64,000 nt of DNA. Source: Rhodovulum sp. MB263 (lineage in GTDB: Bacteria; Pseudomonadota; Alphaproteobacteria; Rhodobacterales; Rhodobacteraceae). The first letter of the stretch is position 1. Every line of letters starts with the position of its first letter. The translations under genes and the position numbers were made by a program. The notes beneath the pieces were generated by a model. That model made no database searches and was not told the origin of the DNA. It was given only the letters and a program-made list of their open reading frames with translations. The stretch lies in NCBI RefSeq assembly GCF_002073975.1, contig NZ_CP020384.1:2790001-2854000 (forward strand), in the 5' to 3' direction. Positions 1-64,000 of this stretch are shown here, piece by piece.

Positions 1-202
1 CCAGTGCCGTCCTTCGGCGGACAGGTGCGGCAAGCCTGATCGCGAGCCCTTTCCTTCCCTCTAACTTGGTTGATTCCACCTTGCCATTTCTTTGCCAGAA
101 TACCGTGTGAGTTCCTGCGATGTTCTGGGAATCTAGGGAGAAACAAGAGCCTAGATCAACGGCGCCGGCCCCGCTGTATCTTTTTGCTTTTATTGAGTTT
201 TA
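1..202. other. Non-coding flank, nothing recognised
   Basis: No open frame in this stretch looks like a protein. A short T-rich patch (about 180-200) lies just downstream of the tRNA-Ser 3' end in its own direction and could help terminate it. Any gene belonging here would continue to the left, outside the window. Confidence 0.3.
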
Positions 203-292
203 TGGCGGAGACGATGGGATTCGAACCCACGAGACGGTTTCCCGCCTACTCCCTTAGCAGGGGAGCGCCTTCGACCACTCGGCCACGTCTCC
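203..292 (-). tRNA. tRNA-Ser (anticodon GCT)
   Basis: On the minus strand a 90-nt class II tRNA can be read. Its acceptor stem GGAGACG pairs with CGTCTCC, and the anticodon loop CTGCTAA carries GCT, which decodes AGC/AGU serine codons. A long variable arm of the kind seen in serine tRNAs follows, then the T loop GGTTCGAATCC. Discriminator G73 and the 3' CCA are encoded. Transposase debris lies immediately upstream, but I see no duplicated 3' end that would mark an integration site. Confidence 0.97.
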
Positions 293-553
293 GCCGCCTC
301 GTTTAGAGATCCGGGACAGGAGAAACAAGGCCAAAATCGAGATTCCTTGGTCGCTCATATCTCATTCCACACTGTCCCCACCCTCCTGCCTGGGCGTTCA
401 CTCCCCTCATCTGGTGGATCGGGACCGGTGCCCTATCACTGGCGGAGGCCTGCTTCTCCAGAATGGCATGGAAAGAAGGTTGAGTAGACGCGTTGAGTAC
501 TGCTGCTCGGGTCTGAGGCCACCGGCACCGATCACCGGCCTCTGGCACATCAT

Positions 554-945
554 CCCGGCCAGGCCGGATTCGAGTTGAAGCTCGTCTCTTCTGTCGGCCT
601 GGCTCGAACGCGCGAGGCCCTGCACGACAGCTGGGACAAGAACGACCCGAAGGACGCCCAGGTCATCCTGCACATGCTGGAGAACGGCGCCGTGCAGTTC
701 TTTCATGATCCCCTGGTCGTCGGGATCGCCGACATTCAGGAGCTGTCGAAGACGCATGAGATCGTCTCGCGTTCGAAGACCGAGCTCTGGCACCGCATTC
801 CGACGCATTACCTGCCGCTCTACTTTCCCGAGGCCGTCTTCGCCGTGAAGCCTACACCGCAATCGCGGCAAAGATGGCGCGCACCGTACACGCCGTGGTC
901 AAACACGGCGCACCCTATCGCCCCTTCTTCGAGCGGGGCGCCCAC
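554..945 (+). pseudogene. IS110-family transposase remnant (broken)
   Basis: One frame from about 554 to 843 encodes a stretch with WDKNDPKDAQVILHML, then DIQELSKTHEIVSR and LPLYFPEA. This is the N-terminal RuvC-like DEDD region of IS110/IS1111-type transposases (the Asp-Pro-Lys-Asp-Ala motif). At about 843 the frame changes, and the next frame gives EAYTAIAAKMA followed by VVKHGAPYRPFF, which resembles the extreme C-terminus of the same family. The middle of the transposase, including the catalytic-serine Transposase_20 domain, is therefore deleted and the ends are fused out of frame. No terminal repeats are visible. It is a dead copy. Confidence 0.75.
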
Positions 946-1050
946 GCCGATCTGCCGAACCACGTCGGCAATCTTCACTCCCCGAGCTCGCAGCACGTGG
1001 AACTGCCACAGATTCATGAGGGTGATTTAGGGCTTCTCTGGTTTGCCGGC
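942..1050 (-). pseudogene. IS3-family OrfA N-terminal fragment
   Basis: On the minus strand the residues LWQFHVLRARGVKIADVVRQ are followed by IGV. Just upstream in the same frame is a broken KPE motif with an in-frame stop. This matches the N-terminal helix-turn-helix of IS3-type OrfA proteins, which read KPEEI, then LRQ, then VADAVRxIGV. Only about 30 codons survive. It abuts the 3' end of the IS110 remnant, so one element was probably inserted into or deleted against the other. Confidence 0.5.
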
Positions 1051-1315
1051 CATCGTCGTCGTCCTGCGTGATACGGGACAAAATACCCCAAGGGCGGCCC
1101 TGCCCTATCCTTCGATGCGACGGGACCTCCGTGTCGTGCGGATCACACCTGATGACGGGCAAAAATCCATGGATCGCAGCTCGGCACCCGAAGACGACAG
1201 GTTCACGGGAAAACCCACCAGACCGGCCGCTTTATGTCATCAAACATGCTGAAAAGCGTTCGGCACGCTTATGCGTTCAAAACGCACAGTTATTTCACAT
1301 TTGCACAAGTATATC

Positions 1316-1391
<76 letters not shown>

Positions 1392-1936
1392 GGTGAGCGG
1401 TCATTTGCAGTATGGCGCGGGGGATGTCAAGCGGTCTGCCCCATATGATGATGCAGAAATTTCGCAATCTTCAGCAGCGGCCGCGCCGGGACCAACCAAG
1501 CAAAAGCTCGCCCCCTCGCAGACAGGCGCCGACGCGGTCCGCCCTCCTGTCGCTCCGGGGGCCGCAGAAGGTACGATCCGAGATCCCTGGGACCTGCAAC
1601 GGCCTCATCCGGCAGGCCTGCCAGCAGCCCTCCCCGATACCGACCGGACGCGGCCGATCGTCCTTTCGGCCCGCCCCGCGCCCATGCGTACGCCCCAACG
1701 CCCCGGCCCCTATTCCGAGGCCAGCCCCAACCAGCCCGCGGGCAGAAAGAGAGGGCTTGTCGGTTGCGGCGCATCGCCCCCGGGGGCCAGCCACGGCTTT
1801 CCGTATTGCGCAGGCACCGGAACGAATCCACCCGTCCGGGCGAGAGGCCTCCCGCGCCTCTGGGCCGCAACCGGCTTTACCCCTCCGCGCCACGGGCTAG
1901 GATCGAACGGATGCAGCGGCAGCGGGAGACCCAAGG
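1392..1936. other. 545-bp spacer without a recognisable gene
   Basis: GC-rich DNA between tRNA-Ala and the DUF2254 gene. Open frames exist on both strands but have Arg/Pro/Gly-rich shadow composition, no plausible ribosome binding site and no recognisable domain. I see no strong hairpin or repeat. Confidence 0.4.
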
Positions 1937-3169
1937 ATGAGATCGCTTCGGCTCTGGCAGGTTCTGCGCCTGTCGCGTCGGCTCTGGGTGCGCACCAGCC
2001 TGATCGCGGTGCTCGGGATCGTCGCGGCGGGGGCGGCGGCGCTGCTGGGGCCGGTCATTCCGCAAGAGCTGGCCGACCGGCTGGGCAAGGACGCCGTGAT
2101 GCCGGTGCTCGACGTGCTGGCCTCGTCGATGCTGGCGGTCACGACCTTCTCGCTGTCGATCATGGTCACGACGCATCACCAGGCCTCGTCGCAGGTGACG
2201 CCGCGCTCGCACCGGCTGCTTCTGGAGGACACCACGACCCAGACCGTGCTGGCGACCTTCATTGGCGCCTTCATCTTCGCGCTGGTCTCGATAATCTTGT
2301 TCCGGGCCGGTGCCTATACCGGCGCCTCCGCCTTCGTGCTGTTTGCCTTCACCGTGCTGGTGGTGGTGCTGGTCGTGGTGGCGATCCTGCGCTGGATCGA
2401 CCATCTGTCGCGGCTGGGCAGCATGGACGAGACCATTGCCCAGGCCGCCACTCGCGCCCGCGAAACCCTTGCCGTTGCCCGTGCCGCCCCGAGCCTGCTG
2501 GCCACCCCCCTGCCCGATGGCGCGCCCCCACCCGACGGCGCCGAGCCCGTGCCCGCGCCGCAGGGCGGCTATGTGCAGCTTGTCGACATGGCGGCGCTGT
2601 CCGAGCAGGCCGAGAAGGCCGGGGCCCAGATCTGGATCACGGCCGTGCCCGGCTGCTTTCTCGTCGCCGGGCGGGCGCTGGCCCATATCCATCCGCCGGG
2701 CGCGCTCGACACTGCGCGGGTGTCGGCCGCCTTCGAGATCAAACCGATCCGCAGCTTCGAGCAGGATGTCCGTTTCGCGCTGATCGTGCTGTCGGAAATC
2801 GCCTCGCGGGCGCTTTCGCCGGGGCTGAACGACCCCGGCACCGCCATAGACGTCCTCGGGCGGCTGGAACGGCTGCTGGCCGAATGCCCCCCCCCGGGCG
2901 ACGAGATCCGCTACCCGAAGCTCCATGCCCCGGCGCTGCGGGACGAAGACCTGGTCGAGGATGCCTTCGCCGCCATCGCCCGCGACGGCGCGCCGATGCG
3001 CGAGGTGGCCCGCCGGCTGATCCATGCGCTGAACACGCTGCGCCAGGGCGACGATCCGGGCCTCGCCCGGGCCGCCGAGGCGATGACCCGGCGGGCGCTG
3101 GCCCATGCCGAGGCCGCGCTGGTCATCGAGGAGGACAAGGCCGCGCTCCGTCGTCTGGCCGAGATCTAG
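1937..3169 (+). CDS. DUF2254 domain-containing integral membrane protein
   Basis: This 410-residue protein belongs to the DUF2254 family of inner-membrane proteins of unknown function. Four hydrophobic segments lie in the first half: about residues 18-38, 62-78, 98-118 and 130-152. They are followed by a family-typical MVTTHHQASSQVTPR stretch between the second and third helices. The C-terminal half is soluble, alanine- and glutamate-rich, and presumably cytoplasmic. The start ATG has GGGAG eight bases upstream. The gene stands alone between tRNA-Ala and an oppositely composed dehydrogenase, so context gives no function. Confidence 0.85.
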   Translation: MRSLRLWQVLRLSRRLWVRTSLIAVLGIVAAGAAALLGPVIPQELADRLGKDAVMPVLDVLASSMLAVTTFSLSIMVTTHHQASSQVTPRSHRLLLEDTTTQTVLATFIGAFIFALVSIILFRAGAYTGASAFVLFAFTVLVVVLVVVAILRWIDHLSRLGSMDETIAQAATRARETLAVARAAPSLLATPLPDGAPPPDGAEPVPAPQGGYVQLVDMAALSEQAEKAGAQIWITAVPGCFLVAGRALAHIHPPGALDTARVSAAFEIKPIRSFEQDVRFALIVLSEIASRALSPGLNDPGTAIDVLGRLERLLAECPPPGDEIRYPKLHAPALRDEDLVEDAFAAIARDGAPMREVARRLIHALNTLRQGDDPGLARAAEAMTRRALAHAEAALVIEEDKAALRRLAEI

Positions 3170-3488
3170 GCGCAAGCGAGCTGGCGCGGGGTTCGAAGAC
3201 CGGCCTCCCGGAGGAAAAATGTCGTCTGGAAACAGGGCGGTGAAATCTCGGCGCGGGGCCGGAACTGGCTTTGCCCTCAGAAATGTCTGCCCCTCACGGG
3301 CACGCTCGGCGCAGCCGTTCAGCCGGAAAGCGGAGAACGACAACGCCGAGCCCAGTGTCGCCGATGCTGCGACCTAAACGCATGATTGCTTAGGCCCCTC
3401 GACAGGGTGTGTTTGCGCAAGAAACGGGTCGGTCGAACGGCGCCATTTGACTAGGAATTTTCCGACACTTCAGCAAACGGAGACGGGA
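3170..3488. other. Spacer, nothing recognised
   Basis: About 320 bases between the DUF2254 gene and the dehydrogenase, with no protein-like frame. The final 100 bases are less GC-rich than the surroundings, like the gene that follows, so the boundary of a possible transferred segment may lie here. Confidence 0.3.
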
Positions 3489-4241
3489 ATGCTTCTGGAC
3501 GGAAAGACTATCATCATTACTGGCGCAAGCAGTGGCATCGGGGCAGCAGCGGCGAAGATTTTCGCGGCGGAGGGCGCCAGACTGGTCCTCGGGGCGCGTC
3601 GTGCCGAACGGCTCGACGAAATTACCAACGAGATTTTGGCCGATGGTGGCGAAGCCGACTATGTGGCAGGGGACGTCGAGGAGAGTGGATACGCGAAAGA
3701 GCTGGTTCGACGCGCAGAAACGAGATTCGGTGGTCTTGATGGTTCGTTCAACAATGCTGGCGTGACCGGAGAAATGGGTCCGATCCCCGACATGGATGAA
3801 AGCAACTGGCACAAGGTGATGGCGGTGAATCTCAACAGCGGATTCCACGCTGCCAAATACCAGATACCGGCCATGCGCAAACGCGGCGGTGGCTCGATTG
3901 TCTTCACGTCCTCCTTCGTAGGGCACACGATCGGTCTGCCCGGCATGGGAGCCTACGCCGCGGCAAAAGCGGGACTGATTGGTTTGACCCAGGTTCTCGC
4001 AGCGGAACACGGGGCTGAGAACATTCGTGTCAACGCGCTTTTGCCGGGGGGAACTATGACACCGATGGCAGGAGAAGATACTGGTTTTCACGAGGTCGTG
4101 CGAGGCTTCCATGCGCTTAAGCGCATGGCTGAACCGTCTGAGATCGCGCGGGCGGCTCTCTTCCTTCTGTCCGATCATGCGTCTTTCGTGACCGGGAGCG
4201 CAATGATCGCGGATGGCGGAAACTCGATCAACAAACTCTGA
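3489..4241 (+). CDS. SDR family oxidoreductase
   Basis: A 250-residue classical short-chain dehydrogenase/reductase. The cofactor-binding TGASSGIG is at residues 11-18 and NNAG at 88-91. Catalytic Ser141/142, Tyr156 and Lys160 sit in the GAYAAAKAG segment. An Arg37-Arg38 pair after the second strand suggests NADP(H) preference, and the substrate is unknown. I chose the ATG at 3489 because the protein then begins two residues before the first Rossmann strand and has GACGGGA just upstream; an upstream in-frame start would add 14 non-conserved residues. Codon use is visibly less GC-biased than in neighbours (for example ATCATCATTACT, GGAAAGACT), which suggests recent acquisition. Confidence 0.9.
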   Translation: MLLDGKTIIITGASSGIGAAAAKIFAAEGARLVLGARRAERLDEITNEILADGGEADYVAGDVEESGYAKELVRRAETRFGGLDGSFNNAGVTGEMGPIPDMDESNWHKVMAVNLNSGFHAAKYQIPAMRKRGGGSIVFTSSFVGHTIGLPGMGAYAAAKAGLIGLTQVLAAEHGAENIRVNALLPGGTMTPMAGEDTGFHEVVRGFHALKRMAEPSEIARAALFLLSDHASFVTGSAMIADGGNSINKL

Positions 4242-4399
4242 GGCGCAAGAAGCGGACGTTGGCCAAGTGAGCGCCAGGGTCCACTTCGGTCCGCATGTCT
4301 GACGCCCGCGTCGCGCCGGAAGGCCGGTTCGGCACAGAGCGCCCGCCGGAAGGCCAGGCTTCTGACCAAACGGGCCGAACCATCAGGTGCTGCTCATGA

Positions 4400-4430
4400 A
4401 AACGGCCCCGGACAGAAGCCGGGGCCGTTT
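4400..4430 (-). terminator. Rho-independent terminator of the gcv operon
   Basis: A perfect 12-bp inverted repeat (AAACGGCCCCGG / CCGGGGCCGTTT) with a 7-nt loop lies 18 bases beyond the gcvP stop. Read on the minus strand it ends in TTTTC. Because the arms begin with AAA and end with TTT it could also work for transcription from the left. Confidence 0.85.
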
Positions 4431-4447
4431 CCATGACCCGAGCGGGC

Positions 4448-7297
<2,850 letters not shown>

Positions 7298-7310
7298 GGC
7301 TGTCCCGAAA

Positions 7311-7670
7311 TCAGTCGATGAAGGCGCGGTAGGCGGCTTCGTCCATGAACGCGTCGAGCTCCGAGAGATCCGCGATCTTCATCTTGAAGAACCAGCCATC
7401 GCCGGTCGGGTCCTCGTTGACCTTGGCGGGCGCGTCGGTCAGCGCCTGGTTGACCTCGACGATCTCGCCATCCAGGGGCGCAAGGATGTCGGAAGCGGCC
7501 TTGACGCTTTCGATCACCACGACCTCGTCATCCTTCGAGACCGTCTTGCCCTCTTCGGGCAGATCGACGAAGACCACGTCGCCAAGCTGTTCGGCGGCAT
7601 GATCGGTGATGCCCACGACGACGAGATCGTCCTCGACGCGGAGCCATTCGTGCTGTTCGGTGAATTTCAT
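7311..7670 (-). CDS. gcvH: Glycine cleavage system H protein
   Basis: This 119-residue lipoyl carrier shuttles the methylamine group between GcvP, GcvT and the dihydrolipoamide dehydrogenase. The lipoylated lysine is Lys57 in [11 protein letters not shown], in the expected hairpin of the lipoyl fold. Length is normal for bacterial GcvH (about 120-130). It lies 12 bases after gcvT and 13 before gcvP, in one transcript. The L-protein is not in the window and is usually supplied by a 2-oxoacid dehydrogenase locus. Confidence 0.98.
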
Positions 7671-7682
7671 CGCTATTGTCCC

Positions 7683-8813
7683 TCAGCGCTTGTAGGTCGA
7701 CGGGCGGAACGGCAGGCGCACGATTTCGGCCGGCAGGCGTTTGCCGCGCACCTCGCCCCAGAGTTTGGCCCCTTCCAGGGCAAGATCGACGGGCACGTAG
7801 CCCATGGAGACCGGCGCCCCGACCGACGGGCCGAACCCGCCCGAGGTCACCGTGCCGACAGGATCGCCACCGGTCTCGGTCGCGAAAAGCGGCGTGCCCT
7901 CGCGCATCGGCGCGCGGCCTTCGGGGCAGAGCCCCACCCGCTGGCGCGCCGCGCCGGTGGCGAGCTCGCCAAGGATGCGCTCAGCCCCCGGAAAACCGCC
8001 CTCGCGCGCGCCGCCGGTACGGCGGGCCTTCTGGATCGCCCAGGCCAGATCGGCCTCGACCGGCGTGGTTTCGGTGTCGATGTCATGGCCGTAGAGGCAG
8101 AGCCCGGCCTCGAGCCGCAGGCTGTCGCGGGCGCCAAGCCCGATCGGCTCGACCGCCTCATGGGCCAGAAGCTGCCGGGCCAGCGCCTCGGCGCGCTCGA
8201 CCGGCACCGAGATCTCGAACCCGTCCTCGCCGGTATAGCCCGAGCGCGACACCCAGAGCGGGCCATCGGCCGTGTCGATGATCGCCACATCCATGAAGCG
8301 CATGTCGGAAACGCCGGGCGCCAGGGTTTCCAGCACCGCCTCGGCCTCAGGCCCCTGCAGCGCCAGAAGCGCGCGGTCGGTCAGTTCGACGATGTCGCAA
8401 TCGCAGCCGATGGAGGCGTGCAGATGGGCGATGTCCCCTGTCTTGCAGGCGGCGTTGAGCACGACGAACAGATCGTCGCAGCGCCGCGCCACCATCAGGT
8501 CGTCGAGAATGCCGCCGGCCTCGTTGGTGAACATCGCATAGCGCTGACGGCCGAGCTTCAGCCCGACCAGATCCACCGGCACCAGATGTTCCAGCGCGAT
8601 GGCCGCATGCTCGACGACGCCCGATTTCGGGCGCAGGCTGACCTGGCCCATATGGCTGACATCGAACAGCCCCGCACGCGCCCGGCAATGCAGGTGTTCC
8701 TTCATCACGCCGAGGCCGTATTGCACGGGCATCTCGTAGCCCGCGAAAGGCACCATCTTCGCGCCCAGTTCCAGATGCAGATCGTAAAGCGCAGTGCGCT
8801 GCAAGCCCGACAT
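7683..8813 (-). CDS. gcvT: Aminomethyltransferase (glycine cleavage T protein)
   Basis: The T-protein releases ammonia from aminomethyl-lipoyl-GcvH and forms 5,10-methylene-tetrahydrofolate. The 376-residue chain begins MSGLQRTALYDLHLELGAKM, with the conserved VPFAGYEMPVQY and FDVSHMGQ folate-domain motifs. The GCV_T C-terminal barrel closes the protein. I start at the ATG at 8813, preceded by AGGGGAAC. The open frame runs much further upstream, but only through the riboswitch leader. It is the first gene of the operon, with a 76-base linker from the aptamers, which suits riboswitch control of translation or transcription. Confidence 0.95.
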   Translation of the reverse strand: MSGLQRTALYDLHLELGAKMVPFAGYEMPVQYGLGVMKEHLHCRARAGLFDVSHMGQVSLRPKSGVVEHAAIALEHLVPVDLVGLKLGRQRYAMFTNEAGGILDDLMVARRCDDLFVVLNAACKTGDIAHLHASIGCDCDIVELTDRALLALQGPEAEAVLETLAPGVSDMRFMDVAIIDTADGPLWVSRSGYTGEDGFEISVPVERAEALARQLLAHEAVEPIGLGARDSLRLEAGLCLYGHDIDTETTPVEADLAWAIQKARRTGGAREGGFPGAERILGELATGAARQRVGLCPEGRAPMREGTPLFATETGGDPVGTVTSGGFGPSVGAPVSMGYVPVDLALEGAKLWGEVRGKRLPAEIVRLPFRPSTYKR

Positions 8814-8889
8814 GGCAACCCGTTCCCCTGGCCGGATGCGTGCATGCATCTCGGCATCGCGGACGCCCCCGATGGACGTCCCTTCCGAT

Positions 8890-9051
8890 GCCCCCTCTGT
8901 CCCTTTGCCTGAGATCGCTATCCCTTCGGCGGACGCCTTGCGCGCCTCTCTCCAGAGTCTGTGCCCGTCCGCGGTCCTGCGGCCTGAGAGTTTACCGGGG
9001 CGGTTGCTCCTTCGGCACCGGCCTTGCGGCCGGATTCTCCCGTGGACGGTT
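8890..9051 (-). ncRNA. Tandem glycine riboswitch
   Basis: Read on the minus strand the gcvT leader contains two consecutive glycine aptamers. The first (about 9050-8956) has GGGAGAATCC, the GCCGAAGGAGCAACCGCC core and an AAACTCTCAGGC end. The second (about 8955-8891) has CTCTGGAGAGAGGCGC, the GCCGAAGGGATAGCGA core and ATCTCAGGCAAAGGGACAGA. These are the two conserved cores of the tandem class, joined by a very short linker. Glycine binding normally switches the gcv operon on, so glycine in excess is degraded. Confidence 0.93.
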
Positions 9052-9058
9052 GGCGCTT

Positions 9059-9087
9059 GATCTAGATCATGGGCGAAGAACGGGCAA
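9059..9087 (-). promoter_or_regulatory. Probable sigma70 promoter of gcvTHP
   Basis: A TTGCCC -35 element (9087-9082) and a TAGATC -10 element (9064-9059) are separated by 17 bases on the minus strand. Transcription would start near 9052, the first base of the riboswitch. The -10 match is only fair; the placement relative to the aptamer is the main support. Confidence 0.5.
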
Positions 9088-9337
9088 GGGCTTGCACAGC
9101 CCCGCGCGGGCCCCTGCCCCTTGAACCTGTCTGCGAAGGGACCGGAACGGGCGGGACCGGCTAGCCGGAGCAGGTGGTTTCTGCCGGAGGGTCGAAGGGA
9201 GCTGCGCCCGCCGGATGACGTCACCGGATGACGTCACCGCGCGCCCCGTGCCGGCCCATCGCATGCACATGCCCCTCAGCCGGGCCTGCGCCTCCCGGAA
9301 GGCCCGGAAAGGGCAGGAAGAGCGGCTGCGGGGGAGA
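9088..9337. other. Spacer between gcv promoter and gltX terminator
   Basis: No gene is recognisable. It contains a perfect tandem 13-bp repeat (9210-9235), annotated separately. Confidence 0.35.
9210..9235. repeat. Tandem 13-bp duplication (2 copies)
   Basis: CCGGATGACGTCA occurs twice head to tail with no mismatch. Each copy contains the 8-bp palindrome TGACGTCA. It could be replication slippage or a paired operator, but it is far upstream of any start codon. Confidence 0.8.
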
Positions 9338-9370
9338 GCCGGGCGGCAAGGCGGAGGGCCGCCGCCCGGC
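9338..9370 (-). terminator. Hairpin after gltX
   Basis: A perfect 10-bp inverted repeat GCCGGGCGGC / GCCGCCCGGC with a 13-nt loop starts 24 bases beyond the gltX stop. There is no T tract, so it may be an RNA 3'-end stabiliser or a weak terminator. Confidence 0.5.
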
Positions 9371-9393
9371 AGGATGGCGCAGAGGTCCGGGGC

Positions 9394-10713
9394 TCAGCCC
9401 GGCTTCTTCTGGAACAAGGGCAGCAGGTCGCCCAGTTCCGGGCCGCGCTCGCGGCCGGTGACGGCCTTGCGCAGCGGCATGAACAGCTTGCGGCCCTTGC
9501 GGCCGGTCTTTTCCTTCACCGCCTGGGTCCAGGCCGACCAGCTGTTCTCGTCATAGGGCGGCTCGGGCAGCATCGACAGCGCCTCGGCGATGAAGTCGCG
9601 GTCCTCGTCCTCCACCAGCGGTTCCGCGCCGTCGCGGCAAAGCGCCCACCAGCCGGCCAGATCGTGGCGGGTGACGATGTTCTCGTGCACCGCCAGCCAG
9701 AACCTCTCGGCCTGATCGTCCGGCACGCCCAGCGCCGCGATCTCGTCCCTGACCGCGCCGAAGGGCAGCCCGTGCAGATGCCGGGCGGTCAACGGGAACA
9801 GGTCTTGTTCGTCGAACTTGGTCGGCGCCGCGCCGAACGTGCCGATATCGAAGCTCTCGATCAGCTCGTCGAGGCTCTCGATGAGCTCGACCGGCTGCGA
9901 CGAGCCGAGCCGCGCCATCAGCGACAGGAGCGCCATCGGTTCGACCCCCTGCTTGCGCAGATCGCGCAGCGACAGATGCCCCAGCCGCTTGGACAGCGCC
10001 TCGCCCTGGGGCCCGGTCAGCAGCGAATGGTGGGCAAAGCGCGGCACCGTGCCGCCGACCGCCCCGATGATCTGGATCTGGGTCGCGGTATTGGTGACGT
10101 GATCCGAGCCGCGCACGATATAGCTCACGCCCATGTCGACATCGTCGACCACCGAGGCGAAGGTATACAGCACCTGCCCGTCGCCCCGGATCAGCACCGG
10201 GTCCGACACGCTGGCCGCGTCGATCGAGATGTCGCCGAGAATGCCGTCGGTCCACTCGATCCGCTCACGGTCGAGCAGGAAGCGCCAATGCCCGGGCCGC
10301 CCGGCCCGAAGCGCGGCCTTCTCGTCCTCGGACAGCTCGAGCGCGGCGCGGTCATAGACCGGCGGCTTGCCCATGTTGAGCTGCTTCTTGCGCTTCAGGT
10401 CCAGCTCGGTCGGGGTCTCGAAACACTCGTAGAGCCTGCCCGAGGCGCGCAGCTCGGCGGCAACCTCGGCATAGCGGTCGAGCCGGGCCGATTGCCGCTC
10501 TTCGCGATCCCAGGTCAGACCCAGCCATTCCAGGTCTTCCCGGATCCCGTCGGCATATTCCTGCTTGGAGCGTTCCGGATCGGTGTCGTCGAGGCGCAGG
10601 ATGAAGGTCCCGCCGGCCTTGCGGGCGATCAGGTAGTTGAACAGCGCGGTGCGCAGATTGCCCACATGCAGGTATCCGGTGGGCGACGGAGCGAAACGGG
10701 TGACGGTCGTCAT
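9394..10713 (-). CDS. gltX: Glutamate--tRNA ligase
   Basis: A class I aminoacyl-tRNA synthetase of 439 residues that charges tRNA-Glu (and often tRNA-Gln in alphaproteobacteria, followed by GatCAB amidation). The N-terminal nucleotide-binding motif is PSPTGYLHVGN, with HVGN (16-19) in place of HIGH, and RLDDTDPERS follows. The second signature reads GEALSKRLG, an ALSKR form of KMSKS. The anticodon-binding region is C-terminal. The ATG at 10713 has AAGGAG at ideal spacing. Many alphaproteobacteria carry two gltX paralogs, and I cannot tell which this is. It is divergent from the small zincin gene. Confidence 0.95.
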   Translation of the reverse strand: MTTVTRFAPSPTGYLHVGNLRTALFNYLIARKAGGTFILRLDDTDPERSKQEYADGIREDLEWLGLTWDREERQSARLDRYAEVAAELRASGRLYECFETPTELDLKRKKQLNMGKPPVYDRAALELSEDEKAALRAGRPGHWRFLLDRERIEWTDGILGDISIDAASVSDPVLIRGDGQVLYTFASVVDDVDMGVSYIVRGSDHVTNTATQIQIIGAVGGTVPRFAHHSLLTGPQGEALSKRLGHLSLRDLRKQGVEPMALLSLMARLGSSQPVELIESLDELIESFDIGTFGAAPTKFDEQDLFPLTARHLHGLPFGAVRDEIAALGVPDDQAERFWLAVHENIVTRHDLAGWWALCRDGAEPLVEDEDRDFIAEALSMLPEPPYDENSWSAWTQAVKEKTGRKGRKLFMPLRKAVTGRERGPELGDLLPLFQKKPG

Positions 10714-10773
10714 GGGTATTCTCCTTGCGCGCCCGCTCTTCCACAACGGCGCGGTTTTGTCCATATCGAGCCC

Positions 10774-11184
10774 ATGACCGACCCGAACCGCCATCGCCTT
10801 CCGCCATCGCTCGACGACATCGCCGATCTCGCAGCCGCCGCCCGCGCCGCCCTGCCCGAGCCGTTCCGCGGCCCGGCCTCCGAGGTCGCGATCCGGGTCG
10901 AGGATCTGGCCCCTGACGAGATGCTGGACGATCTCGGGATGGAGAACCCGTTCGAGCTGACCGGGCTTTACGACGGCATCCCGCTGACCGAGAAATCGGT
11001 GATGGACCAGCCCGAGCGGCCCGATACGGTCTGGCTGTTCCGCCGGGCGCTGCTGGATGAATGGGTCGAGCGCGAGGAGGTCACCCTGGCCGACCTGGTG
11101 ACCCATGTGCTGATCCACGAGATCGCGCATCATTTCGGCTGGTCCGACGAGGACATCGCCTCGATCGACCGCTGGTGGGAATGA
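10774..11184 (+). CDS. Metallopeptidase family protein (zincin fold)
   Basis: A 136-residue cytoplasmic protein with HEIAHHFG at residues 115-121, the zinc-binding HExxH of minigluzincins, near the C-terminus as is usual for this small conserved family. The third ligand is probably one of the acidic residues in WSDEDIASID that follows. Function is unknown, and several family members may be inactive peptidases. It starts 60 bases from the divergent gltX start, so the two promoters share that spacer. Confidence 0.85.
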   Translation: MTDPNRHRLPPSLDDIADLAAAARAALPEPFRGPASEVAIRVEDLAPDEMLDDLGMENPFELTGLYDGIPLTEKSVMDQPERPDTVWLFRRALLDEWVEREEVTLADLVTHVLIHEIAHHFGWSDEDIASIDRWWE

Positions 11185-11352
11185 GGCGCCATGTCCCCCC
11201 TCCCCGGCCCGCCTGACGGACCGGCCCATGGGACGGTCCGGGGAAAGGTCCCGCCTCGCGCCCTCGTGAAATGGCAGGCCCGCGGATCGCCGCTATCCTT
11301 CCGCGCGGGGAAGATCCGGCCCCGGGGCCGGGTCAGCAAAGGGAGACCTGCC

Positions 11353-12273
11353 ATGACCGAGATGACCCGCCGCCACGCGCTTCTGGCCGGGGCCGCGCTG
11401 CCGCTGGCCGCCGCCCTCGCCCGTCCGGCCCGGGCCGCGGCGCCGATGATGGGCCCGGCCCGGCCGGTCTTCAACCGCTTCATGCTGGGACGCTTCGAGG
11501 TGACGACGATCCTTGCGGGCAACCGCACCGTGCCCGACCCGCAGACGATCTTCGGACTGAATGTCGCCCCCGAGCGATTCGCCGCCGCGTCCCGGGCGGC
11601 GATGATCCCGGCCGACAAGGCGCAGTTCTTCTTCACCCCGACCGTGGTCAATACCGGAGCCGAGCTGATCCTCTTCGATACCGGGCTGGCGCCCGAGGGC
11701 ACCGTCGCCGCGCTGGAGGCTGCGGGCTATAGCCCCGACCAGATCGACACCGTCGTCATCACACATATGCATGGCGACCATATCGGCGGGCTGATGGAGA
11801 ACGGGACCGAGACCTTTTCCGGGGCCCGTTATGTCACCGGCGCGGTCGAGTTCGATGCCTGGGACATGTCGGGCGACGAGGGGTTCGAAAAGAAGATGCG
11901 CCCGCTGGCCGAGAAGACGCGTTTTCTCGACGATGGCGGCGAGGCCGCGCCGGGCGTGACCGCCGTCGCCGCCTTCGGCCATACGCCCGGGCACATGGCC
12001 TACCGGCTGGAAAGCGGCGGCAAGGTGCTTCTGATCGGCGCCGATTTCGCCAATCACTATGTCTGGTCGCTGGCCCATCCCGACTGGGAGGTGCTCTATG
12101 ACCGCGACAAGGAAGCGGCGGCGGCCACGCGGCGCCGGCTTCTGGACATGCTCGCGACCGAGCGGATGCCCTTCATCGGCTATCACATGCCGTTCCCGGC
12201 GCTGGGCTATGTCGAGACGCAAGGGGACGGCTATCGCTACCTGCCTGCCAGTTACCAGATGATGCTCGAATAA
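11353..12273 (+). CDS. MBL fold metallo-hydrolase with Tat signal
   Basis: A 306-residue metallo-beta-lactamase-fold hydrolase. MTEMTRRHALLAG plus an alanine-rich stretch ending RARAAA at about residue 29 is a twin-arginine signal, so it should be folded with metal and exported to the periplasm. The metal site THMHGDH is at 137-143, with further ligands in FGHTPGH and in GYHMP near the C-terminus. The subgroup resembles lactonases and quorum-quenching-like enzymes, but the substrate cannot be assigned. The ATG at 11353 is preceded by GGGAG; upstream in-frame codons would bury the signal peptide. Confidence 0.88.
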   Translation: MTEMTRRHALLAGAALPLAAALARPARAAAPMMGPARPVFNRFMLGRFEVTTILAGNRTVPDPQTIFGLNVAPERFAAASRAAMIPADKAQFFFTPTVVNTGAELILFDTGLAPEGTVAALEAAGYSPDQIDTVVITHMHGDHIGGLMENGTETFSGARYVTGAVEFDAWDMSGDEGFEKKMRPLAEKTRFLDDGGEAAPGVTAVAAFGHTPGHMAYRLESGGKVLLIGADFANHYVWSLAHPDWEVLYDRDKEAAAATRRRLLDMLATERMPFIGYHMPFPALGYVETQGDGYRYLPASYQMMLE

Positions 12274-12408
12274 TCGGCGAGGCCGGGGCGAAGAAGGCAG
12301 CCGCCCCGGCGCGGCCGGCCCGATCCCCCGCGGCCGGGCGGAAACGGGCTTGGCCTCGGGCGGCCGGGGTGGCAGTGTCGCCCCGCGAATGCCAAGGACC
12401 CCCCACTC

Positions 12409-13356
12409 ATGCACGATATCCTGACCGTCACGCTCAACCCGACCGTGGATCTGTCCACTTCGGTCGCCCATGTCGTGCCCGGCGACAAGCTGCGCTGCGC
12501 CCCGCCGGTGACCGATCCGGGCGGAGGCGGCATCAATGTCTCGCGCGCGATCCGGCTGCTGGGCGGCGAAAGCCTCGCGCTGGTGGCGCTGGGTGGCCAT
12601 AACGGCGACAAGCTGCGCGCGCTGCTGGAACATGAGGGCATCCGGCTCATTCCGCTGGTGGCGCCGGGCGAGACCCGGATGAGCCTTGCCGTCACCGACA
12701 GTGCCACCGGAGAGCAGTTCCGCTTCGTGCTGCCGGGACCGATCTGGAACGAGGCCGGGCTGAAGGCCACGCTGGCCGCGGTGACGACGGCGGTGCCCGA
12801 GGCAGGCTATGTGGTGGTCTCGGGCAGCCTGCCGCGCGGACTGCCCGAGGATCTCACCGAACGGGTCTGTGCCAAGATCGGGGCGCGCGGCGCGCGTGTC
12901 ATCGCCGATACCTCGGGGCCCGCGCTGACCCGGCTGGCCGAGGCTCGCGACGCGGTGCCCTATGTGCTCAGGATGGACGGGCTCGAGGCCGAGGACCTGG
13001 CCGGGCGCGCCTTGCCCGACCGCAGGGACAGCGTCGATTTCGCCTCCGAGCTGGTGGCGCGGGGCGTGGCCCAGGTGGTGGTGATCGCGCGGGGCGCCGA
13101 GGGCAATGTGCTGGCCGCCGAGGGGCTCAGGCTGCATGTGGCGGCGGCCAGGGTGCCGGTGCGCTCGCTGGTGGGGGCGGGCGACAGTTTCGTCGGCGCC
13201 TTCGTGCTGGCGCTGGCGCGGGATGAGGGCCTCGCCCGGGCGCTGCAATGGGGCGCGGCGGCGGCCAGCGCGGCGGTGATGACGGATGCCACCGCGCTCT
13301 GCACCCGCGAGGATACCGAGGCGCTTCTCGAACGCTGCGCGGTGACGGAACTCTGA
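12409..13356 (+). CDS. PfkB-family hexose kinase (6-phosphofructokinase II / 1-phosphofructokinase type)
   Basis: A ribokinase-fold sugar kinase of 315 residues. LTVTLNPTVDLST and DPGGGGINVSRA near the N-terminus are the TIGR03168 hexose kinase signature shared by PfkB, FruK and LacC. The C-terminal GAGDSF contains the catalytic Asp. It probably phosphorylates fructose-6-phosphate or a related sugar phosphate with ATP. No phosphotransferase or fructose operon is adjacent, so PfkB activity is favoured over FruK. It is convergent with the WrbA-like gene. Confidence 0.9.
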   Translation: MHDILTVTLNPTVDLSTSVAHVVPGDKLRCAPPVTDPGGGGINVSRAIRLLGGESLALVALGGHNGDKLRALLEHEGIRLIPLVAPGETRMSLAVTDSATGEQFRFVLPGPIWNEAGLKATLAAVTTAVPEAGYVVVSGSLPRGLPEDLTERVCAKIGARGARVIADTSGPALTRLAEARDAVPYVLRMDGLEAEDLAGRALPDRRDSVDFASELVARGVAQVVVIARGAEGNVLAAEGLRLHVAAARVPVRSLVGAGDSFVGAFVLALARDEGLARALQWGAAAASAAVMTDATALCTREDTEALLERCAVTEL

Positions 13357-13378
13357 GGCAGGAGGGGACCCTCCTGCC
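13357..13378. terminator. Hairpin between convergent pfkB-like and wrbA-like genes
   Basis: GGCAGGAGGG and CCCTCCTGCC form a self-complementary stem right after the kinase stop; the tight loop means the closing pairs will open. It lies between two convergent genes and could end both transcripts. There is no T tract. Confidence 0.55.
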
Positions 13379-13394
13379 CCCCGCCCGGCTGTCG

Positions 13395-13988
13395 TCAGGC
13401 GATCAGCTTTCCGGCGATCTCGACCAGGAGCCGGGCCTGATGGGCGACGGCCGCCCTGCCCTTGTCGTCGAACTCCCCGGCCTTGGCGGAATAGCCATAG
13501 GGATTGCCGCCGGCCTCGAAGATCGTCTGATCGGTATAGCCCGGCGGCACCAGGATCGAGCCCCAATGCATGAAGGTCGGATAAAGCGTGAGCAGCGTGG
13601 CTTCCTGTCCGCCATGCACATTCATCGCGCTGGTGGTGGCGGTCACGGGTTTGCCGGCAAGCTTGCCGTCCTGCCAGACCGGGCCCAGCGTGTCGATGAA
13701 CGCCCGCATCTGGCTGGCCACGACCCCGAACCGGGTCGGCGCCGAGAAGAAATAGCCATCGGCCCAGGCCATGTCCTCGGGCGTGGCGACCGGGATGTCG
13801 GCCATCTTCTCGAGCTGCGCGGCCCAGTCTGGCTGGCCCTTCACGACATCCTCGGGCGCAGTCTCGGCCACGCGCCGAAGGCGGACCTCGGCGCCGGCCT
13901 CGGTGGCGGCCCCGGCTGCGGCTTCGGCGATCTGGTGATTGGTTCCGTAGGTCGAATAGAAAATGACGGCGAGTTTGGGTTTGGTCAT
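13395..13988 (-). CDS. wrbA: NAD(P)H:quinone oxidoreductase, WrbA type
   Basis: A 197-residue flavodoxin-fold protein that binds FMN and reduces quinones by two electrons, limiting semiquinone formation. The FMN phosphate loop is [14 protein letters not shown] near the N-terminus. The WrbA-specific FSAPTRFG lies at about residues 82-89, and [15 protein letters not shown] further on is characteristic of the family. Length is normal (about 200). The ATG is preceded by CGAGG. It is convergent with the sugar kinase. Confidence 0.92.
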
Positions 13989-14092
13989 GGCAGATACCTC
14001 GTTCGGGTTTCGGCTCTGCCTGAGATATGGCCCGGACCGGCGCGGTCCAGTCGCCCGGACCGGTCAGCGGCGCGGCACGGTGCGGCCGGACC

Positions 14093-14113
14093 CGATTTTT
14101 CGCCGAAAAATCG
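14093..14113 (-). terminator. Hairpin after nadE
   Basis: CGATTTTT and AAAAATCG flank a 5-nt CGCCG loop (the outer CG pairs may extend it), ten bases beyond the nadE stop on the minus strand. The A/T arms give a short U run in either direction. Confidence 0.5.
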
Positions 14114-14122
14114 CCGCCCCGC

Positions 14123-15784
14123 TCAGGACGGGTCGCGCCAGCGGTTGACGATCGGATAGCGGCGGTCGAGCCAGAATGCCCGCTGTGTCAGCCGGGCCCC
14201 GGGCGCCGACTGGAAGCGCTTGTATTCGCTGACATAGATCAGATGTTCGACGCGTTTCACCATGTCCCGATCAAACCCCTCGGCCACCAGATCCGCGACC
14301 GGACGCGCGTCATCGACCAGCCCCTTGAGGATCCGGTCGAGCACCGGATAGGGCGGCAGGCTGTCCTCGTCCTTCTGGTCCGCGCGAAGTTCCGCCGAGG
14401 GCGGTTTCTCGATCACCCGGGACGGGATCACCTCGCCTGCGGGGCCTTTCATCCAGGGCCGGTGATGAGCATTGCGCCAGCGGCAGGTCTCGAAGACTCG
14501 GGTCTTGTAGAGATCCTTGATCGGATTGTAGCCGCCCGCCATGTCGCCATAGATCGTGGCATAGCCGACGGCCACTTCCGACTTGTTGCCGGTGGTCAGG
14601 AGCATCTCGCCGAACTTGTTCGAGATCGCCATCAGGAGAAGCCCGCGCAACCGCGATTGCAGGTTCTCCTCGGTGACGCCCGTCTCGGTCCCCGCGAAAA
14701 GCGGCGCCAGGGCCTCGGTCGCGGCCGCCTGCGGCCCCGAAATCGGCACCTCGTCGAGCCGGCAGCCAAGCGCCCTGGCCACCGCCGCCGCATCCTCGAG
14801 CGACCCGGCCGAGGTGAAGTCCGAAGGCAGCATCACGCAATGCACGTTCTCCGGCCCCAGCGCGTCTGCCGCGATCGCCGCCACCAGAGCCGAGTCGACG
14901 CCGCCCGACAGCCCCAGCACCACCTTCGAGAAGCCCGATTTCGCGACATAGGCCTGCAGCGCCGTCACCATCACCCGGTAGTCCTGCTCCCAGGCATCGG
15001 GCGGGACCGCGCGCGCGCCCGGATCGGCACGCCAGCCTTCAGGCGTGCGGCGGAAATCGACATGGGCAAGGCCCTCTTCCAGCACCGGCATCTGCAGCGC
15101 GAGCGCGCCGCCCGGATTGAGCACGAACGACCCGCCGTCGAAGACCTGATCGTCCTGCCCGCCGACCAGATTGAGATAGACCAGCGGCAGCCCGGTCTCG
15201 ACCACGCGCGAGACCATGATGGTCATGCGGGTATCGTGCTTGCCGCGGTGATAGGGCGAGCCGTTCGGCACCAGGAGGATCTCGGCCCCGGTCTCGGCCA
15301 GCGCCTCGGCCACGTCCTCGTACCAGGCATCCTCGCAGACCGGCATCCCGATCCGGAGCGGGCCAACCCGCACCGGCCCGTCGATCGGGCCACCGTCGAA
15401 GACCCGCTTCTCGTCGAACACCTCGTCATTGGGCAGGTGATGCTTGCAGACCCGTGCCAGCACCCGGCCCCGGTGCAGCACGAAATAGGCGTTGTGATGG
15501 CATCCGTCCTCGAGAACCGGCGCCCCGATCCCGAGCGCCGGGCCATCGGCGCAGTCCCGGGCCAGCGCCTCGAGCCGGGCCGCGACATCGACCAGGAAGG
15601 CGGGCCGCAGCGCCAGGTCCTGCAGCTGGTAGCCGCTCAGGAACATCTCGGGCAGCGCCACCATGTCGGCCCCCGCATCGCGCCCCGCCGCCCAGGCGGC
15701 ACGCGCCTTGGCGGCATTGTCCTCCAGCGCCCCGACCGTCGGGTCGAACTGGGCAAGGGTGAGGCGGAACCGGTCGTCGGCCAT
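14123..15784 (-). CDS. nadE: NAD+ synthase, glutamine-hydrolysing
   Basis: A two-domain enzyme of 553 residues that amidates nicotinic acid adenine dinucleotide to NAD+ using glutamine. The N-terminal nitrilase-like glutaminase domain shows the Glu-Lys-Cys triad in ALPEMFLSGY, CKHHLPNDEVFDE and GMPVCEDAW. The C-terminal synthetase domain has the PP-loop LGLSGGVDSALVAAI near residue 290, then TGNKSE and GDMAGGYNPIKDLYKT. The start ATG has GAGGAA upstream. It is transcribed alone, divergent from the MORN gene. Confidence 0.97.
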   Translation of the reverse strand: MADDRFRLTLAQFDPTVGALEDNAAKARAAWAAGRDAGADMVALPEMFLSGYQLQDLALRPAFLVDVAARLEALARDCADGPALGIGAPVLEDGCHHNAYFVLHRGRVLARVCKHHLPNDEVFDEKRVFDGGPIDGPVRVGPLRIGMPVCEDAWYEDVAEALAETGAEILLVPNGSPYHRGKHDTRMTIMVSRVVETGLPLVYLNLVGGQDDQVFDGGSFVLNPGGALALQMPVLEEGLAHVDFRRTPEGWRADPGARAVPPDAWEQDYRVMVTALQAYVAKSGFSKVVLGLSGGVDSALVAAIAADALGPENVHCVMLPSDFTSAGSLEDAAAVARALGCRLDEVPISGPQAAATEALAPLFAGTETGVTEENLQSRLRGLLLMAISNKFGEMLLTTGNKSEVAVGYATIYGDMAGGYNPIKDLYKTRVFETCRWRNAHHRPWMKGPAGEVIPSRVIEKPPSAELRADQKDEDSLPPYPVLDRILKGLVDDARPVADLVAEGFDRDMVKRVEHLIYVSEYKRFQSAPGARLTQRAFWLDRRYPIVNRWRDPS

Positions 15785-15927
15785 GGCATTCCTCGTCGCA
15801 TCCTGCCCCGCCTCTTAGCAGACTGACAGGCAAGTGAAAGCCGTCCGGTGGCGAAAACCGTTGTAAGCCCGCCGAGGCTCCACTAGGGTTTCCGCGCTTT
15901 CAAAAAGAACCGCGGCAAGTCAGGGCG

Positions 15928-17400
15928 ATGGGGGCTTTGGTGCAGAAAACAGGCAGGATGACGGCGCGTCTGGCTCTGGTTGCGGCGCTGGCGGCGGGCG
16001 GGGCTGCACTCGCCCAGGACGACGGCAATGTCGTGACCCGGCAATATGACAATGGCGGGATCTACGAAGGCACCTTCAAGAACGGCAAGCAGGACGGCAC
16101 CGGCACCTACCGGCTGCCCAACGGCTATGAATATTCGGGCCAGTGGGTCGATGGCCGGATCGAGGGCAAGGGCGTCGCGCGGCTGGTCAACGGCTCGGTC
16201 TACGAGGGCGGGTTCACCGATGGCAAGCCCGACGGCACCGGCAAGATCACCTTCGCCGATGGCGGCACCTACGAGGGCGACTGGCAGGATGGCAAGATCA
16301 CCGGCACCGGGGTCGCGGTCTATGCCAACGGGGTGCGCTACGAGGGCGAATTCCGCAATGCGGTCCATCACGGCATCGGCAAGATGACCAGCCCAAACGG
16401 CTATGTCTACGAGGGCAGCTGGGTCAACGGCGTCAAGGACGGCAAGGGCAGGATCACCTATCCGGGCGGGCGCGTCTATCAGGGCGAGATGTCCCAGAAC
16501 CAGCGCTCGGGCAAGGGTACGCTGACCACGCCCGAGGGGCTGAGCTATGCCGGCATGTGGAAGGATGGCGAGATGAACGGTCTCGGCACCCTGACCCAGC
16601 CCAATGGCGACATCTACGAGGGCCAGTTCGTCAATGGCGAGCGGCATGGCAGCGGCAAGGTCACCTTCGCCAATGGCGATGTCTACGAGGGCGAGTACCG
16701 CAACGACAAGCGCCACGGCAAGGGCACGCTGATCGGGGCCGACGGCTACCGCTACGAGGGCGACTGGGTCGCGGGCCGGATCGAGGGCGAGGGCCGGCTC
16801 ACCTATCCCGACGGCGCGGTCTACGAGGGCCAGTTCCGCGCCGACATGCCCGATGGCACGGGCAAGGTCACCTATGCCGACGGCTCGACCTATGAGGGCG
16901 AATGGACCGGCGGCGTGATCGGCGGGGCGGGCCGCGCGACCTTCCCCGACGGGCTGGTCTATGAAGGCCAGTTCAAGGACGCCGCCTATAACGGCAAGGG
17001 CACGATGACCCATGCCGGCGGTTACAGCTATACCGGCGACTGGAAGGGCGGGCTTCGCCATGGCGAGGGCACCGCGACCTATGCCGACGGCTCGGTCTAT
17101 TCGGGCGGCTTCGTCAAGGGCCAGCGCGAAGGTCAGGGCACCATCACCATGCCCGACGGGTTCAGCTATACCGGCGGCTGGAAGGCGGGCAAGTTCGACG
17201 GCAAGGGCCGCGCCACCTATGCCAATGGCGACGTCTATGAAGGCATGTTCGCGGAGGGCCGCTACGAGGGCAAGGGCGTGATGAAATACTCGGATGGCGA
17301 GATCCGCTCGGGCACCTGGACCAACGGGATGCTGACGACCGGGCCCGAGGACGCGGCCGCGCGCCCCGAGGCCCCCAGCGCGCCGCTGCCCGCCGACTGA
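15928..17400 (+). CDS. Exported MORN-repeat protein
   Basis: A 490-residue protein with an N-terminal signal peptide (basic start, hydrophobic LALVAALAAGGAALAQ, cleavage around residue 35). The rest is built from 18 complete MORN repeats plus a partial nineteenth. Every unit is exactly 23 residues, of the form NGxxYEGxFxxGxxxGxG, with no insertions until a short Pro/Ala tail. MORN arrays form elongated beta ribbons for protein or lipid binding, and here it should act in the periplasm or at the envelope. An ATG at 15958 (MTARLAL) is an alternative start that still leaves a full signal peptide. The last four codons and the stop are duplicated in tandem just downstream. Confidence 0.92.
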   Translation: MGALVQKTGRMTARLALVAALAAGGAALAQDDGNVVTRQYDNGGIYEGTFKNGKQDGTGTYRLPNGYEYSGQWVDGRIEGKGVARLVNGSVYEGGFTDGKPDGTGKITFADGGTYEGDWQDGKITGTGVAVYANGVRYEGEFRNAVHHGIGKMTSPNGYVYEGSWVNGVKDGKGRITYPGGRVYQGEMSQNQRSGKGTLTTPEGLSYAGMWKDGEMNGLGTLTQPNGDIYEGQFVNGERHGSGKVTFANGDVYEGEYRNDKRHGKGTLIGADGYRYEGDWVAGRIEGEGRLTYPDGAVYEGQFRADMPDGTGKVTYADGSTYEGEWTGGVIGGAGRATFPDGLVYEGQFKDAAYNGKGTMTHAGGYSYTGDWKGGLRHGEGTATYADGSVYSGGFVKGQREGQGTITMPDGFSYTGGWKAGKFDGKGRATYANGDVYEGMFAEGRYEGKGVMKYSDGEIRSGTWTNGMLTTGPEDAAARPEAPSAPLPAD

Positions 17401-17412
17401 CCCGCCGACTGA
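17389..17412. repeat. Tandem 12-bp duplication spanning the MORN gene stop
   Basis: CCCGCCGACTGA occurs twice in direct succession. The first copy is the last three codons plus TGA; the second repeats them, giving two in-frame stops. Confidence 0.9.
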
Positions 17413-17469
17413 GGGGCGACAGACCGGCTCTCGCCCCTTCGATGGCCGCGCGGCGCAGGGCCAGACGGG

Positions 17470-18939
17470 CTACATCACCCCTTCGAAGGTCAGAGACGCG
17501 CCCTTCAGCGGCTTGCGGTTGATCCTGTGCACCTCGCGCAGCATCCGCATCGCGGCAGAGAGATGCCCGGGGCTGCGGAAGGTCGCGTTTTCGTGGTCCA
17601 TCAGCCCGGTCTCGAGATTCTGCGCCAGCGCGCCGATCTGCGGATAGCGCGCCGGATTGCGCCGGATCGCCTGACCCAGCGGCGTGTCGCCGACAATGGC
17701 CAGCCGGTTGACCACGACGCGGTCGATATAGGGCCGGTGCTCGGCCAGGAACCGGGCCGTCAGCCGCACATCCTCGGCGGTCTCCCCCGGATAGCCCAGG
17801 ATCGAGGTCATCCGCACGCTGATCCCGGCCTCGGAAGCCTGGCGCACGAAGCGCGACAGCGCCTCGGCATTGGTGCCCCGCCCCATCGCGTTCAGCACCC
17901 CCTGCGCCGCGGATTCGAGCCCGGTGGTGATGCGCGACAGCCCGGCACGGCGCGCCGCCTTCAGCACGTCCGGCTCCAGCCCGTTCCCACCATTGGCCTG
18001 AACATGGACCGAGGCCGTCCATTCGCAGCCCGGCGCCACGCTCTGGGCCTCGTCGATCAGCCCGTGCCAGACCGCGAGGTCCGAATTCAGCTTGAGGTCG
18101 AGAAAGGTGAAGATCCCGGTCCGGTGGCGGCGGCTTTGCCAGGCCATCTCGTCGCGCACATTCGGAAAGGAGCGGCTGCGGAAGGTGCGGCCCGCGCTCG
18201 TCCGCACATCGCTGCAGAAGGTGCACACCCCCCAGCCGCAGCCCCGGCCGGTCATCATCGGCACGATCCGGTTGGGATAGCGGTCCCAGGGAAAGTCGGC
18301 ATAGTCGGGAAAGGGCAGCGCGTCGAAATCGGCGAAGGGCGCCGCCGGGACAAGCTCGGGCCGCCCGGGCGTGGCCAGCCCGGGCACCGGGTGACCGCCT
18401 CCCATGACGCTGTCGACGAGATCCAGCAGATGGCCCTCGGCCTCGCCGGCGAAGACGCCGGAGATCCCCGGCAGCTCGAGCCAGTGCGCCGCAATCTCGG
18501 GCATGCCGAACATCGGCCCGCCGACGACCACCGGCACGCCCCGGCGCGCCGCCTTGGCGGCAATCGCCCCGCACACCTCGCGATACATGCTGTAGGCCGA
18601 GATCAGCAGAAGATCGGTGCCGCGCCCGAGCGCGCCCTGCACCTCGGCCAGGGTCGCGGCCTGGCTGCGGGCGCGGGCGGGACTGCGGGCAGCGGCGACC
18701 TTCCGGCGCAGCTCGCGCACCGCCCGGGCTCCGCTGACCGCCGTGGCATGGCGCAGGACCGATTCGTAATAGCCCAGCGCATGCGGCCGCGTCACACGCC
18801 GGTAGCTGCCGACCCCCACCGCAAAGGGAGAGATCACCTCGACCTCATGCCCTGCCCGGCGCAGGATGGCGGCGATCTGGCCGACCGAAAGCGTTGGATA
18901 ACGGGAAAAATTATTGAGATCGACAATTGCAATGCGCAT
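17470..18939 (-). CDS. B12-binding domain radical SAM protein
   Basis: A 489-residue enzyme of the cobalamin-dependent radical SAM superfamily. The N-terminal 180 residues form a B12-binding Rossmann-like domain (IAIVDLNN start, SVGQIAAILRRAGHEVEVI, VPVVVGGPMFG). The radical SAM core carries the 4Fe-4S cysteines in GRGCGWGVCTFC. The spacing is CX4CX2C rather than the classical CX3CX2C, a variant seen in some B12-radical SAM groups. GYPGET and the ITTGLES strand complete the barrel. Such enzymes do methylations or ring rearrangements, and the substrate is unknown. It is a single gene: no partner biosynthetic genes are adjacent. It has no clear ribosome binding site and is preceded by AT-rich DNA. 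Confidence 0.9.
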   Translation of the reverse strand: MRIAIVDLNNFSRYPTLSVGQIAAILRRAGHEVEVISPFAVGVGSYRRVTRPHALGYYESVLRHATAVSGARAVRELRRKVAAARSPARARSQAATLAEVQGALGRGTDLLLISAYSMYREVCGAIAAKAARRGVPVVVGGPMFGMPEIAAHWLELPGISGVFAGEAEGHLLDLVDSVMGGGHPVPGLATPGRPELVPAAPFADFDALPFPDYADFPWDRYPNRIVPMMTGRGCGWGVCTFCSDVRTSAGRTFRSRSFPNVRDEMAWQSRRHRTGIFTFLDLKLNSDLAVWHGLIDEAQSVAPGCEWTASVHVQANGGNGLEPDVLKAARRAGLSRITTGLESAAQGVLNAMGRGTNAEALSRFVRQASEAGISVRMTSILGYPGETAEDVRLTARFLAEHRPYIDRVVVNRLAIVGDTPLGQAIRRNPARYPQIGALAQNLETGLMDHENATFRSPGHLSAAMRMLREVHRINRKPLKGASLTFEGVM

Positions 18940-20274
18940 CTGGTTTCAACCTTCGATTTAAAAATGTCAGCTTCAATTTGGCAAAAATTACCGAACCCCC
19001 GAAAAAGAACGGGAAACGGCAACCGGCCCCGGCTTCAATTCTGCCGATGCAGGCGCCGTCCTTCGTCCGCAATCGAAAGGACCGGAAAAATGTTCTCTGA
19101 AAACCGGAACGGTTCAAAAGGAAAAAGCCACGCGCCACAAGATGACGCAGCGTTACCCGGCACGTCCCACCCACCCGATCTCTCCGGGCAGGACCTAAAA
19201 GAGATGGCCCGGCCTTGATCCCGGTGATCTTCAGCGTCTTCATCACGAGTTTCTTGCAGAAGGGGTCGCGGTCTCCGGCGCGGGCAGGGAAAGCCCCTCC
19301 GACCGCAGGCCTGGCGCAATACGTCCAGCGACACATCGAGAAGCAGCCGACATTTCCCGGCCGCGCAAAGCGGGGCGCGGGCAGCGCCCCGGGGCCGGGC
19401 ATGCCGCCTCCCCTTGCACTCTGCACCCTGCAGCCTGAGCGGTTGATTCCAACGACATCTCCTGTCGCCGCAAGCCTGGCGCGTTGCGGCGTGCGCGCGG
19501 CTCGCCGATCCTGTGCCGCATGTTCCCGCCCCCGTCGCGACGGCTGTCAGGGCCCCGACCGGTCGAACGGCACCTCTGCACGCCCATGCGCCCACCGCAG
19601 CCCGGTATCGCGGATGGATTCTTGCGCATCGGTCATGGGGCGACCGCTCCGGGGCTACATGGCTCGGGAGGAGAGGCCGCAACCGTGCGGGGCTCGGGCG
19701 AGATCCTGCGCCTTTTCCCTCCCGGCATCAGCCACCGGGGAGGCCCATTCCCCGCCGCGTGCCGGCCTGTGCCAGATTGAACCGTCAGCCCGAGCCGGAT
19801 CGCGGCACCGCTTCGGCGCCCGATCGCGACCGGGCGCCAGTCCCGGACGCTATCCGGCGGCGCCCTGCCTCGGGACCGATGGTCGCAGCCAGGCCCGGCC
19901 GCGCAGAAGGACCGGGTCCGGGCAGCCGGATTTTCGGCCGCGCCTTCGGCACGGGCGGATCGTCCGCCCTTCCAAGCTGGCCGCGGCCTGCGCGCAACCG
20001 GGATCTGAGCGCGCCGAGCCTGACCGTCCCGATGTGCCGGCGCGGCCACGCGCCAAGCCGGGCGAACAGCCCTGACCTTTGGCAAGGCCGGACCGGCCCA
20101 CCCGTTTCTCGGCCGAGGCCGTCGTCCAGTGCCGTCGTCCCGCCCCGTGCACCGGACGCTCCCTCGCGGCCCGGGACAGTCCGGGCCGGAATTCGATCAA
20201 TTCCAGATGCCGGGCATGGGCGGGCCGCGCGGGGCACCTATATGCATCGTCAACTCAAGCGATGGAGGTGGCGC
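18940..20274. other. 1.3-kb gene-poor region between radical SAM gene and msrA
   Basis: The first 280 bases are AT-rich for this genome (runs such as TTTAAAAATG, GGCAAAAATT) and contain a possible 42-codon gene, annotated separately. The remaining kilobase is very GC-rich. It has long overlapping open frames of Arg/Pro/Gly-rich shadow composition and no recognisable domain. I see no tRNA, riboswitch or complete transposase. Confidence 0.4.
19090..19218 (+). CDS. Possible 42-aa small protein (uncertain)
   Basis: A short frame from ATG at 19090, with AAAGGA nine bases upstream, encodes a hydrophilic peptide beginning MFSENRNGSKGKSHAPQDDA and ending DLKEMARP. It is divergent from the B12-radical SAM gene, 150 bases away, in the AT-rich patch. 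The composition differs from the Arg/Pro-rich shadow frames elsewhere in this region. It has no cysteine, no membrane segment and no family I recognise. It could be a real small protein, a peptide substrate of the neighbouring enzyme, or chance. Confidence 0.2.
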   Translation: MFSENRNGSKGKSHAPQDDAALPGTSHPPDLSGQDLKEMARP

Positions 20275-20925
20275 ATGTTTTCCCTGACGGGACGCAAGAC
20301 AGAGATGGTCCGCGAAGACGAGGCGCTGAAAGGCCGCGCCGAGCCGATCGCGACCGCCGAGACCCATTACGTCTTCGGGCGCCCGCTCAAGGCCCCGGTT
20401 CCCGAGGGAATGCAGGAGATCGTCTTCGGCATGGGCTGTTTCTGGGGCGTCGAGCGGCTGTTCTGGAAGCTGCCGGGGGTCTGGATGACCGCGGCAGGCT
20501 ATGCCGGGGGCTTCACCCCGAACCCGACCTATGAGGAGATCTGCACCGGGCGCACCGGTCATGCCGAGGTGGTGCGCGTCGTCCATGCCCCGGCAGAGAT
20601 TTCGCTCGGGCGGCTTCTGGCCGCCTTCTGGGAGGGCCATGACCCGACCCAGGGCATGCGCCAGGGCAATGACCGGGGCACCCAGTACCGCTCGGCGATC
20701 TTCACCCTGACCGAGGCGCAAAGGGCCGCCGCCGAGGCCAGTCTCGCCACCTATCAGGAGCGGCTGCGGGCGGCGGGCTACCGCGCGATCACCACCGAGA
20801 TCCGGGCCGCACCGCCCTTCTTTTATGCCGAAGCCTATCACCAGCAATACCTTGCCAAGAATCCGGGCGGTTATTGCGGGCTCGGCGGCACCGGGGTAAC
20901 TTGTCCCGGGGGGAAGGACGCCTGA
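20275..20925 (+). CDS. msrA: Peptide-methionine (S)-S-oxide reductase
   Basis: MsrA of 216 residues repairs methionine-S-sulfoxide in proteins. The catalytic motif GCFWGVE has nucleophilic Cys55. [24 protein letters not shown] and [21 protein letters not shown] are family signatures (each only part-quoted here). A C-terminal Cys in [13 protein letters not shown] may be resolving. The ATG at 20275 has GGAGG seven bases upstream. The next gene starts 24 bases later, so both are probably cotranscribed. Confidence 0.96.
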
Positions 20926-20949
20926 TCCGAGGGGCCATCGGCAAAGACC

Positions 20950-21507
20950 ATGGGGCTACGCATTCACATCACCGGCGCCAGCGGCGCGGGCTGTTCGACG
21001 CTGGCGCGGGGGCTGGCCATCCGGCTGGCCTCGCAATGTTTCGACACGGACGATTTCTACTGGCATCCCTCCGATCCGCCCTTCACCCGCAAACGCCCGC
21101 CCGAGGAGCGGCTGGCCCTGATGCAGGACGTGTTCCTGCCGCGTCCCGACTGGATCCTGGCGGGGTCCATGCTGGGCTGGGGCGACCGGCTTGCCCCCCG
21201 CTTCACCCATGTCGTTTTCCTGGCCCTGCCGCCCGCGCGGCGGCTGGCGCGGCTCAGGCGGCGCGAGCATCTGCGCTATGGCGATGCGATCCTGCCGGGC
21301 GGGCCCAGGGCAGAGCCTCATCAGGCCTTCATGGATTATGCGATGGGCTACGATTTCCCCGACTTCACCGGGCGCACCCGGCGCAAGCACGAGCTCTGGC
21401 TCGGAGAGCTGCCCTGTCCGGTGATCCGGTTCGACGCCTCCGAACCGCCCGAGGCGCTGGTCGAGGCGGCGATCGCGGCGCTTGACCAGACCGTCGGCGC
21501 GGCCTAG
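20950..21507 (+). CDS. P-loop kinase-like AAA family protein
   Basis: A 185-residue P-loop NTPase resembling adenylate/shikimate kinase-fold proteins. The Walker A motif GASGAGCST lies at residues 9-17. CFDTDDFYWHPSDPPFTRKR is a conserved stretch of this uncharacterised family, probably the acceptor-site Asp pair. A lid-like arginine-rich segment PARRLARLRRREHLRYG follows. The substrate is unknown. It follows msrA by 24 bases and precedes prmA by 41. Confidence 0.8.
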   Translation: MGLRIHITGASGAGCSTLARGLAIRLASQCFDTDDFYWHPSDPPFTRKRPPEERLALMQDVFLPRPDWILAGSMLGWGDRLAPRFTHVVFLALPPARRLARLRRREHLRYGDAILPGGPRAEPHQAFMDYAMGYDFPDFTGRTRRKHELWLGELPCPVIRFDASEPPEALVEAAIAALDQTVGAA

Positions 21508-21548
21508 GCGCTGGGTCCTGTTTTCCGACCACCCGAAAGGCCGCCCCG

Positions 21549-22427
21549 ATGCCCACCTATTCCGCGCTGACCACGCTGACCGCCCAGGAGGCCGCCGAGG
21601 CGCTGGCCGAGGCCATCGAGGAGCGGCTCGATCCCGAGCCCATGGGCGTGGGCGTCTTCGAGATCGAGGATGGCTCGGGGCTGTGGGAACTTGGCGCCTT
21701 CTTCACCGAGCCGCCCGACGAGGCCGGGCTGGCGCTCCTGGCGGCGCTTCACGGCGCACGCCCCTTCATGGTGTCCGAAGTGCCCGAGACCGACTGGGTG
21801 GCCAAGGTCCGGCGCGATCTCGCCCCCGTAGAGGCCGGACGGTTCTTCCTGTATGGCAGCCACGATGCCGACCGCGTCCCCGAGGGGCCGGTGCCGCTTC
21901 TGATCGAGGCCTCGATGGCCTTCGGCACCGGGCATCACGGCACCACGCTGGGCTGCCTCTGCGCCGTCGACCGGCTGGCCGAGGCGGGCTTCGCGCCGCG
22001 CGCGGTGGCCGATATCGGCTGCGGCACGGCGGTTCTGGCGATGGCGGCGGCGCATCTGTGGCAGGTGCCGGTCCTTGCCTCAGACATCGATCCGGTGGCC
22101 GTCGAGGTGGCCGAGGCCAATGTCGCGGCCAACGGGCTGTCCGGGCGCATCCGCTGCCTCGAGGCGACCGGGTTCGATCATCCCGCGCTGGCGGCCGAGG
22201 CGCCGTTCGGTCTGATCTTCGCCAATATCCTGAAGGCGCCGCTGATCGAGCTGGCCCCCGAAATCGCCGCGCGACTGGCGCCCGGCGGCATCGCGATCCT
22301 GTCGGGGCTATTGAACGAACAGGCCGAAGATGTGGCCGCGGCCTATGCCGCCTGCGGCCTCGGCCTGCAGGGCTCCGAGCAGATCGGCGACTGGACGACG
22401 CTGTGCATGCAAAAGCCCGCCGCCTAG
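21549..22427 (+). CDS. prmA: Ribosomal protein L11 methyltransferase
   Basis: A 292-residue SAM-dependent methyltransferase that trimethylates ribosomal protein L11. The N-terminal substrate-recognition part is followed by the PrmA signature EASMAFGTGHHGTTLGCL, then the SAM-binding ADIGCGTAVLAMAAA and the NILKAPLIELAPEIA motif (NPPY-like position). Length is typical. It is the last of three plus-strand genes and is followed by a hairpin. Confidence 0.95.
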   Translation: MPTYSALTTLTAQEAAEALAEAIEERLDPEPMGVGVFEIEDGSGLWELGAFFTEPPDEAGLALLAALHGARPFMVSEVPETDWVAKVRRDLAPVEAGRFFLYGSHDADRVPEGPVPLLIEASMAFGTGHHGTTLGCLCAVDRLAEAGFAPRAVADIGCGTAVLAMAAAHLWQVPVLASDIDPVAVEVAEANVAANGLSGRIRCLEATGFDHPALAAEAPFGLIFANILKAPLIELAPEIAARLAPGGIAILSGLLNEQAEDVAAAYAACGLGLQGSEQIGDWTTLCMQKPAA

Positions 22428-22447
22428 GACATCGGCGGGCGGATCGG

Positions 22448-22471
22448 GCCGGAGAGACGCCTCTCTCCGGC
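22448..22471 (+). terminator. Hairpin after prmA
   Basis: GCCGGAGAG and CTCTCCGGC form a 9-bp stem with a 6-nt loop, 21 bases beyond the prmA stop. No T run follows. Confidence 0.5.
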
Positions 22472-22599
22472 TCTGACGTCCGGCGCCAGCGCCGCGCCAT
22501 GGCCTGAAGCCCGGTTCTTCTGCATCCATGCGCGGGCCCCGACAGCCCTGCCCCTCCAGAGAGATCGCACTGCCACGGAGCCCCTCTGGGCCGCGGGGC

Positions 22600-23841
22600 C
22601 TATTCGGCCGGAGCGGGCATCAGCCGCGAGAACACAGTCTCGTTGCCGGGCGCGGGATGGCGCGGGATCATCAGCGCCAGCGCCAGCGATGTCGCCGCCA
22701 TGCCGGCCGCCAGCAGGAACACTCCGCCCGGCGAGGTGACCCAGAGATAGCCCAGCGCCGCTGGCAGGAAGACCGCCGCGATGTGGTTGATGGTGAAGGC
22801 CACGGCGGCGGTGGGGGCGATGTCGCCCGGATCGGCGATCTTCTGGAAATAGGTCTTGAGCGCGAAGGCAAGCGCGAAGAACATGTGGTCGATCACGTAA
22901 AGCGTGGCGGCCAGCACCACGCCCCAGCCCAGGTAGTAGATCCCGCCATAGGCGAGGAAGACGCAGATCAGCCCGACATATTCGAAGGCCAGCGCCCGCC
23001 GCTCGCCCCAGCGTGCGACCGCCTTCCCCAGCAGCGGCGCGAAGAGCATGTTGGCCAGGAAGTTGATGAGGAAAAGTGCCGTGACCTCATGCACCTCGAA
23101 GCCGAACCGCTCGACCATCATGAAGGCCGCGAAGACGGTGAAGATCTGCCGCCGCGCGCCCGACATGAATTGCAGAAGGTAGTAAAGCCAGTAGCGGCGG
23201 CGCAGCACCAGCCGCTTGAGCTGCGGGTTCGGCGCCTCGAATTGCGGATAGGCAAGAAGGCAGAACAGCGCGGCCGCGGCGGTGAACCCGCCCGAGGCGA
23301 GATAGACGAAATTGTAGGACAGATCGAAGGTCTTCCAGGTGACGACCAGCAGCCCATAGGCCAGAAGCGAGGCGGCCGAGCCCGCCGCCATCAGCCAGCC
23401 CAGCGTTTGCGGCGCCCGGTCCTTCTCGATCCATTGCAGCTGCAGCGACTGGTTCACCGTCTCGTAATAGTGGAACCCGATCGAGCTGAGCATGGTGATG
23501 GTGAGGATGCCGCCGAGCGAGGGAAACCAGGCGGTCACGGCCGTCGCCGCCCCCAGAAGCAGAAGCGCGACCAGCCCCAGCACCTGCTCGCGCATGAACA
23601 TGATCAGCGCGATCACCCCGATCGCCAGAAAGCCCGGCACCTCGCGCACGGTATGCAGCCAGCCGATCTCGACCCCGGTGAAGCCCGCGGCCTCGATGAC
23701 GAAATTGTTCAGAAGCGCCGACCAGGTGGCGAAGCCCACCGGCATGGCAAAGGCCATCACGAACAGAAGCGAAACCGGGCGGCGCCAGAACGGCAGGGTT
23801 CCGGCGTCAGCAAGACGGACAGGTCGAAAATGCAGGGCCAT
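22600..23841 (-). CDS. MFS transporter
   Basis: A 413-residue major facilitator superfamily permease with about 12 hydrophobic segments spread over the whole chain. Examples are RPVSLLFVMAFAMPVGFATW at the start, FLAIGVIALIMF, GLVALLLLGAATAVTAWF and AALGYLWVTSPGGVFLLAAG near the end. A basic cytoplasmic loop (LKRLVLRRRYWLYY) lies mid-chain. I see no signature that fixes the substrate. It is divergent from the YeeE gene and convergent with prmA. Confidence 0.85.
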   Translation of the reverse strand: MALHFRPVRLADAGTLPFWRRPVSLLFVMAFAMPVGFATWSALLNNFVIEAAGFTGVEIGWLHTVREVPGFLAIGVIALIMFMREQVLGLVALLLLGAATAVTAWFPSLGGILTITMLSSIGFHYYETVNQSLQLQWIEKDRAPQTLGWLMAAGSAASLLAYGLLVVTWKTFDLSYNFVYLASGGFTAAAALFCLLAYPQFEAPNPQLKRLVLRRRYWLYYLLQFMSGARRQIFTVFAAFMMVERFGFEVHEVTALFLINFLANMLFAPLLGKAVARWGERRALAFEYVGLICVFLAYGGIYYLGWGVVLAATLYVIDHMFFALAFALKTYFQKIADPGDIAPTAAVAFTINHIAAVFLPAALGYLWVTSPGGVFLLAAGMAATSLALALMIPRHPAPGNETVFSRLMPAPAE

Positions 23842-23968
23842 GACGTTCCATTATCCGCGAAATCCCGGCTTGGCGAGACGATTCCCGCCGTCGCCTGCCC
23901 TGACCCAGATCAAGGCGGGACAGGCCGGACCCACGCAGACAAGCGCCTGAGGGAGAGAGGAGAAGCGC

Positions 23969-25033
23969 ATGGATATGGTCCAGCTGGTGGAGCGGTTCGG
24001 CGAGGGGCCGACGGCCGCGCTGTTCGGCCTGATCGCCGGCGCGATCTTCGGGGTCGCCGCGCAACGCTCGGCCTTCTGCCTGCGCGCGGCGACGGTCGAG
24101 GTCGCGCGCGGCCAATTGGGCGCGCGGCTGTCGGTCTGGCTCCTGTGCTTCTCGACCGCGCTGGTCTGGGTGCAGGCGGCCGAGCTGTCGGGGCTGATGC
24201 GCTCGGGGGATGCGCGGATCATGGCGGTGCCGGGCTCGTGGTCGGGGGCCATCGCGGGGGGGCTGCTCTTCGGCATCGGCATGGTGCTGGCGCGGGGCTG
24301 CGCCGGGCGGCTGCTGGTGCTGGCCGCGACCGGCAACCTGCGCTCGGTCGTCTCGGGGCTGATCTTCGCCGTCGTCGGACAGATGAGCCTGCATGGCTGG
24401 CTGGCGCCCTTGCGCGACCGGATCGCGGCGCTCTGGGTGACCGCGGGCGGGCGCAACAGCGATCTGCTGCGCGAGCTGGGGCTGCCGCGCGAAAGCGGGC
24501 TGGGACTTGGCCTCATGATCGCGGTGCTGGCGCTGTATCTGGCACGGCGCAACCGGATCTCGCGTGGCAGGCTGGTCTTCGGGGCGGGGGTGGGCTTTGC
24601 CGTCGCGGTCGGCTGGGTGCTGACCTTCGGGCTGTCGCAGGTGGCCTTCGACCCGGTCCAGGTGCAAAGCCTGACCTTCACCGGCCCCTCGGCCAACATG
24701 CTGATGTTCTTTCTCGAACGCCCGGCGCTTCTGCAATTCGACATCGGGCTGGTGCCGGGCGTCTTCCTCGGTGCCTTCGCCGCCGCCTGGATCGGGGGCG
24801 ATCTGCGGCTGCAGGGCTTCGAATCCGAGGTCAACATGCGCAAGGCGATGATCGGGGCGGCGCTGATGGGGTTCGGCGGCATGCTGGCAGGCGGCTGCTC
24901 GATCGGGGCGGGCGTGACCGGCAGCTCGATCTTCGCGGGCACCGCCTGGCTGGCGCTGTTCAGCATGTGGATCGGCGCGATGGCGACCGATTACCTGCTC
25001 GACCGGCCGACCGGCGCCGCGCGACCAGTCTGA
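23969..25033 (+). CDS. YeeE/YedE family sulfur (thiosulfate) transporter
   Basis: A 354-residue inner-membrane protein of the YeeE/YedE family, which imports thiosulfate or related sulfur species through a chain of cysteines. The key positions are visible: AQRSAFCLRAA near residue 38, LARGCAGRLL near residue 110 and GMLAGGCSIGAG near residue 305. Around nine hydrophobic segments are present. The ATG has GAGGAG upstream. Many homologs travel with a TusA-like carrier; none is next to this one, so substrate assignment is by family only. Confidence 0.88.
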   Translation: MDMVQLVERFGEGPTAALFGLIAGAIFGVAAQRSAFCLRAATVEVARGQLGARLSVWLLCFSTALVWVQAAELSGLMRSGDARIMAVPGSWSGAIAGGLLFGIGMVLARGCAGRLLVLAATGNLRSVVSGLIFAVVGQMSLHGWLAPLRDRIAALWVTAGGRNSDLLRELGLPRESGLGLGLMIAVLALYLARRNRISRGRLVFGAGVGFAVAVGWVLTFGLSQVAFDPVQVQSLTFTGPSANMLMFFLERPALLQFDIGLVPGVFLGAFAAAWIGGDLRLQGFESEVNMRKAMIGAALMGFGGMLAGGCSIGAGVTGSSIFAGTAWLALFSMWIGAMATDYLLDRPTGAARPV

Positions 25034-25073
25034 GCCCGACCCGTCTGAACCTTACATGTCTGGGCCTTACATG
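25029..25073. repeat. Degenerate 15-bp tandem repeat (3 copies) at yeeE/priA 3' ends
   Basis: Units TCTGAGCCCGACCCG, TCTGAACCTTACATG and TCTGGGCCTTACATG lie head to tail. The yeeE stop (TGA, 25031-25033) is in unit 1. The priA Met-stop (TTACAT on the plus strand) is in unit 3, and an identical TTACAT is in unit 2. Confidence 0.75.
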
Positions 25074-27256
25074 AAGCTTTGCGGGTCGATATCGACCGCG
25101 AGCCGCAGGTTCGGCGGCAGCTTGACCGGCGCGATCCAGTCGGAGATGGCGGCCTGCAGCGGCGCACCCTTCGGCGCCTTGACCAGAAGCCGGACCCGGT
25201 GGCGCCCGCGGATGCGCGCGACCGGCGCGGGCGCCGGGCCGAAGACCTGCGCCCCCACCCGGCGAAGCGCGCCGTCATTGCGGGCAAGCCAGATGCCCAG
25301 ATCGAAGGCGGGTTTCGCCTCGGGCGCCGACAGGATGATCCCCGCCATCCGTCCATAGGGCGGCACGCCCGCCGCGCGGCGCGCCTCGGCCTCGGCACGC
25401 CAGAAGCCCTCCTCGTCGCCGGTCAGGATCGCACGGATCACCGGATGATCGGGCTGATAGGTCTGCAAAAGCGCCAGCCCCCGCTCGGCCCCGCGCCCGG
25501 CCCGCCCCGCGACCTGGCGCATCAGCTGGAAGGTGCGCTCGGCCGCGCGCAGGTCAGACCCCTGCAGGCCCAGATCGGCATCGATCACGCCGACCAGCGT
25601 CAGCAGCGGAAAGTTGTGGCCCTTGGCCACCAGCTGGGTGCCGATGACGATATCGGCCTCGCCCCCCGCGATGGCCTCGATCTGGGCCTTGAGCGCTCGG
25701 GCCGAGCCGAACAGGTCCGAGGACAGCACCGCGACCCGCGCCTCGGGGAAAAGCGCCACCGCCTCTTCGGCCAGCCGCTCGACCCCCGGTCCGACCGGCG
25801 CCAGCTTGCCCTCGACCCCGCAGGACGGGCAGGCTTCGGGGATCGGACGGCTCTCGCCGCATTGATGGCAGACCAGGCGATGTTGGAAGCGATGCTCGAC
25901 CATCCGCGCATCGCAATGCTCGCAGCCGATCATGTGGCCGCAGGCGCGGCAGACCGTCAGGGGCGCATAGCCCCGCCGGTTCAGGAACAGAAGCGACTGC
26001 CGCGATGCCCCCAGCCGCGCCCGCACCTCGGCCTCGAGCGCGGGCGAGATCCAGCGCCCGGGGCCCGTATCCTCGGCGCGCATGTCGATGGTCTTCATCT
26101 CGGGCAGGGTTGCGGTGCCGAAGCGCGAGGACAGGTCGAGCCGGGCATATTTCCCGGCATCGGCATTGGCCCAGCTTTCCAGCGAGGGCGTGGCCGAGGC
26201 CAGAACCACCTGCGCGGAACAAAGCGAGGCCCGCAGCACCGCCATGTCGCGGGCGTTATACAGAACGCCCTCCTCCTGCTTGTAGGAGCTGTCATGCTCC
26301 TCGTCGACGACGATGAGGCCCAGATCGCGATAGGGCAGGAACAGCGCAGAGCGCGCGCCCACCACAAGCTGCACCCCGCCCTCGCCCGCCATCCGCCAGA
26401 GCCTGCGCCGCTCGACCGAGGTCACGCCCGAATGCCATTCGGCGGGGCGCGCGCCGAAACGGGCCTCGACCCGGGTCAGGAACTCGGCGGTCAGCGCGAT
26501 CTCGGGCAGAAGCACCAGCGCCTGACGGCCCTGCCGCAGGCAGGCGGCGACGGCCTCGAGATAGACCTCGGTCTTGCCCGAGCCGGTCACCCCCTTCAGC
26601 AGCGTCGTGCCATAGCCCCCCGAGGCGACGCCGTCACGAAGCGCCTGCGCGGCCAGGGCCTGATCGCCCGCCAGCGCCTTGCCGGGCCGCGTCGGGTCGA
26701 GCCCGGGATAGGGCCGGTCGCGCGGCAGATCCTCTTCCAGCACCGCGCCCGAGGGCAGGAGCCCCTTGATCACGCCGGGCGAGACCCCGGCCTCGGTCGC
26801 CAGCTCGGACAGGGTGAAAGAGAGCCCGCCGGAGGCCTCGAGCACCTCCAGCACCCGCTCGCGCGGGACGGTCATCCGCTCGGGCTGGCCCTCGCCCCGG
26901 CGATAGACGCGCAGCGCCCCCGGCGCCTCGCCCAGCCCCGGCGTCCGGGTCGCAAGCCGCAGCATCAGCGGCAAGGGCGTCAGCGTGTAATCGGCCGCCC
27001 GGGTCAGGAAGGCCCGCATCTCGTCCCGCATCGGGACGGCATCGAGAACCCGGCCGACCCGGCGCAGCTTGGCGGCATCGAAGCTGCCCTCGCCCGGCCC
27101 CCACACGACGCCCATCACCCGGCGCGGGCCCAGCGGCACCTCGACATAATCGCCAGGCCCGCAGCCGCCCTCGGGCGCCAGATAGTCGAGCACCCGGCCC
27201 AGCGGCTGCGCGGTCAGCACGCCCACCCGCGCGCCCTCGGGAAAGTCCTCCCTCAT
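25067..27256 (-). CDS. priA: Primosomal protein N' (replication restart helicase)
   Basis: PriA of 729 residues, a superfamily 2 3'-5' helicase that reloads the replisome at stalled forks. An N-terminal 3'-DNA-binding domain precedes Walker [10 protein letters not shown] (near residue 222) and the DEEH box [15 protein letters not shown] (near residue 317). The eight zinc-binding cysteines lie at about 430-475 ([23 protein letters not shown]). The ATG at 27256 gives [14 protein letters not shown]; an upstream frame would add 22 Pro/Arg-rich residues not typical of PriA. It is divergent from the transaldolase gene. Confidence 0.97.
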
Positions 27257-27373
27257 CGCGCCGCCCCGCCCGATCGGAGGTTCAGCCCGTGTGCCGGGCG
27301 GGGTTTCGGCCCGGCCCGGCATCGGCTATCACCGGCGCGACAGATTGCAGCAAGGCCCGGGGAGGCTTCTTCC

Positions 27374-28027
27374 ATGAAATTCTTCGTCGATACCGCCGAT
27401 ATCGAGGCGATCCGCGAACTCCACGATCTCGGGATCGTGGATGGCGTGACCACCAACCCGTCGCTGATCCTGAAATCGGGCCGCGACATCCTAGAGGTCA
27501 CGAAGGAGATCTGCGATCTGGTCGCGGGCCCGGTCTCGGCCGAGGTGGTGGCGACCGAGGCCGCCGCGATGATCGAGGAAGGCCGCAAGCTCGCGAAGAT
27601 CGCGCCCAACATCGCGGTCAAGGTGCCGCTGACATGGGACGGGCTGAAGGCCTGCAAGACGCTTTCCGGCGAAGGGCACATGGTCAATGTCACGCTGTGT
27701 TTCTCCGCCGCGCAGGCGATCCTTGCCGCCAAGGCCGGTGCCACCTTCATCTCGCCCTTCATCGGGCGTCTCGACGACATCAACCTCGACGGTCTGGACC
27801 TGATCGCCGATATCCGCACGATCTACAACAACTACGATTTCAGGACCGAGATCCTCGCCGCCTCGATCCGCTCGGTCAACCATATCAGCGAGGCCGCCAA
27901 GATCGGCGCCGATGTCGTGACCGCGCCGCCCTCGGTCCTCAAGCAGATGGCCGCGCATCCGCTGACCGACAAGGGTCTCGCCGCCTTCATGGCCGACTGG
28001 CAAAAAACGGGGCAGAAAATCCTCTGA
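27374..28027 (+). CDS. tal: Transaldolase (short, fructose-6-phosphate aldolase-like type)
   Basis: A 217-residue enzyme of the TalC/FSA subfamily, acting in the non-oxidative pentose phosphate pathway. The N-terminus [20 protein letters not shown] and [11 protein letters not shown] are signatures. The Schiff-base lysine is Lys83 in [11 protein letters not shown], and [11 protein letters not shown] follows. A GGAGG lies 9 bases upstream of the ATG. The gene order priA, tal, DUF484, xerC is one I associate with Rhodobacterales. Confidence 0.95.
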
Positions 28028-28073
28028 GCCTGGTGTATCCTGCCTCAAAACACGATCCCATGAGGCAGGAAAC

Positions 28074-28781
28074 ATGAGCAGCAATGCCGCGATAGCGGAC
28101 GATCTTCGCGCGAGGATCATCAACGAACCCACGGTGATCCTCGACGACCCGGACGTGATGCGCGCCCTGGTCGCGGCCAATGACAAGATGATGGGCGCCA
28201 ATATCGTCGATCTGCGCGGCATCGCGATGGACCGGCTCGAGGCGCGGCTCGACCAGCTCGAAGAGACCCACCGCTCGGTCATCGCGGCGGCCTACGAGAA
28301 TCTCGCGGGCACCAACCAGATCCACCGCGCCGTGCTGCGGCTTCTGGAGGCGCCCGATTTCGAGACCCTGCTGGGGCTTCTCGACGACGATCTGGCCGCG
28401 ACCCTGCGCGTCGATTGCGTGCGGCTTGTCCTTGAGACCGACGGCGACCAGGCCGGGGCGGCGCCGGCCGTGCCCGGCGAGGCATTGCGGATGATGGGCC
28501 CGGGCTTTGCCCGCGGCTATGCCGGCAACGGCACCAGCCGGCCGCCCCGCCGGGTGGTGCTGCGCCGCACCGGCCCGCATTGCGAACAGGTCTACGGCTC
28601 CGAGGCGGGCGCGTTGCGCTCCGAGGCGCTGCTGACGCTCGATCTGGGGCCGGAGCGGCGGCCCGCGTTGCTGGCGCTGGGCTCGGCCGATCCGCAGCAA
28701 TTCACCCCCAATCAGGGCACCGACCTGATGGATTTCTTCGCCGGCACCGTCGAGCGGGTGCTGCGGCGCTGGCTGGCGTGA
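28074..28781 (+). CDS. DUF484 family protein
   Basis: A 235-residue cytoplasmic protein of the DUF484 (GAF-like) family, which usually lies directly ahead of xerC. The N-terminal stretch FLxxPDV-like INEPTVILDDPDVMRALVAA is the family signature, followed by a coiled-coil-like segment (LEARLDQLEETHRSVI). The rest is a GAF-type fold ending in NQGTDLMDFFAGTVERVL. Its stop codon overlaps the GTG start of xerC (GTGA), so the two are translationally coupled. Function is unknown; a role tied to chromosome segregation is only guilt by association. Confidence 0.9.
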   Translation: MSSNAAIADDLRARIINEPTVILDDPDVMRALVAANDKMMGANIVDLRGIAMDRLEARLDQLEETHRSVIAAAYENLAGTNQIHRAVLRLLEAPDFETLLGLLDDDLAATLRVDCVRLVLETDGDQAGAAPAVPGEALRMMGPGFARGYAGNGTSRPPRRVVLRRTGPHCEQVYGSEAGALRSEALLTLDLGPERRPALLALGSADPQQFTPNQGTDLMDFFAGTVERVLRRWLA

Positions 28782-29701
28782 GCCTCGCGCTCAGCCCGGC
28801 GCTGCGCGACGCGCTCGAGGCCTGGCTGGCCGAAGAGCGCGCCCTGGACGGCGCCTCCGAGGCCACGATCCGGGCCTATGCCACCGATCTGCGCGGATTT
28901 CTGGGCTTTCTCGCCGAATATGACGGCGCGCCCGCCGGTCCGGCCCGGCTGAAACAGGTCGGGCTGCGCGATCTGCGGGCCTGGATGGCGCATGAGCGCG
29001 GCCGCGGGCTCGGGCCGCGCTCGCTGGCGCGGGCGCTGTCGGCGGTGAAGGGGTTCTTCCGCTGGTTCGGCAGGCGCGAGGGCTTCGAGCCGACCGCGGT
29101 GCTGTCGGTCCGCGCGCCGAAATTCACCCGCAAGTTGCCCCGCCCGCTGGCCGAGGAGGCCGCCCGCGAGGTGATCGCCGATCTCGGCACGACCCCGGCC
29201 GCACCCTGGATCGCGGCGCGCGACGCGGCGGTCGCGACGCTGCTTTATGGCTCGGGGCTCCGGATTTCCGAGGCGCTGGGGCTGAGGGGGCGCGATGCGC
29301 CGCTGCCCGAGGTGCTGCGGATCCGCGGCAAGGGCGGCAAGGAGCGGCTGGTGCCGGTGCTGCCGGTGGCGCGCCAGGCGGTCGAGGCCTATCTCGGGCT
29401 CTGCCCGTTCGAGAAGACCCCCGAGGCGCCCCTGTTCCGCGGCGCCCGCGGCGGGGCGCTGAACCCGCGGCTGGTGGCCCGGGCGATGGAAGGCGCGCGC
29501 ATCCGGCTGGGTCTGCCCGCCTCGGCCACACCGCATGCGCTGCGTCACAGCTTTGCCACGCATCTGCTGGCGGCGGGCGGCGATCTCCGCACCATCCAGC
29601 AGCTTCTGGGCCATGCCTCGCTGTCGACGACGCAGGCCTATACCGCGGTCGATACGGCCCGGCTGATGGAGATATACGAGGCCGCCCATCCCAAGGCCTG
29701 A
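28778..29701 (+). CDS. xerC: Tyrosine recombinase XerC
   Basis: A 307-residue site-specific recombinase that with XerD resolves chromosome dimers at dif. The N-terminal SAM-like core-binding domain is followed by the catalytic domain with Arg in GSGLRISEALGL, the lysine hairpin RIRGKGGKERLVPV, His-x-x-Arg in HALRHSFATHLL and the nucleophilic Tyr in STTQAYTAV. I start at GTG 28778, which overlaps the DUF484 stop. The open frame extends further upstream only through DUF484. It is a core gene, not a phage integrase. Confidence 0.95.
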   Translation: MSLALSPALRDALEAWLAEERALDGASEATIRAYATDLRGFLGFLAEYDGAPAGPARLKQVGLRDLRAWMAHERGRGLGPRSLARALSAVKGFFRWFGRREGFEPTAVLSVRAPKFTRKLPRPLAEEAAREVIADLGTTPAAPWIAARDAAVATLLYGSGLRISEALGLRGRDAPLPEVLRIRGKGGKERLVPVLPVARQAVEAYLGLCPFEKTPEAPLFRGARGGALNPRLVARAMEGARIRLGLPASATPHALRHSFATHLLAAGGDLRTIQQLLGHASLSTTQAYTAVDTARLMEIYEAAHPKA

Positions 29702-29875
29702 GCGGCGGGCATCCGCGGACCGGAGCCCGGCACGTATCGGCGCATCGGCACATAGATGCCCCGATCATGTCCAATTTGATCCACCTTTCCGCTGTTCAAT
29801 GGCAGGGCCCGGATCGTGTCCCCCGACATCCCCCGACACGGCGCCGGCCCATTGCGACTGCTGGAAAGGACCGCC

Positions 29876-30298
29876 ATGAATATCTCGATGACCAGCTCGG
29901 CACTTACCGGGCTTGGCGCTGCGCGGCAAAGCCCTCCGCCGGCGTCTCCGCCCCCGGAGGTCGCCGACAGGACCTCGCAGCGCGCCGAAGAAAAGCGTCT
30001 CGACCGCCTCGAGGCGCAAGACAGCAAGGATACCGCGACCTCCACGCTGTCGCTGGCACGCTCCGACGACACCTCGGAAACCACCCGCGAGACCGACGCA
30101 TCGGCCGCGCTGAACCTGCGGAGCGAGGTTGCCAATGATGCGCCGCCGCCCCCGCCGCCGCCCAGCCAGACCGAATCGATCATGCAGGGCATCATCTCGA
30201 GCCTGAGCGATACCGGCTCTTCGGCGGATCAGGCCACGACCCAGGCCGAAGCGCTGTACACTGCGATGCAACGGATGCTGACGGAAAGCGCCGCCTGA
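29876..30298 (+). CDS. Hypothetical protein, proline/serine-rich
   Basis: A 140-residue protein I do not recognise. It begins MNISMTSSALTGLG, has a charged Arg/Glu/Asp middle and a run of eight prolines near residue 100, and ends with a predicted helix SADQATTQAEALYTAMQRML. There is no signal peptide, cysteine or membrane segment. The ATG is preceded by GGAAAGGA, a good ribosome binding site. It lies between xerC and another low-complexity protein on the same strand. Both look intrinsically disordered with a short C-terminal helix. Confidence 0.6.
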   Translation: MNISMTSSALTGLGAARQSPPPASPPPEVADRTSQRAEEKRLDRLEAQDSKDTATSTLSLARSDDTSETTRETDASAALNLRSEVANDAPPPPPPPSQTESIMQGIISSLSDTGSSADQATTQAEALYTAMQRMLTESAA

Positions 30299-30588
30299 CC
30301 CGGGCTGCGCCCTACCCCTTGACACCCCCTTCCTCCCCCCTGGCTTGACGGCCGGGGGTCGGAGGGCGTCGGCGTTTTGCCCCTGACACGCCGCCCCCCG
30401 GGGATGCCGGGGCCCTGGCCCGAAAGCGCCCTGTACGCCCGGGCTCCTTCGCCCCAATACTTTCAAATCCTGAAAAATCCTCTGGAAAAACCCGCGTCAA
30501 GCGAGGTTGCCCCAACGGTCCCGTTCAGCTTTGGCCAAGGACTTCTTCCGAGCATGGGGCTCCACCTGTCTGCTCAGAAGGAGAGACC

Positions 30589-31266
30589 ATGACCGTAGCA
30601 AATGCAGGCGATTTTTCCGCCTGGGGCTTCGCCGCCGCCCGCAAGGCGCTGAATATCGAAGGGCGCCCGCCGGGGGCGTCCCCATCCGGTCCGGCACACT
30701 CCGCCCGGGACATCCCGGGCCAGCCCGAGAAGGACAAGCCTGCCGGCCTGTCCTATGCCGATGTCGCGACGGCCGGCCTGACCGACCTGATCGACCGCGA
30801 TGCAAGACCAAAGGCCGAGGGACAGGACGAGGGTTCCCTGACCCTGTCGGATCCCGGGGGGCGCAGAGACGGCGCCGGGACGTCAAACGCGACCGAGAAC
30901 CTCGTGAAAAGCATGATGGAGATCGCAGCCGGCACCGCGGAGCCCTGGCAACAGGCCGCCTCCCCGAGCGATCCGAGCGGGACCGGTGGGGCCTTGTCTC
31001 AGGACCGCGCCACGAGCCAGATCGCCGATTATCCCGATCCGGACAGCCGGGCGGTTTCGGGCAGCCATGACGGACCGGCGACGCTCCGGCCGGACGACCA
31101 GGCCAGCGCGCAGATGCCGACGGGCTCCGCCACCGGCCAGCTTCAGGGCGAATTCCGGACCGACAGCTCGTTCGACCCCTCGGACTTCAAGGACCAGCTC
31201 GCGCTCCAGACCGGCATCGCCACCTTCCAGAACGCCCAGGCGCTGTTCTCGGGGGCCGCTGCCTGA
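30589..31266 (+). CDS. Hypothetical protein, disordered with C-terminal helix
   Basis: A 225-residue protein of unknown function. The N-terminus MTVANAGDFSAWGFAAARKA is followed by a long Gly/Pro/Asp/Ser-rich, probably disordered region. The C-terminus KDQLALQTGIATFQNAQALF looks like an amphipathic helix of the kind seen at the ends of flagellar rod or secreted proteins, but this is only a resemblance. AAGGAGAG lies at ideal distance from the ATG, and the 290-base spacer upstream has an AT-rich stretch (TTTCAAATCCTGAAAAATCC) that could hold a promoter. A terminator follows. Confidence 0.6.
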   Translation: MTVANAGDFSAWGFAAARKALNIEGRPPGASPSGPAHSARDIPGQPEKDKPAGLSYADVATAGLTDLIDRDARPKAEGQDEGSLTLSDPGGRRDGAGTSNATENLVKSMMEIAAGTAEPWQQAASPSDPSGTGGALSQDRATSQIADYPDPDSRAVSGSHDGPATLRPDDQASAQMPTGSATGQLQGEFRTDSSFDPSDFKDQLALQTGIATFQNAQALFSGAAA

Positions 31267-31301
31267 TCCCGCGACAAGGCCTGATCCAGCACAAGGAAGA
31301 A

Positions 31302-31325
31302 GGGGGCCGGATCGACCCGGCCCCC
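31302..31325. terminator. Terminator between convergent hypothetical gene and ileS
   Basis: GGGGGCCGG and CCGGCCCCC form a 9-bp stem with a 6-nt loop, 6 bases from the ileS stop. Read on the plus strand it is preceded by an A-rich stretch (AAGGAAGAA) but has no T tract. Confidence 0.6.
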
Positions 31326-31331
31326 ATCGTC

Positions 31332-34235
31332 TCAGCCCAGGGCCGCGCTGCAGCGCCCGCAGGTCTGCGGATGCGCGTGCTGGCCCACATCGGGCAGGAT
31401 CTTCCAGCAGCGGCCGCATTTCTCGCCATCGGCCTTCTCGAAGACCACGCCGACGCCATCGATATCTGGCAGCCGGAACGCCTCTTGCGGGCGCGGATCG
31501 CCGCTGAGCTGCACCGCCGAGGTGATGCAGATATCGGCGAAATCGACCGATTTCAGCGCTTTCAGCACCTCGGCATCGCGCACATGCACCACCGGCGCGG
31601 CCTCGAGGCTGGCGCCGATCACCTTGTCCTTGCGCTGCAGCTCGAGCGCGGCGGTCACCACGCGGCGCACCTGACGGATATCGGCCCATTTCGCCGCCAG
31701 CGCCTCGTCGCGCCAGTCGGCGGGCGTGTCGGGAATGTCCTGCAGATGGACCGAGCCCTCATCCTCGGGGAAGCGCGAGAGCCACACATCCTCCATGGTG
31801 AAGACGAGGATCGGCGCAAGCCAGGTCGTCAGCCGGTGGAACAGGATGTCGAGCACGGTCCGCGCCGCCCGCCGGGTGGGCGAGTCGGCCGCATCGCAGT
31901 AAAGCGCGTCCTTGCGGATGTCGAAATAGAAGGCCGACAGATCCACGGTGCAGAAGTTGAACAGCGCCTGGAACACGCCCTGGAAGTCATAGGCGTCATA
32001 GCCCGCGCGGACCTTTTCATCGAGCTCGGCCAGCCGGTGCAGCACCCAGCGCTCCAGCTCCGGCATCTCGGCGGGCGCGACCGTCTCGGCCTCGGAGAAG
32101 CCCGCCAGGTTGCCCAGCATGAAGCGCATGGTGTTCCGGAGCCGCCGGTAGCTGTCGGCCACGCCCTTCAGGATCTCGGGGCCGATCCGCTGGTCATTGG
32201 TATAGTCGGTCTGCGCCACCCAGAGCCTGAGGATATCGGCGCCATATTGCCTGACGACCTCCTCGGGCAGGATGGTGTTGCCGAGCGACTTGGACATCTT
32301 GTTGCCCTTCTCGTCCAGCGTGAAGCCATGGGTCAGCACGCCGCGATAGGGTGCGCGGCCCAGCGTGCCGCAGGCCTGCAGCATCGAGGAATGGAACCAG
32401 CCCCGGTGCTGGTCGGTGCCTTCGAGATAGAGATCGGCGATGCCGTCCTCGGTGCCGTCGGCGCGGTCGCGCAGCACGAAGGCATGGGTCGAGCCAGAAT
32501 CGAACCACACGTCGAGCACGTCGAAGACCTGGCTATAGGCCTCGGGGTCGTGATCCTTGCCGAGGAAGCGTTCCTTGGCGCCCGGCATGTACCAGGCATC
32601 GGCCCCGTCGGCCTCGAAGGCGGCGGTGATGCGCGCGTTGACGGCCGGGTCCCTCAAGAGGAAATCGGGGTCGTCCGGTTTCGCCCCGGTCCTGACGAAG
32701 CAGGTCAGCGGCACGCCCCAGGCGCGCTGGCGCGACAGCACCCAGTCGGGGCGCGACTCGATCATCGAATGGATGCGGTTGCGGCCCGATTGCGGCGTCC
32801 ATTTCACCAGCTGGTCGATCGAGGCCAGCGCGCGGCCCCGGATCGTGTCGCCATAGGTGTCCATGCCGTCGTCGAGCTTGTGATCGATGGAGGCGAACCA
32901 TTGCGGCGTGTTGCGGTAGATCAGCGGCGCCTTCGAGCGCCAGCTATGCGGATAGCTGTGCTTGAGCCGCCCGCGCGCGATCAGCGCGCCCGCCTCGACC
33001 AGCTTGTCGATGACGCGGCGGTTCGCGTCGCCCTCCTTGCCGTCGGGCCGGATGATGACCGCGCTGCCGAAAAGCGGCAGATCGGCGCGGTAGGAGCCGT
33101 CCTCCAGCACGTTATAGGTCATCGGCAGGCCGAATTTCAGGCCGATCTGGTAGTCGTCATCGCCATGGCTGGGCGCGGTATGGACAAAGCCCGTGCCCGC
33201 ATCCTCGGTGACGTGATCGCCGGGCAGCATGGGCACGTCGTAATCCCATTCGCCCGCACCGCCCTCGACGCCGCGGAAGGGATGCGCGAGCGTCAGCGCG
33301 CCCAGCGCGTCGGCCGAGACATCGCCCACCCGCGTCCACATGTCCGAGGTCAGCCGGGCCGCGCCCAGCACGCTTTCGGCCAGCGCATCGGCGAGGATGT
33401 AGCGGTCGCCAACCGTCGCCCAGCATTCCTCGGGCGTGCCGGTGACCTCGTAAAGGCCATAGCCGATACCGGGGCCGAAGCAGACCGCGCGGTTCTGCGG
33501 GATGGTCCAGGGCGTGGTGGTCCAGATCACCACCCGGGCGCCTGCAAGCGCGGCGGAGGCGCCCGAGACGATGGGGAACTTCACCCAGATCGTGTGGCTT
33601 TGATGGTCGCGATATTCGACCTCGGCCTCGGCCAGAGCGGTCTTCTCGACCGGCGACCACATGACGGGTTTCGAGCCCTGGTAAAGCGTGCCGTTCATCA
33701 GGAATTTCATGAATTCCTCGGCGATCACCGCCTCGGCATGGAAATCCATGGTCAGATAGGGATCGGCCCAGTTGCCGGTGACGCCGAGGCGCTTGAACTC
33801 CTCGCGCTGGACCTCGACCCAGCCCTCGGCGAAGCGGCGGCATTCCTGGCGGAAATCGACGACATCGACCTTGTCCTTGTCGAGCCCCTTGGCGCGGTAC
33901 TGTTCCTCGATCTTCCACTCGATGGGCAGGCCGTGGCAGTCCCAGCCCGGCACATAGCGGGCATCCCGGCCCATCATCTGCTGGCTGCGGACGATGAAGT
34001 CCTTGAGGATCTTGTTCAGCGCGTGGCCGATATGCAGATGCCCGTTGGCATAGGGCGGGCCGTCGTGAAGCGTGAAGGGCGCCCGGCCCTCCTTCTCGCG
34101 CAGCCGGTCATAGATGCCGATCCGGGCCCACCGCTCCAGCCAGTCGGGCTCGCGGGCGGGCAGGCCCGCGCGCATCGGGAAGTCGGTTTCGGGCAGGAAA
34201 AGGGTGTCTTTATAGTCGGGTGTATCGGCACACAT
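31332..34235 (-). CDS. ileS: Isoleucine--tRNA ligase
   Basis: A 967-residue class I aminoacyl-tRNA synthetase with CP1 editing domain. HIGH is at residues 68-71 in PYANGHLHIGHALNK. KMSKS is near residue 645 in GNKMSKSLGN. The C-terminal zinc finger CGRCWKILPDVG ... CGRCSAALG is present, which marks the long bacterial type. I start at ATG 34235 (MCADTPDYKDT); the frame continues upstream for 24 codons, but that stretch is not IleS-like. No T-box leader is visible, as expected outside Firmicutes. Confidence 0.97.
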   Translation of the reverse strand: MCADTPDYKDTLFLPETDFPMRAGLPAREPDWLERWARIGIYDRLREKEGRAPFTLHDGPPYANGHLHIGHALNKILKDFIVRSQQMMGRDARYVPGWDCHGLPIEWKIEEQYRAKGLDKDKVDVVDFRQECRRFAEGWVEVQREEFKRLGVTGNWADPYLTMDFHAEAVIAEEFMKFLMNGTLYQGSKPVMWSPVEKTALAEAEVEYRDHQSHTIWVKFPIVSGASAALAGARVVIWTTTPWTIPQNRAVCFGPGIGYGLYEVTGTPEECWATVGDRYILADALAESVLGAARLTSDMWTRVGDVSADALGALTLAHPFRGVEGGAGEWDYDVPMLPGDHVTEDAGTGFVHTAPSHGDDDYQIGLKFGLPMTYNVLEDGSYRADLPLFGSAVIIRPDGKEGDANRRVIDKLVEAGALIARGRLKHSYPHSWRSKAPLIYRNTPQWFASIDHKLDDGMDTYGDTIRGRALASIDQLVKWTPQSGRNRIHSMIESRPDWVLSRQRAWGVPLTCFVRTGAKPDDPDFLLRDPAVNARITAAFEADGADAWYMPGAKERFLGKDHDPEAYSQVFDVLDVWFDSGSTHAFVLRDRADGTEDGIADLYLEGTDQHRGWFHSSMLQACGTLGRAPYRGVLTHGFTLDEKGNKMSKSLGNTILPEEVVRQYGADILRLWVAQTDYTNDQRIGPEILKGVADSYRRLRNTMRFMLGNLAGFSEAETVAPAEMPELERWVLHRLAELDEKVRAGYDAYDFQGVFQALFNFCTVDLSAFYFDIRKDALYCDAADSPTRRAARTVLDILFHRLTTWLAPILVFTMEDVWLSRFPEDEGSVHLQDIPDTPADWRDEALAAKWADIRQVRRVVTAALELQRKDKVIGASLEAAPVVHVRDAEVLKALKSVDFADICITSAVQLSGDPRPQEAFRLPDIDGVGVVFEKADGEKCGRCWKILPDVGQHAHPQTCGRCSAALG

Positions 34236-34423
34236 GGCAGGAATCCTCGGAATGCGATCCGGATTACGGTCTTGATGATGTCTGGAAAGTTCGGCGCGAC
34301 GGGTCAAGCGCCTTTGCCCGGTCGCTCTGGATCAGAGCGCCGGGCCCGTAATTCGACGGATCGGCCAGACAGGACAAGGCATGCCGGTTCTATAGACAGG
34401 CCCCGGGCCGAGGTAAAGCGCCG

Positions 34424-35181
34424 TTACCCTTTGTTGCGGCGCCGGAGCGCAGCCAGCCCGCCCAGGGCCGCGGCCGGCAGCAGGCCTGCCGCGGGCAAGG
34501 GCACCGGCGCCGGAACCGTGCTGATCGCGCCCAGCCCGTAGGTGTCGACCCCGGCCCAGGGGCCGTCATAGGGCAGATGCCGGCTATCCGTCCGGCAGGC
34601 TTCGCCGACGCTGTATTCCATGAGCCCCGTCCTGCGGTTGCAATAGCGCGGCATGTCGTAGATCGCGACCAGCGAGAAGCGCATCTCGGACGCGCCCCCA
34701 TCCAGGCTGTCGATGTCGAAGCCGAGCGGGCCGCCGAACAGCACGGCGCCCCTGGCCCGGTCAGCGGAAGCCAGCTCGCGCCGCTTTCCACGGTTCCGGT
34801 CCCGATCCAGGCCATGAAATGCTCGTCATGATCGCCGCCCGCGAAGATCTGCGGATCGGGTGCGGCATCGCCCGAGGGCATGAGGACATTGTCGGCAAAG
34901 CCCAGGACCAGCTCGCCGCCCTCGCCCAGCGAGACATAGCCGTTGCATTCGCCGAGATAACGGTCGGGCGCCGCCTGCGCCACGCCAAGGGCGAGCGAGG
35001 CCTCGGTGCAGGGCGCCACGCCGCCCCCGAAGCCGAAACCCGGCGTGAAGCGGACCACCCTGTCGGCAAAGGACATTTCTCCGCCAGGGAAATCGACCCC
35101 GTAGACGGTGGAGGCAGCCGCGCCCTCTGCGGCCAGAAAAAGGACAGCCCCCAGCAGGACGGCCGGAACGGCATGGGTCAT
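34424..35181 (-). pseudogene. VPLPA-CTERM sorting-domain protein, frameshifted
   Basis: The first frame (from ATG 35181) encodes a signal peptide MTHAVPAVLLGAVLFLAAEG and an exported domain up to about TGTVESGAS. The sequence then makes sense only in another frame, which gives LASADRARGAVLFGGPLGF and ends in VPAPVPLPAAGLLP, a hydrophobic helix and ALRRRNKG. That tail is a VPLPA-CTERM sorting signal, processed by an exosortase-like enzyme in Rhodobacterales. The one-base shift falls at about 34765-34785, near AGCTGGCTT. It is either a real inactivating mutation, programmed frameshifting or a sequencing error. No exosortase gene is in the window. Confidence 0.75.
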
Positions 35182-35283
35182 GGCAGGCTCTCGCGGATCG
35201 CCCTGCCAGCCGCCGGGTCCGCCATAACTCTGCCTTAAGTTGATTTCCCCTCAGACAAACAAGGGTTAGCCCGCCCCGGCCGC

Positions 35284-36354
35284 TCAGCCATCGGCGCGCG
35301 AGAAGACGCCTGTCAGCGCCCGCTTGACCAGCGCACCGACCGAGGGCCGCCGGGCCTCGCGGAAGGGCAGCGGGCGGCAGACCTCCATCGCGGCGACGCC
35401 GACCCGGGCGGTCAGCGCGCCATTGACCACGCCCTCGCCGAAACGGCGCGAGACCTTGGCCAGCATGCCCCCGCCGGCGATCGAGCCGATCATGTCATCG
35501 CCCACCGCGACCGCGCCCGTGGCCACGAGATGGGTCATCACCGCGCGCGCCAGCCGGATCGAGCCCAAAAGCCCGCCGCGCCCGCCATAGATCTCGGCGA
35601 TGCGGCGGATCATCCGGAGATTCGCGGTCAGCGCGGTCAGCAGATCGGCCAGCGCCAGCGGCACGATGGCGGTGATCGCCGCCACCTGCCGCGCCGCCGC
35701 CTCGACCTCGCGGGTCGCCACGGCATCGAGCGGCGCCAGAAGCTCGCGCTCGGCCAGCCCCATCAACCCGTCGGCATCGAAGATCTCGTCGCGCTTCTCG
35801 GCCAGACGGGCCCGGCCCCAGCGGGTATCCTCGCGCGACCGGTAGAACGCGCTCAGCCTGTCGACCAGCGCCCGCGCCGCCCTGATGTCATTGGCCCCGA
35901 TCGCGGCCTCGGCCTCGCGATGCAGCGTGTCGAGCCGCCGAAGCCGGGCAAAGGCCGCCATCTCGCGCAGCGAAATCAACAGCACCGCCAGCACCACCAG
36001 CCCGACCAGCGCCAGCGCCACCGTGCCGAGGATCTCGTTGCGCTGAAACAGCCCGATCACGAAATTCCAGGCCGCGACAGAGATCACGAAGCCAAGAAGC
36101 GTCACGAAGGAGGTCCAGAAGAACCGGGCCAGCCGCGACGGACGCCGCGATGCCAGCATCGCCACGGTCTTCATCGCCCGGCCCTCGGGCGGCAGCTCGT
36201 CCTCGTCATCCGGCACCGGCGGTGCATCGGCCGGGCCGCGCGGCGGCGCCTCCTCCTGCGGATCGGAAAACGGATCGGGTGCGGATTTGCGGGCAGGCCG
36301 CGCAAAGGCCCTTTCCTCGTCCTCGAGGTCGAACACGACGGGACGGCGGGTCAT
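35284..36354 (-). CDS. TIGR01620/DUF697 family membrane protein (YcjF-like)
   Basis: A 356-residue inner-membrane protein. A charged, disordered N-terminus of about 75 residues precedes two transmembrane helices (FFWTSFVTLLGFVISVAAWN and LGTVALALVGLVVLAVLLIS). The C-terminal DUF697 region contains the hydrophobic VAAITAIVPLALADLLTAL and the glycine-rich GSIAGGGMLAK. It partners the YcjX-like GTPase: its ATG overlaps the YcjX stop by four bases. The pair is common in Proteobacteria. Its role is unknown; the E. coli homologs are linked to stress responses. Confidence 0.9.
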   Translation of the reverse strand: MTRRPVVFDLEDEERAFARPARKSAPDPFSDPQEEAPPRGPADAPPVPDDEDELPPEGRAMKTVAMLASRRPSRLARFFWTSFVTLLGFVISVAAWNFVIGLFQRNEILGTVALALVGLVVLAVLLISLREMAAFARLRRLDTLHREAEAAIGANDIRAARALVDRLSAFYRSREDTRWGRARLAEKRDEIFDADGLMGLAERELLAPLDAVATREVEAAARQVAAITAIVPLALADLLTALTANLRMIRRIAEIYGGRGGLLGSIRLARAVMTHLVATGAVAVGDDMIGSIAGGGMLAKVSRRFGEGVVNGALTARVGVAAMEVCRPLPFREARRPSVGALVKRALTGVFSRADG

Positions 36355-37781
36355 CTCAGGCGATCTCCCAGCAGGAATTCGGCGGCCTTGTCGAGCCGGA
36401 TATGCGGCGGCCCCTCGCCCGGTTTCATCGTCAGCCGGGCCGGGGCGAAATGCATGACCTGGTAATCGCCGTCGAGCCAGTCCTCGACCCCCTCGCGCGC
36501 CGGTGCCAGCAACAGCGCCGGATCCTCGGGCAGCTCGCCCGGGTAAAGCGCGGCCTGCCGCCCCGTCGACATCAGCGTGCCGCGCACGCAGTCATAGCTT
36601 TCGCCGCGCTGCTCGCGGGTTTCCTCGACCGTCGCCCGAAGCGCGGCAATGGCCATCGCGGCGGTCTCGGCGCCCGCGAAATCGGCCCGCCGCCGCGCCT
36701 CCTTCATCAGGGCCTGCATGACCGAGGTCAGCCGCGCATGCTGGGAATGGTGCAGATGGTCGGCCTTGGTCGCGGCAAACAGGATCTTCTCGACCCGCCG
36801 GCCGGTCAGGAAGCGCGTGAGCCAGGCATTGCGGCCGGGCCGGAACGCGCCGAGGATCTCGGTCATCGCGCGGCGCAGATCCTCGACCGCGCGCGGCCCG
36901 GCATGGATGGCGCCCAGCGCATCGACCAGCACCACCTGCCGGTCGATCCTCGAGAAATGATCGCGGAAGAAGGGTTTGACCACCTCGCGCTTGTAGGCCT
37001 CGTAGCGGCGCTCCATCTCGCGCCAGAGACTGCCGCGGGGCGTGCTGCCGCCCGGTACCGGCAGGGGCGCGAAGGTCAGGACGGGCGAGCCCGCCATCTC
37101 GCCCGGCAACAGGAACCGTCCCGGGGTGCAGTCGGAAAAGCCCGCCTCGCGCGCGATGTTCAGCGCCTCGGTGAAGCGCGCGGCCAGCATCTGTGCCGTC
37201 GCCTCCTCGAAGGGCGCGCCCGAATCGATCCCGGCCAGCGCCGCCAGAAAACCCTCCGAGCCCGGTCGCTGGTCGAGCCTACCCAGCGTCTCGGCCGCCC
37301 ATTCGGCATAATCCTTGTCCATCAACGCCAGATCGAGCAGCCATTCGCCGGGATAATCGACGATATCGACATGGATCGTGCGCGGGCCGGTCACCGCCCC
37401 GAAGATGCTGCCAAACCCGCCGGGCCGCACCTTCAAGGACAGCCGCAATTCCGAGACGGCGCGGGTCGAATCGGGCCAGCGCGGCTCCGAGCCGGTCATC
37501 GCCGCCAGATGCGTCTCGTAGTCGAAACGCGGCACGGTATTGTCGGGCTGCGGCCTGAGATAGGCCGAGACAATCGCCCCCGAAGCGGCGGCGCGCAGCT
37601 GCGGCATCCGCCCCCGGTCGAGCAGGTTCGCCACCAGCGAGGTGATGAACACGGTCTTGCCCGCACGCGAAAGGCCGGTCACGCCCAGCCGCAGCACGGG
37701 TTCCATGAAGGTCTCGGAGACCGAGGCGGCGATGCCTTCGACGCCGCGTGTCACTCCATCCGCCAGATCGCCGATGCGCAA
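36351..37781 (-). CDS. YcjX family GTP-binding protein (DUF463)
   Basis: A 476-residue P-loop protein of the YcjX family. The signature region GVEGIAASVSETFMEPVLRL precedes the P-loop GLSRAGKT at residues 36-43, and HVDIVDYPGEWLLDL is the family's G3-like motif. I chose the TTG at 37781 because it has AAAGGAG five bases upstream and starts where homologs start (LADGVxRGVEG). An upstream GTG or ATG would add about 33 non-conserved residues. It is translationally coupled to the YcjF-like gene and divergent from truA. Confidence 0.92.
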   Translation of the reverse strand: MRIGDLADGVTRGVEGIAASVSETFMEPVLRLGVTGLSRAGKTVFITSLVANLLDRGRMPQLRAAASGAIVSAYLRPQPDNTVPRFDYETHLAAMTGSEPRWPDSTRAVSELRLSLKVRPGGFGSIFGAVTGPRTIHVDIVDYPGEWLLDLALMDKDYAEWAAETLGRLDQRPGSEGFLAALAGIDSGAPFEEATAQMLAARFTEALNIAREAGFSDCTPGRFLLPGEMAGSPVLTFAPLPVPGGSTPRGSLWREMERRYEAYKREVVKPFFRDHFSRIDRQVVLVDALGAIHAGPRAVEDLRRAMTEILGAFRPGRNAWLTRFLTGRRVEKILFAATKADHLHHSQHARLTSVMQALMKEARRRADFAGAETAAMAIAALRATVEETREQRGESYDCVRGTLMSTGRQAALYPGELPEDPALLLAPAREGVEDWLDGDYQVMHFAPARLTMKPGEGPPHIRLDKAAEFLLGDRLR

Positions 37782-37909
37782 GATCGCTCCTTTCGAGGTC
37801 CGGACGCTCCTGTCGAAGTCCGGGTGACAGTTAATCACGCCGCGCCGCCACTGCCAGCCCCCAAGCGGCCCGATTGCCAAGGAAGGATTGTCGCGGTAAC
37901 CGGGGCGCC

Positions 37910-38680
37910 ATGCCCCGCTATGCGTTGAAACTCGAATATGACGGCAGGCCGTTTTCCGGCTGGCAACGCCAGGCCGACCGCCCCTCGGTGCAGGGAGCGG
38001 TCGAGGCGGCGCTGGCGCGGCTGGAACGGGATGTGCCCTCGATCTCGGCGGCCGGGCGCACCGATGCGGGCGTGCATGCGCTGGGTCAGGTCGCGCATTG
38101 CGACCTGGCGAAGGACTGGGACCCGTTCCGCCTGTCAGAAGCGCTGAACCACCATCTGAAACCGCATCCGGTCGCGGTGGTCGCCTGCGCCGCCGTGCCC
38201 GACGGGTTCCATGCCCGGTTCTCGGCGCAGGAAAGGCGCTATCTGTTCCGGCTGGTCTCGCGCCGGGCGCCTTTGGTGCATGACCGGGGCCGCCTCTGGC
38301 GGGTGAACCATCCGCTGGCGCTTGCCCCGATGCAGGAGGCCGCCCGGCATCTTCTGGGCCGGCACGATTTCACCACCTTCCGCGCCTCGCTGTGTCAGGC
38401 TGCCTCGCCGCTCAAGACGCTCGACGCGCTCGAGATCGAGGAAGTCGATTATCCCGGCGGGCGCGAGTTCCGCTTCCATGTCCGCGCCCGCAGCTTCCTG
38501 CACAATCAGGTGCGCAGCTTCGTCGGCACGCTGGAACGGGTCGGCGCCGGTGCCTGGGCGCCGGAGGACGTCAAGGCCGCCCTCGAGGCCCGAGACCGCG
38601 CCGCCTGCGGCCCGGTCTGTCCGCCCGACGGGCTATACCTCGCCGCAGCCCGCTACGACCCGTCGCCTTTCGACAGCTGA
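37910..38680 (+). CDS. truA: tRNA pseudouridine(38-40) synthase
   Basis: A 256-residue enzyme that isomerises uridines 38-40 in the anticodon arm of many tRNAs. The N-terminus [18 protein letters not shown] and the catalytic Asp52 in [13 protein letters not shown] are diagnostic, followed by [15 protein letters not shown] and the C-terminal [13 protein letters not shown]. The ATG at 37910 sits 12 codons inside the longest frame and matches the family start. It is a single gene, followed by a long spacer. Confidence 0.96.
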
Positions 38681-39423
38681 TCCCCGCAAGCTGCCCCTGC
38701 GGGCCACCGCCTCACAGATCGTATCCCACAGTGTCACCGCCCGGCGGCTCGCCGCCGGATGCGAAAGCCTGCGTCAAACGGCCGGACACCCTCGATCAGC
38801 CCCTTTCAACCGGCGAGATGCCCGCGCGTCCCGAACCCATATGCCGGCAACGGCGGTCCCCATACACGCAATGCGCCCGGCCGCATCTATGCCCGCTTTC
38901 AACGCGCGCCGCATCGCCAGCCGCGCCCCCGCGCATCGCCTTCCGGAAACCGGATCCGAGATCGCCTGACCGGACGTGACGGATGCCGGCGCCAGCGGAA
39001 GGCCATTCCGGCCCGAGGGAAACCGGCATTGCCCCTGTCTTTTCAGCGCCCGAACCCGCGGCCATATCGACATGCAGGGGCAAGGCGCCGGCCTGTTTCG
39101 CAAGACAACAGGGCCCGGCATCGCGGGACGCTCCAAGCTGTCGCTTTCTCGGCATGGGATACCGGGGCGTCGTTTCGCCGGAAGACCTCGTGCCCCCAAG
39201 CGGAACCGATGAGACCCGAGTGCCACGTCGCCGAGGCGCGCCTGACACATATTGCCTTCAGCTCCATGCAACCCAGGCGCCGAAACGGAACGGCGGCCGG
39301 CCCTGGAGACAAACCGTCACGCGCCAGCCCCCGTTGCTTTCGCAACTTGATCGCGCATGCCGCATTGTGCATCCTTGCAGCGTTTTCACCATTCTCTTCA
39401 GATCAGCTCTTTCCGGACATATT
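38681..39423. other. 743-bp spacer, nothing recognised
   Basis: The sequence is moderately GC-rich and has no protein-like frame or transposase motif. The last 60 bases before the next gene are AT-richer (TCTTCAGATCAGCTCTTTCC) and may hold its promoter. Confidence 0.35.
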
Positions 39424-40680
39424 ATGTCGCCAGAAAACGCCTTTCCGTCCCGCTACCGGCGGGTCCTTTTCACGTATCTTCCCATTTTCCTGGTGATGCT
39501 CGGCTGCGGCGTCACGATCTGGAAGGCCGCCGGCGCGGACGGGCCGTCGCGGCAACTGGACACGGCCTGGCTGATCGCGGGAACCGAGTGCCTTTTCAGG
39601 GGGATGTCGCCCTATGACATCGGCAGTTTCACCGCCTGCTGGGCCGACAGCCTGGATCGGGCCTATATGGCGCCCTTCGTCTTTCCACCCACCATCTTCC
39701 TGGTTTCCTTTCCGATGGGACTGCTGCCCGAGGCCAGTGCCAAGCTGTACTGGAGCATCCTGGGGGCCGCGAGCGTTCCGCTTTTTGCGCTGGCCCTGTG
39801 GCAGGTCGCGCGGGTCACCGAGGTGGAGGGCCCGGCCCGGCTTCTGCGCGCAGGCTGGGTGACGCTGGGCGTCTCGATCGGCGGGACCACCGGGGCGCTT
39901 TATGTGGGCCAGCCCAGCGTGCTGGTCGCGCTGGGGATCTGCCTTGTCCATCTCGGCCTGCGCGACAGCCGCGCCGCGCTCTTCCTGCCGGGGGCGCTGC
40001 TCTGCTCGCTGAAACCGCATCTTTCGCTGATCTGGTTCGCTGTCGCGATTCTGATGCCACCGGGTCGGCTGGCCGCCGCCAAGAGGCTTCTGGCCGGTCT
40101 CGCCCTGCTCGGCGCGGCCGCGCTGATCCTCGCCGATCCGCAGATCTTTTCGGACTATCTGCAGGCGCTGGAGGTGCATGCCCAAAGCGCGGCCAGCAAG
40201 CTTTCGAGGGCCGAACTGCTTTATGGCCTGCCCGGGCTGCTCGACTGGGGCCGGGATCATCCGCGCAGGGCTGCGTTACTGGCGGCAGCGCTTGTCCTCT
40301 CGGCTGCGGCGGGAGCGGCGCTGGCGCGGCAGCTGCCGGCGCAATGCGACCGAAGCATCCCGCTGCTGGCCGGAGTCTGCCTCGCCGGCGCCTTCGTTTC
40401 GGCCCACAAGGGCTATGATTTCGCCGTCTATGCCCTTGCCCTGGCGCTGGTCGCCCGTCTGCCCCGGACCGTCCAGGCCTTGCTGCTGGGGCCGGCCCTG
40501 CTGATCTGGCGCCCGGCCCTGCTCGATCCGCTGCCCCTTGCCGGCCCGGCGAACCATGTCGTCCTTCTCGACGCGGCGCTGGCCTGCAGCGCGGGCTTTC
40601 TGCTGCTCTACGGCCTCGGCCAGCGCGCCCGCACCGGACAAGAGGACCAGGCCACCGCCCAAGTCGGGCCGCCAGTCTAG
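39424..40680 (+). CDS. Glycosyltransferase family 87-like (DUF2029) membrane protein
   Basis: A 418-residue polytopic membrane protein with about 10-11 hydrophobic segments, starting with LFTYLPIFLVMLGCGVTIW. Features of the DUF2029/GT87 family (polyprenyl-phosphate-sugar-dependent mannosyltransferases) are DTAWLIAGTECLFRG in the first periplasmic loop, PPTIFLVSFPMGLLP and LYVGQPSVLVALGICLVHLG, then CSLKPHLSLIWF. It likely transfers a sugar at the outer face of the inner membrane. Acceptor and donor are unknown. The start ATG has a weak ribosome binding site. Confidence 0.75.
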   Translation: MSPENAFPSRYRRVLFTYLPIFLVMLGCGVTIWKAAGADGPSRQLDTAWLIAGTECLFRGMSPYDIGSFTACWADSLDRAYMAPFVFPPTIFLVSFPMGLLPEASAKLYWSILGAASVPLFALALWQVARVTEVEGPARLLRAGWVTLGVSIGGTTGALYVGQPSVLVALGICLVHLGLRDSRAALFLPGALLCSLKPHLSLIWFAVAILMPPGRLAAAKRLLAGLALLGAAALILADPQIFSDYLQALEVHAQSAASKLSRAELLYGLPGLLDWGRDHPRRAALLAAALVLSAAAGAALARQLPAQCDRSIPLLAGVCLAGAFVSAHKGYDFAVYALALALVARLPRTVQALLLGPALLIWRPALLDPLPLAGPANHVVLLDAALACSAGFLLLYGLGQRARTGQEDQATAQVGPPV

Positions 40681-40789
40681 CCCCGCACCCCGGGTTTCTT
40701 CCAGTTTTAGGCAGTCGCGCCGCCGCCTTTCACCGCTTGTTCAGACAAACAGCGCAAAGACCCACGGGATGCAGTACGGAGGCGGCAAG

Positions 40790-43006
40790 GTGGCACATCT
40801 GTTTGGGACGGTTTCGGGCAAGCTCCTGTTTGTCACGGGCGTGGCTGTCTCGGCGATCATTCTGGGGCATTCGGTCTATAGCGGCTGGCAATCCTCTCAG
40901 CGGGTGAACCGCGACGTGATGGAACTGGCCTCCCAAAAGGCAAGTCTGGTCGTCGAGAAGGTCGCCGGCCAGATCACAGAGGCAACCTCGGCCGGCAGCG
41001 CCCTGAGCGGCACGCTCGCAAGCTATATCGATACCGGCCATGCAACGCGATCCGACATCATCGCGATGATTGGGGGCGTGCCCGGCCAGTATGACAACAT
41101 CTTCGGGGCCTGGATGGCCGGCATTCCGGGCGGCCCCACCAACGCGCTGCTTTCGGGCGAAGGCGGCCTGAACCCCGAGGGCATCTTCGCCCCCTGGTGG
41201 CACAAATCCGACACGGCCGGGCTGAGCTATGACACATTCACCGTCAGCACCGGCGACGAGTGGTATTCGCGGCCCATATCGACCGGCAAGCCCAGCATCA
41301 CCGAACCCTATATGAGCGAGGGCGGCTTCCTGATGACCAGCGTCGCCCAGCCGATCCGCGTCAAGGGACAGATCGTCGGCATCGCGGGCGTCGATATCGG
41401 TCTGGGCGATCTGGTCGCCAGGCTGAACGGCATCACCACCTTCGAAGGCGGCCGGGCCATGCTGGTGAGCCACAGCGGCAACTGGCTGGCCAGTCCCGAT
41501 CCGGCCGACCTGAACCAGCCCTATGACGAAACCGGGGCCGAGCTGATCTCGGCCACGCTCTCGGATGGCCGGATGCGCGTGATTTCCGACCTTCCCGACG
41601 GCGCCACCCGCCTCGTCTATCCGTTCGAGGCACCGGGGATGAACACCACCTGGGCCGTGCTCGTCGACGTCCCCGCCGAGGTCTTCTCGGCGCCGGTCCG
41701 GGCGGAATTCATCCGGACGATGACCGGCGGCGCCCTGATCCTGGCAATGGCGCTGGGCGCGCTCTATCTCGCCTCGATGGCGATGGTCCGGCGCCCGCTG
41801 GCCCGGATGCTGGTGTCGGTCGATGAGCTGGCCGCAGGAAATTATGCCAAACCCGTGCCCGGTCGCGAACGCCGCGACGAGATCGGCGCCATGGCGGGCG
41901 CGGTCGAGTCCCTGCGCGCGGGACTGCTCGAGAAGACCGGACTGGAGAAGGGGCAGGAGCAGCTTCGTCGCGAACAGGAGCGGGTGGTCGCCGATCTGGC
42001 CTCGGGGCTGCGGTCCTTGTCGGAGGGCGATCTGACCAGCACCATCGATACCAGGTTTGCCGAGGACTACGAACAGCTCCGCCAGGATTTCAACGCGACG
42101 GTCGAGACGCTGAACGCGCTGATGGGCGAGATCGTCGAGAACGCGACAGAGATCACCACCCGCGCCGAGGAAATCTCGGGTGCCTCGGACGACTTGTCGC
42201 GCCGCACCGAGAACCAGGCCGCGACGCTGGAGCAGACCGCGGCCGCGATGGACGAGATGACGGCCAGCGTCCGCGCGGCGGCCGATGGCGCGGCGAAGGT
42301 CGAGGATGTCGTGCGCGAGGCGCGCGGTAATGCCGAGCAGTCTGGCCTCGTGGTCAAGGAGGCCATCGGGGCGATGGCCGAAATCAAGAAATCCTCGGAC
42401 GGGATCAACCAGATCATCGGCGTGATCGACGATATCGCGTTCCAGACCAACCTGCTGGCGTTGAATGCGGGCGTCGAGGCGGCCCGCGCCGGCGAGGCCG
42501 GGCGCGGCTTTGCCGTCGTGGCCTCCGAGGTCCGGGCCCTCGCCCAGCGCTCCTCCGAGGCCGCCAAGGAGATCAAGACCCTGATCTCGACCAGTTCCGA
42601 TCAGGTCGAGACCGGCGTCGGGCTGGTCAACCGCACCGGCGAGGCACTGACCGACATCGTCGAACGGGTGGGCAATATCGCCGCGCTGATCGCCGACATC
42701 GCGACCGGCGCGCAGGAGCAATCGGTCGGGTTGGGCGAGATCAATGTGGGGGTGAACGAGCTCGACAAGGTGACCCAGCAGAACGCGGCCATGGTCGAGG
42801 AGGCGAATGCCGCCGCGGTGACCATGAAGCAGGAGGCGGGCAATCTGCAGACCCTGGTCGCCCGGTTCCGCCTGAAAGGGCCCGCTGCCGCCGTCTCCGT
42901 CCGTCCCCGCACGGCAACCGCCACCCCGGCGGCAGCACCGCCCGCCGCCGCAGAGTTCGAGCCGCCGAAACGCGCCGTCAACGACGCGGGATGGCAGGAT
43001 TTCTAG
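40790..43006 (+). CDS. Methyl-accepting chemotaxis protein (dCache type)
   Basis: A 738-residue transmembrane chemoreceptor. TM1 (about residues 10-32) and TM2 (about 305-330) flank a periplasmic dCache ligand domain with the typical EPYMSEGGFLMTSVAQPI and GIAGVDIGL. A HAMP domain and a methylated signalling helix pair follow. The hairpin tip contains DDIAFQTNLLALNAGVEAAR and GRGFAVVASEVRALAQRS. After an Ala/Pro linker the chain ends GWQDF, an NWETF-like pentapeptide for CheR/CheB docking. I start at GTG 40790, with GGAGG seven bases upstream; ATG 40769 is an alternative. The stop codon lies in the flank of a MITE-like element. Confidence 0.93.
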   Translation: MAHLFGTVSGKLLFVTGVAVSAIILGHSVYSGWQSSQRVNRDVMELASQKASLVVEKVAGQITEATSAGSALSGTLASYIDTGHATRSDIIAMIGGVPGQYDNIFGAWMAGIPGGPTNALLSGEGGLNPEGIFAPWWHKSDTAGLSYDTFTVSTGDEWYSRPISTGKPSITEPYMSEGGFLMTSVAQPIRVKGQIVGIAGVDIGLGDLVARLNGITTFEGGRAMLVSHSGNWLASPDPADLNQPYDETGAELISATLSDGRMRVISDLPDGATRLVYPFEAPGMNTTWAVLVDVPAEVFSAPVRAEFIRTMTGGALILAMALGALYLASMAMVRRPLARMLVSVDELAAGNYAKPVPGRERRDEIGAMAGAVESLRAGLLEKTGLEKGQEQLRREQERVVADLASGLRSLSEGDLTSTIDTRFAEDYEQLRQDFNATVETLNALMGEIVENATEITTRAEEISGASDDLSRRTENQAATLEQTAAAMDEMTASVRAAADGAAKVEDVVREARGNAEQSGLVVKEAIGAMAEIKKSSDGINQIIGVIDDIAFQTNLLALNAGVEAARAGEAGRGFAVVASEVRALAQRSSEAAKEIKTLISTSSDQVETGVGLVNRTGEALTDIVERVGNIAALIADIATGAQEQSVGLGEINVGVNELDKVTQQNAAMVEEANAAAVTMKQEAGNLQTLVARFRLKGPAAAVSVRPRTATATPAAAPPAAAEFEPPKRAVNDAGWQDF

Positions 43007-43160
43007 CAGGCTGCCGAAAAACATTTTGAAGCCGCGATCCTCGTCGACTTCGTTGCCCCCTCCAACACAATGAAGATCCTTCAGCGCGACGTGAGAATCC
43101 GAAAGCGCGGCATTCAGTTACCGAGCTGCTCAGGCTGAGACTTTTTCAGCGGCCTGCTAG
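43003..43160. mobile_element. MITE-like element with CTAG target duplication
   Basis: A 150-bp segment (43007-43156) is bounded by direct CTAG repeats. Its ends are inverted repeats CAGGCTGCCGAAAAA and, from the other side, CAGGCCGCTGAAAAA (13 of 15 identical). It has no coding capacity. Ends of the type GAAAAA/TTTTTC with a 4-bp CTAG target resemble IS5/IS1182-type elements, so this may be a deletion derivative mobilised in trans. The left CTAG contains the stop codon of the chemoreceptor gene. Confidence 0.65.
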
Positions 43161-44179
43161 GCCTCCTGTCCCGGTGAATGGGGGCACGGCGCGGAGATGA
43201 GCCGCTCGGGAGCTGGCCTTATCATCGGGCAGATGCCGTGACCGGGCCTGCGCGCATCCCGCGTCCGCCCATGGCACGACAGGCCCCGTGTTCACCACCG
43301 CTATTTGCGGTATCGGGGCCTCATCCCCTTTCGGACATGCCCGGACCGGAGATCGCCTGACCTCCCGGCCCGGCTTTGGACCGAGAGCGTCGGGACAGCG
43401 CCACGGCGCGAGCGGGACGACTCGTGACAGGGGCCGGGGGCGCTGCTGCGGCCCGAGTCAGGATCAGGCGGCATTGCGGCCGCCCCTCGCCAGACCGGGC
43501 TTGCTTGGGCGGAACGGTCAGACTTGCCGAGCGACGGAGGCTCGCCCGGATCTTCGTTTTCAGCTGCCGAAGCCCCTTGCTTCACCTGTAGATCTTGCGC
43601 GCAGCCCAGACCTGCAGCGGCGCCTCCCGACCGAAAGGCGGCCGGAGAGCGACGGCAAGACCTCGTCACGGCCCCTGGATGACAACAGAGGACGTGGCCA
43701 GACATCATCCTGCGCGACCCCGGCCCCGGTTCTTCGTGAAGGCCTCCATCCTCCGCCCCGGGGCCTGGCCCTCTCGCCCCCCTTCCTGGCGCACCGATCA
43801 TAGCGGAGTGGCGCCCGTCGGCGGCCGTATCGAACCGAGGCCAGGACCTGCCGCAAGCAGGCGCGGTTTCACGGGCGGGATAGGCTGATCGGGCGCGGCA
43901 GAGGAAGGACCGGCAAATCGGCAGGCGCCTCGGAGACCCCCGCCGCGGCGCGCCGACGCATCGGTCGTCGCCGGCCGGATCCTGCCCGACAACAGGAGGG
44001 CGGACCATGTCCTTTGTCGGGATGCCCCGGCGGAGCGCAGGGAACGGGATTTCGTCTCACGACCTTCCTGGCATGTCGCGACCGGAATACCGGCACCAAT
44101 CCCATCGGCTCGATGACGTCAGGGCGAGAGGCCGGGCATGACGGGCACCACGGCCTTTGGCGTTTGTTCGCGCTCGCCG
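43161..44179. other. 1-kb spacer without a recognisable gene
   Basis: Between the MITE-like element and the convergent potassium transporter gene. The frames here are Arg/Pro-rich and lack family similarity or ribosome binding sites. It may be decayed DNA. Confidence 0.35.
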
Positions 44180-45517
44180 CTAGCCCAGATAGACCGTTCC
44201 GGCCGGGTAGGAGACGCGGCGCGGACGACGAACCGCCAGCAGGAAACCCAGCGTCAGCGGACCGACCCTGCCAAGAAACATCACCAGCATCAGAACCGCG
44301 CGGCCGCCCGTGTCGAGATCGCCGGTGATGCCGCGGCTCAGCCCCACCGTCCCGAAAGCCGAGACCGTCTCGAAGGCGATGTCGAGGAAGTCGCCCTCGT
44401 GAAACAGCATCAGCAAGAAAAGCGCGACCAGAACGGTCAGCATGCTGACCATCGACAAGGCCAGCACCTTCATGATCTGCTCGGCCCCGAGACGCCGTCC
44501 GAAGACGTCGATCGCGGTATGGCGGCGGAAGAAGCTGTAGGTCGCGAGCAGCAGCACGATGAAGGTCGTGACCTTGATGCCGCCGCCGGTCGAGGTCGAC
44601 CCGGCGCCGACCAGCATCAGGGTCATGAAGATCAGGGTCGTGGCCTGGGTCAGACCGCCGATATCGACGGTGTTGAAGCCCGCGGTCCGGGTGGTTGCGG
44701 CCTGGAACCAGCTGGCCCAGAGCCGGATCGAAACCCGGTCGAACTGGCCCAGCGTCGCGGGATTGTGCCATTCGAGCACGGCGAAGGTCACGGTCGACCA
44801 GACCAGAAGCGCGAGCGTGCCGACCAGCATCAGCTTGGTATGGACGGTGTAGCCGCGCCAGCCGGTCCGGCGCTGCATATCGGCAATCACGGTGAAGCCG
44901 AGCCCGCCGAGGATCAGCAGCGCGGGCACCGTCAGGTTGACCACCGGATGCCCGACCCAGGCCGACAGGCTGTCGGGGTAAAGCGCGAAACCCGCATTGT
45001 TGAAGGCCGAGACCGCGTGAAAGACACTCGCCCAGAGCCCCGCCCCCCAGCCGAATTCGGGCACGAAGACCACGGCCAGCAAAGCCGCGCCGACCGCCTC
45101 GCAGACCAGAACGAAACGCAGGATCGTCTTCGTCAGCCGGATCAGACCGCTCATCGAGGTCTGGTTCAGGTCCTCGCGCAGATATTGCCGATGGGTGATG
45201 CCGACCGGCAGGCCCAGCATGGTCAGGATCAGGACCGCGAAGGTCATGAGCCCGAGCCCGCCCAGCTGGATCAGCACCAGAATCACGGCCTGGCCGAACA
45301 GGGTGAAGTCCGATCCGGTATCGCGGACCGCAAGCCCGGTCACGGTCACGGCCGAGGTCGCGGTGAAGGCCAGGTCCGACCAGCTCATCGCCACGGTCCG
45401 GGCCAGTGGCAGTTTCAGCAGGACCGTGCCCGCCGCGATCAGCGCGGCATAGGTCAGCATCAATGCCAAGGGCGGCGGCAGGAAACGGCCGCTGCGCAGC
45501 GCGGCGAGCGGCGCCAC
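44180..45517 (-). CDS. ktrB: TrkH/KtrB family potassium uptake membrane subunit
   Basis: A 445-residue potassium-translocating subunit with four membrane-pore-membrane repeats. The selectivity-filter glycines are visible in TSAVTVTGL, AFNNAGF, RTAGFN and GTVGLS. It imports K+ (usually with Na+ coupling in the Ktr type) under control of the cytoplasmic KtrA ring. The GTG at 45517 begins four bases after the ktrA stop; the longer frame runs back through ktrA and is not real. The size (about 445) is that of KtrB rather than the longer TrkH. Confidence 0.9.
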   Translation of the reverse strand: MAPLAALRSGRFLPPPLALMLTYAALIAAGTVLLKLPLARTVAMSWSDLAFTATSAVTVTGLAVRDTGSDFTLFGQAVILVLIQLGGLGLMTFAVLILTMLGLPVGITHRQYLREDLNQTSMSGLIRLTKTILRFVLVCEAVGAALLAVVFVPEFGWGAGLWASVFHAVSAFNNAGFALYPDSLSAWVGHPVVNLTVPALLILGGLGFTVIADMQRRTGWRGYTVHTKLMLVGTLALLVWSTVTFAVLEWHNPATLGQFDRVSIRLWASWFQAATTRTAGFNTVDIGGLTQATTLIFMTLMLVGAGSTSTGGGIKVTTFIVLLLATYSFFRRHTAIDVFGRRLGAEQIMKVLALSMVSMLTVLVALFLLMLFHEGDFLDIAFETVSAFGTVGLSRGITGDLDTGGRAVLMLVMFLGRVGPLTLGFLLAVRRPRRVSYPAGTVYLG

Positions 45518-45521
45518 CAGC

Positions 45522-46190
45522 TCAGGCCTCGTCCAGCAGGTCGTCGCCGAAGCGGCGCAGATCAGCACGGCGACCCAGAACCAGAAGCTTGTCGCCGGTC
45601 TTGAGCCGCAGCTCGCCGCCTTCGCAGGGCAGGAACTCGCCCTCGCGCATCGCCCCCAGCGCCCGCAGATCGTAGCCCGAGAGCAGCTTGACATCGCCGA
45701 CCGCCCGCCCCTCCAGCGGCTCCGGCACGGTCAGATCGACCACGTGGAACCCGTTGCCGAGGCTGACATAGTCGCGCACCAGCGGGTTGTGCAGCATCTG
45801 CGCGATATGCTGGCCGACCTCGTGTTCGGGCAGCACGATCCGGTCGGCGCCGATCTTCGACAGGATCCGGTGATGGGTCTTGGACAATGCCTTCACCCAG
45901 ATCGTCTTCACGCCCAGCATCTTGACGTTCATCGAGCAGAGGATATTGGCCTCGAGATCCTCGCCGATGGCCACCAGCGCGACATCGTAATTGCCGACCC
46001 CGGCCTCGCGCAGGGCAAGCTCGTCTCGGCCGTCGGCGATCACCGCCTCGGACAGCACGTCTGCATAGCGGCCGACGATCTTCTCGTCGAGATCAATGCC
46101 CATCACCGGGTTGCCGAACCGCGCAAGCTCGCTCGCCACGGTACTGCCGAAAGTGCCAAGACCGATCACGGCAAAGGTACGTCTTTTCAC
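45522..46190 (-). CDS. ktrA: KtrA/TrkA family potassium uptake regulator (RCK)
   Basis: A 222-residue RCK protein that gates KtrB in response to nucleotide. The Rossmann motif FAVIGLGTFGSTVA and the acidic end of strand 2 (VMGIDLDE) bind ATP/ADP or NAD(H). The TrkA-C domain occupies the last 80 residues (VPEPLEGRAVGDVKLL). I favour GTG 46190 (MKRRTFAVIG), with AAGG seven bases upstream. ATG 46208 would add six residues. It is in an operon with ktrB. Confidence 0.9.
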   Translation of the reverse strand: MKRRTFAVIGLGTFGSTVASELARFGNPVMGIDLDEKIVGRYADVLSEAVIADGRDELALREAGVGNYDVALVAIGEDLEANILCSMNVKMLGVKTIWVKALSKTHHRILSKIGADRIVLPEHEVGQHIAQMLHNPLVRDYVSLGNGFHVVDLTVPEPLEGRAVGDVKLLSGYDLRALGAMREGEFLPCEGGELRLKTGDKLLVLGRRADLRRFGDDLLDEA

Positions 46191-46208
46191 GGGCCGGCCT
46201 TCTGTCAT

Positions 46209-46620
46209 TCGGATATCCGGCGCCGAGCCTAGCATGTCCTGGCCCCCCGATGGCAAGCCCCCGCGCAAGTGGCCCGGCGCATGCCCCCCTGCCCGGCGGC
46301 CCCGCGTCACCCCCGCGCGGGGTCCGGATCCATTGCGCCGACGGGATGGGGCCGCGCCCCTTCGCGCCGTCGGCGGCACCCGACACTGCGGGAAGGCTCC
46401 GCGCCCGCCCCTGCCCGACCGGATCTTCTGACGGGAAAGCGACGGGCAGGCATGCGCAAGCCGATACCGGCGTCAGGCTCGATCAGACATGTGATTTGCA
46501 TCGCGACCGGGAAAGACCGGACGACGGCAGGTGCTGGCGGCCGGGCAACAGGCCCGGAGACGGTGTCCGCCCGCCGGGCATGTCGCAAGCATCATCCGGC
46601 GGGGCGATCGTGCCCGGGAC
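46209..46620. other. Spacer upstream of ktrA, nothing recognised
   Basis: About 410 bases with no convincing frame. It must contain the ktrAB promoter near the right side of ktrA, but I cannot point to one with confidence. Confidence 0.3.
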
Positions 46621-47229
46621 CTAATCGGCGACGTCGGTATCGGGTGCGAATTCGCCAAGGTTGTAGGCCTCGAGGCGCGGCGGCGCCGCCCCCCGGACAT
46701 CCTCGAAATCGAAGATCGCCAGATTCCCCGGCGTCACCGGCAGCAAATGTGCCGGCTTGAGCCCGAGAAACCCGAAACAGGCGACGCGCACGACACCGCT
46801 ATGGACGATCGCCAGCAGATCGCCCTGACCGGCATAGAGCCAGTGGGTCAGGGCCGAGGTGATCCGCGCGACGAAATCGTCCCAGGCCTCGCCCCCGGCG
46901 GGGGTGTAGCTGCCCGCGCGCCAGGCCCTGTAGAGATCGGGCTTCTCCGCGATCAGCGCGTCCTTGCGCAGCCCCGTCCACTCGCCCATGTCTAGCTCGC
47001 GCAGCCGTTCGTCGGAGGGGGCATCGGCATGGCCGACGATCTCGGCCGTCTGCCGCACCCGCCCGAGATCCGAGGTCACGACCCGCGCCGGCGCCAGCGA
47101 GCGCAGTCGCGGGACGATGGCGCGGGCCTGCTCGATGCCGCGCGGCGAGAGGGGCGAATTGTCGTGCCCCTGCAGGCGCTTCTCGGTGTTCCAGAGGGTT
47201 TCCCCGTGGCGCAGGAGGATCAGTCTCAT
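46621..47229 (-). CDS. Histidine phosphatase family protein (GpmB-like)
   Basis: A 202-residue phosphohistidine phosphatase/mutase of the branch 1 superfamily. The catalytic motif LLRHGETLWN has the phosphorylated His8 with Arg7. VVTSDLGRVRQTAEI holds the second Arg, Glu is in LRELDMGEWTG, and the second His is in AIVHSGVVR. The substrate could be a phosphoglycerate or a cofactor intermediate such as alpha-ribazole phosphate. It follows the SLC13 transporter by 47 bases on the same strand and may be cotranscribed. Confidence 0.9.
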   Translation of the reverse strand: MRLILLRHGETLWNTEKRLQGHDNSPLSPRGIEQARAIVPRLRSLAPARVVTSDLGRVRQTAEIVGHADAPSDERLRELDMGEWTGLRKDALIAEKPDLYRAWRAGSYTPAGGEAWDDFVARITSALTHWLYAGQGDLLAIVHSGVVRVACFGFLGLKPAHLLPVTPGNLAIFDFEDVRGAAPPRLEAYNLGEFAPDTDVAD

Positions 47230-47276
47230 GATGGTGTCTTTCTTGCTGTCAGGTCAGATCGCGCATCGGCAGGCCG

Positions 47277-48767
47277 TCACAGGCCGTAGCCGAGCAGCTT
47301 GAACCAGGTGAACACCGAGACAGAGATCACCGTGCCGCCGATCAGGCAGGTGACGATCCCGTATTTCAGCTGGTCGAGAACGCTGAAATACCCGGTCGCG
47401 AAATAGAGCGTGTTGACCTTGGAATGCGGCGGCAGGGTGATCGTGTAGGTCAGGGTGAACGAGGCCGCCAGCGCGAGCGTCACCGGGTTCAGCCCGAGGG
47501 TCTGGGCCAGCGCGATGATCGAGGGGATCAGGATGGTCGTGCGGACCGTCTTCGAGGTGAAGACCATGTGGCTGAACATGCTGAGGAAGATCACCACGAC
47601 ATAGACCGCGGCCGTGCTCATGTTCTCGATCCCGAGACCGCGCACCAGACCGCCGATCATCCATTCCGCCCCGCCGGTCGATTCCAGCGCGTTCCCCGCC
47701 GCATAGGCGCCCGCGGCGAAGATCATCAGGTCCCATTTGATATTGGCCTCCTTCCATTCCAGCAGGCCGATCCGCGGCATCAGGCACAGCACGGCCGCGA
47801 TTACCGCGGTCACGTAGATCGAGATGGAAAAGCCGTTGAACCAGAGCTCCTGGTAATCCGCCGTCGCCCAGAGCGTCACGGTGAGGGCGAAGATCGCCAT
47901 GGCCTTCTTCTCGGCCAGCGAGATCGGGCCGAGGCTGCGATGCTGTTCCTCGAGCTTCGACATGCCATGGCCGAAATCGATCTCGTCGCTGAAGCGAAAC
48001 AGGCGCAGCCCGACGAGGAAGGTGAGAAACATCGACATCATCGCCATCGGCATGCCGGCCAGCAGCCAGTCCATGTAGCCGATCTCGCCGCCGGCCTGAT
48101 CGTAGATGAACTGCACCGCGATCATGTTGGCGGCGGTACCGGTCATCACGCCAGAGGTCGCGAGCGCATCGGCCTGAACCCCCAGCAGCATCATCAGCCT
48201 GCCGAAATTGCTCTTGCCCGGAACCGCCCGGTAGATCTCGAGCAGGATGATGCAGATCGGCACCATCAGGCTGGCGCGCGCGGTGGTCGAGGGGATGAAG
48301 AAGACGATCACGAAGTTAATCAGCACGAGGATCGCCAGCGTCCGCGTCGGCGTGCCGCCGAAGCGGGTGACCATCCAGAGCGCGAAGCGGCGGGCGAGGT
48401 CCGACTTAACCATGGCCGAGGTCAGGACGAAGGCCGCGACCATCAGCCAAATGACGTTGAAGCCGAGCGTGCCGAAAGCGGTCTTCTCTCCGACGGTGCC
48501 GGTCAGCGCGAGGGCGATGATGGCGATCATCGAGGTCAGGTAGATCGGGATCGTGCCCGCGACCCAGAGCGTCAGCGCTCCGCAGAAGACCGCAAGCGCC
48601 TTTTGTCCCTCGGGCGCAAGCCCCGCCGGGTTCGGCATCAGATACAGCAGCAGAAAGACGGTTGCGGCCAGAAAGATGCCGTAGCGGCGCAGCAGCGTGT
48701 CCTTCCTGTCCTTACCCGGCCCCCTTTGGGAAGGGCCGGCGGCAGTCTCGGTTCGGGTCTCGGGCAA
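47277..48767 (-). CDS. SLC13 family (DASS) anion permease
   Basis: A 496-residue inner-membrane carrier of the divalent anion:sodium symporter family (dicarboxylates, sulfate or related anions). About eleven hydrophobic segments are present. The two re-entrant hairpins carry the family Ser/Thr-rich motifs in FFIPSTTARASLMVP and MVFTSKTVRTTILIPS. The start is TTG at 48767 with AGGAGG seven bases upstream. A divergent LysR gene 223 bases away is the likely regulator; which anion is moved cannot be read. Confidence 0.9.
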   Translation of the reverse strand: MPETRTETAAGPSQRGPGKDRKDTLLRRYGIFLAATVFLLLYLMPNPAGLAPEGQKALAVFCGALTLWVAGTIPIYLTSMIAIIALALTGTVGEKTAFGTLGFNVIWLMVAAFVLTSAMVKSDLARRFALWMVTRFGGTPTRTLAILVLINFVIVFFIPSTTARASLMVPICIILLEIYRAVPGKSNFGRLMMLLGVQADALATSGVMTGTAANMIAVQFIYDQAGGEIGYMDWLLAGMPMAMMSMFLTFLVGLRLFRFSDEIDFGHGMSKLEEQHRSLGPISLAEKKAMAIFALTVTLWATADYQELWFNGFSISIYVTAVIAAVLCLMPRIGLLEWKEANIKWDLMIFAAGAYAAGNALESTGGAEWMIGGLVRGLGIENMSTAAVYVVVIFLSMFSHMVFTSKTVRTTILIPSIIALAQTLGLNPVTLALAASFTLTYTITLPPHSKVNTLYFATGYFSVLDQLKYGIVTCLIGGTVISVSVFTWFKLLGYGL

Positions 48768-48889
48768 GGGGGGTCCTCCTCATTTGCCGGGTCGGCGCAG
48801 TTCGGAAACGACTGCGCGCGGCCCGTTCGTCCGGGGCTTCCGACGCCGCCGCCCCCTTGGTGAATACCGGAAAGGGCAAATCGGGGCCG

Positions 48890-48985
48890 GAAACGGTCCG
48901 TGCAGTTTCTTCGCGAATGAGAGATCTGTCTAATTTATAGTTTTTCGGATATTTATAGAAAATCTTTATATTCCATGCGGGAGGA
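48890..48985. promoter_or_regulatory. AT-rich divergent control region (SLC13 / lysR)
   Basis: An unusually AT-rich stretch with ATTTATAG and TTTATAT motifs (about 48930-48975) lies between the divergent transporter and lysR genes. The segment around GATATTTATAGAAAATCTTT has approximate dyad symmetry with the following TATATTCC. LysR-type regulators bind such AT-rich dyads near their own promoter; the exact site is not certain. Confidence 0.4.
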
Positions 48986-48990
48986 TCGCG

Positions 48991-49962
48991 ATGAACATCG
49001 CCCAGCTCGAGACCTTTCTGGAGCTTTCGGACTGCCTGAACGTGACCGAGACCGCCGCGCGGATGAACTGCACCCAGCCCGCCGTCAGCGCCCGCATCCG
49101 CGGGCTCGAGCAAAGCCTCGATACGACCCTGTTCGACCGGATCGGCAAGCGCATGCATCTGACCGCGAACGGCATCCTGTTTCTCGGCTATGCGCGCAAG
49201 GCCGTGGCGGCACTTCAGGATGCCAGCGAGCACCTGCGCCAGATGGACGACCCGCTTGTCGGCACGATCCGCTTCGGGGCATCGAATTTCACCGGGATCT
49301 ACCTGATGCCGGCCTTTCTCGGACGCTATCGTCAGGGCGCGCCCGAGCTGGAATTCGAACTCGAGATTGCAAGCTCGACGCAGCTGCTGGCCGATCTCGA
49401 TACCGCCAAGCTCGAATTCCTGATCCTCTCGGACCATATCGCGCTCGACGAACGGCGCTATCAATGTCGCCATGTCTGCAATGACGAGATGGTTCTGGTC
49501 GTCCCACCCGCGCATCCGCTCGCGACGGTCAGGGCCGCCACCAGCGCCGACCTGGCGCAGGACGTGTTCCTGATGAAGCCGCCGCCATCCGCCTCGCGCA
49601 GCTTCCTGCTCGACCGGCTCCAGGGCGACGAGAGCAGCCTGGGGCGGGTCATGCATATCTCCTCGACCGAGGCGATCAAGCAGGGCGTGCTGCACGGGCT
49701 CGGGATATCGGTCCTGTCGCGCTTCGTGGTGGCGCAGGAGCTGGCCGATGGCCGCCTGAAGGAGGTTCCCATGGCGCTGCGCCCGTTCCGACGCGGGATC
49801 CGGGTGATCAACCTGCGCGACAAGCTGCTGACCCCGGCGGCCAGCGAATTCATCAAATGCCTGGTCGAGAGCACCGGACGGGCGGAGGCCTTGCCCCAGA
49901 ACGCCGGGGGCGCGCAAGGCCCGTCGCATCCGCGTTCAGGCAGAGCGTCCCGCCAGACATGA
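48991..49962 (+). CDS. LysR family transcriptional regulator
   Basis: A 323-residue regulator. The N-terminal winged helix-turn-helix spans about residues 2-60 (MNIAQLETFLELSDCLNVTE, then the recognition helix AARMNCTQPAVSARIRGLEQ). It is followed by the periplasmic-binding-protein-like effector domain. GGGAGG lies at good distance from the ATG at 48991. It is divergent from the SLC13 permease and probably activates it with the transported anion as inducer. It is convergent with the catabolic operon, so less likely to control that. Confidence 0.92.
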   Translation: MNIAQLETFLELSDCLNVTETAARMNCTQPAVSARIRGLEQSLDTTLFDRIGKRMHLTANGILFLGYARKAVAALQDASEHLRQMDDPLVGTIRFGASNFTGIYLMPAFLGRYRQGAPELEFELEIASSTQLLADLDTAKLEFLILSDHIALDERRYQCRHVCNDEMVLVVPPAHPLATVRAATSADLAQDVFLMKPPPSASRSFLLDRLQGDESSLGRVMHISSTEAIKQGVLHGLGISVLSRFVVAQELADGRLKEVPMALRPFRRGIRVINLRDKLLTPAASEFIKCLVESTGRAEALPQNAGGAQGPSHPRSGRASRQT

Positions 49963-49974
49963 CGCGGCGACTGG

Positions 49975-49996
49975 GCAAAGGCCGGGCCGGCCTTGC
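49975..49996. terminator. Hairpin between lysR and the convergent operon
   Basis: GCAAAGGCCGG and CCGGCCTTGC form a stem with one bulged A just after the lysR stop. There is no strong T tract. It may separate the converging transcripts. Confidence 0.4.
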
Positions 49997-50170
49997 GCCT
50001 GACAGAGCGGGACTCTGCCCGCCATGAAACGCGTCCTTGCTACAGAGAAAGACCAGAGCGGCGCGGGCCTCTGGGGCAAAGCAGGACAGGCGTGCGACGA
50101 TGGCCCCATCCGGCCTACGGGGGGCATTCCGCCGGAGGCCCGAGGCGCCCGGCACCCGGCGCGGAGCGGC

Positions 50171-50635
50171 TTAGCGCCCCTGCATCAGCCGCAGGGGTTC
50201 GTAGATCATGACGGTCTCACCGCGCTGGTTCCGCACGGTATTCCTGGTCTTCACCAGCCCGCGGGTGCCCTTGCTTTCCTGACGGGCCTCGAGAACCTCG
50301 ATCTCGACATCGATCGTGTCGCCTTCGAGAACCGGGCCCTTGATGGTCATGGTCGTGCCGAGAAAGGCCAGCCCGGTTTCCTGTGCTGTCGCATTCAACG
50401 CCAGCCCCTCGGCCAGCGCGAAGACCAGCGCGCCCGGCGACGGGTTGCCCTTGATCGCGGCCTCGCTGCGGCGATATTCGGCATTGGTGAAAAGCACCTC
50501 GATCATGCCAGCCAGATTGACGAAGGCCGAGATGTCGGACGGCGTCACCGTCCTGCCATAGGTCTGATACCGGTCGCCGACCGTCATGTCCTGCCAGTAG
50601 AACCCCCGCCCGAGACGTATCGCCGCTTTGGTCAT
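50171..50635 (-). CDS. MaoC family dehydratase (second hydratase of the operon)
   Basis: A 154-residue hot-dog-fold protein of the MaoC/R-hydratase class. TVTPSDISAFVNLAG marks the start of the domain, and the central helix AEGLALNATAQE is followed by the strand TIKGPVLEGDTIDVEIEVLE. The canonical Asp/His hydratase motif is not obvious (MIEVLFTNAEY occupies that place). It may be a structural partner of the other MaoC protein, or have another activity. Its ATG overlaps the stop of the CitE-like gene, so translation is coupled. It is the last gene of the operon. Confidence 0.85.
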   Translation of the reverse strand: MTKAAIRLGRGFYWQDMTVGDRYQTYGRTVTPSDISAFVNLAGMIEVLFTNAEYRRSEAAIKGNPSPGALVFALAEGLALNATAQETGLAFLGTTMTIKGPVLEGDTIDVEIEVLEARQESKGTRGLVKTRNTVRNQRGETVMIYEPLRLMQGR

Positions 50636-51480
50636 GCCTGCTCTCCCGCGCGTTGCAAGATCAGCCGCGATCTCTTGAGATGCGGCATGTCGATCATCTC
50701 GCCGTCAATGGCCACCACACCGGCCGCCGGATCGGCCGCGAAGGCCTCAACGATCCGGCGCGCCACCGCGATCTCTTCATCGGAGGGCCGGAAACAACGG
50801 TTGATGATGGCAACCTGCGCCGGATGGATCGCCATCTTCCCGGTAAACCCGTCACGAACGGCCGCCAGACACTCCTGTTCAAGCCCCGCCAGATCGCGAA
50901 TATCGGTCCAGACCGTGTCGATGGGCTGAACCTCTGCGGCCACCGCGCCGAACAGGGTCAGGTTCCGCGCCAGGGCATAGGGGCCTGTCAGCGCCCCGTC
51001 CCCCCCGCGCGATCTGGCGCTTCCCAGCGCCGCCGACAGATCCTCGGCGCCCCAGGTCAGCCCGGCGAGGTCCGGAGAGAGACCGGCATAGCTGCCGAGC
51101 CCGAAGATCGCCCGTGCCGTCTCGGTCGCGATGGCCAGCACCGGCAGGCAGGTCCGCCCCCGCGTCGCGCAGGCCGCGCCCAGCGCCCGGACCGACTCGC
51201 CGCTTTCGGCCTTCGGCAGCACGATCCCGTCCGCACCGCCCTTAAGCGCGGTATCGAGATCCGCGTCGAAATCGGACGAATGCAGCGGGTTCACCCGCAC
51301 CCAGAGCCGGTTCGGCCCGCGCGGCGCGCAAAGCGCCTCGAGCACGCAGGCGCGCGCGGCGGCCTTCTCGGGGGCGGCGACCGAATCTTCGAGATCGAGG
51401 ATCAGCACATCCGCCGACAGGCCGCGCGCCTTGACGATCCTGTCGGGCCGGTTTCCGGGAACGAAAAGCCAGGACCGCAT
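50632..51480 (-). CDS. CitE-like HpcH/HpaI family CoA ester lyase
   Basis: A 282-residue TIM-barrel lyase of the CitE/citramalyl-CoA/malyl-CoA lyase group. SWLFVPGNRPDR opens the barrel. ILDLEDSVAAPEK holds the Mg-binding acid residues, with RVNPLHSSDF, DGIVLPKAES and GFTGKMAIHPAQV downstream. It should split a 3-hydroxyacyl-CoA, for example (S)-citramalyl-CoA to acetyl-CoA and pyruvate, or a malyl-CoA to glyoxylate and an acyl-CoA. The ATG shares one base with the preceding MaoC stop (TGATG), and its own stop overlaps the next MaoC gene. Confidence 0.9.
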   Translation of the reverse strand: MRSWLFVPGNRPDRIVKARGLSADVLILDLEDSVAAPEKAAARACVLEALCAPRGPNRLWVRVNPLHSSDFDADLDTALKGGADGIVLPKAESGESVRALGAACATRGRTCLPVLAIATETARAIFGLGSYAGLSPDLAGLTWGAEDLSAALGSARSRGGDGALTGPYALARNLTLFGAVAAEVQPIDTVWTDIRDLAGLEQECLAAVRDGFTGKMAIHPAQVAIINRCFRPSDEEIAVARRIVEAFAADPAAGVVAIDGEMIDMPHLKRSRLILQRAGEQA

Positions 51481-51944
51481 CACACCGCCTCCCTGTCGAG
51501 ACCGGACATCATCAGCGCCGAGCGGCGGCATTGCGCGACCAGCGTTCCGTCCTGCTTGCGGGCGCGGTGCTCGAAGACCACCACCCCCTGCCCGGGCCGC
51601 GAGCGCGACGGGCGCGCCGAGATCACCTCGGTCTCGACCCGCAGCGTGTCGCCATGAAAGACCGGCGCCGGGAAGATCACATCGGTCATGCCGAGATTGC
51701 CCAGCGTCGTGCCAAGCGTGGTCTCGTGGACGGAGATCCCGATCATGATGCCGAGCGTCAGGAGCGAATTCACCAGCGGCTGCCCCCATTCCGACGCCTC
51801 GGCGAAATGACGGTCGATATGCAAGGGCTGCGGGTTCATCGTCTGGACCGAGAACCCCACATTGTCGGCCTCGGTCACCGTGCGCGTGATGGCATGATGA
51901 ATGACCTCTCCCGCCCGAAACTCTTCCAGCCAGCGTCCGGCCAT
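51480..51944 (-). CDS. MaoC family dehydratase (first hydratase of the operon)
   Basis: A 154-residue hot-dog-fold enoyl-CoA-hydratase-like enzyme. It carries [17 protein letters not shown], the T-x-N-x-x-PLH-x-D variant of the MaoC motif that I associate with itaconyl-/mesaconyl-CoA hydratase-like proteins. The second half has [16 protein letters not shown]. It would hydrate the unsaturated acyl-CoA made by the CoA-transferase. The ATG at 51944 lies one base after the transferase stop (TGACATG), indicating coupling. A longer frame upstream reads through the transferase and is not real. Confidence 0.9.
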
Positions 51945-51945
51945 G

Positions 51946-53157
51946 TCACGCCTCCTCCCTGTCCGATCCTGCCCGTCGTCCGAGCACGCCGCGTTCCTCG
52001 AGCGCCCGGATGGCCTCGGCCCCGAAGCCAAGCTCTGACAGCAGCGCCGGCCCGTCCTCGCCAAGCTCGGGGGCGCGGCGGTCCGGCGCCGAGGGCTGCG
52101 CGCGGAAACGCACCGGTTGCGGCACCGAGCGCACCCGACTGTCCAGATCGTCGGTCGGCGCGAAGAAACCGACCGCCTGCAAATGCGGGTCCTTCAGCAG
52201 ATCGTCGAGCCCGCTGACGCGCGAATGCGGCACATCGAGACGCTCGAAGGTCGCGATCCAGGCCTCGGTCGGGCGCTTCGGCATCTCCTGGCCCAGGATC
52301 TCGTACATCTCGCCGACATGCTGCGAACGCTCGGTGGCATCGGCGAACCAGGGCCGGACCACGACATCGCGGCGGCCAAGCTCCTCGAAGGTGCGGCGCC
52401 AATGCCGTTCGGTATAGGGCAGCACGGCGATCCAGCCGTCGCTGGTGGGAAAGGGGCGACGGTGGCGGTTCAGAAGCCGCTGATACCCGGCGGGCGCGGC
52501 CTCGTCGAAACTTGCAGCGGCCATATGCTCGGCCATCACGAAGGAGGTCATGACCTCGAACATCGGCACCTCGATCTCGCAGCCCCTGCCCGTCCGGGCG
52601 CGCCCGACCAGCGCGGCGGAAATCGCGCTGGCCGCATAGAGCGCCGCGATCTTGTCGGCGATCACGCCCGGCACATAGGAAGGATCGTTGCCGGTATAGG
52701 TCGGCAGGCTGGCAATGCCCGAGGCGGCCTGGATCACATCGTCATAGGCGGGCCGGGCCGCATAGGGGCCTTCGCTGCCGAACCCGATGGCAGAGCAGTA
52801 GATCAGCCGCGGATTGCGCGCCATCAGCTCTGCCGGCCCAAGGCCCAGACGCTCGACCGCCTGCAGCCGCATGTTGTGCAGGAAGACATCCGCCCCGTCG
52901 ATCAGCTTCAGCAGGATCTCGCGGCCTTCCCCGGTCTTCAGGTCCAGGGCGATGCTCTTCTTGTTGCGGTTGTTGTTGGCGAACATCGAGCTGACGCCGA
53001 CCGGCGAGCGCGGATCGACATAGCGCGCAAGATCTCCGTTCGGCGCCTCGACCTTGACGACATCCGCGCCGAAATCGCCCAGCATCTGGCCCGCCATCGG
53101 CCCGAGCACGATCGTCGTCAGCTCGACGACCCGTACATCCTTCAACAGATCAAGCAC
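51946..53157 (-). CDS. CaiB/BaiF (class III) CoA-transferase
   Basis: A 403-residue family III CoA-transferase that moves CoA between carboxylates via an aspartyl anhydride. The N-terminus [17 protein letters not shown], then [28 protein letters not shown] and the candidate catalytic Asp139 in [13 protein letters not shown] are all family hallmarks. The GTG start at 53157 has AAAGGAG upstream. It presumably activates the substrate imported by the TRAP system, possibly with succinyl-CoA or acetyl-CoA as donor. It lies between dctP and the hydratase gene. Confidence 0.92.
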
Positions 53158-53212
53158 CCGCCTCTCCTTTCGTTGCGGGGCGGCCTTCGCGGCGGCCGCC
53201 CCGTGTCTGGCT

Positions 53213-54250
53213 TCAGTTGCCGCTATTGCGGAGGGCGTCGACCTCGGCCCGGAAATCGGCGAGGATCTCGCTTCCCTTCTTGCCGCGCCTGTCGAGGGCC
53301 GCGGCCCAGTCATCGGCGACGCTGGCGAAATCGGCGCGCAGCCTGGCCGCCTCCTCCTCGTCGAGCGCGAAGACCGTCACGCCCTCTTCGGACAGCTTGT
53401 CCTTGAGCTCTGCCTCGGCGGTGTCGAAGGCCTTGCAGGCGCTCTCGGTCACTTCCCGGCCGATCCGTGTCATGGCCTCCTGGATGTCGGCGGGCAGGCT
53501 GTCCCATTTGCGCTGCGAGATCGCATAGGTGATGCCGACCGACCCGAAATTCGCGTTCTGCGTCGCCGAACCGACGATCTGGTCGAGCCCATAGGAGAAG
53601 GTCGAGGTGAAGGGCAGCAGCGCCCCGTCCACCGTTCCCTTGGTCATCGCATCGAAGATCTCGGGCGGGGTCATGCGCACGGCGGTCGCGCCCGCGGACT
53701 GAAGCGACAGCTCCATCGCGCCGGGATTCGAGCGCATCTTCATGCCCTTGAACCCTTCGAGCGAGGTCACATCCGCCCGTTTCGAGAAGATCGCCTGATA
53801 GGGCGAGAGTGCCACATTGTAGAGCACGCGCACCCCGTTGGGCTGAAATTCGAGCGTGTCGAGCTTGCCTCCGGGCTGGATCAGCTCGGCGAAGGCCAGC
53901 GTTCCCTCGCAGGAGGAGGCGATCTCGCCGGGCAGCTCCACCACCCCGCCAAGCGGCATCTTCTCGGACACGTAGGACGGCACGATATAGCCGATATCGG
54001 CAATGCCGGCCTGGGTGATCGACAGGATGTCCTTGGCCTTGGCCAGCTGCTGCGCAGGGTAATGCTCGATCTCGATCCGGTCGCCGAACTCTTCCTTGAG
54101 CCGCGCCGTGAACACGTCGGTGGTGTTCCTGGTGATGATGTGATCGGCCGGCAGGCTGTCGGCGATCTTGAGCGTGACCTCCTGCGCGGCGAGCGGCGCG
54201 GCGGATGCCAGCGCGGCGCAGACCGACAGGATGCTGATGGTGGATTTCAT
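53213..54250 (-). CDS. dctP: TRAP transporter substrate-binding protein (DctP)
   Basis: A 345-residue periplasmic receptor of a tripartite TRAP transporter. A signal peptide (MKSTISILSVCAALASAAPL, cleavage near AAQ-EV) precedes the mature DctP fold. That fold shows TLKIADSLPADH, FPAQQL-like HYPAQQLAKAKD, and the ligand-arginine region GMKMRSNPGAME, followed by the long C-terminal helices. The ligand is likely a small (di)carboxylate. GGAGGAGAA precedes the ATG. It is separated from dctM by the cupin gene, an unusual order. Confidence 0.92.
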   Translation of the reverse strand: MKSTISILSVCAALASAAPLAAQEVTLKIADSLPADHIITRNTTDVFTARLKEEFGDRIEIEHYPAQQLAKAKDILSITQAGIADIGYIVPSYVSEKMPLGGVVELPGEIASSCEGTLAFAELIQPGGKLDTLEFQPNGVRVLYNVALSPYQAIFSKRADVTSLEGFKGMKMRSNPGAMELSLQSAGATAVRMTPPEIFDAMTKGTVDGALLPFTSTFSYGLDQIVGSATQNANFGSVGITYAISQRKWDSLPADIQEAMTRIGREVTESACKAFDTAEAELKDKLSEEGVTVFALDEEEAARLRADFASVADDWAAALDRRGKKGSEILADFRAEVDALRNSGN

Positions 54251-54297
54251 GGTCGTTCTCCTCCGATGGACCATTGGTTTGGGGGGGCGGCGGGCGC

Positions 54298-54693
54298 TCA
54301 GCACTCGACGCGGGCGCCTTCTCCGTAAGGCGGGCCGTAGCAGATCAGGACCTTGACCGGCGTCTCGCCGATCGCGGTGAAGCTGTGCGGCATGTCGGCG
54401 GGGAAAAAGCAGCTTTCCTCGGGACCGATCTCGCGGGTGAGGCCTCCGATCTCGACCCGTGCCCGGCCCTCCAGCATCCAGCAGAACTGGTCGATGCCGG
54501 GATGGAAATGTGGGCTCGCGCCCTCGCCCGGCTCGATCCGGCCGATCAGGACCTCGATCTGTGTCGCGCCGGTTTCGGGCGAGACAAGGCGCCGGTTCAC
54601 CGTCCCGCTATGGCCGCGCGGCGCATAGGACGCGGCCCTGGCCTCGGTCATGAAATACCTGCTGGGGTCGATGGCGTTCTTCGCGGTCGACAT
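54298..54693 (-). CDS. Cupin domain-containing protein
   Basis: A 131-residue single-domain cupin. The first metal motif reads SPHFHPGIDQFCWMLEG and the second ADMPHSF, giving His, His, Glu/Gln-like and His ligands on a beta barrel. There is no signal peptide. It might be a sensor or an isomerase acting on the transported acid. It is inserted between the dctM (19 bases) and dctP genes on the same transcript, so it should serve the same pathway. The exact function is unknown. Confidence 0.85.
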   Translation of the reverse strand: MSTAKNAIDPSRYFMTEARAASYAPRGHSGTVNRRLVSPETGATQIEVLIGRIEPGEGASPHFHPGIDQFCWMLEGRARVEIGGLTREIGPEESCFFPADMPHSFTAIGETPVKVLICYGPPYGEGARVEC

Positions 54694-54711
54694 GGGGGCT
54701 CCTCCCTTGGA

Positions 54712-55998
54712 TTACTGCGTCGTGCCGGGCAGCCACAGGACCAGCTGCGGAAACGCGACAAGCAACGCCAGAACGATGATATGCGAGACCACATGCGGCG
54801 CGACGCCGCGAAAGATCTCGGAGAGCGGGCGCTCGGCATAGCGGGACACCACGAAGATGTTCATGCCCAGCGGCGGGGTGATCATGCCGACCTCGGCCGC
54901 GACCACGACCAGCACGCCGAACCAGACCGGGTCGAAGCCGAGGCTGGTGATGGCGGGGACCATCACCGGAACGGTCAGGATCAGGATCGCCATCTGGTCC
55001 ATGAAACATCCCATGACCAGGTAGAAGGCGATGATCCCGGCCATCACCACATAGGGCGACACATCGAGGCCGGTGATCCAGTCCACGAACTGGGGCGTGA
55101 TCTGGCCCAGCGTGAGGACATAGCCGAAGATATGCGCCCCGATGATGATCATGAAGATCATGCAGGTCGCGCGGACGGCACGGGCCAGGGCGCCCCAGGT
55201 CGTCTTCAGGGTGAGGGTGCGGAAGGCCGCGGCGATCAGGAAGGCGCCGAAGGCCCCGAGCCCGGCGGCTTCGGTCGGCGTCGCGATGCCGAGATAGATC
55301 GAGCCCGTCACGCAGAGCAGAAGCAGAAGCATCGGTCCGATGGCGCGCAGCGCCCGGACCTTCTCGCGCATCGGCCAGGACCGCGCGACCGGGGCGATCG
55401 AGGGATCGCGCGCCATCAGCACATAGATCGTCGCGATGATCGCCAGCGTCACGATGATGCCCGGGATCACCCCTCCGATCAGCAGCGACGCGATATTCAC
55501 CTCGACGATGATGCCGTAGAGAACCAGCGCGATCGATGGCGGGATCAGCATGGCCAGCGTGCCCGAGACCGCGACCACGCCAGAGGCGAATTTCACGTCA
55601 TATCCGGCCCGGCGCATCGCCGGGATCGAGGTCGAGGACAGCGCCGCCGCCGCCGCGGTGGACGAGCCCGAAATCGCCCCGAACCCGGCCCCGGCAAGGG
55701 CCGTGGCCACGGCCAGCCCGCCCGGCAGGCGGCCGACCCAGATGGTGATCGCCTTGAACATCCGGTCGGCGATGCCGCTGACGATCACGAATTCGGCCAT
55801 CAGGATGAAAAGCGGCACCGCGATCAGCTCGAACCCGTTCGTGGTCGAAAGCGGCGTTGTCGACAGGACCGACAGCGCGCTGTCGAATCCGACGATGGTC
55901 ATCAGCCCCACGAGGCCGGTGAAGGCCAGCGCAAAGCCGACCGGGACGCCCAGGAGCAGCAGGCCGAGCAGGCCGATCACGACAAGAAGCGAGGTCAT
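54712..55998 (-). CDS. dctM: TRAP transporter large permease subunit (DctM)
   Basis: The 428-residue channel subunit of the TRAP transporter. About 12 hydrophobic segments span the chain. Family motifs include the start LLGVPVGFALAFTGLVGL, GFGAISGSSTAAAAALSS and the C-terminal GMITPPLGMNIFVVS. It couples Na+ entry to substrate uptake with DctQ and the DctP receptor. Its ATG overlaps the dctQ stop by four bases. The longer upstream frame belongs to dctQ DNA. Confidence 0.95.
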   Translation of the reverse strand: MTSLLVVIGLLGLLLLGVPVGFALAFTGLVGLMTIVGFDSALSVLSTTPLSTTNGFELIAVPLFILMAEFVIVSGIADRMFKAITIWVGRLPGGLAVATALAGAGFGAISGSSTAAAAALSSTSIPAMRRAGYDVKFASGVVAVSGTLAMLIPPSIALVLYGIIVEVNIASLLIGGVIPGIIVTLAIIATIYVLMARDPSIAPVARSWPMREKVRALRAIGPMLLLLLCVTGSIYLGIATPTEAAGLGAFGAFLIAAAFRTLTLKTTWGALARAVRATCMIFMIIIGAHIFGYVLTLGQITPQFVDWITGLDVSPYVVMAGIIAFYLVMGCFMDQMAILILTVPVMVPAITSLGFDPVWFGVLVVVAAEVGMITPPLGMNIFVVSRYAERPLSEIFRGVAPHVVSHIIVLALLVAFPQLVLWLPGTTQ

Positions 55999-56504
55999 TG
56001 CGCCGCCTCCCCGCTGACGCGGCCGAAGGCATTGCCAAGCGAGATTAGAATGCGCGCCGCGCAGACCAGGACCATCGCGGCCGAGCCCAGCGGCACAAGC
56101 GCATAGCTCGCCCATGCCGGCCAGGGCACGATGCTGGCGATGACCTCGTCATTGGCGAAACTCCCCGCCGCGCGCTCCCAGGAGGCCCAGGTCAGCAGGC
56201 CGAAGAGCCAGAGCCCGATCGCGCTGGACAGGACATGGGTCAGTTCCCGCAGCCGGGACGGCAGCCTGAGGGTCAGAAGATCGACGGCCAGATGCTCGGC
56301 GCGCCAGTAGGTCGGCCCGAAACCGAAGAAGAACACCGCGGGCGTCAGGTAGAGCACGACCAGATCATGCGCGAAGAAGATCGGCATCCCGGCGCCGTAG
56401 CGCAGCGCGACATCGGCGACGATCAGAAGCGTCATGCCCGCCAGCGCAAAGGCCGCGACGGCGGTGAAGGCGTGATCGACGAAGGACATGGCCTTGCGGA
56501 TCAT
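55995..56504 (-). CDS. dctQ: TRAP transporter small permease subunit (DctQ)
   Basis: A 169-residue four-helix membrane subunit: FTAVAAFALAGMTLLIVADV, DLVVLYLTPAVFFFGFGPTY, IGLWLFGLLTWASW and a last helix near PLGSAAMVLVCAARI. WRAEHLAVDLL matches the conserved R-x-x-H-x-x-V-D motif of DctQ proteins. It pairs with DctM. Its ATG overlaps the stop of the iclR-type gene (ATGA), placing the regulator at the head of its own operon. Confidence 0.92.
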   Translation of the reverse strand: MIRKAMSFVDHAFTAVAAFALAGMTLLIVADVALRYGAGMPIFFAHDLVVLYLTPAVFFFGFGPTYWRAEHLAVDLLTLRLPSRLRELTHVLSSAIGLWLFGLLTWASWERAAGSFANDEVIASIVPWPAWASYALVPLGSAAMVLVCAARILISLGNAFGRVSGEAAQ

Positions 56505-57256
56505 CGGCCGGCTCCGGTCTCGTTGATCTGGCTCCTGATGGCCGCAACGACGCGCCCGAGGGCCGCCGCGATCTCCTCATGGCGGTCCTGCATCCGGTAA
56601 TTCGGCCCCGCGACCGACAGCCCGTATTTCTGATCGGCGATATCGAGCAGCATGCCCACGGCCGACACCTCGGGCGTGAACTCGCTTGCGTTCAGGAACC
56701 AGCCGCGCGCGCGCCCCGCGACGATATCGCCGAACAGCGCCTCCCGGTCGGTGATCGAGGCCTCGGCAGCCTCGGAATAGTCGAGGCCGTCGAGCTCGCG
56801 CCGCAGTGCCGCGTCATCGAGAGAGCCGAGAATCGCCTTGCCCGACGAGATGGCATAGATCGGCCGGGTTTCCCCGGCCCGCGCCGAGTAGCGGACGCCC
56901 TTTCGGGATTCGAGCGCCTCGAGATAGATCACGCGGTCGCCTTCGCGCGCGGCCAGAAGGATCGTCTCGCCGGTCTCTTCGCGCAGCGCTTCCATGTGCT
57001 CGCGCACGAGGCCGAGGACCGGATCGCCCTCGAGGATCGACTGGGTCAGATCGTACATGCGGCGGGTCGGATAGAACCCGCCGCGCTTGCGGACCTCGAA
57101 CAGGAACCCGCGCTCCCGCAGGGTCGAGACGAGGTTGCTGGTGCTCGACAGCGGCAGTTTCAGCGTCTCGGACAGTTCGGTCAGCGTGGTCGGCCTCTGC
57201 GAGGCCGCGAAATATTCGAAAAAGCGCAGAACATTGTCAGCCTGGCGTACGGCCAT
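56501..57256 (-). CDS. IclR family transcriptional regulator
   Basis: A 251-residue regulator with an N-terminal winged helix (TTLTELSETLKLPLSSTSNL about residues 23-43) and a C-terminal GAF-like effector domain (VRYSARAGETRPIYAISSGK, GWFLNASEFTPEVSAVG). IclR-type proteins bind short palindromes near the start site and respond to small acids. A perfect palindrome lies 50-70 bases upstream of this gene. The ATG at 57256 has GGAGG at suitable distance. As first gene of the operon it probably autoregulates. Confidence 0.92.
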   Translation of the reverse strand: MAVRQADNVLRFFEYFAASQRPTTLTELSETLKLPLSSTSNLVSTLRERGFLFEVRKRGGFYPTRRMYDLTQSILEGDPVLGLVREHMEALREETGETILLAAREGDRVIYLEALESRKGVRYSARAGETRPIYAISSGKAILGSLDDAALRRELDGLDYSEAAEASITDREALFGDIVAGRARGWFLNASEFTPEVSAVGMLLDIADQKYGLSVAGPNYRMQDRHEEIAAALGRVVAAIRSQINETGAGR

Positions 57257-57303
57257 GCATTTCCTCCCCGACGCGCAGACCAACCTCCGGAAGTCCGCAC
57301 CCT

Positions 57304-57323
57304 AACTTCCTGTGCAGGAAGTT
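57304..57323. promoter_or_regulatory. Palindromic operator for the IclR regulator
   Basis: AACTTCCTGTGCAGGAAGTT is a perfect 9-bp inverted repeat with a 2-base centre. It lies just downstream of a promoter and 48 bases ahead of the iclR start. A second, weaker site CTTC-N8-GAAG is next to it (57326-57341) and overlaps the -10 element. The position fits repression by blocking early transcription. Confidence 0.7.
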
Positions 57324-57339
57324 TTCTTCTTATGTGCGA

Positions 57340-57367
57340 AGTATGTCGCCCGCATTTTACGGGTCAA
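57340..57367 (-). promoter_or_regulatory. Probable promoter of the nine-gene catabolic operon
   Basis: On the minus strand TTGACC (57367-57362) and CATACT (57345-57340) are spaced 16 bases apart, a good -35 and a fair -10. The start would be near 57333, about ten bases before the perfect palindrome. Confidence 0.55.
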
Positions 57368-57855
57368 GAAAAATCGCCGCTGCCCTGCAGCATGCCTGCC
57401 CTCCGCCGCGAAACCGGAGATTTGGATATTTAAATTCAGTCTGTTGGGGATCGACGCCTGCGCGGCGGCCGTCGCAACCTGCGGTATCGGAAGGCATGTC
57501 GAAAGCAGCCTGCGGCTGCGGCGCCCAAGTCACGCACCGCCAGCGCCTCTGGCATGGAGAACCACGCATGCCGTCCCCTGCCCTGTCCCCGGGATGGGGA
57601 CGGCGGACCGCCCGTGGCGCAGATCCCCCCTGATTCGGAGCGGCTCATTGCCCATGGGCCCGGCCTCGCGGGCCTGCAGCCCCCCGGGGGCCGCGATTGC
57701 CGCCAGAGGATCCGCCCCGGCATACGGCCTTCCCGGCAGCGATCAGCGCGCCTCCCGGCCAGATCCGGGAAACGCATGGCAGCAGGCCCCATGCCGCTGG
57801 CGCTGCGGCTGGGCTCCATCGGGGCGGTCAGGGATATCATGTGAAAGGGGGAGAA
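57368..57855. other. Spacer between operon promoter and tRNA-His
   Basis: About 490 bases with no convincing gene on either strand. A T/A-richer patch near 57430 (GATATTTAAATTCAG) stands out in GC-rich DNA but has no clear role. Confidence 0.3.
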
Positions 57856-57932
57856 TGGTACCGCCTCCCCGGCTCGAACGGGGGACCCCCAGATCCACAA
57901 TCTGGTGCTCTAACCAACTGAGCTAAGGCGGC
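57856..57932 (-). tRNA. tRNA-His (anticodon GTG), alphaproteobacterial type
   Basis: A 77-nt tRNA on the minus strand with acceptor GCCGCCT against AGGCGGT, so pair 1-72 is G-U. D arm TAGCTCAGTTGGTTAGAGC; anticodon loop TTGTGGA (GTG). T arm GGGGG/CCGTTCGAG. Discriminator A73 and CCA are encoded. No G-1/C73 pair can form: the base upstream is T and position 73 is A. That combination is known from alphaproteobacteria whose HisRS has changed recognition. Confidence 0.95.
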
Positions 57933-58100
57933 ACTGTTCGGGCGATTTAGCGCCCCCTCGCCACGATTGCAAGACCCGTTCTCGACCGAAACCGACCATC
58001 GCGCCGCAGAGATCCGTACCGGTCCGCCCCCGCCCCGCTCTTGCCAGAGCCGGGGCAAAGCGCTACCCCGACCCCCTGAACATCCCGAGGGAAAAGTGCC

Positions 58101-58322
58101 ATGGGCATCGACAAGCAAAGCGACTTCGCCGCCAATCTGCAGATCGGGCCGACCAGCCTTGGCATGGTGCGGATCTATATCGAGGGCGAGGGGCTCGAGA
58201 TCCCGATGGATTTCGACCCCGAAGAAGCCGAGGACATCGCCGAGGAGCTGCGCGCCGCCGCGGCCCAGGCCCGGATGATCACCGAGAAGAAGAAGGGCAA
58301 GGGCGCCAAGCCGAAGGGCTGA
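58101..58322 (+). CDS. Small conserved acidic protein (possibly DUF6324)
   Basis: A 73-residue protein, MGIDKQSDFAANLQIGPTSL at the start. A central acidic segment IEGEGLEIPMDFDPEEAEDI precedes a helix with a Lys-rich tail (KKKGKGAKPKG). There are no cysteines or membrane segments. I believe it belongs to a small family found in Rhodobacterales (DUF6324), but that is from memory. Its 3' end overlaps the convergent mmcB-like gene by 44 bases. The AGGG upstream is a modest ribosome binding site. Confidence 0.75.
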   Translation: MGIDKQSDFAANLQIGPTSLGMVRIYIEGEGLEIPMDFDPEEAEDIAEELRAAAAQARMITEKKKGKGAKPKG

Positions 58323-58779
58323 GTCCCGGCCCCGGATCGCGCAGCGCCTGCAGACGCAAGGCGGCGTGGCGGGCAAAGCTGCACGTCAGCACCTTTCGGC
58401 GCGACGGCGCCAGACGCCGCTCGGGCGCCTCGCGCAGGACCTCGGCGCCATAGCCATCCGCGACGATCAGCCCGGTATCGGACGGCAGAAGGTCGACGGG
58501 AAAATCCGGCCCGACCGCCCAGAAGAAACGGTCGCACCAGTCGAGATATCCGCTCCATTTATGGTCCGAGGTGAAATCCGCACGGCTCGACTTGCACTCG
58601 ACCACCCAGATCTCGCCCTTCGGCCCCAGAGCCATCACATCGACCCGAAGTCCCGGTGCGGGCACGAATTCCTCGACGCAGGCAAGACCGAGATCGCGCA
58701 GATGGCGGCAGACGCCGCGGGCCAGAAGCTGGCCCGGAGCGAGCGGCGCGGAAAGCGGTTGGGAAACCGGATCGGGCAT
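58279..58779 (-). CDS. mmcB: MmcB family protein (putative DNA repair nuclease fold)
   Basis: A 166-residue protein of the MmcB/DUF3806-like group first linked to DNA damage responses in Caulobacter. The PD-(D/E)XK-like nuclease core is visible: FVPAPGLRVDVMALGPKGEI with the Asp, then WVVECKSSRADF with Glu-x-Lys, then SDHKWSGYLDWCDRFFWAV. The C-terminus is Arg-rich. The ATG at 58779 is chosen as the first Met before the domain; upstream codons look like spacer. The 3' end overlaps the small acidic protein gene tail to tail. Confidence 0.85.
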   Translation of the reverse strand: MPDPVSQPLSAPLAPGQLLARGVCRHLRDLGLACVEEFVPAPGLRVDVMALGPKGEIWVVECKSSRADFTSDHKWSGYLDWCDRFFWAVGPDFPVDLLPSDTGLIVADGYGAEVLREAPERRLAPSRRKVLTCSFARHAALRLQALRDPGPGLSPSAWRPCPSSSR

Positions 58780-59040
58780 GGGCGTGACAATGATCGAGCC
58801 GCCGTCTCTCGACAAGGCTTGCCGTCGGCCTCCCGGCATCCTATCTCTGGCCGAGGCGGGGTCTGCCCTTCCCGTGCAGAGGCCGAATTCCGGTGGCCTT
58901 AAGCAAATCCGAGGGAGCTGGCTCTGTCCGGATCCTGGTCCGGTTACCTGGCGCCCACCTGTAGTAACAGGTCCTCGGGAATTAAAATGCCTCCACGTTT
59001 GCGGTGGTCCCGCCCGTTCCCCTTCCGCCCGGCCCATAGA

Positions 59041-59093
59041 TGGCCTGCCCCCAGGGCAGGCCAGGGTCGTTGACGGCCTGCCTCCGGGCAGGC
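59041..59093. repeat. Two adjacent GCCTGCC hairpins
   Basis: A perfect 10-bp stem TGGCCTGCCC / GGGCAGGCCA with a 3-nt loop (59041-59063) is followed 12 bases later by GCCTGCC-TCCG-GGCAGGC (59076-59093). The two share the GCCTGCC arm, so they look like copies of one palindromic unit. Confidence 0.7.
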
Positions 59094-59119
59094 AGGGGCC
59101 GGCGACATGGCATGAAAAA

Positions 59120-59140
59120 TGGCGGCCCGAAGGACCGCCA
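59120..59140 (-). terminator. Terminator of the small membrane protein gene
   Basis: TGGCGG and CCGCCA form a stem 34 bases beyond the stop codon. On the minus strand the hairpin is followed by ATTTTTCATG, a U-rich tail, and preceded by TTTTCCC. Confidence 0.65.
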
Positions 59141-59174
59141 GGGAAAATGCATCAGAAACGAAAGGAGCGGCGCG

Positions 59175-59504
59175 TCAGCGCCGCATCCGGCGTTCATCCT
59201 TGACCGGCACCGGGATCGGCACCAGAACATCGGCGAGGCCGTGCACCGGCCCGGACCGGCGACGGCCGCTGTCGGGACCGTCGTCCCGGGCCATCGCCAT
59301 CACCGCGATGCCGAACTGCACGCCGGCGAAGACCACGCCATTGAACAGGAAAAGCAGCAGAGCCGCGAGCCAGCCCCCCGAGACACTGGTCACGAGGTGC
59401 CACAGATTGGCGACGTCGAAATACATGAGAAGGCCGACGAACACCCCCGACAAGGCGAACCCTGTGGCGGCCTGACGGATGTATAGGGTCACGAGCTTTG
59501 GCAT
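59175..59504 (-). CDS. Small membrane protein of unknown function
   Basis: A 109-residue protein with two hydrophobic helices, about residues 9-30 (ATGFALSGVFVGLLMYFDVA) and 38-65 (GGWLAALLLFLFNGVVFAGV). A basic, Pro-rich tail ends DERRMRR, so the C-terminus is probably cytoplasmic. The ATG at 59504 has GGAGA upstream and is preferred over an in-frame start 12 codons earlier. Similar small proteins are widespread in Rhodobacterales, but I know no function. Confidence 0.75.
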   Translation of the reverse strand: MPKLVTLYIRQAATGFALSGVFVGLLMYFDVANLWHLVTSVSGGWLAALLLFLFNGVVFAGVQFGIAVMAMARDDGPDSGRRRSGPVHGLADVLVPIPVPVKDERRMRR

Positions 59505-59818
59505 CGCTGTCTCCGTTCCTTGCTCCAAATAGGTAGCCATTCCCGGAAGGATTCCAAGAGGAAACTTGAAGCGTCGTCGGTCATCCCGCCCCGGCGCAGC
59601 GTCCAGCCGCTGGCTTCCGTAACGTCATCATGGGGCTGGAAGGGTTAAGAGAGCGTTACCGAAACCCTGCTCCGGACGAAACGTCCCCGCGTCTCTTCCG
59701 AGGGCGCGCCTGAACAATCGAAAGATAGACAGAACACAAGGCTGAAGCCGGAAACGACGCAACGGGGCCCGCCTCAGGCAAAGGGCCCCGGGGAGAAAGG
59801 GCCGGGCCGGACCCGGGC

Positions 59819-60292
59819 TCAGAACGCCTCGGGCCGCGCCTCGCGGGCCATGTGGTCGAGCACAGCGTTCACGAATTTGGGCTCGCGCCCCTCGGGAAAG
59901 AAGGCCTTGGCGACATCGACATATTCGGTGATCACCACCTTCGGCGGCGCCTTCGCCGCGACAAGCTCGGCCCCGGCAGCCCGGAACAGCGCCCGGAGCG
60001 TCGGGTCGATCCGGGCGATCGGCCATTTCGCCACCAGCGCGCGGTCGGTCATCTGGTCGATCTTCGCCTGCCAGTTCACTGCGCCCTCCAGCGTCGCGCG
60101 AAAGAGATCGACATCGCCCTCGGCAAGCTCTTCGCCCTCTTCATAGCCGACCCCGAAGCGCCAGGTCTCGAATTCGCGCCGCACGGTGTCGACATTCTGG
60201 CTGGACTGCTCCATCTGGAACAGCGCCTGCACCGCGTAAAGCCGGGCAGCGGACCGCATCTGGTTGCGGTTGGGTTTGCGGGCCCCGGTCAT
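59819..60292 (-). CDS. nusB: Transcription antitermination factor NusB
   Basis: A 157-residue all-helical RNA-binding protein that with NusE loads the antitermination complex on rRNA leaders. SAARLYAVQALFQMEQS near the N-terminus binds boxA RNA. IDPTLRALFRAAGAELVA and PPKVVITEYVDVAKAFF are family motifs, and FVNAVLDHMAREAR closes the protein. Its ATG overlaps the ribH stop (ATGA). The ribH-nusB pair is widely conserved and cotranscribed. Confidence 0.96.
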   Translation of the reverse strand: MTGARKPNRNQMRSAARLYAVQALFQMEQSSQNVDTVRREFETWRFGVGYEEGEELAEGDVDLFRATLEGAVNWQAKIDQMTDRALVAKWPIARIDPTLRALFRAAGAELVAAKAPPKVVITEYVDVAKAFFPEGREPKFVNAVLDHMAREARPEAF

Positions 60293-60828
60293 GCGCGGTC
60301 GCTCCCCTCGGCGATCTGGATCCCGCCCGAGGGACGGAAGCCGACGCCCTTGGTCTCGCCGCTCCAGCGCCGGGCCAGCGCGATCAGATGCAGCGCCGCA
60401 GCGGCCGCGCCGCCGCCCTTGTCCATATCCGCCGGATCGGCGCGGCGCAGCGCCTGTTCGCGGTTCTCGACCGTCAGGATGCCATTGCCGATCAGCGCGC
60501 CCTGCAGCCCCAGCAGCGTCAGCCCGCGCGAGCTGTCATTGCAGACGGTCTCGTAATGGGTGGTCTCGCCCCGGATCACGCAGCCCAGCGCGACATAGCC
60601 GTCATAATTCGACAGCCGGTGCGCCAGCGCGATGGCGCTGGGGATCTCGAGCGCGCCGGGCATCTCGACCAGCTCATGCGCGGCCCCCGCGGCCTCGAGC
60701 GTCGCGACCGCCCCGGCGATCAGCATGTCGGCAATGTCGCGGTAGAACGGCGCGACCACGACCAGCAGTTTCGTCGGCCGGTCGAAGGCGGGCAGCGCCA
60801 GCGCGTGATGCGGATCCTGTTCGGCCAT
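60289..60828 (-). CDS. ribH: 6,7-dimethyl-8-ribityllumazine synthase
   Basis: A 179-residue lumazine synthase that condenses 3,4-dihydroxy-2-butanone 4-phosphate with the ribityl-aminouracil. VVVAPFYRDIADML binds the ribityl chain, VEMPGALEIPSAIALA and the catalytic His region ALGCVIRGETTHYETVCND are clear, and GNGILTVENREQA follows. It starts three bases after the ribB stop, with GGAGGG overlapping the ribB end. Confidence 0.96.
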   Translation of the reverse strand: MAEQDPHHALALPAFDRPTKLLVVVAPFYRDIADMLIAGAVATLEAAGAAHELVEMPGALEIPSAIALAHRLSNYDGYVALGCVIRGETTHYETVCNDSSRGLTLLGLQGALIGNGILTVENREQALRRADPADMDKGGGAAAAALHLIALARRWSGETKGVGFRPSGGIQIAEGSDRA

Positions 60829-60831
60829 GGC

Positions 60832-61941
60832 TCAGCCCTCCCTGGCAATGCTGCGGGTCCCCTCGATCGAGAGCCCGTAAGCCTCGAGCCCCACCACGCG
60901 GGGCAGCGGCGAATTGGTCAGAAGCACCAGTCGGTGCAGGCCGAGCGCGGCCAGGATCTGGGCGCCCAGCCCGTATTGGCGCAGGGTCTGCGGCGAGGCC
61001 GCGCCATCGAGCACGAGCTTCATCGTGGTGTCGCGCAACAGCACGACGACGCCCCGACCCTCGGCGGCGATCATCTCCATCGCGGTGGCAAGCTCGCCCG
61101 CGGGATGCGGTCCGAGCCCCAGCACGTCCTGCAGCGGATCGAGCGCATGCATCCGCACCAGCACCGGCGCCTCGGTGGTGATGTCGCCCTTGACCAGCAC
61201 CACATGTTCGGCGCCCTGGGTCTCGTCGGTGAAGACCCGCATCTCCCAGTCGCCGCCATAGGCCGAGGTGACATGGCGCACCTCGCGCTCGTTCACCAGA
61301 TTGTCGTGGCGGCGGCGATAGGCGATCAGGTCCGAGATGGTGCCGATTTTCAGGTTGTGACGCTGGGCGAAGGCCACCAGATCGGGCAGTCGCGCCATGG
61401 TGCCGTCCTCGTTCATGATCTCGCAGATCACGCCCGCGGGATTCAGACCGGCCAGGCGCGACACATCGACGGCGGCCTCGGTATGGCCCGCGCGGACCAG
61501 CACGCCGCCATCGCGGGCGCGCAGCGGAAAGACATGGCCCGGCGTCGCGATATCGGCCGCGCCCTTGCCCGCGTCGATGGCGACAGCCACGGTCCGGGCC
61601 CGGTCATGGGCGGAAATGCCGGTGGTCACGCCCTCGCGCGCCTCGATCGAGGTGGTGAAGGCGGTCTCGTGGCGCGAGGAGTTCTGCGAGGCCATCAGCG
61701 GCAGGCCCAGCGCATCGACCCGCTCGCCTGTCAGCGTCAGACAGATCAGGCCCCGGCCATGGGTGGCCATGAAATTGATCGCCTCCGGCGTGGCCATCTG
61801 GGCCGGGATCACCAGATCGCCCTCGTTCTCGCGATCCTCGTGGTCGACAAGGATGAACATGCGCCCGTTACGCGCATCCTCGATGATCTCCTCGATCGAG
61901 GAGATCGCGTCCTGATAATTTGGCTCGCCGATATCGTGCAT
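60832..61941 (-). CDS. ribB: 3,4-dihydroxy-2-butanone-4-phosphate synthase with degenerate GTP cyclohydrolase II domain
   Basis: A 369-residue RibBA-like protein. The N-terminal DHBP synthase domain is intact: ILVDHEDRENEGDLVIPAQ with the catalytic acids, then THGRGLICLTL, SAHDRARTV and RAGHTEAAVDVSRLAG. The C-terminal half has the RibA fold, but the zinc cysteines are replaced (LQDVLGLGPHPAGEL), and the G-R-G catalytic stretch reads VVVLLRDTTMKLV. It is therefore probably inactive as GTP cyclohydrolase II (RibBX-like). A separate ribA is expected elsewhere. The ATG at 61941 has AGGTGGA upstream; GTG 61950 is possible. Confidence 0.93.
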   Translation of the reverse strand: MHDIGEPNYQDAISSIEEIIEDARNGRMFILVDHEDRENEGDLVIPAQMATPEAINFMATHGRGLICLTLTGERVDALGLPLMASQNSSRHETAFTTSIEAREGVTTGISAHDRARTVAVAIDAGKGAADIATPGHVFPLRARDGGVLVRAGHTEAAVDVSRLAGLNPAGVICEIMNEDGTMARLPDLVAFAQRHNLKIGTISDLIAYRRRHDNLVNEREVRHVTSAYGGDWEMRVFTDETQGAEHVVLVKGDITTEAPVLVRMHALDPLQDVLGLGPHPAGELATAMEMIAAEGRGVVVLLRDTTMKLVLDGAASPQTLRQYGLGAQILAALGLHRLVLLTNSPLPRVVGLEAYGLSIEGTRSIAREG

Positions 61942-62123
61942 GTCGTCCACCTGTTCCGAAGCCCGCCTATTAGCGCGGTCGGGACAGATTGGAAAGAACC
62001 CGCAGTGCCGGTTCGCCCGAAAACGCAGCGCGTCCCGGACACCCCGAGCGTCCCGAATGCCCCGGAGATAACCTGCAGGGGCCCCGCCCCACCGCCGAAC
62101 CCGGCCAGAAAGCCGCGACAGAA

Positions 62124-62160
62124 GACCGGGCCAGACGACCGGGCCAGACGACCGGGCCAG
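62124..62160. repeat. Tandem 13-bp repeat (2.8 copies)
   Basis: GACCGGGCCAGAC occurs twice in full and a third time for 11 bases, all perfect. It lies in the spacer upstream of ribB. Confidence 0.85.
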
Positions 62161-62244
62161 TGGAACGCGGCGCCGTCGGTTGTCGCCCGGTCCCTTCCCG
62201 GGGCGCGCCGGTGGGGCCCATGCGGCGACCGCCTCGGGGCCAGT

Positions 62245-62268
62245 TCGAACACCGTCTCGAACACCGTC
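62245..62268. repeat. Tandem 12-bp duplication
   Basis: TCGAACACCGTC occurs twice head to tail without a mismatch, about 85 bases from the previous repeat. Confidence 0.85.
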
Positions 62269-62404
62269 CCGGGCCGCGCATCTGTCGATGAGAAACGGAT
62301 CCGGCGGCACGCCACGGTTCGCGAGCGCCTCTGTTCAGCCCCCCGCGCCCGGCGATGCCCGCCCCCGGCCCGGGCCCGAGGGCCAGCCGACAGCCGCGCC
62401 GGGT

Positions 62405-63010
62405 TCAGGCCGCGTCATATTCCCTGAGCCGCGCGACATAGCGCGCCATGGTATCGATCTCGAGATTGATCCGGTCACCGACCTGCGCCAGCCCCAGCGT
62501 GGTGGCCTCGCTGGTATGCGGGATGACGTTTATCCCGAAGCGAAGGCCCTCGACCTCGTTCACCGTCAGCGAGATCCCGTTCAGCGCGACAGACCCCTTG
62601 GGCGCGATGAACCGCGCCAGCGCCTCGGGCGCCTCGAAGCTCATCCGGGTGCTGTCGCCCTCCCCGGCCATGGCCACCAGCTCGGCCACCCCGTCGACAT
62701 GGCCCGAGACGATATGGCCGCCAAGCTCGTCGCCCACCCTGAGCGCGCGTTCGAGATTGATCCGCGTCCCCTCGGCCCAACCGCCGATATTGGTCTTCGA
62801 AACGGTCTCGGCCGAGATCGAGACCGCAAACCAGGCGCCCTCCCCTGCAGGGCCGCGATCGGTCACGGTCAGGCAGACGCCATTGCAGGCGATCGAGGCG
62901 CCGATATCGATGCTGTCGGCGGCATAGGCGCAGTCGATACGGGCGGTCAGATCGCCCTTCATGGTCAGCGCGCGAACGGTTCCGATATCGGTGATGATGC
63001 CGGTGAACAT
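62405..63010 (-). CDS. ribE: Riboflavin synthase, alpha chain
   Basis: A 201-residue enzyme that dismutates two lumazines to riboflavin. It has the two-fold repeated barrel. The first starts MFTGIITDIGTV with SIACNGVCLTV. The second has GGHIVSGHVDGVAELV and GSVALNGISLTVNEVEG, then INVIPHTSEATTLG. AAGGAG precedes the ATG at 63010. The upstream frame is Arg/Pro-rich and not part of the protein. It lies in the same direction as ribB-ribH-nusB but 463 bases away. Confidence 0.96.
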   Translation of the reverse strand: MFTGIITDIGTVRALTMKGDLTARIDCAYAADSIDIGASIACNGVCLTVTDRGPAGEGAWFAVSISAETVSKTNIGGWAEGTRINLERALRVGDELGGHIVSGHVDGVAELVAMAGEGDSTRMSFEAPEALARFIAPKGSVALNGISLTVNEVEGLRFGINVIPHTSEATTLGLAQVGDRINLEIDTMARYVARLREYDAA

Positions 63011-63462
63011 GGTCGGGCTCCTTGCAGCACGGGTTCGGTTCCGACCTATCGCCTGCGGCCACGCGGAGCAAGCGGCACGCGGCGTGGAGGCGGCGCGGCA
63101 GCGCCCGGCCCCATGCACGAGCAGCCAGCCTTCCGCCCCGGACACGCCCGGACGGCAGGCCCCGGATCCGGCACCCGGCCTCCGAAGCGACAGCGGCCCG
63201 CCCGGGCGATGTCGGCCGCGGCTTGCCGGATGTCCCGGGGCCCCGATGACCGCCGAACCCGGCCCGCGCCCGCCAGCCTGCCCCCTCGTCGGCGAAGAAG
63301 GGCGCGCAACGGCGGCAGGCCACGGCCGCGGCACTGCGACAACACCTTGCAGGCGATCCGCCGCGCAAGAGGCTCGCCCGTCTGGTCTTTCCTGGCGGCT
63401 TTGTCTAGCCTGCGCCGGAAAGCGCGAGTGAATCGCCGCATGCAGGGACAAGGGACAGCTAC
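63011..63462. other. Divergent spacer between ribE and the export gene
   Basis: About 450 bases of very GC-rich DNA with no gene recognised. It should contain promoters for both flanking genes; none is obvious, and no FMN riboswitch core was found. Confidence 0.35.
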
Positions 63463-64000
63463 GTGACGACGCTACTCGCCCGCGGGGCACGGATCCTCGT
63501 TCTCTTCGGATTGCTCGCCGCCACCGCTGCCTGCGGCCTGCCCCGCCCGGGGCCGAGCAAGCCCGAAATCTTCGACGGATCGAGCCTGCGCGACGGCGAT
63601 GCCTTCGTCGTCGCGGTCAATGACCGGGTGACCCGGGCGACCGCCGTGGTGCCCGCCAGCGGATTTCCTCCCGCCTTCCTGAATGCCGCCCCGATCGGAT
63701 CGGACACGATCCGCGCGGGCGACACGCTGGGCCTGACCGTGTTCGAGAATGTCGATGACGGGCTGCTGGCGCCAAGTGAAAGCAATGCCGCGACGCTGAC
63801 CCAGCTGCAGGTCGACAGCACCGGCCATATCTTCATCCCCTATGCCGGGCGCATCCTGGCCGCGGGCAGCACGCCCGAGGGGCTGCGCAAGAAGATCACC
63901 GAAAAGCTCGATGTCCAGACCCCGGACCCGCAGGTGATGGTGACGCGTCTGGCAGGCGATGGCGCCACGGTCTCGGTGTCGGGCGGCGTCGGCAAGCAGG
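63463..64000 (+). CDS. Polysaccharide export outer-membrane lipoprotein (Wza/BexD-like), partial
   Basis: The first 179 codons of a gene cut by the window end. From the GTG at 63463 the product starts MTTLLARGARILVLFGLLAA, then TAAC, a lipoprotein signal with lipobox Cys. The mature part has a Poly_export domain: IRAGDTLGLTVFEN, then LTQLQVDSTGHIFIPYAGRI, then PEGLRKKITEKL and PQVMV. Such proteins form the outer-membrane channel for capsule or exopolysaccharide. Neighbouring capsule genes are expected to the right. GGGACAG lies upstream of the start. Confidence 0.85.
   Translation, partial: MTTLLARGARILVLFGLLAATAACGLPRPGPSKPEIFDGSSLRDGDAFVVAVNDRVTRATAVVPASGFPPAFLNAAPIGSDTIRAGDTLGLTVFENVDDGLLAPSESNAATLTQLQVDSTGHIFIPYAGRILAAGSTPEGLRKKITEKLDVQTPDPQVMVTRLAGDGATVSVSGGVGKQ

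Follow-up and report, generated by a model that had tools for sequence, protein, structure and literature searches.

A TRAP Transporter Operon of Rhodovulum sp. MB263 Possibly Dedicated to a Branched C6 Dicarboxylate

Proposed Pathway and Operon Layout

The 64,000-nucleotide stretch of Rhodovulum sp. MB263 DNA analysed here (the window) carries on its minus strand, at 50171–57256, nine genes in the order IclR–DctQ–DctM–cupin–DctP–CoA-transferase–MaoC1–CitE–MaoC2. We propose, with confidence that is about evenly balanced, that this operon imports a branched C6 dicarboxylate, likeliest 3-methylglutaconate or 3-hydroxy-3-methylglutarate (HMG), and degrades its CoA ester. The proposition draws on gene content, conservation, trees and genome distribution, from which we infer the reactions, the substrate and the regulation. 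The TRAP transporter would bring in 3-methylglutaconate or HMG, and a class III CoA-transferase would load CoA from a donor such as succinyl-CoA, the likely one. MaoC1 would hydrate 3-methylglutaconyl-CoA to (R)-HMG-CoA, which the CitE-like enzyme would cut into acetyl-CoA and acetoacetate. The cupin and MaoC2, both conserved, would be accessory to the entry steps of the pathway, and IclR would govern the gene set, probably at a palindrome preceding iclR. Three related TRAP clusters also hold an acyl-CoA dehydrogenase, a thiolase, an AMP ligase and an acetyl-CoA hydrolase/transferase-like gene, and these extra genes suit acetoacetate as the product. If the proposition is true, such an operon allows bacteria to use a branched C6 acid as a nutrient, and CoA-transferase, MaoC and CitE alone need not mean itaconate. 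A literature search of partial reach found no description of an operon of this kind.

The sequence-only reading of this DNA had described nine genes on one strand with overlapping or nearly touching ends, and the coordinates bear this out: the borders are overlaps of 4, 4, 1 and 4 bases and gaps of 1, 18, 47 and 55 bases, with start codons inferred. In Pfam searches with the longest open frames, all nine proteins match the families named then, MaoC2 via PF13452 and below the PF01575 cut-off. Gene content also supports the claimed uptake and CoA-dependent degradation of a branched acid by TRAP transporter, CoA-transferase, hydratase and C–C lyase. By Pfam, neither an acyl-CoA dehydrogenase nor MmgE/PrpD is present among the nine proteins, and no dehydrogenase, ring-opening or thiolase gene among the nine genes. 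HMG as the substrate would not require MaoC1, 3-methylglutarate would require a dehydrogenase absent from the operon, and the C6 scheme assigns no step to the cupin or MaoC2.

Sulfitobacter dubius (L039) and Roseovarius sp. MMSF_3281 (L040) each have all nine genes in identical order, at 60–86% identity, and this conserved order indicates that the set is not due to chance. These two are the only ones of the 80 retained lyase loci in which all nine were found, some loci being too short to show them. L039 carries IS genes, named by eye. Direct repeats within the operon were not striking among 20 of 49 short families.

The CitE-Like Lyase

The CitE-like enzyme (50632–51480, minus strand; PF03328, 120.5 bits) is a probable (R)-HMG-CoA lyase and perhaps also an (S)-citramalyl-CoA lyase. 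Its best solved relatives are Rv2498c (143 bits), RipC (126) and PA0883 (116). Rv2498c acts in an (R)-specific leucine breakdown and is reported to cleave (R)-HMG-CoA and, about as well, (S)-citramalyl-CoA (PMC6689899). Since the nearest lyase that is both solved and characterised thus accepts either ester, the window lyase alone cannot separate C5 from C6, and itaconate or citramalate may instead be the substrate. By manual mapping, Glu112, Asp138 and Arg64 of Rv2498c align with identical residues of the window lyase (TETAR, GAED and WVRVN), the Glu and Asp being Mg-binding according to the same paper. In that system the CoA ester arises in the cell from leucine (or itaconate), whereas the window puts a TRAP transporter and a CoA-transferase first. 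Where Rv2498c has Met133, the window lyase carries Thr. This position was rejected as a specificity marker: most pair-type lyases have Thr or Ala there, two itaconate-type lyases have Ala and another has Leu, so that it does not discriminate.

The lyase tree comprises 33 of 103 collected lyases, with alphaproteobacterial pairs subsampled by hand and, as in the MaoC tree, copies of the window genes and short duplicate loci removed; PA0883 and the planned but never collected rows of L130 and L161 are not part of it. The window, S. dubius and Roseovarius lyases form one clade (100/98). An adjoining group of moderate support, under the starred level (85/81), contains five lyases, three from leucine-type operons of Rhizobium/Agrobacterium and two from sphingomonads; the latter two are not known to belong to leucine operons, and L159 has a CoA-transferase and acyl-CoA dehydrogenases in its vicinity. 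A starred group (95/92) unites the window clade with these five neighbours and excludes the lyases of L131, L132 and L177, which sit on long branches and are called itaconate-type by gene order, and likewise two malyl-CoA-type enzymes of the host. The program warns that some of the long branches may join falsely, and the leucine-cluster lyase L097 is placed elsewhere. The genes of L097, L121, L122 and L134, the MmgE/PrpD and dehydrogenase of L131, and the malyl-CoA-type enzymes of L154 and L155 were named by eye.

MaoC1 and the Itaconate Question

MaoC1 (51480–51944, minus strand; PF01575, 79 bits) is a one-domain protein of 154 residues with an Asn/His pair, and probably a 3-methylglutaconyl-CoA hydratase. 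In a MaoC phylogeny, a starred branch (100/100) separates MaoC1 from the itaconate-type proteins of L130, L131 and L132 and places it in the same half (100/100) as the MaoC proteins of leucine operons, though not as their sister. This tree holds 29 of 121 collected MaoC proteins, again with alphaproteobacterial pairs subsampled by hand and with the rows planned for L064, L083, L159 and L161 never collected.

In a C5 route, imported itaconate, mesaconate or citramalate would become a CoA ester and, through MaoC1, (S)-citramalyl-CoA, to be cleaved to acetyl-CoA and pyruvate. We regard this route as rather unlikely, despite enzyme classes that match known itaconate clusters. A CoA-transferase, a hydratase and a CitE-type lyase are clustered, as in the window, in the itaconate/methylsuccinate cluster ict-ich-ccl-mcd-msi (PMC12290011), and in P. 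aeruginosa itaconate is taken up by IctPQM (PMC12599236), which is of the TRAP type, as is the window transporter. Cleavage of (S)-citramalyl-CoA by Rv2498c (PMC6689899) also favours the route. The Asn-to-His spacing of MaoC1 equals that of the catalytic pair proposed for the mesaconyl-CoA hydratase MeaC (PMC10164722), and MaoC1 passes PF19315 (53 bits, cut-off 26.5) with half of the profile, over positions 20–155 of 353 only. Although the best NCBIfam profiles for the lyase and MaoC1 are the itaconate ones, the scores reach only a third to a half of the cut-offs (RipC_Ccl, 177/375 bits; RipB_Ich, 117/340 bits). The lyase and MaoC1 stand outside the itaconate-type clades, and the distribution of the lyase tracks leucine breakdown (see below). 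With a Mesorhizobium itaconate-type five-gene cluster, the transferase shares just 32% identity, and MaoC1 weakly matches the 280-residue hydratase (blastp E 0.043; hhalign probability 19%, E 0.0012). MaoC1 and MaoC2 as a split form of that hydratase was an idea rejected for lack of a convincing match. RipA is not known to be of class III, the class of the window CoA-transferase (PF02515, 370 bits). Relative to the itaconate/methylsuccinate clusters compared here, the three window enzymes belong to other subfamilies, mcd and msi are missing, and a cupin and MaoC2 are present. Assignment to itaconate degradation, to which the sequence-only reading had likened the enzyme set, is not supported by clade, profile score or the lack of acyl-CoA dehydrogenase and MmgE/PrpD genes; its alternative of a differing substrate, possibly C6, gains support, with the substrate itself unsettled.

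The window shares the MaoC Asn/His pair and the CitE superfamily with two enzymes from the ethylmalonyl-CoA pathway, MeaC and malyl-CoA lyase (PMC10164722, PMC3832036). The MeaC chain, about 350 residues long, has two domains and MaoC1 only one, and the host has probable MeaC and malyl-CoA lyase copies, recognised by eye, elsewhere in its genome.

Link to Leucine Breakdown

In R. etli, A. larrymoorei and R. leguminosarum, homologues of MaoC1 and the lyase end a row after three leucine-type genes, namely isovaleryl-CoA dehydrogenase, carboxyl transferase and acetyl/propionyl/methylcrotonyl-CoA carboxylase alpha, the functional roles being those generally known for leucine-pathway enzymes. The MaoC (49–53% identity) and the lyase (52–54%) are adjacent as in the window, but these operons, whose function is deduced from the neighbours, lack transporter, transferase, cupin and MaoC2.

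The distribution was examined in 239 genomes of the class of the host, the host left out, with E-value limits (1e-50, 1e-60, 1e-200) set after earlier search results were known and with counts of genomes rather than of independent events. A lyase homologue (E ≤ 1e-50) was found in 30 of them, all of which (30/30) have a methylcrotonyl-CoA carboxylase beta homologue, compared with 90 of the 209 others. Within these 120 genomes, all with the carboxylase, classical HMG-CoA lyase turned up in 9/30 that have the lyase homologue versus 74/90 that do not; it was not found in 21 and 16, respectively, the 16 having neither lyase at the chosen limits. The 30 genomes span 20 families, in 14 of which no sampled lyase-bearing genome has the classical enzyme. 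This pattern is as expected for an (R)-HMG-CoA lyase, although the 30/30 co-occurrence may in part be an effect of genome size, both genes being absent from small genomes. The lyase homologue does not lie near the carboxylase in 28 of these 30. Another 20 lyase-bearing genomes include 14 with an HMG-CoA-lyase-like match (E ≤ 1e-15), twelve at a best identity of 35–51%. The distribution suggests that leucine breakdown by way of (R)-HMG-CoA is widespread in the class; the 2019 paper on this route called it unprecedented (PMC6689899).

An ordinary leucine operon of the host includes a classical HMG-CoA lyase, and in the host genome as in those of S. dubius and Roseovarius this lyase lies close to the carboxylase. 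Leucine breakdown should thus not need the MaoC1/lyase pair of the window, which probably serves the imported acid. The genes of leucine operon L173 were named by eye, and its lyase matches PF00682.

CoA-Transferase, Cupin and MaoC2

The class III CoA-transferase (51946–53157, minus strand, GTG start) retains the Asp of the PAYDD stretch, the catalytic residue in this class. It is 40–44% identical to six transferases of clusters with MaoC2 or the cupin, and the transferases near MaoC2 do not all belong to one subfamily (L141 and L143, 32–33%; L140, one tested, 28% identity to that of the window). The single-domain cupin (54298–54693, minus strand; PF07883, 55.9 bits) is probably metal-binding, as the motif HxHPx[IML][DE]Q...H is kept in 7/8 aligned sequences, the exception being the distant row L141; its predicted model (mean pLDDT 65) was too weak for fold comparison. 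Relatives of the cupin adjoin CoA-transferase genes, or lie one gene away, on Roseomonas and Comamonas plasmids. The plasmid row of Roseomonas haemaphysalidis, annotated at family level, runs cupin, solute-binding protein, CoA-transferase, acyl-CoA dehydrogenase, MaoC, lyase, with homologues of the window cupin (54%), transferase (42%), MaoC1 (51%) and lyase (40%). It differs from the window in that a tripartite tricarboxylate binding protein replaces TRAP, an acyl-CoA dehydrogenase is added and MaoC2 is missing.

The puzzle of two MaoC proteins raised earlier is real, but the second (50171–50635, minus strand) has Met44 and Phe49 at the catalytic-pair positions and, by its residues, is no ordinary hydratase. 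It fails PF01575 (22.6 bits, cut-off 27) and passes PF13452 (30.3 bits, cut-off 22). Both catalytic residues are missing in 21/21 aligned members of its clade, the window included (Met44 in 20/21, Phe49 in 21/21), while Glu46, Glu76, Tyr145 and Arg149 are invariant; this alignment left out L120, L137 and L138, one partial gene and two distant proteins retaining Asp and His. The predicted model is a hot-dog fold (mean pLDDT 81.8) with 1q6w as the nearest solved fold. MaoC2 is a member of a conserved hot-dog clade.

MaoC2 may be the inert partner of MaoC1 in a two-gene double hot-dog hydratase like HadA with HadB, whatever the substrate, a reading that we find doubtful. The lost residues and the division of profiles, MaoC1 passing PF01575 and MaoC2 PF13452, are consistent with it, and HadAB chains are among the structural matches of the MaoC2 model. 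HadA and HadC, which lack catalytic residues, are reported to pair with HadB (PMC11321319), and the gene after a MaoC2 homologue in P. fungorum encodes a MaoC that has Asn and His. Against it, MaoC2 was not found in the other 78 lyase loci, most of which hold MaoC1, 6/8 plasmid MaoC2 loci have no other MaoC within 9 kb (gene table or tblastn), and the invariant residues suggest a role beyond scaffolding.

MaoC2 or the cupin might carry out an isomer step. More speculatively, this could be an operon dedicated to free 3-methylglutaconate/HMG in which a leucine-type (R)-hydratase/lyase pair has been combined with a CoA-transferase, a cupin and a dyad-less hot-dog protein that would act on the free acid or on the first CoA ester, e.g., as an E/Z isomerase via the invariant Glu46 or Glu76. 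Relatives of MaoC2 lie near acyl-CoA dehydrogenases, crotonases and thiolases, and in two plasmids near an AtuA-family gene, one also with biotin carboxylase pieces (L123, L125, L127 and L128 left out of this gene-by-gene reading). These neighbours, and a DctP under the C4-dicarboxylate cut-off with solved relatives that are mixed by name, might point to a larger or other 3-alkylglutaconate, glutarate or aromatic acid, prepared by the cupin and MaoC2 before 3-hydroxy-3-alkylglutaryl-CoA cleavage, but this is improbable given an operon lacking dehydrogenase, ring-opening and thiolase genes and a lyase grouping near enzymes expected to act on a methyl-substituted acid.

Transport and Regulation

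The TRAP transporter, all on the minus strand, consists of the small permease DctQ (55995–56504; PF04290, 81.4 bits), which shares 4 bases with IclR and another 4 with DctM, the large permease DctM (54712–55998; PF06808, 313 bits; TIGR00786, 341 bits, cut-off 268) and the solute-binding protein DctP (53213–54250; PF03480, 120 bits). DctP passes the general TRAP profile NF037995 (87.6 bits, cut-off 50) and stays below the cut-off of the C4-dicarboxylate dctP profile TIGR00787 (59.8/175 bits), scored against this profile and not against IctP. A literature search for the ligand of its best structures, 7NR2/7NRA, turned up no paper.

The first gene encodes an IclR-family regulator (56501–57256, minus strand; PF09339, 41.9 bits; PF01614, 96.1 bits). 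Upstream lies a sigma-70-like site, TTGACC-16-CATACT (57340–57367, minus strand), which is weak as two such sites were seen in the scanned stretch versus 0.8 expected. An operator common to the three operons was not found and the idea was dropped, no comparable palindrome having been found upstream of iclR in S. dubius or Roseovarius. Between the promoter-like site and iclR, the window has a perfect 20-base palindrome, AACTTCCTG-CA-CAGGAAGTT (57304–57323), a candidate operator of which this is the single perfect copy genome-wide.

Organization and Spread of the Operon

The nine genes that the sequence-only reading had taken for an operon are indeed one, tightly packed on the minus strand (50171-57256) of a 4.16 Mb genome in 3 contigs, whose closest named relatives point to the Rhodobacteraceae/Roseobacteraceae group, and the family named for each of them (IclR, DctQ, DctM, cupin, DctP, class III CoA-transferase, MaoC1, CitE-like lyase and MaoC2) is the Pfam family found. 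Upstream of iclR, a perfect 20-base palindrome (57304-57323) lies between the gene and a weak promoter-like site, and no second mismatch-free copy of it was found in the whole genome. A tRNA-His gene (57856-57932) shares the operon's strand and lies a short way upstream of it; tRNA genes are a common landing site of mobile DNA. The operon's last gene is followed by two divergently oriented genes (47277-49962), encoding a LysR regulator (PF03466) on the plus strand and, on the minus strand, a membrane protein which by eye resembles a divalent-anion symporter.

Scanning with the lyase, at one genome per species, retained the best 80 loci of at least 278 relatives. In two of the 80, those of Sulfitobacter dubius DSM 16472 (L039) and Roseovarius sp. 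MMSF_3281 (L040), the complete set of nine is present in unchanged order, whereas most of the remaining 78 have just the adjacent MaoC1-lyase pair. The two complete loci show identities to the window of 85-86% for DctM, 77-78% for the cupin, 77-80% for MaoC1 (51480-51944), 73-76% for MaoC2 (50171-50635) and 60% for the lyase (50632-51480). Because of this count, and because no further MaoC2 match above 64% identity turned up in 295 genomes of the family, the host's own among them, the operon looks rare and sporadic in its distribution. Insertion-sequence genes, recognized by eye, flank the S. dubius operon on both sides (L039 100-855 and 13712-14850), which fits such a distribution.

Two Modules

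Judged from gene neighborhoods, the operon is a putative assembly of two modules, a back half consisting of the MaoC1-lyase pair and a front half built around a CoA-transferase subfamily. Six transferases 40-44% identical to that of the window belong to clusters that also contain either MaoC2 (in Paracoccus saliphilus, Paraburkholderia sprentiae and Cupriavidus oxalaticus) or the cupin (in Roseomonas mucosa, R. haemaphysalidis and Comamonas antarctica); all six clusters contain an acyl-CoA dehydrogenase and five have a solute-binding protein nearby. A strict link between MaoC2 and the transferase is argued against by P. fungorum, Achromobacter and Frigidibacter, where MaoC2 relatives are found near transferases of other subfamilies (28-33% identity). 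In R. haemaphysalidis, cupin, solute-binding protein, transferase, dehydrogenase, MaoC and lyase stand in one row. Frigidibacter mobilis and two genomes of the host's family (some gene names by eye) bring TRAP genes, MaoC1-lyase, MaoC2, thiolase and ligase together. In the window the two halves are joined and the acyl-CoA dehydrogenase is absent. The host has another class III CoA-transferase cluster (L134, C1:3640670-3650822), in which an acyl-CoA dehydrogenase, two adjacent short hot-dog genes, a dihydrodipicolinate-synthase-like gene, a LysR regulator and a TRAP transporter were recognized by eye.

Comparison of the Lyase and MaoC1 with Leucine- and Itaconate-Type Enzymes

Operons of Rhizobium etli CFN 42 (p42c), Agrobacterium larrymoorei and R. 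leguminosarum have the MaoC-lyase pair after the genes for isovaleryl-CoA dehydrogenase and two subunits of a carboxylase, which is the place where 3-methylglutaconyl-CoA hydratase and 3-hydroxy-3-methylglutaryl-CoA (HMG-CoA) lyase are due. In the lyase tree, the window groups with L039 and L040 (support 100/98), and this clade adjoins the lyases of these three leucine-type operons and two sphingomonad lyases (85/81). A wider group (95/92) includes the window and excludes three itaconate-type and two host malyl-CoA-type lyases, long branches being flagged by the program among the excluded rows; one leucine-cluster lyase (L097) falls elsewhere. MaoC1 is likewise split from three itaconate-type MaoC proteins at 100/100. 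The itaconate-type clusters were recognized by gene order: L131 and L177 combine MmgE/PrpD, dehydrogenase, transferase, MaoC and lyase, a set whose role in the use of itaconate and methylsuccinate was shown by Gonner et al. for C. necator and P. aeruginosa (PMC12290011), and L130 and L132 combine transferase, MaoC, lyase and TRAP genes. MaoC1 is probably an active enzyme, since the spacing of its Asn and His is that of Asn226 and His231 proposed for the mesaconyl-CoA hydratase MeaC (PMC10164722).

The distribution of lyase homologues was followed in 239 genomes from the class to which the host belongs (240 were drawn and the host was then removed), with limits of E ≤ 1e-50 for the lyase, 1e-200 for methylcrotonyl-CoA carboxylase beta and 1e-60 for classical HMG-CoA lyase. 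The carboxylase is present in all 30 genomes with a lyase homologue vs 90 of the 209 without (Fisher p 2e-10, kinship and genome size ignored). Among the carboxylase-bearing genomes, the classical HMG-CoA lyase accompanies 9 of the 30 with the homologue but 74 of the 90 without (p 3e-7, likewise ignoring kinship and genome size). The 30 genomes represent 20 families, 14 of which lack the classical enzyme in every sampled lyase-bearing genome; lyase and carboxylase lie less than 4 kb apart in two genomes and not so in 28. In a separate 20 genomes with the lyase homologue outside such an operon, the carboxylase was found in all 20; 14 have an HMG-CoA-lyase-like match at E ≤ 1e-15, twelve of them at a best identity of 35-51%, and six have none at that limit. 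This is the pattern of HMG-CoA lyase replacement, and it matches Rv2498c, the nearest solved relative of the window lyase (143 bits; RipC, 126), an enzyme with about equal activity on (R)-HMG-CoA and (S)-citramalyl-CoA (PMC6689899). Judging from loci L158, L160 and L162 and from the 30 genomes, many families of the host's class appear to degrade leucine with a MaoC-lyase pair in place of classical HMG-CoA lyase, through an (R)-HMG-CoA route that was called unprecedented when reported in 2019 (PMC6689899).

Substrate and Pathway

Classical HMG-CoA lyase is encoded in a leucine operon of the host (its other genes named by eye), and S. dubius and Roseovarius L040 carry the classical enzyme less than 6 kb from the carboxylase, so that breakdown of leucine itself should be possible without the window pair. 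With a TRAP transporter and a CoA-transferase preceding this pair, uptake and degradation of a free acid is the simplest interpretation. 3-Methylglutaconate, or 3-hydroxy-3-methylglutarate (HMG), would be imported through the TRAP transporter and activated by the CoA-transferase; the CoA ester would be hydrated by MaoC1, which would be idle if the substrate is HMG, and the lyase would give acetyl-CoA and acetoacetate. We consider this C6 pathway the best reading, with about an even chance of being correct. Among the titles and abstract openings listed by a literature search covering few subscription journals, no bacterial uptake operon for either acid was found, and a query for this combination of genes in roseobacters gave no match in the same range of journals.

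Itaconate, mesaconate or citramalate is a possible substrate because lyases like Rv2498c have dual activity. The filing of the gene set under itaconate degradation in the sequence-only reading is weakened by the position of the lyase and MaoC1 outside the itaconate-type clades, and retains in its favor that such lyases also cleave (S)-citramalyl-CoA. PA0883, a lyase of an itaconate pathway, is also active on (R)-HMG-CoA (PMC6689899), so that such activity alone does not rule out an itaconate role. As far as profiles tell, DctP does not decide between the substrates, since it passes the general TRAP profile only and its solved relatives, judged by name, are a mixed set. IctP is a close relative of the C4-dicarboxylate DctP (PMC12599236), whereas the window DctP does not pass the C4-dicarboxylate dctP profile.

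The Second MaoC Protein

At the catalytic-pair positions, the MaoC2 clade has Met in 20 and Phe in all 21 aligned sequences, window included; Glu46, Glu76, Tyr145 and Arg149 are invariant in the 21, and Asp and His are retained in two relatives further removed. Modeling with 14 sequences predicts a hot-dog fold (mean pLDDT 81.8), with 1q6w as the nearest solved fold and HadAB dimers lower among the structural matches. MaoC2 may act as an inactive companion to MaoC1, in the way that HadA accompanies HadB (PMC11321319). However, a search within 9 kb of MaoC2 revealed no second MaoC in six of eight plasmid loci, and for this reason a chemistry of its own appears at least as likely. In Delftia acidovorans pLME1 (L142), a MaoC2 relative carrying the Met/Phe replacement is grouped with genes for a solute-binding protein and a dihydrodipicolinate-synthase-like protein, with chlorocatechol-type genes adjoining.
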